Assembly: GCA_022842905.1 (NCBI GenBank)
Contig: JALHOS010000010.1
Span: 1-45,593 of the forward strand
Source of the DNA: Myxococcaceae bacterium
GTDB lineage: Bacteria; Myxococcota; Myxococcia; Myxococcales; Myxococcaceae
Reading direction: 5' to 3'
DNA length: 45,593 nt
Shown here: piece by piece, positions 1-45,593 of the stretch
Layout of the letters: every line of letters starts with the position of its first letter
How positions within the stretch are numbered: the stretch's first letter is position 1
Notes under the pieces: generated by a model
Told to the model about the DNA's origin: nothing
Seen by the model: the letters and a program-made list of their open reading frames with translations, nothing else
Database searches by the model: none
Program-made: the position numbers and the translations under genes

Positions 1-1
1 C

Positions 2-1474
2 GTCGGCCAGCGCAGCGCGGCGATCGGTGGGCTGCTGTCGCTGCCGAGCCCGCCAGACGCGGCCCGGGTCGCGCTGGGAGCGCAGCTCGAGCGCTTGCCG
101 AGTGCGGGCCCCGGTGAGCGGAGGGAGGTGGTGCGGCTGTTGGGTCGGCTCGCCGCCGCGCCAGCGCTTGGCAAGGCGCTGACGACGGCTTTGGAAGACG
201 CGGACGCGTCGGTGCGGCGCATGGCGATCGCCGCCGTGGGTGAAGCGGGGCACCTTTCGCTCGCGCCGCGCCTGCTGCGCTTCTTGACCTGGCGTGACGA
301 GCGGCGAGTGGCCCGCGCGGCGCTGGCGAAGCTGGGCGACGACGTCGTGCCTCTGCTCGCGTCGAGCCTCGCGGATCGTTCGCGCACGCTCGCGCTGCGG
401 CAGCAGCTGCCGCGGGTCCTCCGCGACGTCGGTACCCAGGCGGCGGCCGACGCCCTGCTGGCGTCGACGGCCTTCGACGAGCCGGCGCTCAGGCACCTGG
501 TCGGCGCGGCCCTGGCGCGGCTCCACGTGCACGTGCCGCAGCTCACGGTCGATCGCGGGCGGGTCTTGGAGCTGCTTCACGCGGCGGTCGCTCGACACCG
601 AGCGACGGCGCCGACCCTGGGCGATGTGCGGGCGGCTCTGGGTCCGACGGCCATGTTGACCCGGGCCCTGGACAGCCGCCTTCGTCAGGACGTGGAGGTG
701 GCGTTCTGGCTGGTCGGCCTGCTGTCCGACGCGCGCACCGTGCGGCGCTGCCATGCCCTGCTGACTGGAACCGACGCTCGGCGCCGTGCGTGGGCCTTGG
801 AGCTCCTCGAGAACCTGCTCCCGGACGACGAGCGGGTGGCGCTCAGTGAGCTGCTGACTGACGCCCCTGGGGACGCGGCCCGGCTCGACGAGCGGCTCAA
901 CGGGTTGGTCGAATCGGACGACGCGCTGTGGCGCAGCTGTGCCCTGGCGGCTCGACGCCGACGAAGTACTTCGGAGGACGATATGGCGGAACCTGCGGTT
1001 CGCAAGCTGCTGGCGCTCGAAGGGGTGGAGATCTTCGCGGAGGCCGACGTGGACGATCTCGCCGCGGTCGCCGCCGTCGCCAAGGAACAGGTGTTCCAGC
1101 CCAAGGAGCGCGTCTACGCCGAGGGCGAGCCGGGCGACGCGCTGTACGTGATCATCGACGGCGAGGTGCAAGCCGAGCGCGACGGCGAAGTCGTGCTCAC
1201 CTTGAAAGCCAAGGAGTCCTTCGGGGAGACGTCGCTCTTCGACGGCGCGCCGCGGGTCAACGACGTGGTGGCGACGAAGCGGACCACGGCCCTGGTGATC
1301 GACCGACGCGACTTCCTCGATCTGCTGGGTGATCGCCCGGGTCTGCTCACGGGCATGTTCCGCGTCGTCTCGCGCCAGCTCAAGAACATGGTCGTCGAGG
1401 TGACTGAAGCGCGGCGCGTGTCCTTCTCTGAGATGCGGGTCGTCAGCAGTCCTCCGGTGGACGACGTGAAGTAG
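2..1474 (+). CDS. HEAT-repeat / cyclic-nucleotide-binding protein, 5' truncated
   Basis: The frame is open to the left window edge, so the start lies outside; the TTG at 95 is only an internal codon. The first ~320 visible codons are Arg/Ala/Leu-rich helical repeats resembling HEAT/armadillo repeats. From about position 1003 to 1400 there is a cyclic-nucleotide-binding domain, with a GEPGDALYVIIDGEV strand pair and a phosphate-binding cassette FGETSLFDGAPR that keeps the Arg contacting the cyclic phosphate in this family. No DNA-binding HTH follows, so it is not a Crp/Fnr regulator. In myxobacteria, HEAT repeats plus a cNMP domain often form the C-terminus of membrane transporters (for example Npt-like ATP/ADP carriers); that upstream part cannot be seen here. 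Its stop is 38 bp from the convergent lipoprotein gene. Confidence 0.85.
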   Translation, partial: VGQRSAAIGGLLSLPSPPDAARVALGAQLERLPSAGPGERREVVRLLGRLAAAPALGKALTTALEDADASVRRMAIAAVGEAGHLSLAPRLLRFLTWRDERRVARAALAKLGDDVVPLLASSLADRSRTLALRQQLPRVLRDVGTQAAADALLASTAFDEPALRHLVGAALARLHVHVPQLTVDRGRVLELLHAAVARHRATAPTLGDVRAALGPTAMLTRALDSRLRQDVEVAFWLVGLLSDARTVRRCHALLTGTDARRRAWALELLENLLPDDERVALSELLTDAPGDAARLDERLNGLVESDDALWRSCALAARRRRSTSEDDMAEPAVRKLLALEGVEIFAEADVDDLAAVAAVAKEQVFQPKERVYAEGEPGDALYVIIDGEVQAERDGEVVLTLKAKESFGETSLFDGAPRVNDVVATKRTTALVIDRRDFLDLLGDRPGLLTGMFRVVSRQLKNMVVEVTEARRVSFSEMRVVSSPPVDDVK

Positions 1475-1512
1475 CGCGCGCTGAGCGCGTGAACGCGTCG
1501 TCCTTCGTCCGC

Positions 1513-4500
1513 TCAGGGCCCGAGACGGACCTGAACGCTGAAGGTGCCCACCGCGCCCAGCCCGCTGCTGCTGACGCTGTCGACGACGAAGAAGACCGGC
1601 TGCCCGGCCGTGCCGAAGAACGTCAGCGTCTCGGTGCCCGCCGGCCCAGCGCCGTCCACCGCCCGTGTGCAGCCAGAAGGCGCACAGCCGGCCCCGAGCT
1701 GGAGGATCGCCGGGTTGAAGTCGCCCTGTGGCGTGACCGTCACGACGTGGGAGCCGCTGGCGGCCGGCGTGACGACGTAGACCACGTCGCGGCCGGTGAA
1801 GGGCGCCCCGCGACAGGCGGTCGCGTACGAGAGGTCTTGGTAGCTGTCGTTGGCGCCGCGGGTGCTCCCCGTCACCGCCGGCCCGCCGACGACGAGCGGC
1901 TGCGGCGCGCTGCAGGAGTCGTTCGCTGGCGGCGGCGTCGGCGGGAGGCGGCGCACGGTGAGCGTGAAAGGCCCCACGTCGTCCGAGTCGGAGTCCACCA
2001 CCAGCGGGTAGCGGCCGGGTGCGAGGTTCGGCAGGTAGACGATCGCGTCGGCCGCGCTGGGGCCGCCACACGCCAGCTCGTCGCCGGTGGAGAAGCTCGC
2101 GCAGGCCCCGGGCACCTGGAGCGAGACGATGGGGCGCAGCGGGCTGCCAGGGCCGGCGGCGACGCGCAAGTCCAGGTCCTGCCGCTGCGTCAGCTCCACC
2201 GCGTAGACCAGGTCCCGCCCACGGCGCTGGGGGAAGCGGTTCGTCCCGCACGTGGGCGCCAGGCCCAGCGGGTCGTTCACGTTCGTCGCGTACGTCGTGT
2301 CTTGGGTCACCGTGGCCACGTCGCCGACGAAGCTCAGGGTCTGCGGCGGTGCGCAGCTGTCGTTGGCTGGTGGAAGCGTCGGGCTCGACGTTCGGACCGT
2401 CAACGTGAACGCGCCGCTGGTGCCCGCGGTCCCGTCGACCCAGATGAAGTACGTGCCGGCGGCCAGGTACGGCAAGAGCGCCGTCGCCGTGTCAGCGCGT
2501 TCGAAGCAGGTCAGCTCGTCGGCGAAGGTCGTGGACTGACACGCACGTCGGACGGTCAGCACGGGGCGCAGCGCTGAGCCGGCCGTCGGCACCACGTCGA
2601 TCGTCACGTCCTTCGTCGCGGGCAGCGTGAGCCGGTAGACGACGTCGCGGCCGTTCTGCCGGGCGCCGGCGCTGCAAGACGGCGACACGTCGTACGACGT
2701 TCCGTCGTTCGCGGCCTGGAGCGTCGTCCCGCTGACCTGAGCCCGATCCTGGACCAGCGTGAGCACCTGCGGCGAGGCGCAGGTGTCGTTCGACGGCGGC
2801 GGCGTGGGCGGCGTGCGCTGCACGTCCAGACGGAAGCTGCCGGAGCCTCCCTGCACCCCGTCGACCCACAGAAAGTACGTGCCCGCGGGTTGATTGAGCA
2901 GGCTGAGCGCGCCCTGGCTGACAGAGGTATTGAGACAGCCCACCTCGTTCGCCAGCTGCTCGTCCGCGCAGGCGCGGCGGAGGTACACGACCGGTTCGAA
3001 GCCCGAGCTGAGCGGCGCGACGCTGATTCGGAGGTCCTGCGCGCTGGCCAGCGCGAAGCTGTAGACGAGGTCCGGCGTGCTCTTGGCCGAAGGTGAGCAG
3101 CTGGGGCTGGGAGCCGTCGCCGTGTTGTCGTTGCGCGCCCACGTGGTGTCCCCGGTCGCGCTGGCTACGCCGCCGTCGAAGGTCAGGGCCTGCGCTCCGG
3201 CGCAGGTGTCGTTGGGCACGTTGGGCGTCGCCACCACCTCGAGCTGAAAGGCGCCGCGCTGGGCGTCCGCGGAGTCGACCCACACCGTGTAGTCGCCGGG
3301 CGCCTGGTTCGGAAACGAGAGTGTCCGTGGCTCTCCCGCGCTCGATGCGGCGCAGCCGAGTTCACTCACCGCCACGCCGCAGGTCGATCGCACCGACACG
3401 ACGGGCCGCAGGAGCGACCCGGCCAACGGGCGCACGGTCACGGTGACGTTGCTCGGGCTCGTCAGCGTGTATTGGTACGCGAGATCGACGCCCGCATCGC
3501 GTGCGGTCGCCGAACACGACGAAGGCTGCGCGATCCCGTCGTTCGTCGCCGCGAGCGTGTCCGCCACGAGCACGGCGCGGTCAGCGACGAAGCGCAGCGC
3601 CTGCGCGCCGCCGCAGGCGTCGTTGGCTGGCGCGGTGACGGGCGTCGTCACGCTGAGGCTCACCTGCGTGCGGCCAGCACCGCCGAGGGACTCGACGAAG
3701 AGGAAGTACTCACCCGCAGGCGCGGCGCGCAGGGACGCGGACGAGGTCCCGGCGTCGGCGGCGTCACACACCAGCTCGGGTCCGGCCGCGCACACGGCCC
3801 GGCGAATCGCCACGGCCGCGCGGTGGGAGCTCGTCGACAGCGGCGCGGCGGACAGCGAGAGGTCTTTCACCGCCGTCGTCACCACGCGGTAGACCAGCTC
3901 GGCGCCCCCGTCGCTCCCACACGCGAAGCGGTGGTGATCGAGCGCCTGTGACAAGTCGACGGAGAAGCTCGCCGAGCCGGAGCCCGAGCTGAATGTGAAC
4001 GTGCGCTCGGCCCCACACGCGTCGGGCAGCGGCACGCAGGACGCCGAGGCGACATCACACGCTTGGCCCGGGCTGCACTGCGCGTCGGTCGCGCAGCCAG
4101 AGCACTGGAGCGTGGCCGCATCGCAGTACGGCGACGGGTTCGCGCAGTCGGCGTTGCCCAGGCACCCTTGGCAGCGCTGCGTGCCGGGCTGACACCGCGG
4201 CGCGCCGGCGAAGCAGTGCGCATCGGTCAGGCACTCCACGCAGCGGCCAGACCGGGGATCGCAGTACGCGGCGCTGCCGAGGCACTCGGGGTTGAGGAGG
4301 CAGCCCAAGAAGCCAGCGTCCTCCGCCCCCGCATCGACGCCGCCCGCGTCGGTGTTCCCTCCGTCGCGCGGCCCCGCATCGGCCGATCCCGCATCGAGTG
4401 GACCCGCGTCCGTGCCGGCGTCAGAGCCTGCGTCGGGCCGACCTGCGTCCGCGCCGGCGTCGGAGCCGCCCGCGTCCACCGTGCCTGAGTCGAGTCGCCC

Positions 4501-4620
4501 GGCGTCCGCCGCCGTCCCCGCGTCGACGACACAGCCGTTGCCGACGCACGGGTCGACCGGGCTGACGGGCTCGAGGCAGCCTCCCAGCAAGGCGAGGAAA
4601 GCGATGACAGGGCGGCGCAT
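1513..4620 (-). CDS. Large repeat lipoprotein: Asp-Ala-Gly linker, Cys-rich region, six beta-sandwich modules
   Basis: The protein has 1035 residues from the ATG at 4620. A TTG 24 bases upstream is also in frame, but 4620 gives a compact lipoprotein signal with lipobox LLGGC (Cys15). After the anchor come a low-complexity DAG linker (residues 33-103), a Cys-rich region of about 95 residues with CxxDxxC-type units, and then about six modules of 125-140 residues. Most modules begin with a motif like PPANDSC and contain a G-x-Y-x-x-W/V-V-D strand near the end, typical of myxobacterial secreted beta-sandwich (pre-peptidase-like) repeats. It is probably an outer-membrane lipoprotein displayed at the surface. 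No catalytic motif was seen. It is divergent from the TPR gene, with only 49 bp for both promoters. Confidence 0.88.
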   Translation of the reverse strand: MRRPVIAFLALLGGCLEPVSPVDPCVGNGCVVDAGTAADAGRLDSGTVDAGGSDAGADAGRPDAGSDAGTDAGPLDAGSADAGPRDGGNTDAGGVDAGAEDAGFLGCLLNPECLGSAAYCDPRSGRCVECLTDAHCFAGAPRCQPGTQRCQGCLGNADCANPSPYCDAATLQCSGCATDAQCSPGQACDVASASCVPLPDACGAERTFTFSSGSGSASFSVDLSQALDHHRFACGSDGGAELVYRVVTTAVKDLSLSAAPLSTSSHRAAVAIRRAVCAAGPELVCDAADAGTSSASLRAAPAGEYFLFVESLGGAGRTQVSLSVTTPVTAPANDACGGAQALRFVADRAVLVADTLAATNDGIAQPSSCSATARDAGVDLAYQYTLTSPSNVTVTVRPLAGSLLRPVVSVRSTCGVAVSELGCAASSAGEPRTLSFPNQAPGDYTVWVDSADAQRGAFQLEVVATPNVPNDTCAGAQALTFDGGVASATGDTTWARNDNTATAPSPSCSPSAKSTPDLVYSFALASAQDLRISVAPLSSGFEPVVYLRRACADEQLANEVGCLNTSVSQGALSLLNQPAGTYFLWVDGVQGGSGSFRLDVQRTPPTPPPSNDTCASPQVLTLVQDRAQVSGTTLQAANDGTSYDVSPSCSAGARQNGRDVVYRLTLPATKDVTIDVVPTAGSALRPVLTVRRACQSTTFADELTCFERADTATALLPYLAAGTYFIWVDGTAGTSGAFTLTVRTSSPTLPPANDSCAPPQTLSFVGDVATVTQDTTYATNVNDPLGLAPTCGTNRFPQRRGRDLVYAVELTQRQDLDLRVAAGPGSPLRPIVSLQVPGACASFSTGDELACGGPSAADAIVYLPNLAPGRYPLVVDSDSDDVGPFTLTVRRLPPTPPPANDSCSAPQPLVVGGPAVTGSTRGANDSYQDLSYATACRGAPFTGRDVVYVVTPAASGSHVVTVTPQGDFNPAILQLGAGCAPSGCTRAVDGAGPAGTETLTFFGTAGQPVFFVVDSVSSSGLGAVGTFSVQVRLGP
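4312..4524 (-). repeat. Asp-Ala-Gly low-complexity linker tract
   Basis: This tract encodes residues 33-103 of the preceding lipoprotein, dominated by DAG/DSG/DGG tripeptides separated by one to three variable residues. It follows the acylated Cys and precedes the Cys-rich region, so it probably works as a flexible, acidic spacer lifting the folded modules off the membrane. Codons vary between units, which suggests selection on composition rather than recent DNA-level expansion. Confidence 0.75.
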
Positions 4621-4669
4621 GGCGCGGCACCATACTCCGCGCAAAACCTGCTAACAGACGCGGCCCCCC

Positions 4670-5485
4670 ATGGCTCACGAGAAGGACCAAAGCGCTCAGT
4701 CCGACGAGCACAACGCCCGCGGCATCGAGCTGGCGGATCGCGGCTGGCTGGACGAGGCGATCAAGGAATTCAAGCGCGCCATCGAGCTCGATCCGTCCAG
4801 CGCCCACGCGCACGACAATCTCGCCACCGTCTACAAAGAGAAGAAGCTCTTTCGGCAGGCGCTCGAGGAGTACCTCAAGGCCATCGCCCTCGAGCCGGAC
4901 AGCGCGACCGCCCACTACAACCTCGGCTGCTTCTTGTCCGCGCACGGCAACGAGTTCGCGATCGCGCAGTACAAAGAGGCGATCGAGCTGGAGCCGGACT
5001 ACCCGGACGCGCACCTCAACTTGGGCTTGTCCTACGCGGACGACGGCCGCATGGACGAGGCGATCAACGAGCTGCGCACGGCGATCGAGCTCGATCCTCG
5101 CGACGCGTTCCCGCGCCACGAGCTGGCGTCCCTGATGATGGACGAAGGCGACTTCCGCGGCGCGATCAGCCAGCTCAAGGACGTCGTGCGGCTCAACCCC
5201 GGCGGCTTCGACGGCTGGTTGGATCTGGGCATTTGTTACGCGCAGAAGGGCTTCTACGCCGAGGCCGAGAAGGCCTACGCGAAGGCCAAAGAGCTCAACG
5301 CCGACGACCTGTTGCTCACGTACAACCAGGCAGCCCTGTACGCGCTGTGGAACCGCCCGAAGGACGCGATCGAGCACCTCAAGGCCAGCATCGCCAAGGA
5401 CGGCCAGCGGGTGCGGAGTTGGCTGAGGACGGACCCCATGTTCGACGGCCTCAAGGGCGACCCTGACTTCGAGTCGGTGCTCTAA
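4670..5485 (+). CDS. Tetratricopeptide (TPR) repeat protein
   Basis: This 271-residue protein has no signal peptide or membrane segment and consists almost entirely of tandem 34-residue TPR units. About six full units can be read, with the usual pattern of W/L-G-Y-A-F-A-P positions (for example LDEAIKEFKRAIELDP, MDEAINELRTAIELDP). The C-terminus ends in a short acidic tail after WLRTDPMFDGLKGDPDF, a motif common at the end of cytoplasmic TPR proteins. It is a likely protein-interaction scaffold; the partner is unknown. The CNNM gene begins 4 bp after the stop, so the two are probably cotranscribed. Confidence 0.9.
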   Translation: MAHEKDQSAQSDEHNARGIELADRGWLDEAIKEFKRAIELDPSSAHAHDNLATVYKEKKLFRQALEEYLKAIALEPDSATAHYNLGCFLSAHGNEFAIAQYKEAIELEPDYPDAHLNLGLSYADDGRMDEAINELRTAIELDPRDAFPRHELASLMMDEGDFRGAISQLKDVVRLNPGGFDGWLDLGICYAQKGFYAEAEKAYAKAKELNADDLLLTYNQAALYALWNRPKDAIEHLKASIAKDGQRVRSWLRTDPMFDGLKGDPDFESVL

Positions 5486-5489
5486 GCCC

Positions 5490-6845
5490 ATGGGCTCCGA
5501 AGGGGTCGCGCTCGTCGGCGCGCTGTTGTTGGTCCTCGCGAACGGCTTCTTCGTCGCGGTCGAGTTCGCGCTGGTGAAGGTGCGCACCACGCAGCTCGAG
5601 GCGCTCGCCGAAGAAGGCCGGCCGGGCGCGGTGCAGGCGCTGGTCATGCGACGGCAGCTCGACACGTGGCTGTCCGCCTCGCAGGTCGGCATCACGCTCG
5701 CGTCGCTGGCCCTCGGGTGGGTCGGCGAGCCCGCTTTCCACCACCTCATCGAGCCGGTCTTCCTGCGCGCGGTCGGCGACGACGAGTCCGTGCGCGCTAT
5801 CGCCCGAACGGCGAGCTTCGTGCTGGCGTTCGGGATCATCACCGCCCTCCACATCATCGTGGGCGAGCAGGTCCCCAAGATGCTGGCGATCTCCAAGGCC
5901 GAGCAGACGGCGCTGACGCTCGCCTGGCCGATGCGGATCTTCTACGTGGTCTTCTTCCCGGTCATTTGGCTGCTCAACGCGGGAACGCGCGGCGTGCAGA
6001 GCTTGCTGGGGCTCGCGCCGCACGCGGGCTCCGAAGCCCACGACGCGATGACCGAGCAGGAGTTCAAGGTGATCCTGTCGTCGTCGGTGGAAGCCGGCGC
6101 CCTCGAGGCGTCACGCGCCGAGCTGCTCGAGCGCGCGCTGAGCATGATGGAGAAGACCGCGCGTCAGGTGCTCGTCCCCCGCTCGCAGATGAAGGTGCTC
6201 GATCACGACAGCAGCATGGACGAGAACCTGGCGACGGCGCTGTCGGCGGGGCACACGGTGCTGCCGGTGGTGCGTGGCTCCCTCGACCGCGTCGAAGGGC
6301 TGGTCAACGTCAAGGACATGTACCGGCTCGCCATGTCGGGGCAGCTCAAGTCGCTCTCGCAGGTGCAGGGGCCGGTGCTCTTCGTGCCCGAGAACATCAC
6401 GCTCGAGCGGCTGCTCGCGGAGTTCAAGCGCCGGAACAAGCAGGTCGCGGTGGTGGTCGACGAGCACGGCGGCACGTCGGGCATGGTGACGCTGGCCGAT
6501 CTCGTCGCCGAGCTCGTCGGCAAGGTCGCCGAGCTGGGGCGCACCGTGGCGCAGGTGCAGACGCTGCCCGGCGGGCGCCTCGAGCTGCCCGGCGCCGCGC
6601 AGCTGGACGATCTGGGGCACACGCTCGAGCTCGAGTTCGACGTCGATCAGAGCGTCGTCACCACCATCGCCGGGTATCTCATGGCCAAGCTCGGCCGCGT
6701 CCCGGTGACCGGCGACGTCTGGGTGCGAGGCGCCTACCGCTTCCTGGTCACCAAGACCGACGGGCCGCGGGTGATGACGGTGCGCATCGAGCCGACGACC
6801 GCGGTGCCGGTGCGCGCTTCACCTCCGCACCCGCCGCTGGTCTGA
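5490..6845 (+). CDS. CNNM/CorC (HlyC) family membrane protein with CBS pair
   Basis: The 451-residue protein has a DUF21/CNNM transmembrane domain (segments near residues 6-27, 62-82, 107-128 and 142-164) with the family's conserved VGEQVPKMLAI motif. A tandem CBS pair follows (about 225-345, including VVVDEHGGTSGMVTLADLV), then a CorC_HlyC C-terminal domain (about 360-440). Members are linked to Mg2+ or Co2+ efflux/homeostasis; the older name hemolysin is misleading. Length and domain order are complete. It sits 4 bp behind the TPR gene and ends 5 bp from the convergent MutS-like gene. The exact substrate cannot be deduced from sequence alone. Confidence 0.92.
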   Translation: MGSEGVALVGALLLVLANGFFVAVEFALVKVRTTQLEALAEEGRPGAVQALVMRRQLDTWLSASQVGITLASLALGWVGEPAFHHLIEPVFLRAVGDDESVRAIARTASFVLAFGIITALHIIVGEQVPKMLAISKAEQTALTLAWPMRIFYVVFFPVIWLLNAGTRGVQSLLGLAPHAGSEAHDAMTEQEFKVILSSSVEAGALEASRAELLERALSMMEKTARQVLVPRSQMKVLDHDSSMDENLATALSAGHTVLPVVRGSLDRVEGLVNVKDMYRLAMSGQLKSLSQVQGPVLFVPENITLERLLAEFKRRNKQVAVVVDEHGGTSGMVTLADLVAELVGKVAELGRTVAQVQTLPGGRLELPGAAQLDDLGHTLELEFDVDQSVVTTIAGYLMAKLGRVPVTGDVWVRGAYRFLVTKTDGPRVMTVRIEPTTAVPVRASPPHPPLV

Positions 6846-6850
6846 AGCGT

Positions 6851-8668
6851 TCAGCTTTCGGTGGTCGGCACCGGCACGCCGGCCTGCCTCAGCACCTCGA
6901 GCGCGTTCGTCGTCTGCACCACGCCGGGCCGCAGCGCGTAGTCGAAGTGCATTTGCCCCTGAGTCATGTGATCGCGGAAGTGCACGTTCTCCACGTGCTC
7001 CGGCCGCTCCTGCGCCAGCTCACAGAGCGACAGATCGTGCGTGGTGATCGCCCCGGCGCTGCCCGCGTCGAGCAGCAGCCGCAGCACGTGCTTGGACGCG
7101 ATCTGCCGTTCCTTGGTGTTGGTGCCCATGAACAGCTCGTCGAGGAAGAACAGGCAGGGCAGGGGAAGCTTGGCGGCGTCGAGCAGCGTGCGGATCCGCT
7201 GCACCTCCGCGTAGAAGTACGACACGCCGCGCTCGAGCGAGTCCTTGACGCGCATGCTGGTGAGCACCTGCACGCGTGACAGCCGCAGCTGCCCCGCCGC
7301 CACCGGCAGCCCCGCCAGCGCGAGCACGGCGTTGAGGCCCATGGCGCGCATCAGCGTGGTCTTGCCGGACATGTTGCTGCCGGTGATGACCAGGGCGCTC
7401 CCCGGGCCCCGCAGTCGGACGTCGTTCGCGACGGGCGACTCGAGCAGCGGGTGGCGCAGCTGCGTGGCCTCGAAGGTGAGCGGCGCTTCGACGAGCTGGG
7501 GGTAAGTAAAGTCCGGGCGCTCGAACGCGAAGCCGGCGAAGGACGAGAGCGCCTCGAGCTGCGCGAGCGCTTCGAACCACTTGCGCACGCCGCGGCCGTT
7601 GGCGACGCGCCAGGCCTCGACGCGGAAGAGGACCAGAATGTCCCAGAGCGTCAGCAGGTTGATGAGCGGGTGCAGCTGCCCCGACTGCCGCAGCGCCGCG
7701 AAGCCCATGAGCCGGGCGAACTGCTGGAGCCGTTCGGGCACGCTTCCCTGGCCGGGCTCGAGGCCTCGCTGGAGCGCCTGCAGGTAAGGCTCGGAGAGCC
7801 GCTCGTGGGCGATCGCGTGGAACGTCTCTTCGAAGCGCACGAAGCCCCGCTCGCCCAGCTGGAGTGCTTCGTACATGCGGCCAAGCGGCCTGCGTGTGAG
7901 CAGCACGACGACGAGCTGCACCCCGAGCAGCGCGAGGAAGGGGAGGTTGCCGACCACGTCCATGGCCGACAGCAGGCCCAACACCACCGTCGCGGGCGCG
8001 AGCAGGTGCGCCAGCGGGTACGCCCAGCGGATCGCCCCGAGCCCCGAGTCGGCCTCCGCCCACGCGATGAAGCGCGACGGGTCGGCCTTCTGCGCGCCGG
8101 CCATGCGCGCTTCGGTGATCAGCGCCTGCCGAAAGTCGAGCAAGGGCGTCAGCTCGCGCACCGCCGCCTGGCGCTCGGCGATCGCCGCGACGGAGGGGGC
8201 GGCCTGTTTGAGCCACGCTGCGAGCTGCGTTTCCCCCGCCAGCGTCCCCGTGTCGTCGATTCGCTGGAACACACTGCCCTGGCCGAAGACGTCGAGATCC
8301 GCCGCGTACAGGTGACCGTCGCCGAGGTGTTTGACGCCCGTCGACGGGAACGTATGCCACTGGCCGTCGAGCCGACCCAGGCCGCGATCGTTGAGCGCCT
8401 TCTTCACCGTCGCCTTCGCTTCGTCATGGAGCACGCGCGCGTGGATCACCGCGAGGACGAGGTAGGCGCCGAAACACGCCAGCGCGCCGAACAGCCCTGC
8501 CCGAGGGAGGCGCTCGAAGATCACGAGCAGGAGGATCGCCAAGAGCCCCAGGAACGCCACCGTGCGCAGGTTCGCCAGCCGCGCACCGGCTCGATCCAAC
8601 GCCACCAACCGCACCGCCGCCGCCGCGCTGCGCTCTGCGTATGCCCGCCTCGCTTCACCCTCACGCAT
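6851..8668 (-). CDS. Membrane-anchored MutS-like ATPase
   Basis: The protein has 605 residues from the ATG at 8668. The frame is open further upstream to 8923, but that extension is Arg/Pro-rich and looks like noncoding sequence. Two hydrophobic segments lie near residues 36-53 and 57-76, and another pair near 235-275. The C-terminal third is a MutS domain V ATPase: Walker A GSNMSGKT at 430-437, Walker B CLFFLDELF with D510-E511, then a GTNTKER signature and TTHD. The mismatch-recognition and connector domains of MutS are absent, so this is not MutS1. Related membrane MutS-like proteins occur in myxobacteria and Bacteroidetes with no established function. It converges on the CNNM gene. Confidence 0.9.
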   Translation of the reverse strand: MREGEARRAYAERSAAAAVRLVALDRAGARLANLRTVAFLGLLAILLLVIFERLPRAGLFGALACFGAYLVLAVIHARVLHDEAKATVKKALNDRGLGRLDGQWHTFPSTGVKHLGDGHLYAADLDVFGQGSVFQRIDDTGTLAGETQLAAWLKQAAPSVAAIAERQAAVRELTPLLDFRQALITEARMAGAQKADPSRFIAWAEADSGLGAIRWAYPLAHLLAPATVVLGLLSAMDVVGNLPFLALLGVQLVVVLLTRRPLGRMYEALQLGERGFVRFEETFHAIAHERLSEPYLQALQRGLEPGQGSVPERLQQFARLMGFAALRQSGQLHPLINLLTLWDILVLFRVEAWRVANGRGVRKWFEALAQLEALSSFAGFAFERPDFTYPQLVEAPLTFEATQLRHPLLESPVANDVRLRGPGSALVITGSNMSGKTTLMRAMGLNAVLALAGLPVAAGQLRLSRVQVLTSMRVKDSLERGVSYFYAEVQRIRTLLDAAKLPLPCLFFLDELFMGTNTKERQIASKHVLRLLLDAGSAGAITTHDLSLCELAQERPEHVENVHFRDHMTQGQMHFDYALRPGVVQTTNALEVLRQAGVPVPTTES

Positions 8669-9213
8669 GATGTGCGGGGCAGGCTGCCCGAACCTGGACA
8701 GTGCTGCACCTGTCGTGAAGCGGAGATCGCCGCGCTTGGTCGCAGCGCGCTGCTCGAGCCGGCCACGCGGATCGGCGGGGGTGGGCTGCCCACGGCCAGC
8801 GCGTTGCTGTACGGTGCGGCTCGTTCGGTCGTCTCTGGCACGGGGAGACGAGGAAGCGGCCGCCGGCGACGGCGAGCCTTCGAAGGACCCGGAGCGCCGA
8901 TCATGTCCAGCCACGTGAGCCAATGCAGGCGGCAGCCGGCCGCTTCGCTGACCTCAATGAGGTCGCCGAGCCGGCAAATGTCAGTGGACTTCGCGCTCGC
9001 GGCGGAGGGCTTGCGCGTCGCCGTCCTGCCTGTAACGCGAGCTGGCGATCGTGTGCGACAACCTCAGAGATTTCCTCACGACGATGTCTTGATGACCTGC
9101 GTTGATTCTGGGAGCGCCGTGTGCGAAAAGCCACGGCCAAATCAAAGGCTTGCAGTCGCCTCGTGCCGGGTGGCGCTGCTTCGAAGCGGAACAGACACCA
9201 TGAAGGAGCTTGC
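8669..9213 (+). other. 545-bp intergenic region between divergent genes
   Basis: There is no supportable gene here. It must carry the promoters for the MutS-like gene (leftward) and the surface operon (rightward). A 15-bp perfect dyad lies at 8950-8964. The right end holds a strong ribosome binding site (AAGGAG, 9203-9208) for the gene starting at 9214. Open frames crossing this stretch are Arg-rich and lack family resemblance. Confidence 0.6.
8950..8964. promoter_or_regulatory. Candidate operator: 15-bp perfect dyad
   Basis: The sequence GACCTCAATGAGGTC has 7-bp inverted arms around one central base. It lies in the divergent intergenic region, 282 bp upstream of the MutS-like start and 250 bp upstream of the 9214 start. 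Its size suits a dimeric regulator. No regulator gene lies next to it, and chance occurrence is possible. Confidence 0.3.
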
Positions 9214-12200
9214 ATGAGCCGTCCCTTTTTGAAGTTCGCGCTGGGCGTGTTTGCGCTGCAGCTGGCTGGGTGCAGTGGGTGTGGCACGGAGGGAGGTCTC
9301 ATTCGCGAGGGTGAGGTGCGGTACGTCGTCGAAGAAGGCGGCGTCCAGCAGATCAAGACGGAAGGGCTCTACGAGTTCCAGCCGACGGCCATGGGCACCA
9401 CGGAGCCGCCCACCCTCAAGCTGATCGTCCAGAACACCGGCCTGGGCACGCTGACGATCGCGGCGCTGGAGAAGGCGTCCGGCGACGCGGTCAAGCTGGG
9501 CGAGGAAGGCGACGCCAACCCGGTCTTCACGGTCGACTACGCGAAGGGCGCGGAGATCGCGGCGGCCGATCGCAGAGAGTTCGACATCCGCTTCACGCCT
9601 CCGGTGACGCCCAACCAGCGCGTCGTCGAGCACGAGGTCAAGCTCAAGCTCAACGCGACCAACGTGACGTCGGACTCGCAGCTGACCAACATCACGATCC
9701 GCGGCCGGGCGATCTCCGGCGAGTGTGAGCTGCCGGACACCATCGACTTCGGCGGCGTGAACGTCATGAACCGCTCCGGCAAGTCGGTCGTGTTCGCCAA
9801 CGCCGGTATCGTCGACGCGGAAGCGCTCGCCGATCGCATCATGTCGGCCAGCGGCGACGCGCCGTTCACCTACAAGTCCGATTCTCCGAACGGCGAGTTC
9901 ATCGTCGCGCCGGGCCGCGAGCGGACGGTGTCGATCGAGTTCAGCCCCACGGAGAGCCGCGACTACGTCGCCAACGTGAAGATGCGCCGCGCCAAGGGCT
10001 GCCCGACCAAGACGGTTCGACTGCTCGGCACCGGCGTCGCGTCCTGCATCTCGTGGCGTGCGAGCCCGACGGACGACATGACCAACTTCTCCCGCGTCGA
10101 CTTCGGCTATGTGCAGCCGCAGGCGACGGCCACCGGCGAAGTGCAGTTTCGCAACGTGTGTGCGTTCCCGGTCACGATCGCCAGCCTGTCCGTCACCGAA
10201 ACCACGTTCCGCGTCACCGCTGCGGCACCGAACGATCTGACGCAGATCACCGTGCCGCCCGGGTCCCGCGACATGATGCAGGCGCTCGTTCCGGGCACGG
10301 CGACCGTCGGGGTGTCCTTCCGCCCGATCGCGCTCGGCACCCGCTCGGGTCAGCTGCGCGGCACGACGCCCCTGCTGAACCAGGCGAGCATCGCCGTCTC
10401 CATGCGCGGCGCGGGTGGCGGCCCCGACATCGACGTGCTGCCGGCGACGTTGAACTTCGGTCGCGTCGGCTACTTCGCGGGCGCGAACCCCCCGGCCTTC
10501 GTTCAGCGCAAGATCACGATCCGCAACGTCGGTACGCAGTCCAACCCGCCGGGTGATCCGCGGGCGAACCTGCGGCTGCTCGAGGTGGGCGGCAAGAAGT
10601 ACTTCTCGGTGCGCGCGGTGTCCGGTGCGACCGAAGCCGAGCTGTGCGTGGGTGAGTGGGACAACACGAACCAGACTTGCAAGAACGACCTGCCGCTGAC
10701 GGGCGCCGGAGCGTACGACCCCGTCAACGGCCTGGTGGCCTCGGGCGCGCGCGCGGTGCTCGACGTGCCGGTGCGGGTGATCCCCGCGAGCCTCGGCATG
10801 AAGGTGTGGGAAGTCACCGTCTTCTCGAACGACCCCGACGAAGCCGAGTTCCGCTTCCAGGTGCGCGCCGACGCGCAGCTGCTGCCGCCGTGCCGCTTCG
10901 ACATCATCCCGCGGCAGGTGAACTTCGGCGTCGTCACGCCGCCGCAGAGCAAGGACCTGTCCTTCAAGATCGTCAACCTGGGCACGACGCCGACGGAGAT
11001 TTGCTACATCAGCGGCATGGAGATGGCGGCCGGCTCGGATGCGATCTTCTCGCTCCCGGCAGGCCAGGTCGACCAGCTCGAGATCGCGCCGAACAGCGAG
11101 CAGATCGTGCTCGTGCGCGCGTGGCCGCAGACCGCGCTCCAGGGCAACACGCCGACGAACGTGAACGCCCAGGTGACGTTCAACGTGTCGAGCAACACGA
11201 ACCCGCAAGGCGTCGTCGGCTTGTCGGCGACCCTGGCCAACACGTGCCTGACGATCTCGCCCGCCGACCTGAACTTCGGCACGGTGCAGAAGGACTGCAA
11301 TTCCCCGCCGCGGACCTTCCAGGTCTACAACACGTGCAGCACGGCCGTGCAGATCAACAGCTACCGCATGGCCGCTGAGTCTCGCGTTCCAAACGGCACA
11401 GGCGTGTGCGCGAACATGGCCGGCTGCCCCGAATTCCAGATCGTCAGCGTGCCGTCGAACTTCGTCGGCAGCCTCGCGCCCGGCCAGACGCGGTCCTTCG
11501 AACTCAAGTACCGGCCGTACAACTTCGGGCCGGACACCGGCGCCTTCGCGATCAACGTCACGCAGGGGGGCATGCCGGTCGACTACCTGGTCACGCTCCG
11601 TGGCGCGGGCGACATGACAGGCTCGAACGAAGACGTGTTCCGCCAGGACTCCAAGCCCAAGGCCGACATTCTGTTCGTCGTCGACAACTCCTGCTCCATG
11701 TCTGAAGAGCAGCAGTTCCTCGGGACCAACTTCACGGCGTTCCTGCGCTACGCGGTCGGCAACCAGGTCGACTTCCAGATCGGCGTGACGACGACGGACG
11801 ACGATTCCGGCGGCGAGCAGGGGCGGCTGGTGGCCAGCCCGGCGGGCGTGAAGATCTTCAAGCCCGCGACCCCGAACCTCGAGCAGCAGTTCAACGCGGT
11901 CGTGGTGGGGCTGGGGACCAACGGATCGGCCAGCGAGACGTGTCTGTCGCCAGCGGTCAAGGCGCTGACCGCCCCGCTCATCACCGACCCCGCAGCCAAC
12001 GCCGGCTTCCTGCGCGCGGACGCGGTGCTCGCGGTGGTCTGCATCACCGACGAGCTCGAGCAGGCGCCGAACCCCAACTCGTTCTACGTGAACCAGCTGC
12101 TCAACGTGAAGGGTGTCCAACGCGCCAACATGTTCAGCTACAACGTGGTCGGCCCGTTCGTCGCCGGCGCGAGCTGCATCTTCTCGAGCGACTTCGACGG

Positions 12201-12540
12201 ACCTCCAACCGGCCGCCACACCGCCGCGGTGCAGGCCATGAACGGCATCAAGGAGAACATCTGCACCCAGAACTGGGCCGTCGCGCTCGAGGCGCTCGGC
12301 AAGGTCGCCTTCGGGTTCCGGACGAACTTCTTCCTGACGGCGCGGCCTGAGGACGCCGGGAACATTCACGTCTTCATCGACAACGTCGAGCTCGACCCCG
12401 TCGACGAGTCGCGTGGCACGCCGGGCACTCCGGTGTGGAGCTACGATCCGGTCGGCAACGCCGTGGTGTTCGAGCCGCTGTACGTGCCGGAGCCGGGCAA
12501 GTCGCTGACGATTCGCTACCAGGTCGCCTGCATCCCATAA
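9214..12540 (+). CDS. ASH-domain (choice-of-anchor D) lipoprotein with C-terminal VWA domain
   Basis: The 1108-residue protein starts at ATG 9214, chosen for the AAGGAG five bases upstream and the lipobox LAGC (Cys20). The body is a string of immunoglobulin-like ASH/choice-of-anchor D domains, each marked by an FGxV strand (IDFGGV, VDFGYV, LNFGRV, VNFGVV, LNFGTV). From residue about 816 a von Willebrand A domain follows, with a MIDAS motif D824-N-S-C-S828, so metal-dependent ligand binding is likely retained. The extreme C-terminus ends in a strand resembling that of the second VWA lipoprotein at 35681-36775. It is probably anchored at the outer membrane. It is the first gene of the rightward surface operon; the next start is 97 bp downstream. 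Confidence 0.9.
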   Translation: MSRPFLKFALGVFALQLAGCSGCGTEGGLIREGEVRYVVEEGGVQQIKTEGLYEFQPTAMGTTEPPTLKLIVQNTGLGTLTIAALEKASGDAVKLGEEGDANPVFTVDYAKGAEIAAADRREFDIRFTPPVTPNQRVVEHEVKLKLNATNVTSDSQLTNITIRGRAISGECELPDTIDFGGVNVMNRSGKSVVFANAGIVDAEALADRIMSASGDAPFTYKSDSPNGEFIVAPGRERTVSIEFSPTESRDYVANVKMRRAKGCPTKTVRLLGTGVASCISWRASPTDDMTNFSRVDFGYVQPQATATGEVQFRNVCAFPVTIASLSVTETTFRVTAAAPNDLTQITVPPGSRDMMQALVPGTATVGVSFRPIALGTRSGQLRGTTPLLNQASIAVSMRGAGGGPDIDVLPATLNFGRVGYFAGANPPAFVQRKITIRNVGTQSNPPGDPRANLRLLEVGGKKYFSVRAVSGATEAELCVGEWDNTNQTCKNDLPLTGAGAYDPVNGLVASGARAVLDVPVRVIPASLGMKVWEVTVFSNDPDEAEFRFQVRADAQLLPPCRFDIIPRQVNFGVVTPPQSKDLSFKIVNLGTTPTEICYISGMEMAAGSDAIFSLPAGQVDQLEIAPNSEQIVLVRAWPQTALQGNTPTNVNAQVTFNVSSNTNPQGVVGLSATLANTCLTISPADLNFGTVQKDCNSPPRTFQVYNTCSTAVQINSYRMAAESRVPNGTGVCANMAGCPEFQIVSVPSNFVGSLAPGQTRSFELKYRPYNFGPDTGAFAINVTQGGMPVDYLVTLRGAGDMTGSNEDVFRQDSKPKADILFVVDNSCSMSEEQQFLGTNFTAFLRYAVGNQVDFQIGVTTTDDDSGGEQGRLVASPAGVKIFKPATPNLEQQFNAVVVGLGTNGSASETCLSPAVKALTAPLITDPAANAGFLRADAVLAVVCITDELEQAPNPNSFYVNQLLNVKGVQRANMFSYNVVGPFVAGASCIFSSDFDGPPTGRHTAAVQAMNGIKENICTQNWAVALEALGKVAFGFRTNFFLTARPEDAGNIHVFIDNVELDPVDESRGTPGTPVWSYDPVGNAVVFEPLYVPEPGKSLTIRYQVACIP

Positions 12541-12578
12541 CTGGTGCATTGAGCTGCAAGCTGTGTTTATGGCCCGCC

Positions 12579-12610
12579 GCATGAGTCGCCCCCCCGCGGG
12601 TGGCTCATGC
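12579..12610 (+). terminator. Stem-loop between the VWA gene and the MYXO-CTERM gene
   Basis: Arms 12579-12591 and 12598-12610 form a 13-bp stem (11 Watson-Crick pairs, two G-T wobbles) with a 6-base loop. The short T-rich run TCTTTCTT follows 8 bases later rather than directly, so this is at best a weak intrinsic terminator. It lies just upstream of the GGAG of the next gene and could instead set relative expression inside the operon by stabilising the upstream mRNA end. Confidence 0.4.
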
Positions 12611-12637
12611 GACGTGCGTCTTTCTTGGAGAAACCCA

Positions 12638-13744
12638 ATGCGGTCACTTGTTGCGCTCCTCGTGGGTGGGCTGCTGAGCACCGGGGCTTGGGCTCAGACC
12701 TCCGTCGGCTTCGACTTCGTCGAGGGGACGGAGCCGTACGTTTCGCTCAGCGGCGCCACGCCGCTGACGTTGGGTTCGGGCGGCGGCTCGCACACGGACG
12801 AAGGTGGCTGGCTGCTGCCGCTCGCCTTCGCGAACGGCTTCAGCTACCGCGGCCAGACGTATTCGCAGGTCTTCATCAGCGTGAACGGTTTCATCAGCTT
12901 CGGCACGCCGCCGGCTGGCTGCACGATCGCGCCGGGGCTCACGTCGACGTACTGCCGCACCTATGATCTCGCGGGCGCCGGCCGCATTCCGAGCTTGTCC
13001 GAGCCCAACGGCATGATCGCGCCGTTCTTCGACGACCTGGAGACGGGCTCCGGCTCGCTGCAGATCGTCAACTCGGCCGCGGGCTTCGCCGTGGAGTGGG
13101 TCGGCGTTCGCACGTTCTTCGGAACGAACGCGATGACGATGCAGGTGCGGCTGTCTCCGACGGGGGAAATCGCGGTTGCGTACGGCCCGTTCTCGGGCAC
13201 GGGCGGCAGCGGAATCGCCGGCTTCGAAGACGCGCTCGGCAACGGAGCGTCCTTTCTGCGGCTCTCTGGCGCGTCGGGCGCCTGTACTTCGGCCAATCAA
13301 GCGAACTGCTGTTCGTCCGCGGGTTCGAACTGCGACCTGGGCGACTGGGTCCCCAACCGGATCATTCGCTTTGGCGTCTTCGCGGACCCGGACATCGAGG
13401 TGGTGCGGGTGGACACGGCGAACCAGCGCCTCGACGCAGACGGCGGGCTGAGCTTCGACGTGCAGCCGACTTTCCGAAACAACGGGCAGCGCGGCGCGTC
13501 GGGCTGGGAATGGTCGGCGTTCCTCTCGCAGGACACGTCGTTGGACTTCGACGGCGGTGACGTGCTGGTTCACCACTCGGGCCCGACGGACGCGGGTCCG
13601 CTCGCCCTCTTCAGCGAAACCGGCGCGGCGTTTCGCGAAGGGCCGCTCGCTCAAGGCGCTTACTACGTCATCGTCCGGGCTGACGACGGGCTGGACCCCG
13701 ACGGTGGTCTGCCCGACGGCGGGCACACCGGCCGGCTCGTGTGA
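12638..13744 (+). CDS. N-terminal part of a nidogen-like/CARDB surface protein (frame broken at its end)
   Basis: The 368 residues start at ATG 12638, with GGAG seven bases upstream, and carry a Sec signal peptide ending GAWAQ. A beta-rich domain follows with the NGFISFG and IAPFFDDL motifs of nidogen-like secreted proteins. From about residue 250 a CARDB-type domain begins but is cut off just before its conserved final strand. That missing strand (motif FNNINYSVTP) is encoded immediately downstream in another frame. The stop at 13742 overlaps the next frame's GTG by 4 bp. Removing one GT from the GTGTG at the junction would rejoin the frames. Most likely this and the next frame were one gene, or still are if the shift is a sequencing error. 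Confidence 0.7.
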   Translation: MRSLVALLVGGLLSTGAWAQTSVGFDFVEGTEPYVSLSGATPLTLGSGGGSHTDEGGWLLPLAFANGFSYRGQTYSQVFISVNGFISFGTPPAGCTIAPGLTSTYCRTYDLAGAGRIPSLSEPNGMIAPFFDDLETGSGSLQIVNSAAGFAVEWVGVRTFFGTNAMTMQVRLSPTGEIAVAYGPFSGTGGSGIAGFEDALGNGASFLRLSGASGACTSANQANCCSSAGSNCDLGDWVPNRIIRFGVFADPDIEVVRVDTANQRLDADGGLSFDVQPTFRNNGQRGASGWEWSAFLSQDTSLDFDGGDVLVHHSGPTDAGPLALFSETGAAFREGPLAQGAYYVIVRADDGLDPDGGLPDGGHTGRLV

Positions 13745-16700
13745 TCACCGAAGTCACCAAGTTCAACAACATCAACTACAGCGTCACGCCCATCGTGATC
13801 GGCCTCGACTTGGCCGCTTCGAACCTCAGCGGTGCCGCGACCGCCGCGCCGGGCCAGCCCGTCGCCGTCACCTTCCGAATCGACGACAAGGGCACGACCC
13901 CGGCGCCGGAGTTCGGCTACCGCATTTCCCTCGTGACGCGCACCGAGGACGGCGGCACGCCGACGATGACGGCGGACTCCGGCATCACGCTGGCGTCGGG
14001 CACCATCGCCTTCGACGGAGGCACCACCGCCCTGGCGACGATCAACCCGACGCTGCCGGGCCTCGTGGCGCAGGGCGAATACGTCTACGCCCTGCAGGTC
14101 GACCCGACCAACCAGGTCGTCGAGGCGCTCGAGACCAACAACGTCCGCTTCTCGCTCAACGGCCTGTCCGTACGCCGCCCCGATCTCCAGTTGGCCGGCG
14201 CGAGCCTGGTCGAGCCCTCGTCCGGGTCTCCGATCGACGTGGCTCGCTTGGGGGAACGGGCAACCTTCGCCGTGCGCCTGACCAACCCCACGGGGGTGCC
14301 GACCGCCGGCTTCGCGATCGGCCTGGTCATGTCGAATGACTCGACCCTGTCGCTGCTGTCCGACACCTACCTGGGTGAGTTCGGCGTCGACGGAGGCCTC
14401 CCGGGCATTGGCGCTTCGGACGGCGGTGTCACCAGCATCGAGGCGACGATCCCCGTGTCCTTGCCGCTGACGAGTCGGCCGGACGGCGGCGGCGTGCCGC
14501 TCGCCACGGGGCAGTACTACTTCTTCGCGGTCGCCGACATTCGCGGTGCGGTCAGCGAGCTCGACGAAGGCAACAACAACCGGCTCATTGGACCCGTGCG
14601 ACTGACCGCGCCGGGCCCCGACCTCGCGGTGACCACGGTGCAGGTCGCCTCGGCCGCCGGGGTGGGAGAGACGATTCCCGTCTTCCGCACGCTGCGCAAC
14701 GTCGGCAACGTGGACGCGCCGGCCGCGGCGTATCGCTACTTCGCTTCGGCCAACAACATCATCACCCCGGACGACGTGCCGCTCGAGATCGTCACCGGCG
14801 GAACGACGAGCATGTCCGGCTCGGTGACGTTGGCGCGGGACGGGTCGAGCTCGGCGACGGATCTGGTGCGCCTGCCCGCGCTCATGCCACCCGGGACGTA
14901 CTTCGTCGGCTGCATCATCGATCCCGCAGGCCAGGTCGCGGAGCTCGACGAGACGAACAACGGTCGCGCGTCGGCCTCGATCCCCGTGGCCGCGTCCGCG
15001 TTGCGGATCAACGCCGTCCAGCTCCCCGACGCGACGCTCGGCGTGCCTTACCTGTTCCGGTTGTCGGCGACGGGAGAGAGCGGCGCGTCGAGCTGGTCGG
15101 TGGTCGATGCCCAGGGCGCGCTGCCCGCCGGTCTGGCGCTGGCGACGGACGGGACCTTGAGCGGCACGCCGACGGGAACCCAGGCGGCCGTCGCCGCGTT
15201 CACGGTCGTCTTGTCGAATGGTGGCCGGCAGGCCCAGGCGCGCGTGGCCATGCGCGTGCTGCCTCAGTCCGCGCAGCTCGACATCACCACGACGAGCCTC
15301 CCGGCGATCGTCAACGCGACCTCGACGGTCGTGAACTCGAACTTGGGCGCGGCCGGCGGCATTCGCCCGTACACGTGGCGCGTCGCCTCGGGGGTCCTGC
15401 CGAGCGGGCTGGTGCTGACCAGCGAAGGTGTCCTCACCGGCTCTCCGCGCGCGGGCTCGCCTGACGGAGCCACCAACCTCACCGTGGAGGTCCGCGACGT
15501 GACCGGCGCGACTGCGCGGCGGGTGCTGGCGGTCCGTTTGGTCGCGGCCGGTGGACCGGTCATTGCCGCGTCGTCGCTGCCGATCGGCGTGGTGAACGGT
15601 GACTACGTCAAGGACATCGGCCTCGCGGGTGCCGCGAACGACAGCTACTTCTGGTCGGTCACGGGGCTGCCGAGCGGGCTGACCACTCGAACGTTCTCCA
15701 ACATCATCACGATCGAAGGGCGACCGACGCGAGCGGGCAACTTCGCGGTGCGCGTGAGCGTCACGGATTCGCGCGGCCGCACGGACGTCGTGGACTACGT
15801 GCTTCGCGTATACGCGTCGACGTACCGCCTCGCGGCGCCCGCAGAGCTCGCGGCGGCGTTCCGACGAGGTCAAGCCGTGACCGGCGCTTTCTCCGTGACT
15901 CCGGCGTCGAGCGTGACGTATCGGGTCGTCTCAGGACAGCTGCCGCCGGGCGTGACGCTCGCGACGGATGGGACCCTGTCCGGGACCGTGGCGGATGAGG
16001 CGAATCTCGTGAACTACAACTTCGTGGTCGAGGCGGCGGATTCGGCCGGCGCCACCGGTCTGGGCCCGTTCGTGCTGAAGGTGGAAGCGCCTCCCGTCGC
16101 GTCGATGGGGTGCTCGACGAGCGGGGCCGTCGGTGGCGTGCCGCTGCTCTTCGCCGCGCTCGGGCTGCTGCGCCGGCGCCTCTCGCGGCAGCGACGTCGG
16201 GCCGGGGCGGCCGGTGTCCTCGCGACGCTCTTGCTCGTGCCTCTCGCGAGCCAGGCGCAGGTGTCCTACCAGGTGGACGGGCCCAACGCGCTGACCGGCG
16301 CGTACACGCCGCTGGCGACCGGGACTGGTGCGACGGCGATCGCCGCGGGTGACGCGGTGACGCTGCCCTTCAACTTCGACTTCTTCGGGGTGGCGACCAA
16401 CGTCGTGGCGGTCTCGCGCAACGGCTACCTGGCGCTGGGTGGCTCGGCGACGAGCACGTCGTCGAACCAGCCGATTCCGCACACCGACAGCTCGAGCGCG
16501 AACGTCATCATCGCGGCGTGGTGGGACAACCTGCTGAGCACCACGACGGCGCCCGCGACCCAGCTGCTGTATCAGACGCGCACCAGCGGTACCGGTGAGC
16601 GCTTCGTCGTGTTCGAGTGGGCCAACGTCCGCCCCAACAGCACCAGCGCGGCGCCGTTCAGCTTTCAGGCGCACCTCTTCGAAGGCACCGGGCAGATCCG

Positions 16701-18942
16701 CTTCGTGTACGGCGGGACGGCGCCGGCGACCGCATCGGCCTCCATTGGCGCTCAGCGGGCGCTCGGGTCCGGGGTCGGGGCGCTCGGGTGCACGACGACC
16801 GCTGGCTGCAGCCCGACCGATTTTCCCCGCAACGCGTCGATCGACCTGCTGCTGCCCCCGGAGCTGCGCGTGGCCTCGCTGTCGCTGGACCAGACCGGCT
16901 TCGCGGGCGTCGGCCTGCGCGCCGCGGCGAACGTGCGCAACAGCGGTGGTCGCCCCGCGACGAACGTGGGCGTGCGGTTCTACCTGTCGACGACGACCAG
17001 CTTCGACCGCATGAGCGCGGTGGTGATGTCTCCTGACTGCACGGTGCCCTCCCTCGCGGCGAACCAGGAAGCGACGACCGCGGTGTGCGCTCCGGTGATC
17101 CCGACGGGGACCGCCGTCGGTCGGTACTACGTGTTCGCCGAAGTCGACCCGCTCCAGCAGTTCACCGAGCAGAACGAGAACAACAACGTCTCGACTCCGG
17201 TCGCGCTGGACGTGGGCATGGCGATGCCGGACTTGAGCGTGACGAACGTGACGGCCCCGACCATGGCGGCCCCCGGCGCCAGCGTCAGCGTGGCGCGCAC
17301 CTTGAGCAACGTAGGCAACGCGCCGTCGGCTGGGTTCAGCTACTCGTACTACCTGTCCGAGAACAACGTGGTCACCATCTCCGATCGCTTCCTCGCGCCG
17401 ACGAAGACGTCTGCGGCGCTCACTCCGGGCACGCCGGACATGGGCAGCGACATGGTGACGCTGCCGTCGGATCTGATCCCCGGGAACTACTGGATCGGGG
17501 TGTGCGTGAACATCGACGGGTCCATGGCGAACGCGCAGTTCGCGGCGACGGAGATCACCGTCGGCAACAACTGCGCTGGCACTGCCTCGGCGATCGCGGT
17601 TACCGCCGGTTCGGTCGCGGTCGCGACGATGACGCTCCCGGCCGGTGTGAAGCACGCTCCCTACGGTGTCCGGCTCCAGGCGACGGGCGGGAGCGGCGTG
17701 TACGCGTGGACCGTCGGGGCTGGCACGCTGCCGTTGGGCATGACCCTCACGGCCACTGGCGATCTCGTCGGGACTCCGTCGGCGACGGGCACGTTCAGCT
17801 TCGAAGCGCGCGTCGCGAGCAACTCGCAGATGGCCAGCCGCATGCTCAGCCTGATGATCGCCGACGGGAACCTCCCGCTGGTGATCGTCGATCAGGAGCT
17901 CTCGGCGGCGGAGTTCGGCCGCGACTACCGGGGCCAGCTCGTCGCCGTGGGCGGCCGGCCGCCGTACGCCTGGTCGCTCAAGGCGGGGGCGCAGCTGCCG
18001 GCGGGGTTGGGCCTGGCGAGTGACGGGCGGATCGAAGGCCGGGCCTCGGAAGGTGGAGAGGTGAGCTTCACGGCCGTCGTCACCGACGCGGCGAACGCGA
18101 CGGCGGAGAAGCCGCTGCGGCTGAAGGTCGTCAACCCGATCACCCTGGCGGTGGGCACGTCGGCGTTGCAGCGAGGCTTCGTGCGCGCGGAGTACCAGCA
18201 GCGGCTGATCGCCGTCGGCGGCCGGGCCCCGTACACCTGGTCCGTGGTGAGCTTCCAGAAGCTGCCCGAGAACGCGACGGAGGCGCCCGGGCCGGTCGAC
18301 AACAAGCTTCCGCCGTTCGACGAGTTCGGCCTGCAGATCATGTCGGACACCACGGCCACCTTCCTTTCCGGCACGCCCAAGAAGGCGGGCCTGTACGCCC
18401 TGACGCTCAACGTGCGCGACGGGTCGAGCGCGGACGACACGGCGTCGTACGTGTTGCAGATCAGCTACCGGGAGCCGCTGGCGATCACCACGACGCTCCT
18501 GCCCGACGCCTTCACCGGTCAGCAGTACTCGGCGGGGCTGTCGCACAACGCGTCGCGCGACGCGGTGGTGAAGTTCCAGGCCCCGTGCAAGTCGGCCGAC
18601 GGCGCCGAAGACAAGTGTGTGTGCGTGCGCAAGCCCACCGCGGACGGCACCTTCGCCTGTGAGCTGGCGCCCACGCTGGAGCAGCTGCCCGCCGGCCTCG
18701 AACTCGACGAGTCGGGGGCGATCATCGGCTCGCCGACGGCGGAGCCGGGGACCTACGCGTTCTTGGTCAAGGCCGTCGATGCGTCGGGGCGGCAGGACAC
18801 GCGCAGCCTCTCGATTCGTGTGCGCAACGACTTCGCCGTGCAGCGCTCCGGGTGTTCGACGGGCGGCGCGGGTCTGGCTTTGTTGGGTGCGCTCTCTTGG
18901 GTGGGTCTGGCCCTTCGTCGCCGCGGCGCTCGCCGGGGCTGA
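13741..18942 (+). CDS. Fused MYXO-CTERM surface proteins: C-terminal part of one and the whole of a second paralog
   Basis: This 1733-codon frame starts at a GTG without a convincing ribosome binding site. Residues 1-~420 are CARDB domains (each ending in an E-x-N-N-type strand), and ~420-785 are four Ig-like (He_PIG) domains with LPAGL-type motifs. Residues 789-812 form a MYXO-CTERM tail: GCS, a hydrophobic stretch, then LLRRR. With no stop, the frame runs on into a second signal-peptide-like segment (RRR, hydrophobic core, cleavage near A839 in SQAQ), a second nidogen-like domain, two CARDB domains, four He_PIG domains and a terminal MYXO-CTERM tail (GCSTGGAG to LALRRRGARRG). No ATG lies in the junction. 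The frame therefore equals two tandem paralogs fused in frame. Confidence 0.85.
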   Translation: MITEVTKFNNINYSVTPIVIGLDLAASNLSGAATAAPGQPVAVTFRIDDKGTTPAPEFGYRISLVTRTEDGGTPTMTADSGITLASGTIAFDGGTTALATINPTLPGLVAQGEYVYALQVDPTNQVVEALETNNVRFSLNGLSVRRPDLQLAGASLVEPSSGSPIDVARLGERATFAVRLTNPTGVPTAGFAIGLVMSNDSTLSLLSDTYLGEFGVDGGLPGIGASDGGVTSIEATIPVSLPLTSRPDGGGVPLATGQYYFFAVADIRGAVSELDEGNNNRLIGPVRLTAPGPDLAVTTVQVASAAGVGETIPVFRTLRNVGNVDAPAAAYRYFASANNIITPDDVPLEIVTGGTTSMSGSVTLARDGSSSATDLVRLPALMPPGTYFVGCIIDPAGQVAELDETNNGRASASIPVAASALRINAVQLPDATLGVPYLFRLSATGESGASSWSVVDAQGALPAGLALATDGTLSGTPTGTQAAVAAFTVVLSNGGRQAQARVAMRVLPQSAQLDITTTSLPAIVNATSTVVNSNLGAAGGIRPYTWRVASGVLPSGLVLTSEGVLTGSPRAGSPDGATNLTVEVRDVTGATARRVLAVRLVAAGGPVIAASSLPIGVVNGDYVKDIGLAGAANDSYFWSVTGLPSGLTTRTFSNIITIEGRPTRAGNFAVRVSVTDSRGRTDVVDYVLRVYASTYRLAAPAELAAAFRRGQAVTGAFSVTPASSVTYRVVSGQLPPGVTLATDGTLSGTVADEANLVNYNFVVEAADSAGATGLGPFVLKVEAPPVASMGCSTSGAVGGVPLLFAALGLLRRRLSRQRRRAGAAGVLATLLLVPLASQAQVSYQVDGPNALTGAYTPLATGTGATAIAAGDAVTLPFNFDFFGVATNVVAVSRNGYLALGGSATSTSSNQPIPHTDSSSANVIIAAWWDNLLSTTTAPATQLLYQTRTSGTGERFVVFEWANVRPNSTSAAPFSFQAHLFEGTGQIRFVYGGTAPATASASIGAQRALGSGVGALGCTTTAGCSPTDFPRNASIDLLLPPELRVASLSLDQTGFAGVGLRAAANVRNSGGRPATNVGVRFYLSTTTSFDRMSAVVMSPDCTVPSLAANQEATTAVCAPVIPTGTAVGRYYVFAEVDPLQQFTEQNENNNVSTPVALDVGMAMPDLSVTNVTAPTMAAPGASVSVARTLSNVGNAPSAGFSYSYYLSENNVVTISDRFLAPTKTSAALTPGTPDMGSDMVTLPSDLIPGNYWIGVCVNIDGSMANAQFAATEITVGNNCAGTASAIAVTAGSVAVATMTLPAGVKHAPYGVRLQATGGSGVYAWTVGAGTLPLGMTLTATGDLVGTPSATGTFSFEARVASNSQMASRMLSLMIADGNLPLVIVDQELSAAEFGRDYRGQLVAVGGRPPYAWSLKAGAQLPAGLGLASDGRIEGRASEGGEVSFTAVVTDAANATAEKPLRLKVVNPITLAVGTSALQRGFVRAEYQQRLIAVGGRAPYTWSVVSFQKLPENATEAPGPVDNKLPPFDEFGLQIMSDTTATFLSGTPKKAGLYALTLNVRDGSSADDTASYVLQISYREPLAITTTLLPDAFTGQQYSAGLSHNASRDAVVKFQAPCKSADGAEDKCVCVRKPTADGTFACELAPTLEQLPAGLELDESGAIIGSPTAEPGTYAFLVKAVDASGRQDTRSLSIRVRNDFAVQRSGCSTGGAGLALLGALSWVGLALRRRGARRG

Positions 18943-18954
18943 AAGTCGATCGTC

Positions 18955-20331
18955 ATGTTGAAGAACTTCATGCTGTGTGTGGTCACCGCGATGGGCACGG
19001 CGCTGGTGACCGTGGCGTGTTCCGGCGGGCAGATGGATCAGTGCGTGGCCAAGAACGTGCGCTGCGCGGAGCCGCTCGCGTGCGATCCGGGTGATGGCGT
19101 GTGCAAGTGCGGCGGCCGCGGAGGCGTGGCCTGTCCGACGGACTTCGTGTGCGACCCGGTGAAGAACACCTGCTTGTCGACCAAGTGTGTCGTCGACCGG
19201 CGCCCGGTGGACTGCAGCGCCCAGGCTGGCACGAGCTGCGACGTCAGCGACGGCGCGTGCAAGTGCGGCGGCACCGGCGGCATGGTGTGCGGCGCGAACG
19301 AGGTGTGCGACCCCGCGAGGAAGTCCTGCACGCCGCAGCAGAGCTGCACGAGCCAGACCTGTCCGCTCAATCAGGTGTGCAGCCCGGCGACGGGCCGCTG
19401 CTCGTGTGGTGACGCCCCGTGTGGTGCGGGGCGAACCTGCACGCTGGTCAACGGCAACCCGACCTGCACGGCGGACCAGTGCTCCGGCGTCGCGTGCACC
19501 GGGTCGAATGTGGGCGACGGCGGCGCGCGTGAAGGCAACGTGTGCGCGGCGGCCAGCGGCATGTGTGAGTGCAACGGCGTCGTGTGCAGCCAGGGCCAAG
19601 CCTGCGCCTGTCCGGCCGGGGCTGATGCAGGGTGCGCGCAGGGGCTTCGCGCCTGTCGGCCCAGCTCGCTGTGTGCCGGGGTCAACTGCGGTGGAGGCAT
19701 GGTGTGCGACTTCGCCGACGGCCTCTGCAAGTGTGGTGGACCGGGCGGGGTGGCCTGCGCCGCGAACCAGATCTGCAACCTGGGCCCGCCCGCGCAGTGC
19801 CAGGGCGGCCAGCAGTGCACGTTGCCCGACGGCGGCGCGCGGCTGTGCCCCGGCGGGACCAGCTGCGATCCGGAAGACGGTCGGTGTCGGTGTGGCGGTC
19901 GTGGCGGGCAGATCTGCGCCGCGGCGGTCAGCGTGGACGGTGGCGGCGGGACGCCAGCCGAGGTCTGCGTGCTGTCCCCGATCCAGACGGCCTGCCGCCA
20001 GCCGTGTGATCCGCGGCAGGCGTCGGCGGACTGCCCCATGGGCCAGTTCTGCTACTACGACTCGTCGGCCGCGACCCCGGTCGCCTACTGCGCCGCGCAG
20101 CCCGGCACGCCTCGTCCGGCCGGCGAAGGCTGCACGTCGCCCACCGCCTGCTTCGCCTCCGGGAGGTCGCTGCACTGCAACGGGCTGGTGACGGGTGCCA
20201 CGGGCATTTGCCGCGCGTACTGCGACGTCGCGTCTGGCTCGAGCGGCTGCATTCAGGTGCCCACCGCGCAGAACTGCGTGCAGATCATCGGCGCGCCTGC
20301 GGGCTACGGCTACTGCCAGTCAACGCAGTGA
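18955..20331 (+). CDS. Cys-rich repeat lipoprotein
   Basis: This 458-residue lipoprotein begins 12 bp after the MYXO-CTERM gene and is almost certainly cotranscribed. The signal ends in a lipobox-like TVACS (Cys near residue 22). The mature part is built of EGF-like Cys-rich units of about 45-60 residues with the recurring pattern C-D-x-x-D-G-x-C-K/R-C-G-G-x-G-G followed by further Cys. Four clear copies and several diverged ones can be read. Such units are disulphide-stabilised stalks or adhesion modules. No enzymatic motif is visible. It is probably exposed on the outer membrane and works with the other surface proteins of this operon. Confidence 0.88.
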   Translation: MLKNFMLCVVTAMGTALVTVACSGGQMDQCVAKNVRCAEPLACDPGDGVCKCGGRGGVACPTDFVCDPVKNTCLSTKCVVDRRPVDCSAQAGTSCDVSDGACKCGGTGGMVCGANEVCDPARKSCTPQQSCTSQTCPLNQVCSPATGRCSCGDAPCGAGRTCTLVNGNPTCTADQCSGVACTGSNVGDGGAREGNVCAAASGMCECNGVVCSQGQACACPAGADAGCAQGLRACRPSSLCAGVNCGGGMVCDFADGLCKCGGPGGVACAANQICNLGPPAQCQGGQQCTLPDGGARLCPGGTSCDPEDGRCRCGGRGGQICAAAVSVDGGGGTPAEVCVLSPIQTACRQPCDPRQASADCPMGQFCYYDSSAATPVAYCAAQPGTPRPAGEGCTSPTACFASGRSLHCNGLVTGATGICRAYCDVASGSSGCIQVPTAQNCVQIIGAPAGYGYCQSTQ

Positions 20332-20377
20332 AGAGCGCCGCGCCTTGGGCGCGCCAACGCGTCGCGGGAGCACGGCC

Positions 20378-21514
20378 ATGAGCGGGTTCACGGCGGAGCA
20401 CGAGGCCTTCCGGAAGTCGGTTCGGCAGTGGGTGGAGCGCACGCTGCTCCCTCATGCGCTCGAATGGGACCGGGCCGGGATCTTCCCGAAGGAGCTGTTC
20501 GCTCAGGCCGGGGAGCTCGGGTTCCTCGGCATCAACCACGATCCGAAGTACGGCGGCAGCGGGCTCGACTACTGGTACGTGGCGGTGTTCTGCGAAGAGC
20601 TGGCGCGCAGCCGCAATGCGGGCGTCAACATGGCGCTGCTCGTCCAGAGCCAAATGGCGACGCCGATCATCAACGAGATCGGCACCGACGAGCAGAAGCG
20701 GCTGTTCCTCGAGCCCGCGCTCAAGGGCGAGAAGATCGCCGCCCTGGGGGTCAGCGAGCCGGGCGTCGGGTCCGACGTGGCGAACTTGGCGACCACCGCG
20801 CGCCGTGTCGGGGACGACTACGTCATCAACGGCTCGAAGATGTGGATCACCAACGGCACGCGGGCCGACTTCATCACGTTGGCGGTGCGCACCGGCGAAG
20901 CGGGGTACGGGGGGATCTCGCTGCTGACCTTCCCGACCGACGTGAAGGGCTTCGGCGTGTCCAAGAAGCTCGACAAGATCGGCAACCTCTCGTCGGACAC
21001 GGCGATCCTCTACTTCGAGGACTGCAAGGTGCCCGCGCGCTTCGTGTTGGGGCAGGAGAACGAAGGCTTCTACCACGTGATGACGAACTTCCAGGGCGAG
21101 CGCCTGAGCGCGGCCGTCCTGGCCTGCGCGGGCATGCAGCTGCTGATCGAAGACGCGATCGCCTACGGGCAGGAGCGCCACGCGTTCGGTAAGCCGCTCG
21201 TCCGCAACCAGGTGTGGCGGCACCGGCTGGTCGATCACCTCTCGCACGTCGAGGCCGCGCGGCGCTTGACGTACCACGCGGTCGATCTGTTCGACCGGAA
21301 GCAGGAAGCCACCAAAGAGATCTCCATGGCCAAGCTGGTGACCGGCGATCTCGCCCAGCGCGTCGCCTACGACTGCCAGCAGCTGTACGGCGGCATGGGG
21401 TACATCGAAGAGACGCACGTCGCGCGGGCCTGGCGGGACATTCGCCTGCTGACCATCGGCGCCGGCACCAGCGAGGTCATGAAGGAGATCGTCGCCAAGC
21501 TCGTCGGCCTGTGA
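20378..21514 (+). CDS. Acyl-CoA dehydrogenase (long-chain type)
   Basis: The 378-residue FAD enzyme catalyses alpha,beta-dehydrogenation of acyl-CoA in beta-oxidation or a related catabolic path. The start at ATG 20378 has GGAG seven bases upstream; an open extension to 20195 overlaps the lipoprotein gene and is not used. The N-terminal, middle and C-terminal ACAD domains are all present, including GVSEPGVGSD, KMWITNG and QLYGGMGYIEE. The usual C-terminal catalytic Glu in YEGT is replaced here (IGAGTSEVM). As in long-chain and isovaleryl types, the base is expected earlier, and E241 in the FQGERL helix is the candidate. Electrons would pass to ETF. The C-terminus MKEIVAKLV also matches the long-chain branch. 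Confidence 0.93.
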   Translation: MSGFTAEHEAFRKSVRQWVERTLLPHALEWDRAGIFPKELFAQAGELGFLGINHDPKYGGSGLDYWYVAVFCEELARSRNAGVNMALLVQSQMATPIINEIGTDEQKRLFLEPALKGEKIAALGVSEPGVGSDVANLATTARRVGDDYVINGSKMWITNGTRADFITLAVRTGEAGYGGISLLTFPTDVKGFGVSKKLDKIGNLSSDTAILYFEDCKVPARFVLGQENEGFYHVMTNFQGERLSAAVLACAGMQLLIEDAIAYGQERHAFGKPLVRNQVWRHRLVDHLSHVEAARRLTYHAVDLFDRKQEATKEISMAKLVTGDLAQRVAYDCQQLYGGMGYIEETHVARAWRDIRLLTIGAGTSEVMKEIVAKLVGL

Positions 21515-21548
21515 GCCCGCGCGTCGAGTTGCTCAGCAGCCCGGCTCG

Positions 21549-21839
21549 TCAGCGCTTGGGGCCGAACAGCGCCTCGGCAGCCGCCAAGGTCGCAGATTTG
21601 CTGGCTCCGCCGCGCTGGCTGCCGTCGCCGATCTGGAAGAGCTCGCAGAAGTTGCTGCGCTCCTTGTCCAGCGGCACCTCGGCGAAGGGCTCCTTGCATT
21701 CCTTCGCGGCGGCTTCGTCGAAGTGCCGGCAATGAATGCACGCCCGAAGCTCGGCACCGCACGAAGGGCACTCGTCGCTGCGACCGATTTGCTGGAAGCC
21801 AATGTCCAGCGTGGCACCGCACTTTCCACACCCAGGCAT
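21549..21839 (-). CDS. Small zinc-ribbon protein
   Basis: The 96-residue protein starts at ATG 21839, with AGAGGG just upstream on the minus strand; an in-frame start at 21884 would overlap the neighbouring gene's first base. The N-terminus has two CxxC knuckles (CGKC and CPSC), then CIHCRHFD and two more Cys (KECKEP, NFCELF), so one or two zinc sites are likely. The C-terminal 30 residues are low-complexity. Similar short proteins are widespread in myxobacteria without known function. It is divergent from the secreted-protein gene at 21885 and converges on the acyl-CoA dehydrogenase gene. Confidence 0.8.
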   Translation of the reverse strand: MPGCGKCGATLDIGFQQIGRSDECPSCGAELRACIHCRHFDEAAAKECKEPFAEVPLDKERSNFCELFQIGDGSQRGGASKSATLAAAEALFGPKR

Positions 21840-21884
21840 GCCCTCTTGTATAACCCAACGCCTTCCTTCGGAGGTCCGACTCAC

Positions 21885-22532
21885 ATGGTTCGCATTGCGT
21901 CGTTGGTGGTGATCACGTTCGCGCTTCAGGCGTCTGCGCTGGAGCCGCTCAACATCACCGAGGAAGAGTTCAAGATGTACCAGCAGTTCCGGGCGGCCTC
22001 GTCCGACGAACGCGTGCAGGCGATGAAGCCCGAGGCCCGGCTGCCGGCCATCGCCAAGGACGCGGGCTTCAAGCTCAAGGACCTCCAGGCCGCGATCACC
22101 AAGGGTGAGGCCGCTGGAGACGTCAAGGCGAAGTGTGAGGCCAACCTCAAGGAGGCCATGGCCACGCTCGAGTTCGCCAGCCGCCTGGGCCGGCTCGAGC
22201 TGGACACGAGCGCCGCGCAGGCGGTGGCGTACGTGCAGTGGTTCAACGAGGAGCCCAAGGACCTGATCGTCGAGGCCAGCTTCGCCGCGGCCAAGGCGGC
22301 CGAAGCCTGCCCGATCGCGTCGACGATCGCCGTGTGGGCGCAGAGCAAGGCGAACCCCAAGCAGCGCGTCTTCCAGGCGCTGATCGGCGTGGGCGGCGCG
22401 GGGCGTATCAAGCTCGACAAGGTGAAGGACTTCGCCGAGACGCGGTACGTGAAGCTCTTCGAGAAGCTCAAGAGCGTGAACAACGGCGACGATCTGTCGG
22501 CCGAGGCCGGCGCCCCGAGCGCCAAGCCTTGA
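21885..22532 (+). CDS. Secreted helical protein of unknown function
   Basis: The 215-residue protein starts at ATG 21885, with GGAGG ten bases upstream. The signal peptide ends near ALQASA. The mature part is Ala/Lys/Glu-rich and predominantly helical, with no Cys pairing apart from two isolated Cys (KAKCEANL, AEACPIA) and no recognised catalytic motif. The family was not identified. It lies 24 bp upstream of rlmE and may be cotranscribed with it. A periplasmic location is inferred from the signal peptide only. Confidence 0.8.
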   Translation: MVRIASLVVITFALQASALEPLNITEEEFKMYQQFRAASSDERVQAMKPEARLPAIAKDAGFKLKDLQAAITKGEAAGDVKAKCEANLKEAMATLEFASRLGRLELDTSAAQAVAYVQWFNEEPKDLIVEASFAAAKAAEACPIASTIAVWAQSKANPKQRVFQALIGVGGAGRIKLDKVKDFAETRYVKLFEKLKSVNNGDDLSAEAGAPSAKP

Positions 22533-22556
22533 GCGCCGTCACCGCAAGCTGACCCG

Positions 22557-23177
22557 ATGGCGCGCCGCGGCGGCTACAAGCCCAAGGACCACTACTTCCA
22601 AAAGGCCAAGGCCGAAGGGCTGCGGGCGCGCTCCGCCTTCAAGATCGACGAGATCGCCAAGCGCTTCGGCCTGCTCAAGAAAGGGCAGACGGTGCTCGAT
22701 CTGGGCGCCGCACCCGGCGGCTTCCTGCAAGTGATCCTCGACGCCGTCGGGCCCAGTGGGACGGTGATCGGCGTCGACGTCGTGCCGATTCGTTCGCTCG
22801 GCGTGCCCAACGTGCGCACGCTCGCGACGGACGTGCTGGCGCCGGACTTCGACGCAGAGCTCTGTGAGGTGCACGGCGGCCCCTTCGACGTCGTCGTGTC
22901 GGATCTCGCGCCCAAGACCAGCGGCATTCGGACCACGGACGAAGCGCGCTCCTTGCGGCTGGCCGGGGTGGCGCTCGACCTCGCCCAGCGCCGAGGCCGC
23001 GTCGGCGGCCACTTCGTCGCCAAGCTCTTCATGGGCGGAGACTTCGACGCGTTCCGTGGCGTCGTCAAAGCCGCCTACACCGACTTCAAGCTCGTTCGGC
23101 CAGAGGCGACGCGCGGCGGGAGCATGGAGGTCTACGTCGTCGGGCTGAGCAAGCGCCCGCCGCCGCCGTCGTCATGA
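22557..23177 (+). CDS. rlmE: 23S rRNA (uridine2552-2'-O)-methyltransferase RlmE
   Basis: The 206-residue RrmJ/FtsJ-family enzyme methylates the ribose of U2552 in the 23S rRNA A-loop during late 50S assembly. The SAM-binding motif I is DLGAAPGGF (48-56), with GVD at 72-74. The catalytic K-D-K-E tetrad is complete: K29 (SAFKIDEI), D116 (VVSDLAPK), K156 (FVAKLFMG) and E191 (GGSMEVYV). The length is normal for bacterial RlmE. The last ~17 codons, with 37 bp beyond the stop, are duplicated at 25771-25858, so this copy is intact and the other is a fragment. Confidence 0.96.
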   Translation: MARRGGYKPKDHYFQKAKAEGLRARSAFKIDEIAKRFGLLKKGQTVLDLGAAPGGFLQVILDAVGPSGTVIGVDVVPIRSLGVPNVRTLATDVLAPDFDAELCEVHGGPFDVVVSDLAPKTSGIRTTDEARSLRLAGVALDLAQRRGRVGGHFVAKLFMGGDFDAFRGVVKAAYTDFKLVRPEATRGGSMEVYVVGLSKRPPPPSS

Positions 23178-23214
23178 GCCCGGCGGCTTTCGCTGGGGGC
23201 CACGCTCTCGGGCG
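23125..23214 (+). repeat. Direct repeat, copy A: rlmE 3' end and downstream sequence
   Basis: These 90 bp match copy B at 25771-25858 nearly base for base, apart from a few substitutions and a 2-base length difference in a GCC-rich run. Copy A covers the intact end of rlmE. Weaker similarity continues to about 23250, where CTGAAGGCG and CTGGCGCGA appear in the same order as in the end of the cyclase gene beside copy B. Together the copies bracket the two-gene block 23263-25629. Confidence 0.9.
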
Positions 23215-23262
23215 TCCTGAAGGCGCCGAGGTCGCTGGCGCGACCACGGCTTGGCGGGCCGC

Positions 23263-24681
23263 TCAGGGCCTCACGAACTCGACCACGCCGAGGCGCGTCG
23301 CGCGGTAGGCGTGGGCCCTGTTGGGGACGCCCGCTTCGTGGCCTTCGTCCAGCTGCACGTCGGCGTACGGGAAGCTCGGCTCCAAGTTGAGCCAACGCGC
23401 GCTGTTCGTCGCCGGGTTCAGGGCGATGGTCCCGTACGCGGGGGCGTCGGGATCGGGGTAGCAGACGCTGCCGAAGAGCAGCTCGCCGCCTCGCAGCCTC
23501 AAGCTGAGCGGCTTGAGGGTGCCGAAGTACTGGGGAAAGTCGTCGCCGCGGTACAGCGTCGTGACCGTGCCGCCGGACAGCGGGACGTGGATCAGGTGCC
23601 GCGGGCCGATGGCGTAGACGTCACCGCCGACGATGAGCACCGAGCCGCCGGTCGCCGCTTCGGTCGCGGCGATGGGCTTCAGCGGTAGTCCCGACGCGAG
23701 CTCGACGCCGACTGTCGGGCTCTGGCGGGAGTGCCGACGCAGCACGCAGGCGTTGCCGCGGCCCACGCTGCACACCAGGACGACGACGAACGTGTCGTCG
23801 ATCGCGAAGTCGACGATGCCTTCACCTGCTGGCGTGGTGAACAGGACGCTGCTCCCAGCGGCGTACGCCGCCGTCAGGCTGTCGCCCACCGTCTCCGTCG
23901 CCGTTCCCGCGGTGGCGAAGACCTCCGAACCGCGCGCCTTCATGCGCCAGGCGCGGAAGGACGGAGACACCACGGTCGCCGAAGTCGCTGAAGTCGCCAG
24001 CCACAGGCGCCTGTCCTGCGGCACGGAGCCGCTCAGCGTGACGAACCACGTCCCATAGGTCGGCGACTCGGCGATCGCCGACGTTGACAAGTCCTGGCCG
24101 GCATCCGCAGCGACGAGCAGACTGCTCGCACCGCCGTCCAGGGGGAGGGCGATGAACTGGTCGGTGTCTCCGGGGGCTGGGGCTGCGGTGGACCGAAGCA
24201 GCAGGAGCGAGTCCATGCGCTCGGACAGCCCTTGCAGGCTCCTCAAGCCGGGATCGACCGACAGCACCAGAGGCGCCTGGGCCTGTCGGTGCAGCAACAG
24301 GCACGGGCCGGCGTCGTTCGGACACGGAACCTGGGGCAGTTCCCAAGCACAGAGCTGCGAAGGGAGGGCCGCCAACGTCGGGACGACTCCGGCGTCCGCG
24401 AGCACAGCATGCGTGCTCATGCCACCACCAGCCGCACCGCCGCCACCAGCCGCACCGCCGCCACCAGCCGCACCGCCGGCACCAGCCGCACCGCCGGCAC
24501 CAGCCGCACCGCCGGCACCAGCCGCACCGCCGCCACCAGCCGCACCGCCGCCACCAGCCGCACCGCCGCCACCAGCCGCACCGCCGCCACCAGCGTCGTC
24601 AGCGCCGACGTCCACGGGCAACACACACGCTGCGCTCAGCACGACCAGCACCGCCAACGCTCCACCCAGGTTTCTCGTCAC
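23263..24681 (-). CDS. Lipoprotein with GGGGAA hexapeptide repeats and a probable beta-propeller
   Basis: The 472-residue protein starts at GTG 24681, preceded by GGAGAG; a TTG four codons upstream is less well placed. The lipobox is LSAAC. A run of about ten GGGGAA/GAGGAA hexapeptides follows the anchor as a flexible linker. The remaining ~380 residues contain repeated short strands with DGG, VLIVGGDVYAI and LSGGTVTTLYRG motifs, similar to the reporter-type beta-propellers common in myxobacterial lipoproteins. The exact fold is an inference. It is the second gene of a leftward pair after the putative outer-membrane protein (72-bp gap). The whole pair lies between two copies of a direct repeat. 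Confidence 0.82.
   Translation of the reverse strand: MTRNLGGALAVLVVLSAACVLPVDVGADDAGGGGAAGGGGAAGGGGAAGGGGAAGAGGAAGAGGAAGAGGAAGGGGAAGGGGAAGGGMSTHAVLADAGVVPTLAALPSQLCAWELPQVPCPNDAGPCLLLHRQAQAPLVLSVDPGLRSLQGLSERMDSLLLLRSTAAPAPGDTDQFIALPLDGGASSLLVAADAGQDLSTSAIAESPTYGTWFVTLSGSVPQDRRLWLATSATSATVVSPSFRAWRMKARGSEVFATAGTATETVGDSLTAAYAAGSSVLFTTPAGEGIVDFAIDDTFVVVLVCSVGRGNACVLRRHSRQSPTVGVELASGLPLKPIAATEAATGGSVLIVGGDVYAIGPRHLIHVPLSGGTVTTLYRGDDFPQYFGTLKPLSLRLRGGELLFGSVCYPDPDAPAYGTIALNPATNSARWLNLEPSFPYADVQLDEGHEAGVPNRAHAYRATRLGVVEFVRP
24422..24592 (-). repeat. 18-bp tandem repeat encoding GGGGAA/GAGGAA
   Basis: There are about nine to ten 18-bp units of the type GCCGCACCGCCGCCACCA on the plus strand, nearly identical in DNA. 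The three central units share a single base change (GGCACCA instead of GCCACCA), giving GAGGAA. The central block of variant units is what unequal exchange or slippage would produce. Copy number is likely to vary between strains. This is a coding minisatellite, not a CRISPR array: the units have no spacers. Confidence 0.9.
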
Positions 24682-24753
24682 ATGTCTCTCCAAGCTCGAC
24701 CGGCCTCGTCAGCGCACTGAGTGGCCTGGCATCGGCAGAACCGTTGCGACAAC

Positions 24754-25629
24754 TCACCAAGTGAAGCCGACGCTCACTGAAGCCTCTCCGCTGACGGTTG
24801 GCGGACGGAACACGGAGCCATAGCCCTGGAAGACGACTTCGGGTTGGAGGAGTGCGAAGCGTGGCCCAACGTGTACGGCGACGAGGACGCGGCCCGCGAG
24901 CAGCGTCGCGACGCGGGCGTCGAGGGCGACCCACAGCGCCGGGGCGAGCGCCTGTTGCGGGTTGGAGACGCCCTGGCCCTCGAGGCGCAGGAGCTCAGTC
25001 TGGAGCGCCAGGCAGGGGCCCAGTCGGAGCGGCCCGAGCGGCTGCGCCCAGCAGCCACCGAGCTCTGCGCCGATGAGGGGGTGGACGACGAAGCCGGCCT
25101 GCGCAGTGGGGCCGCCGCTGAAGCGGGCAGGCACGCCCGTCCGGACGCCGGTCCAGCCCAGCCACGGCAGGGAGTCCACCGTGAGGCGGAGGGCTGCGCG
25201 CGGCGTCACGGCGGGCTGTGCGCCCACGGTGGCCGCGAAGGCCACGCTCAAGCCCCACTCGACGCCTGTGACGCCTCCGTCGGCGGCTGGGCGGGCTTCG
25301 ACGAGCGGCGGCGGCATCTGGTCCTGCGGCGCGACGAGTTCCTCGGCAGGGCGGGCGCCCAGGCGCAGCAGCAACAGCGCGGCCTGCACGGCGTCAGCGC
25401 AGGCGTTGACGCGCAACGTCCGCGTCGAAACGTCTGGCGAAATGAACTTCACGTCCAGCCGCAGCGCCCCGTTGCTCGGCTCCACGACGACCGTCGCGTC
25501 GAAGTCCAGCGCGCCGACGCGCGAGGCGAATGCCTCGGGCTGCGGGCAGACGCCGTGCCAGATCAGCGTCGGCCCACTGTGGCCGGCGTCGAGCGCATGA
25601 ATCCAGGTCGTGAGCAGCAATGCGAGCAT
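24754..25629 (-). CDS. Putative outer-membrane protein of unknown function
   Basis: The 291-residue protein starts at ATG 25629 with a short signal peptide (LALLLTTWIHALDAG). The N-terminal ~115 residues form an alpha/beta-like region, and the C-terminal ~160 residues alternate hydrophobic and polar residues in amphipathic strands, ending in VGFTW. A terminal aromatic residue is typical of outer-membrane beta-barrels recognised by the BAM complex. Two-part proteins of this type are frequent in myxobacteria without known function. It is the first gene of the leftward pair, whose promoter must lie in 25630-25815. Confidence 0.75.
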   Translation of the reverse strand: MLALLLTTWIHALDAGHSGPTLIWHGVCPQPEAFASRVGALDFDATVVVEPSNGALRLDVKFISPDVSTRTLRVNACADAVQAALLLLRLGARPAEELVAPQDQMPPPLVEARPAADGGVTGVEWGLSVAFAATVGAQPAVTPRAALRLTVDSLPWLGWTGVRTGVPARFSGGPTAQAGFVVHPLIGAELGGCWAQPLGPLRLGPCLALQTELLRLEGQGVSNPQQALAPALWVALDARVATLLAGRVLVAVHVGPRFALLQPEVVFQGYGSVFRPPTVSGEASVSVGFTW

Positions 25630-25770
25630 GCGGGGTCGTGCCTCGAGCGTAGTCCACGCCTCCACGGTGTCCGGCTGCTCGTTCGACGCCCGCGGGCTGT
25701 GCCGGGGCGTGGGGGGGCCTCCTCGACGCAGGGCCGACGGCGCCAGCCCATGAGGTTCGGCGCACCAGGG

Positions 25771-25858
25771 TGGAGGTCTACGTCGTCGGGCTGAGCAAGC
25801 GCCCCGCCGCCGCCATCATGAGCCCGGCGGCTTTCGCTGGGGGCCACGCTCTCGGGCG
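25771..25858 (+). repeat. Direct repeat, copy B: rlmE 3' fragment at the end of the cyclase gene
   Basis: This is the second copy of the sequence at 23125-23214. In the old rlmE frame it still reads EVYVVGLSKRP, but it then diverges and has no upstream gene body, so it is a fragment. On the minus strand it supplies the stop and last ~14 codons of the diguanylate cyclase gene. Confidence 0.9.
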
Positions 25859-27741
25859 GGGTGCACTTCCATGCCGGGACTGAAGGCGCTGGCGCGATCG
25901 CGCCCGCCGCGCTTCGACGCGTAGAGCGCCGCGTCCGCGCGGTCCACCAGTGTCTCCTGGTCCTTCGCGTCGTCCGGCAGGGTCGCGACGCCGACGGAGA
26001 TCGTGATCTTCCCCAGCGGCTGCTCCGCCCCGTTCGGCATGGGCGTGCCCGCGACGATGGCCCGGAGCTTCTCCGCGACGTCCAGCGCTTCGGTGCGTGG
26101 CACTTGGGGCAGCAGCACGGCGAACTCTTCACCGCCGTAGCGCGCCAGGGTGTCGACGCGCCGCACGCTGCGCCCGAGCAACGCGGCGACCTGCCGCAGC
26201 ACCTCGTCGCCGGCGGGGTGCCCGGCGCGGTCGTTGAGCTTCTTGAAGTGATCGATGTCGATCATGATCAGCGAGACCGGCGTGCCGAAGCGCTGTGCCC
26301 GGGCGACCTCACTCTCGAGCTGGCCGAAGAGGAAGCGGCGGTTGGGCACCTGCGTGAGCGGGTCGGTCACCGACAGAGCGACGGTCTGCTCGTGGAGCCG
26401 CGCGTTCTTCACCGCCATGGCAGCCTGGCTCGCCACCGCCGTGAAGAACTCGATCTCGTCGCCGGAGAAGTCGGCGACCTGCGGCCGCTGGAAGTTGAGG
26501 ACCCCGAGCACCGCGCCGCCGTGGACCAGCGGCACCACCAGCAGCGAGCCGGTCGGCGCGTCGGGGTGGGGGTGGGGTCGGAAGCGGGTGTCCGCCGCCA
26601 GATCGGGCACGTAGACGCTCTTCGCGGTGATCGCCGCGTGCCGACACGCCGCGGCGGCAGCGTCGGTGGCGCTGGCGAGGTCTGCCGGCGTGGCCGTGCG
26701 CACCTCGAGCCGACCGTCGGCGCCCAAGAGCATGAGCGAGAAGCGCGGCACCTCGAGGTGGGCGGGCAGCGCCCGGGTGGTGCGCTCGAGCACCTCGTCC
26801 AGCGCGAGCGTCGACGAGAGGGTGCGTGCGTTTTCGAACAGCAGCTGCAGCTCGTCGACCTTCGCGCGGAGGTGTTTGTTGACGCGCTCGAGCTCGGGCT
26901 TCATGGCCAGCTCCAGCCGCGCGCGCTCGAGATCGCGCTGGTTGTCGATCTCCGCGGCCTTGAGCTCGGTGAGCCGCGCCAGCATGCGGTTGAAGGCCTT
27001 GCCCAGCCGGGCGATCTCGTCGCGGTCTCCTTCCGCTGCGCGCACGAGCACGTCACCCTGTTCGGCGCGGCCCATGGCCTTGGCCAGGCGGCGCACCGGC
27101 CGCCCCAACAGGAAGTGCAGCGCCAGGCCCAGCGCGAGCCCCACCACCACCACGAAGAGCATGACCAGCGACAGCGCGCGGCGAAACGCGTCGCTGACCT
27201 GCGTCCGAACGCTGGGCTCGTCGACGGTGAGCTGAAGCGTGCCCGTTCGCAGCGTGCTCTCGTTGGTGTGGCAGCCGGCGCAGGCGATGCCGCCGAGCGG
27301 TAGGAGCACCTCACCGCCCGTCCCGCGTTGCAGCGGCAGCCAGCTCGAAGGCGGCGCGAAGTTGACCGTCTGCTGGGTGACGGCGCGGATGCGGTCCGCG
27401 TGCGCAGCAGGCTTGTCTTCCTCTTCGATGCGGCGGGACCAGCGCACGACGCCGTCGCGGTCGATGATGCGCAGGTCGGACACCACCGTCAGGGTGGACC
27501 AGTCGGCGCGAATGGCGTGGGTGACGGCGCGGTGCGCTGCGCGGGCGCGCGCCCCCGGCGCCACTTCGTCGACGGTGTTGAAGCTCGTGGCGATGAAGCG
27601 CGCGAGCTGGATCGCCTCGGTCTCCGACGCGTGCCGCATGGCTCGGTCCGTCTGTTCCCAGAGCACGAGGACGCCCGTCAGCGCCGCGACGAGAGCCGGC
27701 AGCGTCACGGCGAACAGCAGCTTGCTTCCGACCGAGCGCAT
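25816..27741 (-). CDS. Diguanylate cyclase with heme-type periplasmic sensor, HAMP and GAF domains
   Basis: The 641-residue membrane protein makes cyclic di-GMP from two GTP. Start ATG 27741. TM1 is at 8-28; the periplasmic sensor at ~29-189 contains C154-A-G-C157-H158, a c-type heme attachment motif; TM2 is at 190-212. HAMP (213-265) and a coiled coil follow, then GAF (300-450) and GGDEF (455-615). The active site GGEEF (536-540) is intact, and the inhibitory I-site RRVD (527-530) sits five residues upstream, so product feedback is expected. The architecture suggests a redox-, gas- or heme-responsive sensor. The last ~18 residues come from a duplicated junction sequence. The gene is divergent from pgeF with a 46-bp gap. 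Confidence 0.93.
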   Translation of the reverse strand: MRSVGSKLLFAVTLPALVAALTGVLVLWEQTDRAMRHASETEAIQLARFIATSFNTVDEVAPGARARAAHRAVTHAIRADWSTLTVVSDLRIIDRDGVVRWSRRIEEEDKPAAHADRIRAVTQQTVNFAPPSSWLPLQRGTGGEVLLPLGGIACAGCHTNESTLRTGTLQLTVDEPSVRTQVSDAFRRALSLVMLFVVVVGLALGLALHFLLGRPVRRLAKAMGRAEQGDVLVRAAEGDRDEIARLGKAFNRMLARLTELKAAEIDNQRDLERARLELAMKPELERVNKHLRAKVDELQLLFENARTLSSTLALDEVLERTTRALPAHLEVPRFSLMLLGADGRLEVRTATPADLASATDAAAAACRHAAITAKSVYVPDLAADTRFRPHPHPDAPTGSLLVVPLVHGGAVLGVLNFQRPQVADFSGDEIEFFTAVASQAAMAVKNARLHEQTVALSVTDPLTQVPNRRFLFGQLESEVARAQRFGTPVSLIMIDIDHFKKLNDRAGHPAGDEVLRQVAALLGRSVRRVDTLARYGGEEFAVLLPQVPRTEALDVAEKLRAIVAGTPMPNGAEQPLGKITISVGVATLPDDAKDQETLVDRADAALYASKRGGRDRASAFSPGMEVHPARERGPQRKPPGS

Positions 27742-27787
27742 GCCAGCGGCGCGGCAGCATGGTCGACTTGCCGCTATGGTGGGAAGC

Positions 27788-28564
27788 ATGGAGTTGCTGC
27801 GCAGCGCCGTGCTTCGCGTTCCGCACGGGTTTCCCACCCGCCTAGGGGGCGTGTCGGAGGGGCCGTACGCCTCGCTCAACTGTGCCTTCACGGTGGGCGA
27901 CGAGCCAGGGCACGTGGAGCAGAACCTCGAGCGCCTCGCGCGGGCTGCGGGCGTGCCGCAGGGCCGGCTGCTGAGCGTGCAGCAAGTCCACGGCGACGTC
28001 GTGCTCGAGGTGCCACTCGCCGCAGGGGACACCGCCACCCCAGACGACTTTCCCCAGCTGGGGGTCGCCGACGCCTTGGTGAGTGCGCAGGAGGGCACGG
28101 CGATCGGCGTTCGCACCGCTGACTGCGCCCCCGTGCTGCTGGAGGATCCCGACGGGCACCAGGTGGCTGCGGTGCACGCCGGGTGGCGCGGGGTGATCGC
28201 CGAGATCCTGCCCAAGGCCGTGGAGGCCCTGTGCCGCCGTGGGGCCCGGCCGGCCTCGCTGCGCGCCGCGGTGGGCCCCTGCATTCAGCGCTGCTGCTTC
28301 GAGGTCGATGAAGACCTCGGCGCCCGCTTCGAGCGGCGCTTCGGTTCCACCGTGCTCGTCCGTGAGCCCGGGCGGCGGCCCCGCGTGGATCTGCCGGGCG
28401 CGCTCGCCGTCCAGCTCGAGGCGCTGGGGATCAGCTCGGATCGCCGCGAGCTCTTCCGGGCGTGCACCCACTGCGACGGGCGGTTCTTCTCCCACCGGCG
28501 CGATCGCGGCGTGACCGGGCGGCACTTCTCGTTCATCACCCACCGCTTCGCGACACGGCTGTAG
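27788..28564 (+). CDS. pgeF: Peptidoglycan editing factor PgeF (YfiH family)
   Basis: The 258-residue protein belongs to the DUF152/YfiH family, formerly called laccase-like. The E. coli member hydrolyses wrongly incorporated L-Ser from peptidoglycan precursors. Family motifs are present in order: TRLGGVS, QQVHGD, RTADCAPV, HAGWRG, GPCIQRCCF and the C-terminal CTHC. The metal ligands are expected at H68, C113 and H130. ATG 27788 is used because GGGAAG precedes it; an ATG four codons upstream (27776) is possible. An open extension to 27239 lies over the cyclase gene and is not real. Confidence 0.94.
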   Translation: MELLRSAVLRVPHGFPTRLGGVSEGPYASLNCAFTVGDEPGHVEQNLERLARAAGVPQGRLLSVQQVHGDVVLEVPLAAGDTATPDDFPQLGVADALVSAQEGTAIGVRTADCAPVLLEDPDGHQVAAVHAGWRGVIAEILPKAVEALCRRGARPASLRAAVGPCIQRCCFEVDEDLGARFERRFGSTVLVREPGRRPRVDLPGALAVQLEALGISSDRRELFRACTHCDGRFFSHRRDRGVTGRHFSFITHRFATRL

Positions 28565-28577
28565 CAGGGGCGTTTTC

Positions 28578-29432
28578 TTGACGCTCCGAAACGCTGGTCT
28601 CTACAGTGGGCTCATTCGAGTGACGGCGCTCATGGCAGCCGCGAGCCTCTGTGGCTGCGCGACGGACGGTGTACTCAAGGCCGAGCTGCAGGAGCTCACG
28701 GCCTCGGTGCGCGCGTTGCGGGCGGAGAATGCTCGTATCGAAGCGCGAATCGATCGGCTCGAGCGCGAGCAGAAGGTGGGCGCCGCGCTTGGAACGCCGA
28801 AGGCTCCCAGCCCGAGCGCCAGCGCCAAGGTGGCGCCTGGAGCCACCGTGACCGAGGCCCACAAGAGCGAGCCGACCGCCTCGTCCGCCGTGCCGCCGCT
28901 GACGATCATCAAGCTCAAGCCCAAGCGCGAGAGCGCCACGCCGCTGTCGACCGCGGTGCAGGTCGAAGAGCCGTCGGCCGACACTGTGACCGAGCTCAAC
29001 GCCGTCGCCGAGCTGAAGGCCGAAGCGGCCCCCGAAGCCGACAGCACCGACGACGCGGCCGAGGAGTCCTTCGCCCGCGGCGAGACGATGCTCAAGACCG
29101 GCAACCTCGACGGTGGCGTGGCCGTGCTCAAGCAGTTCGCCACTGACTGGCCCCGGCACCCCAAGGCGGACAACGCGCTGTACTTGGCCGGCTTGTCGCT
29201 GATGGCGACGAAGGACTTCGAGGCGGCGGAGCAGGTGCTCGATTCCGTCACCCGCAAGTACCCGGCCGGCGACGCGCTGTTGGACGCTTTGTTGAAGGTG
29301 GCCGAATGCCGGATGAAGATGAACCGGCCGGAGCAGGCGAAGGCCGTGTACCAGCAGATCGTTCAGTCGTACCCAGGCACTCAAGCCGCGAGCTTTGCGC
29401 AGGCGCGGCTGGCAGATCGTCGTTCACCCTAA
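28578..29432 (+). CDS. CpoB/YbgF-like coiled-coil TPR lipoprotein
   Basis: The 284-residue protein starts at TTG 28578, preceded by CAGGGG; a GTG at 28620 would leave almost no n-region. The signal ends in LCGC, a somewhat unusual lipobox with Cys at -2, so lipidation is likely but not certain. A coiled coil lies at about residues 34-65 (ELQELTASVRALRAENARIE), followed by a Pro/Ala-rich linker and three TPR-like units from ~165 (FARGETMLKTGNLDGGV, ALYLAGLSLMATKDFEAA, AECRMKMNRPEQAKAVYQQ). Coiled coil plus C-terminal TPR is the CpoB arrangement, which links Tol-Pal to peptidoglycan synthesis in E. coli. No tol or pal genes are adjacent, so the assignment is by architecture only. The LysM gene follows after 13 bp. 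Confidence 0.82.
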   Translation: MTLRNAGLYSGLIRVTALMAAASLCGCATDGVLKAELQELTASVRALRAENARIEARIDRLEREQKVGAALGTPKAPSPSASAKVAPGATVTEAHKSEPTASSAVPPLTIIKLKPKRESATPLSTAVQVEEPSADTVTELNAVAELKAEAAPEADSTDDAAEESFARGETMLKTGNLDGGVAVLKQFATDWPRHPKADNALYLAGLSLMATKDFEAAEQVLDSVTRKYPAGDALLDALLKVAECRMKMNRPEQAKAVYQQIVQSYPGTQAASFAQARLADRRSP

Positions 29433-29445
29433 GCCGAGTTCACTC

Positions 29446-30579
29446 ATGCGTAAGGCTCTTCTCTTTGCTCTCGCCGCCGCGTCGTTGACGCCGACGCTCG
29501 CCGTCGCCCAAGAAGGGCAGCCGACCCCCGTCGAGAAGGACGCGCCGCCGTCCACCCAGAAGGGTGAGGTGGGCGTGCCTGGCTCGGCGCACAAGGTCGA
29601 GCGCGGCGACACGCTGTGGGACCTCTCGCAGAAGTACCTCGGCAGTCCGTGGTACTGGCCGAAGGTCTGGTCGTACAACCCGGAGATCGCCAACCCCCAC
29701 TGGATCTACCCAGGGAACGACGTGCGCTTCTTCCCGTCAGGCGAGGAGGTCCCGGCGCAAGTCGACGTCGGGCCTGCGGTGGAGGACGTCGAGGAGAGCG
29801 TGCCCATGGACGACGGCGACGCCGTCGTCGCTCACGGGCCGCTCGCCTTCACACCGAAGGGGTCGATCACGCTCTCCGGCACGGGGTTCGTGACCACGCG
29901 GGAAATCGAAGAGACGGGGCGGGTCGCCGCGAGCTTCGGCGAGAGCACCATGATCTCGTTCCCCCAGACCTTCTACGCGCAGTTCACCAACAAGCGCGCC
30001 GTTCGGCTGGGCGAGTCCTTCGTCATCTTCCGAAGCGACGGTGAGGTGATCCACCCGTTGACCAAGCTGTCGATTGGCTACATGACGCGGATCGTCGGGC
30101 AGGCGAAGGTGACCCGCGTCGAGAAGAACGGCGTCGCCACCTGCGTCATCGAACGGCAGTTCGACGAGATTCTCCGTGGCGACCTGCTGGGCCCCGCTGG
30201 CGAGTCGCTGACGAAGACCGTGGCTCCCCGCCCGAACGACAAGGACATCGACGGCGCGTTCATCGTCACGGCGATGCCCATGTACTTGACGAACTTCGGC
30301 GAGCACCACCTGCTCGTGATCGACAGGGGCAGCGACGACGGCGTGAAGGCCGGCAACATCTTCACCGTGATCCGCCAAAATGACTTCGCCCGTCAGCAGA
30401 CGATCTTCACGCCCATGGTCGTCGACGAGGAGTGGCCGGTCGAAGACGTCGCCCGCTGCATGGCCTTCGAGGTCAAGACCAAGGCGACGGCTTGCATCGT
30501 CATTCAGTCGATGCGCGAGATCGTCAACGGCGATCGCGTCGTCATGCGCTCGAGCCGCGCCCGTACGGCCTTGAAGTGA
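29446..30579 (+). CDS. Secreted LysM-domain peptidoglycan-binding protein
   Basis: The 377-residue protein starts at ATG 29446 with a signal peptide ending TLAVAQ. One LysM domain lies near residues 45-95 (HKVERGDTLWDLSQKYLG to NPHWIYPGNDV), expected to bind peptidoglycan glycan chains. The remaining ~270 residues are beta-rich with repeated FVIFRSDGEV and LVIDRGSDDGVKAGN motifs, a pattern found in LysM proteins of myxobacteria. No hydrolase residues were recognised. It lies 13 bp behind the CpoB-like gene, making a likely two-gene envelope operon. Confidence 0.9.
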   Translation: MRKALLFALAAASLTPTLAVAQEGQPTPVEKDAPPSTQKGEVGVPGSAHKVERGDTLWDLSQKYLGSPWYWPKVWSYNPEIANPHWIYPGNDVRFFPSGEEVPAQVDVGPAVEDVEESVPMDDGDAVVAHGPLAFTPKGSITLSGTGFVTTREIEETGRVAASFGESTMISFPQTFYAQFTNKRAVRLGESFVIFRSDGEVIHPLTKLSIGYMTRIVGQAKVTRVEKNGVATCVIERQFDEILRGDLLGPAGESLTKTVAPRPNDKDIDGAFIVTAMPMYLTNFGEHHLLVIDRGSDDGVKAGNIFTVIRQNDFARQQTIFTPMVVDEEWPVEDVARCMAFEVKTKATACIVIQSMREIVNGDRVVMRSSRARTALK

Positions 30580-30635
30580 ACGTCGGGGCTGGTCCGGTCG
30601 CCGAGCCTGTCAGCCCTGCGTGGCAGACTGCGCGC

Positions 30636-30998
30636 ATGCACACACGCGCGTGGGGTGGGCTCAACGAACAGCTGGTGGCACAGCACCTCATTCGGGCTGG
30701 CTATGTGCTCTTGGATGCCAACGCCTCCTGCCGTCGCGGCGAGGTCGATCTGATCGCGGAGCGGGAAGGGGTCTTGTGCTTCGTCGAGGTGCGCAGCCGG
30801 CGCACGGCGATTTGGGGCGACCCTTCCCAGACCGTCACCGGGGCCAAGCAGCGCAAGATTGTTCGGGCGGCCATGCAGTGGCTCGCCACACACCGCTCCT
30901 TCGATCGAATGATCCGCTTCGACGTGGCGTCGGTCGTGGGCAGCGGACCCGACGCGCACGTGGAGTACCTGCCGAACGCGTTCGATGCCGGGTTCTGA
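30636..30998 (+). CDS. yraN: YraN (UPF0102) family protein, endonuclease-like
   Basis: The 120-residue protein has the UPF0102 core: GGLNEQLVAQHLIRAGY, then CRRGEVDLIA and FVEVRSRR. The GE-V/I-D and E-V-R/K positions match the PD-(D/E)XK nuclease-like active site predicted for the family, whose true role is unsettled. ATG 30636 is chosen because the family begins just there; the open frame upstream overlaps the LysM gene. It overlaps rsmI by 14 bp; yraN and rsmI are neighbours in many bacteria, which supports both calls. Confidence 0.92.
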   Translation: MHTRAWGGLNEQLVAQHLIRAGYVLLDANASCRRGEVDLIAEREGVLCFVEVRSRRTAIWGDPSQTVTGAKQRKIVRAAMQWLATHRSFDRMIRFDVASVVGSGPDAHVEYLPNAFDAGF

Positions 30999-31860
30999 TC
31001 CAGCCGAGCCGGGGGCCCAGCCCGGGACGCTCTTCGTCGTCGCCACGCCGATCGGCAACCTCGGCGACCTGAGCCCGCGGGCCGTGGAGGTCCTCGCGGC
31101 CGCCCGCTTCGTCGTCTGCGAGGACACGCGGCACACCCGAGGCCTGCTCACTCGCCACGGCATCGACGCGGAGCTGCTCAGCCTGCCCGCGTTCGACGAG
31201 CCCAACCGCGTCGCCGGCATTCTCGAGCGGCTGCTGCAAGGCCACGACGGCGCTGTCGTCAGCGACGCGGGGACCCCGGGCATCAGCGACCCCGGTGAGC
31301 AGCTGGTGGCCAGGGCCGTCGCTGCCGGCGTGCGCGTGGTGCCCATTCCGGGGCCGTCGGCGGTGATCGCGGCGCTCAGCGCCTCGGGCTTGCCGACCGG
31401 CCGCTTCCACTTCCTCGGCTTCCTTCCGCGGGAGCGCGGCGCCTCGGTGGAGATGCTCGAGGAAGTCGCGTCCCTGCGCGCGAGCCTGGTGCTGTACGAG
31501 GCGCCGGGGCGGGTGGCCCGTACCCTCGCGCTCGCCGCCGAAGTGCTCGGCCCTCGCCCCGCCTGCGTGGCCAGGGAGCTGACCAAGCTCCACGAGGAGT
31601 TCGATCGCGGCACGCTCCCCGAGCTCGCGTCTCGGTGGGCGGCGCGGGAGGTGCTGGGGGAGCTCGTCATCATCATCGGCGGGCGGCAGGCCGCGGGTCG
31701 CTGGACGGAAGCGCAGGTCCAAGAGGCGCTGCTCCGGGAACTCGGCGCAGGGGGGCACCTCAAGGAGCTCTCGCAGCAGATCGGTCGCGTCGCCGGCTGG
31801 CCGGCCAAGGACGTGTATCGCTTGGGCCTGCTCGCGCCGCGGCCGAAGCCGGAGCCCTAG
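30985..31860 (+). CDS. rsmI: 16S rRNA (cytidine1402-2'-O)-methyltransferase RsmI
   Basis: The 291-residue SAM-dependent enzyme of the tetrapyrrole-methylase fold methylates the ribose of C1402 in the 16S rRNA decoding centre. Motifs: LFVVATPIGNLGDLSPRAV near the N-terminus, CEDTRHT, the SAM-site SDAGTPGISDPG, and PIPGPSAVIAALSASGLP. Its length is typical. The start lies within the end of yraN, so translation is probably coupled. The stop codon TAG is part of the CTAG flanking a MITE-like element; an insertion there would leave the protein end unaltered. Confidence 0.96.
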   Translation: MPGSDPAEPGAQPGTLFVVATPIGNLGDLSPRAVEVLAAARFVVCEDTRHTRGLLTRHGIDAELLSLPAFDEPNRVAGILERLLQGHDGAVVSDAGTPGISDPGEQLVARAVAAGVRVVPIPGPSAVIAALSASGLPTGRFHFLGFLPRERGASVEMLEEVASLRASLVLYEAPGRVARTLALAAEVLGPRPACVARELTKLHEEFDRGTLPELASRWAAREVLGELVIIIGGRQAAGRWTEAQVQEALLRELGAGGHLKELSQQIGRVAGWPAKDVYRLGLLAPRPKPEP

Positions 31861-32020
31861 CAGGGTGTTGAGGAATGCCGGACCGAGCCCGAAGGCCGAG
31901 CTTCGAGCCGCGCGAGGAAGAGCCCCGCAGAATTACTGGTCGGTATTTCAAGGGGCTCTGACGATGCCCGGCGAAGGAGATCGGCGTTCTGGCGACGGGA
32001 GTGCGTTTCTCAACACCCTG
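31861..32020. mobile_element. 160-bp MITE-like element with CTAG flanks
   Basis: The ends are perfect 12-bp inverted repeats, CAGGGTGTTGAG (31861-31872) and its complement (32009-32020), with partial matching a few bases further in. Both sides are bordered by CTAG (31857-31860 and 32021-32024), consistent with a 4-bp target duplication of the YTAR type used by IS5-group elements. Inside is a 28-codon open frame from ATG 31875 (MPDRARRPSFEPREEEPRR...) that may be the N-terminus of a deleted transposase. No complete transposase is present, so mobilisation would need a full-length element elsewhere. Confidence 0.75.
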
Positions 32021-32024
32021 CTAG

Positions 32025-32747
32025 AGCGTCGATCAGCTTGGCGGACCGAGTGACGCCGATCAGTTGCGAGCATGGCGAGGCACGACGACGCGGAGCCTAC
32101 CGGGGTAGGCGACCGACGAGGACCGAAGCCAGGCGACCCAAATGGGCGACTTCACGACGGGAGGTAAACTGTTCGGCGCTCTCGGCTGGGCGTCGAGGGA
32201 TCCGGACTGAGGTCGAAACGCCGTGCTTCGAGCCGCGCGAGGCGGTTGACGGCCCCAAGACTGGTACGCATCTCGTGGGGAAGAGGCCTCTCGAGGGGAA
32301 CAGCTCGTCGTCGTCGGGCTCGCGCGTGGCCTCCATCGTCCCGGCGAAGAGCTCGTATGTCGTGTCGGACTCCCTCCGCTGCCTCGGTCACCTTCGACGC
32401 GCTGGGTCGCCGCGGGCGCCACCGACTCCGCCGCTCCCCGCACGGGTGTGGGGCAGTGCACGCCGGCGCCAAGAACGCCGACTCCTTCGCCGGGGCTCTC
32501 CTCGAGCGGCAAGCCCTGGGGTCGCGTGTCTTCATCGCCCCAGAAAGGGCGAACCTCCCCGGCTCGTCCGTGCGGCTGTTCCGCGCACCCTCGTGCTGCA
32601 CGCCCGCCACAGAAGGCATGTGAGCGCTCTCCTCCGCTGGCCGCACACGTCGAAAGCGGGAAGACGCACGACGCGCTGCGGGTTGCTTGCGAGCGTGCGC
32701 CCAGGCCCATACTCCTTCAACGTCGGCCGACGGTTCACGAGGTGAGC
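32025..32747 (+). other. 723-bp stretch with no recognisable gene; decayed sequence
   Basis: Open frames on both strands are short, Arg/Ser-rich and unlike any family I recognise. A 38-42 bp segment ending near 32242 resembles the inside of the MITE-like element (shared GCTTCGAGCCGCGCGAGG), so part of this region may be debris of a related insertion. The last ~100 bp must contain the promoter of the protease gene, whose ribosome binding site (GAGGTGA) is at the right end. Confidence 0.5.
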
Positions 32748-34265
32748 ATGGTGTCGGTGTTGATCACCTTGTTGGCCGCCGCTCCAGTGAAGGCGCCGGG
32801 AAGGGCGACGACCCCCGACGCGGGCCGCAGCAAGGCCCCTCCCGGCTCGAGCGCGGTCGTGCCCGCACCGTCGCCGCCGTACTGCACGGGGGCCTACAGC
32901 AGCGACTTCGCCGCGCTCAGCAAGGCAGCGGTGGAGCAGTCAGCCAAGCCCGACGCCCAGTTCACCTACTGCCTGCGCAACACGGCGGTGTACGAGTGCT
33001 TGTCCTACGCCCCCGACGGCGCGGTGCGGCGGACCCGGAAGACGGCGATCTCCCACGGCACGGCCTTCGCGTACCGGCGCGCCGGGCTCGACACGCTGCT
33101 GCTGACCAACCACCACGTCGCCGAATACCCGCCGGTGACCGACGACGAGCACGCGGTGTCGGGGGTGCCTGCCGGCTGCAAGCGGGTGAGCGATCAGCTC
33201 CGCTTGGTGGACAACGAAAAGGACGGCTTCGAGGCCGACGACATCGCTCTGAGCCGCATCGTGACCGACATCGCGCTCGACGCGGCGGTGGTGAAGGCGC
33301 GGACGCCGCTTCACGTCATGCCGTGGAAGCTGGGGACCAGCGCCGCGCTGCGCGAGCGCAACGTGGTGGAGGTCCGCGGCTTTCCCCTGGGTGCGTTCAA
33401 AGCCACCGTGGAAGGGCGCGTCACGTCAACCGTGGACCGCGACGAGTTTCGGGACTGGGATCACGACGACTTCGTCATCGACGCGCTGGTTTCCGGGGGC
33501 AACTCGGGCTCGCCGGTGCTGGCCGTGAGCTGCACCACCGGGGAGTACGAGCTGGTCGGGCTGTACCACGCGGGCTACTCGCGCGGCTCGGCGCTCAACG
33601 TGGTGGTCCACATCGACCAGCTGCGAGAGCTCATGGCCACGCTCAAGCGCAGCCCTCGCACCCGCACGGACCAAGTGCAGCTCCACGCTGGCAGCCGTCG
33701 GCGGCTCTTCGAGGACGTCGTCGAGGCCGGTCACCTGCACGTGCCCATGGCCGGCCTCGTTGTCGAAGCCCAGCCGCGCGCCGACGGCGCCTTCGTCTTC
33801 GCGCTGTTTGGCAAGGACTTCCCCACCGACAGTTGGCCGCTCTTGGTCATCGAGGACCTCCCGAACGACGACCGTTCGTTCGGTACTTTCGGCCGGGTCT
33901 GGGCGGGCAGCGTCTTTGGGCTCAGTGACGTTCGTATCGACGAGCTCGAGCCGCAAGATCGCGTCGTGGTCGAACAGACGCTCGACGCCGTCCGCCGCGT
34001 CACCGTGCTGCATGCCGGCCGCGCGCGGCTGGTTCGACGCGCCAAGCAGTCGCGGGAGGCGTCCGAAGAGCTGGTGCGGCTCGAGCGTGAGCTCAAGCGA
34101 CTGTCGGCGCTGGCCAAGGAGCCGGTGCTCTCGCTGCTGGAGTTGGCCGAGAAGTGGGCGCCGGCCAGCGAGCACGTGGCGCTCTCGCCGTCGCAGCCGC
34201 TGCGGGTCGTCGAGCCCGTCGAAGCCGCGCCGAGCGCTGCGGAACCCGCCGCCGGCGTGCCGTGA
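32748..34265 (+). CDS. Secreted trypsin-like serine protease
   Basis: The 505-residue protein starts at ATG 32748, directly behind GAGGTGAGC, with a short signal peptide (MVSVLITLLAAA). The N-terminal half is a trypsin-like peptidase: H123 in TNHHVAEY, a candidate Asp in DIALDAAVVKA (D178, or D174), and S253 in SGGNSGSPV. All three catalytic positions are therefore present. The ~230-residue C-terminal part is beta-rich, then coiled-coil (EELVRLERELKRLSALAKE) with a Pro/Ala/Glu tail, and has no PDZ domain, unlike HtrA/DegP. The substrate is unknown. It converges with the Cys-rich lipoprotein gene (21-bp gap). Confidence 0.88.
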   Translation: MVSVLITLLAAAPVKAPGRATTPDAGRSKAPPGSSAVVPAPSPPYCTGAYSSDFAALSKAAVEQSAKPDAQFTYCLRNTAVYECLSYAPDGAVRRTRKTAISHGTAFAYRRAGLDTLLLTNHHVAEYPPVTDDEHAVSGVPAGCKRVSDQLRLVDNEKDGFEADDIALSRIVTDIALDAAVVKARTPLHVMPWKLGTSAALRERNVVEVRGFPLGAFKATVEGRVTSTVDRDEFRDWDHDDFVIDALVSGGNSGSPVLAVSCTTGEYELVGLYHAGYSRGSALNVVVHIDQLRELMATLKRSPRTRTDQVQLHAGSRRRLFEDVVEAGHLHVPMAGLVVEAQPRADGAFVFALFGKDFPTDSWPLLVIEDLPNDDRSFGTFGRVWAGSVFGLSDVRIDELEPQDRVVVEQTLDAVRRVTVLHAGRARLVRRAKQSREASEELVRLERELKRLSALAKEPVLSLLELAEKWAPASEHVALSPSQPLRVVEPVEAAPSAAEPAAGVP

Positions 34266-34286
34266 CGAGCCCCCCCGATCGCCGCT

Positions 34287-35684
34287 TTAGGGCGCCACGG
34301 TCGCTGGGCAGAACCCTGACTTCGGGGCACACGCCTTGAAGTACTCGTGCGGCTGCCCCGCGGAGTTCGAGCAGAAGAACTGGTCACCCATTTCGTTCTC
34401 CACCTGAAACGCGCGGCAGGAGATCGTCTGGCCGCTGACGCCCGGGCACGACGACGCGAGCCCGCTGCACGAGAAGATGACGCCGCCGCAGTCGAAGCCC
34501 GAAGGACAGTCCGCGTCTTCCTGGCAGATGTGACCGCAGAAGCTCCCCGACTGCCCTTCGGTCACGAAGGACAGGCAGCGCGCCACGTCGGCCTGGCCAC
34601 ACCCAGCCAGCGCCGTGCAGGTGTTGCAGTCCACGCGGCCACTCCGGGGCGCGCACGTGCCCGCGTCGACGTTGCAGTACTGGTTGACGGGGCAGAAGTC
34701 GTTGTCGCGGCAGAAGAAGCGGCACTGTCCGGCGACGCAGGAGTTCTTGGGTGCGCAGTCGCCGTCCGATCGGCACCCCGCCCGGCAGCTGAGCGTCTGC
34801 GCCGAGCAGAGGTTGTTGAACGGGCACTGCTCGTCGAGCGTGCACGGCCCGTTGGCGATGCACCTGGACGTGGTGATGTCGCAGAACAACCCGCTGGGGC
34901 AGTCCAGGTTCGACGTGCACGAAGCGATGGACTGGCAGAAGCCCAGCGCGTTGCAGAAGTTGCCGCTGCGGCAGCCGGCGGAGTTGAGGCACCGGCAGGC
35001 CCCCGTCGTCATGTCGCAGACGTTGTTGGCGCCGCACGCCGCGTCGCTGATGCACACGCAGCGGTTGCTGTTCGGCGGCTTGCGGAAGCCGGGCGGGCAG
35101 CACGCGTCGCCCACGCAGACACACGCACCGACCGAAGAATCGTACCGGTAGTTGGCCGGGCAGCACGCGTCCTTGGCGCAGACGCAGTCCCGGCTGATGG
35201 GGTCGTAGCGAAAGTCGACGGGGCAGCAGTCGGTCGACGCGCAGACACAGAGCTTGCGCTGGCCGTCGAACGTGTGGCCCTTGGGGCAGCACGAATCCCC
35301 CGCGCACTCGCAGGCCTGGCTCATGGTGTTGAACGCGTAGCCGGTCGGGCAGCAGTCCTGGCTGTCGCAGGTGCACTTGCGTTCAGCGGCAAGCCAACGG
35401 TGATCCGTGGGGCAGCACACCGAGTCGCGGCACACACACGCTTCCGAGTCATTGGAGTACTCGTAGCCCTGCGGGCAGCACCCGGTCGCCCGGCACACAC
35501 AGACGCGATCTTCGCAGCGCATGCCCGTCGGGCACCCTTCGTCGGTGGTGCAGACGCAGCGGCCAGCGTCGTTCTGGCCGTAGCCGTTGGGGCAGTCGGC
35601 GTTCAGCGCCGAGCGAGCGCAGCCGCTGACGGTGAAGAGCAGGAGCGACGCCGTCGCGCCGATTCGAAGGGCCGTGGCGATCAT
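34287..35684 (-). CDS. Lipoprotein with seven 21-residue CCP repeats and EGF-like region
   Basis: The 465-residue lipoprotein starts at ATG 35684, which overlaps the stop of the upstream VWA gene (ATGA), so the two are translationally coupled. The lipobox is VSGC (Cys22). Residues ~65-211 contain seven repeats with Cys pairs exactly 21 residues apart (69/70, 90/91, 111/112, 132/133, 153/154, 174/175, 195/196), each CCPxGYxY...CxC. A further ~170 residues hold EGF-like Cys pairs (CPSGLFCDITTSRC type), and the C-terminus has more paired Cys. A rigid, disulphide-rich surface stalk is likely. The family is not recognised. Confidence 0.88.
   Translation of the reverse strand: MIATALRIGATASLLLFTVSGCARSALNADCPNGYGQNDAGRCVCTTDEGCPTGMRCEDRVCVCRATGCCPQGYEYSNDSEACVCRDSVCCPTDHRWLAAERKCTCDSQDCCPTGYAFNTMSQACECAGDSCCPKGHTFDGQRKLCVCASTDCCPVDFRYDPISRDCVCAKDACCPANYRYDSSVGACVCVGDACCPPGFRKPPNSNRCVCISDAACGANNVCDMTTGACRCLNSAGCRSGNFCNALGFCQSIASCTSNLDCPSGLFCDITTSRCIANGPCTLDEQCPFNNLCSAQTLSCRAGCRSDGDCAPKNSCVAGQCRFFCRDNDFCPVNQYCNVDAGTCAPRSGRVDCNTCTALAGCGQADVARCLSFVTEGQSGSFCGHICQEDADCPSGFDCGGVIFSCSGLASSCPGVSGQTISCRAFQVENEMGDQFFCSNSAGQPHEYFKACAPKSGFCPATVAP
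35052..35492 (-). repeat. Seven tandem 63-bp coding repeats (CCP module)
   Basis: The spacing is exactly 21 codons between the CC dipeptides in all seven units, yet the intervening residues and codons differ strongly. The repeat is therefore old and preserved by selection on spacing and Cys positions rather than by recent duplication. Confidence 0.85.
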
Positions 35685-36775
35685 TGGCGGGAGAACGCGT
35701 ACTCGATCCGCACGCTCGAGCCGGGCGGCGGCACGTAGGTGCCGAGGAAGACGATGCTGTTGGTGTCGACGCGGTACTGGTACCCGCGCACCGGATCGTT
35801 CGGAATGACGGTGCTGCTCATGCCTTCGACCACCGTCACGGTCAGGCTCGACAGCAGCGGCCGCAAGGTCAGCGGGAAGACTCGGCGCAGCGTGTTGAGC
35901 GCTTGAGCGATACGCACCAGCGTCTGCTCGAACGTCGTGTCGCAGATGCTGCCGACGATGCCGCCGGTGCGCACGGCCACCTCGGAGTAGCGAAAGGCCG
36001 GGTCCGCCAGGCTGCCGTACAGGCTTGCCTCTCCCGGCGGGGTGCACCCGTTCGGCGTCGTCCCGCCGATGACGGAGAAGCTGACCAGGTTCTCGTTGCC
36101 GGGGCCCTTGAGGCCTCTGAACGCCCGCGCGTAGTAGTCCGTCGTGCCGAAGCTCGAGTCGTCTTCGTTCGTGACGACGATGATCGCCAGCGCAGCGCTG
36201 GGGCGAATGAACCCTGCGTTGGTGCCGCCGTCCGCCGTGTTGGGCGGCGTCAGCGCGAACTGCGCCATGCGCAGGCCCTGCTCCCAGCGGTTCCTCGACG
36301 CTGGGAAGCTCGTGTTCTGCTCGAAGACCATGCCCGGCATGGGCGTGAGGTTGCGAATGATGCGGGTCGTCCCGCGCAGCCGGCCGTTGTCCATGGCGGA
36401 CAGGCTCGTCACGCCCATTTGGAAGTCGACCTTGAGCGACAGCAACTCAGCCAGGAAGCGGCTGAAGTTGGTCACGAGCCGTCGGCGCTCGTTGGCCATG
36501 CTGCCGGAGTCGTCGATCACCCAGAGAATGTCGACCACGCCGTCGGCCTGCTTGAGCAGGTCGATCTGCGTCGCGTCCACACTCGGTGGATCGGTGACCT
36601 GAACGCGACCGGTCGTCGAACGCTCGACGGTGGGGGGCCTCAGCTCGACCGGGCTCAGGCGCGGCGGCGCGACGTCTGGGGCCGCGGCGGCGATCGCGTT
36701 CTCCCGCCCAATGCGATCACAGCCGATCGACAAGACGGCCAGCGGCAACCACCACCCTCGAGGCAAGAAAGTCAT
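35681..36775 (-). CDS. VWA-domain lipoprotein
   Basis: The 364-residue protein starts at ATG 36775 with lipobox VLSIGC (Cys19). After a Pro-rich spacer, a von Willebrand A domain begins near residue 82 with an intact MIDAS motif D88-D-S-G-S92, so Mg2+-dependent ligand binding is expected. The C-terminus has a strand (TYVPPPGSSVRIEYAF) similar to the end of the VWA lipoprotein at 9214-12540 (LYVPEPGKSLTIRYQV). It is translationally coupled to the CCP-repeat lipoprotein gene. The pair resembles a ligand-binding head plus a partner stalk; that is an inference from domain content. Confidence 0.9.
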   Translation of the reverse strand: MTFLPRGWWLPLAVLSIGCDRIGRENAIAAAAPDVAPPRLSPVELRPPTVERSTTGRVQVTDPPSVDATQIDLLKQADGVVDILWVIDDSGSMANERRRLVTNFSRFLAELLSLKVDFQMGVTSLSAMDNGRLRGTTRIIRNLTPMPGMVFEQNTSFPASRNRWEQGLRMAQFALTPPNTADGGTNAGFIRPSAALAIIVVTNEDDSSFGTTDYYARAFRGLKGPGNENLVSFSVIGGTTPNGCTPPGEASLYGSLADPAFRYSEVAVRTGGIVGSICDTTFEQTLVRIAQALNTLRRVFPLTLRPLLSSLTVTVVEGMSSTVIPNDPVRGYQYRVDTNSIVFLGTYVPPPGSSVRIEYAFSRQ

Positions 36776-36864
36776 GACGTGCGGACGCGACGACCACATG
36801 CAAGTGCCGGCGCTGGGCTGCAAGCCTTTCTTTTCACGAGCGGTGGTTGCGCTGCGAGCATGAC

Positions 36865-38145
36865 ATGCCTACGACTCCTGCGTCACAGATGCGCGTCCTC
36901 TCGATTCTGATCGCCGTCGGCCTCGCCGGCTGCCGCTGTACGCCGTCGACGCCGCTGCCGGTGACGTTGCGCATCAAGAACCTCAGCCGCGACACGCTCT
37001 ACGTCAATGACTCCCGCGGCCAGGCGGGCCTGTCCGTGCAGCGCGACGTGGCCGGCACCTGGTTCGGCTTCGACGATCAGCCCTGCGCGTGCGCCACCTG
37101 CGAGCAGGACTGCCAGACGAGCTGCACCTGCGATGCGGGCGTGCCCATGGTGCGGCGGATCCTCCCCGACGAGTCCTTCGAACGGACCTGGTCCGGAGTG
37201 GTGCAGGTCTCGGCCGCCGGACGCTGTGGTGATTGTTTGGTCGGCGAGAACGCGCCGTACGACGAAACGCTCAACCTCGAGCTCTGTTACGTGACGCAGC
37301 TGCCCGCGTCCGTCGCCGTCGACGCGGGCCGCTTCCCGTCCGAGTTCCCCGCCGCCGAGCTGCGCACCTGCACCTCGAAGACCTTCACGCCGTCGCAGCA
37401 GACCGTGGAGATCGGCCCCAAGCGCGGGGCGGCCTGCACGACGACGTCCGACTGCCAGGGCAAGGACGAGCTGTGCTTCGACGGCAGCTGCACAGCCGGC
37501 TGTCCTTCGAACGACGTGCCGCTGCTGTCGGGGCTCTCGGTGCCTCGCCTCAACAACCAGGGCTTCTTCGCCGAGGAAGGGCGCGACGCGGGGGTCATTC
37601 GCTCCGCGGGGCAGGGGCGCGTGTCCACCGTGCTCTTCCAGGGGCCGACGATGACCGTCTCGCTCGAGCGCCGGGGCTCCGCCGGCGAGACGCTGCGCGG
37701 GCAAGTGCAGGTGAGCCTGCCGATGCAGCTGGGCGCTCCGCTCGCGTCCGACGCTGGGGTGACGGTCCGCTTCTTCGAAGACAGCCGGCAGCCGGGGAAC
37801 AACGCCTTCGTCATTCGCGACCAAGCCAGCGGCGCGCTGCTCTTGGCCGCTGACGGGGCGCTCAGCCGGCGCCTGCTACCCCCCGCCGACCTCGCGCCGT
37901 TTTCGATCGAAGACGCCGCCGAGCCGTTCGGCTGCCGCCAGGAGATGTGCGGCAAGGTGCTCTTCTTCCAAACGCGCGTCGTGGTGGGCTCCAGCGGTGT
38001 CGAACTGGACCCAGGCAAGCCGCAGCCGGTCAACGCGCCCGGCGGTGTCTACCGCGCGCTGGCCGCGTGGAACGGCGTGTACCGCGAGCCGAACAGCTGC
38101 ACGGTGAAGCAGGTTCGGCCGTTCGCGCTCTGGCGCGAGCGGTAG
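36865..38145 (+). CDS. Cys-containing lipoprotein of unknown function
   Basis: The 426-residue protein starts at ATG 36865, with GCGAG seven bases upstream; the ATG at 36889 would give a more compact signal and cannot be excluded. The lipobox is GLAGC. The mature part is mainly beta-rich, with clusters CACATCEQDC and SCTCDAG and an EGF-like stretch (TSDCQGKDELCFDGSC). No enzymatic motif was recognised. It is divergent from the VWA lipoprotein gene with 89 bp between the starts, so the two operons may share regulation. The kinase gene follows 63 bp downstream. Confidence 0.85.
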   Translation: MPTTPASQMRVLSILIAVGLAGCRCTPSTPLPVTLRIKNLSRDTLYVNDSRGQAGLSVQRDVAGTWFGFDDQPCACATCEQDCQTSCTCDAGVPMVRRILPDESFERTWSGVVQVSAAGRCGDCLVGENAPYDETLNLELCYVTQLPASVAVDAGRFPSEFPAAELRTCTSKTFTPSQQTVEIGPKRGAACTTTSDCQGKDELCFDGSCTAGCPSNDVPLLSGLSVPRLNNQGFFAEEGRDAGVIRSAGQGRVSTVLFQGPTMTVSLERRGSAGETLRGQVQVSLPMQLGAPLASDAGVTVRFFEDSRQPGNNAFVIRDQASGALLLAADGALSRRLLPPADLAPFSIEDAAEPFGCRQEMCGKVLFFQTRVVVGSSGVELDPGKPQPVNAPGGVYRALAAWNGVYREPNSCTVKQVRPFALWRER

Positions 38146-38208
38146 CGGCGGCCAGTCTCTGGGGTCAACCGGGCCCCAGTGCTACGCTCAGCGCCCAGGG
38201 CCACCCCA

Positions 38209-40350
<2,142 letters not shown>

Positions 40351-40380
40351 GCGCGCCGCGCCGCTATGGTGCGCGCCCTC

Positions 40381-41376
40381 ATGTATTTCCAAGATCTGTT
40401 GCTGACCCTGCAGAATCACTGGGCAAAGTTGGGCTGTGTCGTGACGCAGTCCTACGACACCGAAGTCGGCGCCGGGACGATGGCGCCGTACACCTTCCTG
40501 CGCGCCCTGGGCCCGGAGCCGTGGAACGTGGCCTACGTGCAGCCGTCACGTCGTCCGGCCGACGGGCGCTTCGGTGAGAACCCGAACCGGCTGTTCCAGC
40601 ACCACCAGTTCCAGGTGATTCTGAAGCCGGCGCCGAAGAACGTGCAGGAGCTCTACCTCGAGTCGATCAAGGCCTTCGGGATCGACCCCATGGCGCACGA
40701 CATTCGCTTCGTCGAAGACGACTGGGAATCACCCACGCTGGGCGCCTGGGGGCTGGGCTGGGAAGTCTGGTGTGACGGCATGGAGATCACCCAGTTCACG
40801 TACTTCCAGCAGTGCGGCGGGTTCGACTGCAAGCCCGTCGCGGCGGAGCTGACGTACGGGCTCGAGCGCATCGCCATGTACTTGCAGAACGTCGAGAACG
40901 TGTACGACGTCGAGTGGGTCAAGGGCGTGCGCTACGGCGAGGTGTTCCACGCCAACGAAGTCGAGATGTCCATGTACGCGCAGCGCAAGTCGGATCCCGC
41001 GCAGCTCTTCGCGCTGTTCGAGTCGTACGAGAAGGAGTGCAAGCGGCTCATCACCGAGTGTGAGCTGCCGCTGCCGGCCTACGACTACGCGCTCAAGTGC
41101 AGCCACACCTTCAACTTGCTCGACGCGCGGGGAGCAATCTCCGTCACCGAGCGGGCGGCGTACATCAAGCGCGTGCGGGACAACGCGCGGCTGTGTGCGA
41201 TCGGCTACTTGAAGATGCGGGACAAGCTGGGCTTTCCGCTGTGCAAGACGAAGTGGACCGTCGGCGAGCAGCCCGCGATCCTCGACGGCAAGGCCGCGAG
41301 CGAGGCGTGGGACAAGCCCGACTGGCGCAAGGTGTTCGAGCCGGCGAAGAAAGGCGAGGAGGTGGCCCGTGGCTGA
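40381..41376 (+). CDS. glyQ: Glycyl-tRNA synthetase alpha subunit
   Basis: The 331-residue class II synthetase subunit of the bacterial alpha2-beta2 GlyRS catalyses glycyl-adenylate formation and transfer to tRNA-Gly with GlyS. The family sequence begins [11 protein letters not shown] and keeps [19 protein letters not shown], the motif-2 region, [19 protein letters not shown] and [12 protein letters not shown] near motif 3. The length is typical for the alpha chain. An ATG at 40366 is in frame but adds only five codons. It overlaps glyS by 8 bp, so the two chains are made in step. Confidence 0.97.
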
Positions 41377-43459
41377 GCTGCTCTTCGAGATCGGCAGCGA
41401 AGAGCTGCCCGCGCGCTTCGTCGTCCCGGCGCTCAGCGAGCTGGAGCGGCTGTTCACCGAGCAGTGCGCGCAGGTGAGCCTGACCCACGGCGCGATTCGC
41501 ACGTTCGGCACGCCGCGGCGCCTGGCGCTGGCGGTCAGCCAGGTGCTGGAGCGGACTCCGGACGTCACCAAGGAGGTGCTGGGGCCTTCGGTGCGCGCGG
41601 CCTTCGACGCCGCGGGGAAGCCGACCAAGCCCGCCGAGAAGTTCGCCGAGAGCGTCAAGCTGCCGGTGGACCAGCTGCTGCGCCTGACCACGCCCAAGGG
41701 CGAGTACGTCGGCGCGCGCGTCGAGGAAAAGGGAAAGCGCGCGCTCGAGCTGCTCCCGGGCATTCTCGACGGCTGCGTTCGGAAGCTGATCTTCCCGAAG
41801 TCGATGCGCTGGGGCGACGTGGAGCTGGCGTTCGGCCGGCCGCTGCACTGGATCGTCGCGCTGCTCGACGGCGAAGTGGTGCCGGTGACCTACGCCGACG
41901 TGCGCAGCGGCCGTGTCACCCGCGGGCACCGCTTCCTCGCGCCGGGGCCGATCACGCTCGAGCGGCCGCAGGACTACGAAGCCAAGCTCGAAGCGGCGCA
42001 GGTGATCGTCTCGATCCCCAAGCGCCGGCAGCTCGTCGTGGACCGCGTGCGGGCCGCCGCCACCAAGGCACAAGGCCAGCTGAGGGAAGACGACGAGCTG
42101 GTCGATCAGGTGACGAACCTGGTCGAGCTGCCGTGTCCGGTGGTGGGGACCTTCGAAGCGCGGCACCTGGAGCTGCCGCCGGAGGTGCTCGTCTCGGAGA
42201 TGAAGAGCCACCAGCGCTACTTCTCGCTGCAGGGCGCTGACGGGAAGATTCTGCCCAAGTTCATCGCCGTCTCGAACACGCCGGTGCGCGACGAAGCGCT
42301 GTCGGTGCGCGGCTACGAGCGGGTGCTGCGGGCGCGGCTGTCCGACGGGCGCTTCTTCTTCGACGAGGACCGCCGCACCAAGCTGGTCGAGCGGGTGACG
42401 CGGCTGCACCGCCGCACCTGGGTCGCGACGCTCGGCAACATGGCCGAGAAGACGGACCGGATCCGTTCGCTGGCGCTCAGCTTGGCGCAGCTGACGTCCC
42501 GGGGGAGCAAGGGCACGCTCGAGCGGGCAGCCACCCTGTGCAAGGCAGACCTCGAGACGGGCATGGTGGGTGAGTTCCCCGAGCTCCAGGGCGTCATGGG
42601 CCGGGAGTACGCGCGGCACGACGGCGAGCCCGAAGACGTGTCGCTGGCGGTCTTCGAGCACTACCTGCCGCGCAACGCGCAGGACACGCTGCCGACGCGC
42701 GACGACGGCGCGATCTTGGGCCTGGCGGATCGCTTCGACTCCATCGTCGGGCTGTTCTCCATCGGCAAGAAGCCGACCGGGGCCAAGGACGACTTCCAGC
42801 AGCGGCGCCAGTGTCTGGCGATCATCAACCTCACGTTGAGCAAGGGCTACCGCTACAGCCTGGCCGCGGTGATCGACGAGGCCTCGCGGCTGTTCGAAGC
42901 CAAGCTCGCCGAGCTCAAGAAGAAGGACAGCGCGCCGGTCAAGCCGCAGGTGCTCGACTTCTTCCGCGGCCGGTTGGAGAACCTCTGGCGCGAGCAGCAC
43001 CGCGCGGACTTGGTCGACGCGGTGCTTGCCGCCGGCTTCGACGATCTGGTGCAGGCCCAAAAGCGGCTCGAAGCGCTGTCCCACGCCGCCGGGCGGCCGG
43101 ACTTCAGCCAGCTGGCGGCCACCTTCAAGCGGGTGGGCAACATCGTCGAGAAGCAGGCGAAGGACGTCGCGCCGGGGCCGGTGGTCGCGGCGCTCCTGAC
43201 GGACCCCGCCGAGCAGGCGCTGGACGCCGAGCTGCGGCGTGTGAAGGCCGAAGCGCTTCCCGCGGCGCGCCGCGACGACTATGGGGCCGCCATGGTCGCG
43301 ATCGTCGCAATCAAGCCCGCCGTCGATACGTTCTTCGACAAGGTCATGGTCATGGACAAGGAGCCGGCCGTCCGTGAGAACCGCGTGCGCCTGCTCATGG
43401 AGATCGGCGCCGTGTTCGGCACCGTGGCGGACTTTTCCAAGATCCAGGCGGAGTCGTGA
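41369..43459 (+). CDS. glyS: Glycyl-tRNA synthetase beta subunit
   Basis: The 696-residue beta chain binds tRNA-Gly and contributes the anticodon-binding end. GTG start at 41369, inside the end of glyQ. The N-terminus has [15 protein letters not shown], followed by [26 protein letters not shown] and GRVFFDED-type motifs; here the last reads [14 protein letters not shown]. The C-terminal alpha-helical region ends [19 protein letters not shown], the usual DALR-like end. Complete. Its stop overlaps the next gene's GTG by 4 bp, which is unusual after a synthetase. Confidence 0.97.
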
Positions 43460-44922
43460 GCGACCGTAGGCCGTTCACCGCGGCGTGTTTGATCTTGGTG
43501 GGTTGTTCGATGTCGGGGCCCGTCAAGGCTCCGCCGGACCGCTTCTATTACCCAGCCGGCCTGGCGCACCTGGACAGCCTCAGCAGTGACGCCGGCGTGC
43601 TGTTGGTCGCCAACGGAGACTTCGACAAGCGCTTCGGTGCCGGGACCTTCATGGCCGTCGACCTGGACCGGGTCAGTCCGCCGCTCCCGCCCTTCGGCCA
43701 GCAGCCTGCCGCGCGGGTGCCGCAGATCGGCCAGCTCAGCCCCGAAGGCACGACACCCGCGCAGGTGTCCATCGCCCCGTTCGCCGGTGAGGTCGCCCTG
43801 CTCGAGGTCGCTCCGCTGCGCTACCGCGCCTTCGTGCCGACGCGCAGCGAGCGCATGCGCCTGTTCGCCGTCGACGTGAGCCTCGAAGGCGGGGGCGTGT
43901 CGCTGGCGTGTCACCAGCCCGGCCCCGGTGCGGCGGAAGGTGACTGCGTGTCGGGCGCGCCGCAGCTGAGCCCGGTCGAGTTCGAGCAGTCGGCTTCGGG
44001 TCTGCCCCGAGCGCCTGGCCCGTACGGGGTGGCGGCGCGCGCGCGCGCGTGTGGCGCGGCGTGTCTGAGCCCCGCCGGGTGTGACTGCGGTGAGCAGGGG
44101 TCCTGCTCGGCCAGCGGCGTCTGCCGGCGCAGCAACGGCGAGGTCGTCGGCGACGTGTTCGTCACCCACATCAGCCAGGCCGACTCGCCGGTGGGCAGCG
44201 GTACCAACGCCCGCGGGTATGTGGTGCGCGTCGACGCCTTCGAGCCGAAGGTGACCGAAGCGTCCTTCATTGGCATCGACGCGGGGGCGACCAGCTCCGT
44301 GGCGGTCGGCCGGCGGTGGGCGTACGTGAGTGGACGCTTCCTCAACCCGACCGGCGATCTGATCCGCTTGGTGAGCGGGGAAGGGGGCGGTTCGGTCCGT
44401 TCAGCAGCCCTGCAGGACGCGCTGCGCATCGCCGAAGCGCGCGGCATCGCCCTGTCGAGTGACGAGCGCCGCGTGTACTTGGCCGGTCGCGCGCCGGACG
44501 TGCTGGTGGTGGGCGCCGTCGAAGGGGCGGACACCGACACGCCGAGCATTCGGCCGGTGCGGTCGATTCCGCTGCCTGAAGGACCCAACGACGTGAAGGT
44601 GCTCAGCCGACCGGGGCGATCGGATCTGGTGGCGATCTCCTGCACGTCGGCCGGGGTCGTGGTGCTCTACGACGATGACGTCGGCAACATCGTCGCTCAG
44701 GTCTCTGGCGTTGGCGTGCAGCCGTTCGCCGTGACGGTCGACCAGCGCGGCGGCGGCGCGCGGCTGTACGTGGGCAACTTCCAGGACGGGCGGATCGCGG
44801 TCATCGACGTGCCGGAGCTGAACCGGCCACACACCGCGCGGCTGGTCGCGCACCTGGGGCAGCCGCAGCTGTGCGTGACGCGCGGGACCCTCGAGGCGTC
44901 GTGTGACGGGGGGACGCCGTGA
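43456..44922 (+). CDS. Beta-propeller-like lipoprotein
   Basis: The 488-residue protein starts at GTG 43456, overlapping the glyS stop (GTGA). The lipobox is LVGC (Cys17). The body alternates short strands with YVTN/propeller-like turns (GVLLVANGDFDKRFGAGTF, RWAYVSGRFLNPTG, RRVYLAGRAPDVLVV, ARLYVGNFQDGRIAVID), plus a Cys-rich insertion (CGAACLSPAGCDCGEQGSC). The last strand set closes the propeller. The role is unknown. The next lipoprotein gene overlaps its stop by 4 bp. A 15-bp alternating GC tract at 44035-44049 lies within the gene. Confidence 0.85.
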   Translation: MSDRRPFTAACLILVGCSMSGPVKAPPDRFYYPAGLAHLDSLSSDAGVLLVANGDFDKRFGAGTFMAVDLDRVSPPLPPFGQQPAARVPQIGQLSPEGTTPAQVSIAPFAGEVALLEVAPLRYRAFVPTRSERMRLFAVDVSLEGGGVSLACHQPGPGAAEGDCVSGAPQLSPVEFEQSASGLPRAPGPYGVAARARACGAACLSPAGCDCGEQGSCSASGVCRRSNGEVVGDVFVTHISQADSPVGSGTNARGYVVRVDAFEPKVTEASFIGIDAGATSSVAVGRRWAYVSGRFLNPTGDLIRLVSGEGGGSVRSAALQDALRIAEARGIALSSDERRVYLAGRAPDVLVVGAVEGADTDTPSIRPVRSIPLPEGPNDVKVLSRPGRSDLVAISCTSAGVVVLYDDDVGNIVAQVSGVGVQPFAVTVDQRGGGARLYVGNFQDGRIAVIDVPELNRPHTARLVAHLGQPQLCVTRGTLEASCDGGTP

Positions 44923-45593
44923 GGTCGCGCGCGCTGCTCTTGCTCGCCTGCGGGCTGGCTGGACTTGGGTGCCAGCAGACCGTCGTCAGCAACGCCGCGA
45001 GCTTCATCGGCTCGCACGACGTGGCGTTGCAGGGCAAGTACCTGGTCGTCACGTCGGCGGACACGAACGAGCTGCGGGTGCTGGACACGACGACGCGGCG
45101 GTTCCTGCTCGCGCCCAACCCGCTCGAGACGCTCAAGGTGCCGGTGCTGGATCGCCCGACGACCCTCGTGCTGGACGAAGGGTGGTCTGCCGAAGGGGAG
45201 CGTTCGCCTGGGCAGTACGTGTTCGCGCTGCGGCCGGGCGCGAGTGAGCTTTCGGTCGTGTGGGTCGACCCCGTCGATGCGGGCGTCGGCCTGTACGAGG
45301 TCAAGCGGATCCCCTTCGCTGCGCCGATCACCGCGGCGGCGGCGACGCGGGGAGGGCAGGGCGTGACGCTCTACGCGGCGACGTTCGACGGCGACCGCGG
45401 TCAGCTCGTGCAGCTGGAGCTGCCTGGTAGCCCCGACGCCCTGCGCACCGCGCCGCTGGCCACGTTGACGGCGGCGGCGCGCACCGTGGCGTTGTTCGAT
45501 CGCGCGCCCGCCGTCGAGCTGACCGTCGTGCCTCCGCTCGCGGGGCGCAGCGCGGCCGGGGCTCCGTTCTGCGCGGCGGCGCACTGCGTGGCA
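44919..45593 (+). CDS. Lipoprotein, 3' truncated by the window
   Basis: The frame is open from GTG 44919, which overlaps the stop of the previous gene (GTGA), to the window end: 225 codons with no stop. The signal is LLLLACGLAGLGC with lipobox GLGC (Cys18). The visible part is beta-rich with propeller-like strands (GKYLVVTSADTNELRVLDT, SVVWVDPVDAGVGLYEV, VTLYAATFDGDRGQLV), resembling the preceding protein. It is likely a second propeller lipoprotein of the same operon. The remainder lies outside the window. Confidence 0.8.
   Translation, partial: MRSRALLLLACGLAGLGCQQTVVSNAASFIGSHDVALQGKYLVVTSADTNELRVLDTTTRRFLLAPNPLETLKVPVLDRPTTLVLDEGWSAEGERSPGQYVFALRPGASELSVVWVDPVDAGVGLYEVKRIPFAAPITAAAATRGGQGVTLYAATFDGDRGQLVQLELPGSPDALRTAPLATLTAAARTVALFDRAPAVELTVVPPLAGRSAAGAPFCAAAHCVA

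Follow-up and report, generated by a model that had tools for sequence, protein, structure and literature searches.

The tripartite MYXO-CTERM tag, which consists of a cysteine motif, a helix, and an arginine cluster, is recognized by the myxosortase MrtX, which cleaves MYXO-CTERM proteins in a Cys-dependent manner (Guo, Haft and Wall 2025, PMC11980579). The same study noted rare open reading frames with internal tags, proposed that such tags are processed, and gave a single example, MXAN_5598, suggested to be a fusion of two genes (PMC11980579). MXAN_5598 is composed of an adhesin, an internal MYXO-CTERM tag, an outer-membrane barrel, and an OmpA domain, and it is listed in the proteomics of outer-membrane vesicles of M. 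xanthus, in which its two halves were not distinguished (PMC4158809). The sortase, rhombosortase, and archaeosortase systems likewise employ a C-terminal tripartite tag and a membrane-associated enzyme; however, their tag motifs and enzymes are different, and the tag is normally located at the very end of the protein.

To our knowledge, polyproteins are rare in bacteria. The fbcH gene of Bradyrhizobium encodes a membrane polyprotein of cytochromes b and c1, and the internal signal sequence of its second part is cut by signal peptidase. It is a single case, and the two parts are joined without a C-terminal sorting tag or a sorting protease. In viral envelope polyproteins such as Gn-Gc of bunyaviruses, a membrane anchor directly precedes the signal peptide of the protein that comes after it, and signal peptidase makes the cut, but this takes place in the eukaryotic secretory pathway and without a sorting-tag protease.

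The locus described here shares the tripartite tag with the MYXO-CTERM/MrtX system, and the genome that contains it has an MrtX gene. It goes beyond the published description of internal tags (PMC11980579), which does not mention a signal peptide positioned right behind the tag, a conserved fused frame, versions with a lipobox, triple fusions, or a phylum-wide spread. The architecture of MXAN_5598 resembles the largest class of junctions reported below (29 loci), as judged from its published description, whereas the pair in the window is unrelated to it and consists of two CARDB/He_PIG paralogues. No such organization was described in the literature on MYXO-CTERM and polyproteins that we searched, with most subscription papers outside the search. 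One internal tag (MXAN_5598) was already published, whereas neither the paired signal peptide nor the wide spread was found in that literature.

Organization of the junction between proteins A and B

The window, a stretch of 45,593 nucleotides from a fragmented draft genome of a Myxococcaceae bacterium (667 contigs), contains an open frame of 1733 codons without a stop (13741–18942). All features of the window described here are on the plus strand. The frame joins protein A to its paralogue, protein B, through a junction (16099–16263) in which Cys791, a hydrophobic helix, and an arginine cluster are followed in frame by a second signal peptide. The junction residues are GCSTSGAVGGVPLLFAALGLLRRRLSRQRRRAGAAGVLATLLLVPLASQA|QVSYQ, with the predicted cut by signal peptidase shown as a bar. 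The translation of positions 15961–16485 (...MGCSTSGAVGGVPLLFAALGLLRRRLSRQRRRAGAAGVLATLLLVPLASQAQVSYQ...) is free of stops and, together with the family match of the tag, bears out the claim of the earlier note that an internal MYXO-CTERM signal is fused in frame to a second signal peptide. The third-position GC content across the junction is 0.92, and the coding composition is normal.

The internal MYXO-CTERM tag (16111–16170) contains the invariant Cys791 and a transmembrane helix, and its Arg-rich end includes the invariant Arg811. When scanned alone, the tag scores 21.2 bits against the cut-off of 15.85 of the NCBIfam family TIGR03382 (GC_trans_RRR, MYXO-CTERM); the scan of the full-length protein misses it, and the match is obtained only with the tag excised. 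Its score against TIGR03901 is 17.6, with a cut-off of 20, and two homologous internal tags exceed the cut-offs of both families. An AlphaFold model contains a helix at model residues 62–79, corresponding to the tag segment, whereas the signal-peptide stretch was predicted with low confidence and without a second helix. Since about 920 codons follow the tag, which is thus not at the extreme C-terminus, it is an internal variant and not a classical MYXO-CTERM tag.

The Arg-rich loop RRRLSRQRRR (16165–16206) is without an in-frame start codon and serves both as the end of the tag and as the n-region of the following signal peptide. The second signal peptide (16207–16257) is of the signal-peptidase I type, with the h-region VLATLLLVPL and the site S-Q-A839|Q840, which has small residues at positions −3 and −1. 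It differs from an ordinary signal peptide in being internal to the frame, behind a loop that lacks a start codon. The predicted N-terminus of protein B after the cut is QVSYQVDGPNALTGAYTPLATG....

Conservation and age of the fusion

The search covered 60 relatives and then 145 genomes of the order, and a match spanning the junction was found in 28 genomes, as counted from the match table. None of the 28 has a stop at the junction, and complete A-B frames have about 2,050–2,150 residues. The relatives with names are drafts of uncultured members of the Myxococcaceae, the Archangiaceae, and other groups of Myxococcota. The earlier note had listed relatives that uniformly carry two separate genes as an observation that would refute its reading, and the opposite was found; its suggestion of a recent loss of the stop codon is rejected by the junctions of all comparable genomes. 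The conserved open junction instead favours its other suggestion, a polyprotein, the cleavage of which we infer.

Cys791, Arg811, and Ala839 are invariant in a 12-row alignment of relatives, while the residues around them vary, and the cysteine and arginine are still invariant in an alignment of 19 rows. The window and 18 relatives have the same succession of a cysteine, a hydrophobic stretch, an arginine cluster in a short loop, and a second hydrophobic stretch. A signal-peptidase I type site with alanine at position −1 was identified by eye in all of them.

In a tree of the separated halves, the A halves of families f1, f2, f3, and f9 cluster together (SH-aLRT 86), as do the B halves of f1, f2, and f3 (SH-aLRT 97), with a similar internal branching; L055, L076, and the B halves of f9 were not firmly placed. 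The congruence of the A-half and B-half trees indicates that the fusion is old and is consistent with a single ancient duplication and fusion, after which the two halves were inherited together. The closed genome G040 has separate paralogous genes of the A/B kind (L056), which may lie at a locus other than the orthologous one. Locus L076 contains three A/B-like paralogues in tandem (5027–8551 and 8555–14938), the last two of which are fused. Its A and B halves cluster together in the tree on long branches, and it is possibly, although we are unsure, a product of an independent duplication and fusion.

In two other families, the frame also passes from a MYXO-CTERM tag into the downstream gene. 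In G036 (L051, 2534 residues), the second tag continues as SSCQSG...LLAIRRRKLAQVTVALAFIATLGTGC, which is a signal peptide with a lipobox, and leads on to protein C, which is encoded by a separate gene in the window. In G038 (L055), a MYXO-CTERM tag is likewise joined without a frame change to VAAGC and protein C. The A-B junction of L055 is also in frame, but there the two fusions are located in two overlapping open reading frames.

Junctions in unrelated proteins and across the phylum

The genome of the window encodes four unrelated proteins in which a signal peptide comes directly after an internal tag in the same frame, among the 30 best MYXO-CTERM loci (L144/L201 on C23, L155/L200 on C453, L156/L199 on C16, and L158/L198 on C58). 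In contrast, a signal peptide behind the tag was found in none of 19 rows of ordinary tails from the same genome, all of which are terminated by a stop (one gene is present twice). A profile of the junction retrieved further cases in many families, 58 of which were read. Signal-peptide features were recognized in 57 of the 58 new junctions, a count that is partly circular as the search profile includes the signal peptide.

Grouping of the junction loci by similarity yielded at least eight unrelated pairings. The largest class (29 loci) joins an adhesin to an OmpA-type protein, and is exemplified by L200, in which an Ig/TSP3 adhesin is followed by the tag, the signal peptide, and OmpA. The adhesin-OmpA pairs resemble TraA/TraB. 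An ftsZ motif was sought beside the loci of this class as a check of synteny, and none was found. The other pairings are those of repeat proteins with a second secreted protein (8), a matrixin-type protease with a small protein (7 to 8), an amidase or CarboxypepD_reg protein with a PD40 propeller lipoprotein (3), a PKD/CarboxypepD protein with a MopE-motif lipoprotein (2), a trypsin with a lipobox trypsin (2), RHS repeats with an RHS core, and a pairing with a TIG lipoprotein in a closed genome. On inspection, candidates L255–L257 were either ordinary tails or unrelated.

Two of the pairings have additional features. At L241 (G023:C239), two trypsin-like proteases are joined via MYXO-CTERM and a lipobox signal peptide, which represents a duplication and fusion as in the A-B pair. 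At L248 (G009:C65), the N-terminal RHS-repeat part ends in MYXO-CTERM, and the frame continues through a lipobox-like signal peptide into the RHS core, which is an unusual split of an RHS protein.

A scan of the phylum identified at least 81 junction matches in at least 50 of 195 Myxococcota genomes (E 1e-6), both counts being lower bounds because only the best candidates per genome were scored. There is no stop in 78 of the 81 matches, a fraction that is possibly somewhat inflated by the penalty of the profile for stops; the conservation count of the A-B junction is independent of the profile. The profile had no match at E 0.001 in 36 genomes of other phyla. Single-contig genomes are among the cases (G006, G022, G040, and G045), and errors of draft assemblies are therefore not a general cause of the fusions.

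Putative processing and alternative explanations

The junction that is stop-free in 28 of 28 genomes and recurs in many unrelated pairs indicates that some surface proteins are probably precursors cut by membrane proteases. We assign a probability of roughly three in four to the locus encoding a conserved secretory polyprotein that is cut by myxosortase and by signal peptidase I or II. Because the tag is immediately followed by a site for signal peptidase I or II, the arrangement is most simply read as a membrane hairpin that is cut on either side, and an OmpA-type partner, which must leave the inner membrane, argues for a cut. The genome of the window encodes a cognate MrtX (NF040593, 329 bits, G000:C114), and MrtX exceeds the family cut-off in 24 of the 30 genomes searched. 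MrtX may also act on the internal tag, which has no free C-terminus, as was proposed for an internal tag before (PMC11980579).

From these features, we infer a membrane topology, lipidation, two cuts, and a 1:1 release as follows. The tag helix would end on the cytoplasmic side of the membrane, where the short Arg loop would stay, and the signal-peptide helix would cross back, forming a membrane hairpin. Signal peptidase I would cut between Ala839 and Gln840 and free protein B, MrtX would cut beside the presumably lipidated Cys791 and free protein A, and the hairpin of roughly 48 residues would be discarded. A and B would thereby be made in equal numbers, each as a surface protein with a lipid anchor. 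For the second hairpin of the triple fusions, the enzyme would be signal peptidase II, which would cut at the lipobox and release an N-terminal lipoprotein.

A stop lost recently in this genome alone, an assembly error, or decay would agree with the 667-contig draft and with the frameshift of the same gene near position 13741, but the 28 comparable genomes without a stop and the third-position GC of 0.92 across the junction make such an origin extremely improbable. It is also quite improbable that B is additionally or mainly produced from its own internal translation start, so that the missing stop would matter little. The loop of L053 (G052) contains an ATG with GGAGG upstream, and some ATG, GTG, or TTG codon is present in 14 of 22 loop stretches, but the other eight, including that of the window, have none of these codons in frame. 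Independent initiation of B may occur in some lineages, but it does not explain the window, and since there is no stop at the junction, A must be read through even when an internal start is used.

A and B might, alternatively, stay joined as a single giant protein whose two ectodomains are permanently tethered to the inner membrane by the hairpin. Such a topology fits the pattern of hydrophobicity and charge, and the first segment is helical in the model. We nevertheless regard it as unlikely, as the conserved residues are those read by proteases (the cysteine and the alanine at −1) while the helices vary, some of the second segments are lipobox signals, and the OmpA-type downstream part of the largest class could not reach the outer membrane if it were tethered. 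A more plausible alternative, although one that we hold only tentatively, is compatible with the processed polyprotein and states that the fusions are real and cut but selectively neutral: a stop between two parts that are both discarded could be lost at no cost, and fused operons would accumulate without gain. The many independent pairings and the patchy distribution of each class are consistent with neutrality, whereas at least four families have retained the A-B junction, and no split orthologue was found at the locus.

Beyond the A-B locus, we consider it likely that the Myxococcota use hairpins of MYXO-CTERM and signal peptide as a general separator of polyproteins, from which unrelated pairs and triples would be released 1:1 by myxosortase and signal peptidase I or II. 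If the chains are cut, the whole phylum would employ a back-to-back sorting tag and signal peptide as a self-contained separator, and the ratio and timing of the partner surface proteins would be fixed. One chain could then give rise to a C-terminally anchored surface protein and, beside it, either a protein of the outer membrane or a lipoprotein anchored at its N-terminus. The junctions offer a way to test whether myxosortase requires a free C-terminus, and annotation that seeks the tag only at protein ends overlooks these substrates.

Start of protein A, protein B, and neighbouring genes

The N-terminal part of protein A, with the signal peptide MRSLVALLVGGLLSTGAWA|Q and the first domain, is encoded at 12638–13744 in another frame (open reading frame 12563–13744). 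Relatives with a single frame have the homologous sequence in their first ~360 residues (43% identity to L037). The remainder of A (13741–16110) contains CARDB and He_PIG (Ig-like) domains. Because relatives hold both parts in one frame, the GTG at 13741 cannot be the true start. The 1733-codon frame named in the earlier note lacks the beginning of A, which belongs to the upstream open reading frame, with its signal peptide near 12638. The frames break at 13685–13744, where the stop and the GTG overlap in GTGTGATC, and the frameshift, placed between about 13685 and 13744 by blast ranges against relatives and by the window DNA, may have arisen in the assembly or through a recent mutation. We rejected a programmed frameshift at 13741, as it is shared by no relative and no slippery site was seen. 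The relatives encode the polyprotein in a single frame, and the window does so from 13741 on; the frameshift is upstream and leaves the junction untouched.

Protein B (16258–18852) is a paralogue of A, as the earlier note had recognized: the two halves have 34% identity (E=3.9e-33), and CARDB and He_PIG are the best Pfam stretches on either side of the junction. The same note was also right about the MYXO-CTERM tail of B (18853–18942 including the stop; GCSTGGAG...LALRRRGARRG), which has the invariant Cys1705 and scores 13.9 bits, slightly below the cut-off. In contrast, the nidogen-like (NIDO) domain that it named has no Pfam match and no match among solved structures; a Foldseek search of the AlphaFold model against solved structures was empty at E 0.001.

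The fused gene is part of a conserved row that encodes a VWA-like secreted protein, A-B, the Cys-rich lipoprotein C, and an acyl-CoA dehydrogenase. The upstream neighbour (9121–12540) is a secreted protein with a VWA-like segment identified by eye (DILFVVDNSCSMSEEQ), and its homologue adjoins the fused gene in at least ten relatives. The gene of protein C, a predicted Cys-rich lipoprotein (18955–20331), starts 12 bases downstream of the A-B gene in the window. Protein C is without a Pfam match, and its homologues are present in most of the syntenic loci.
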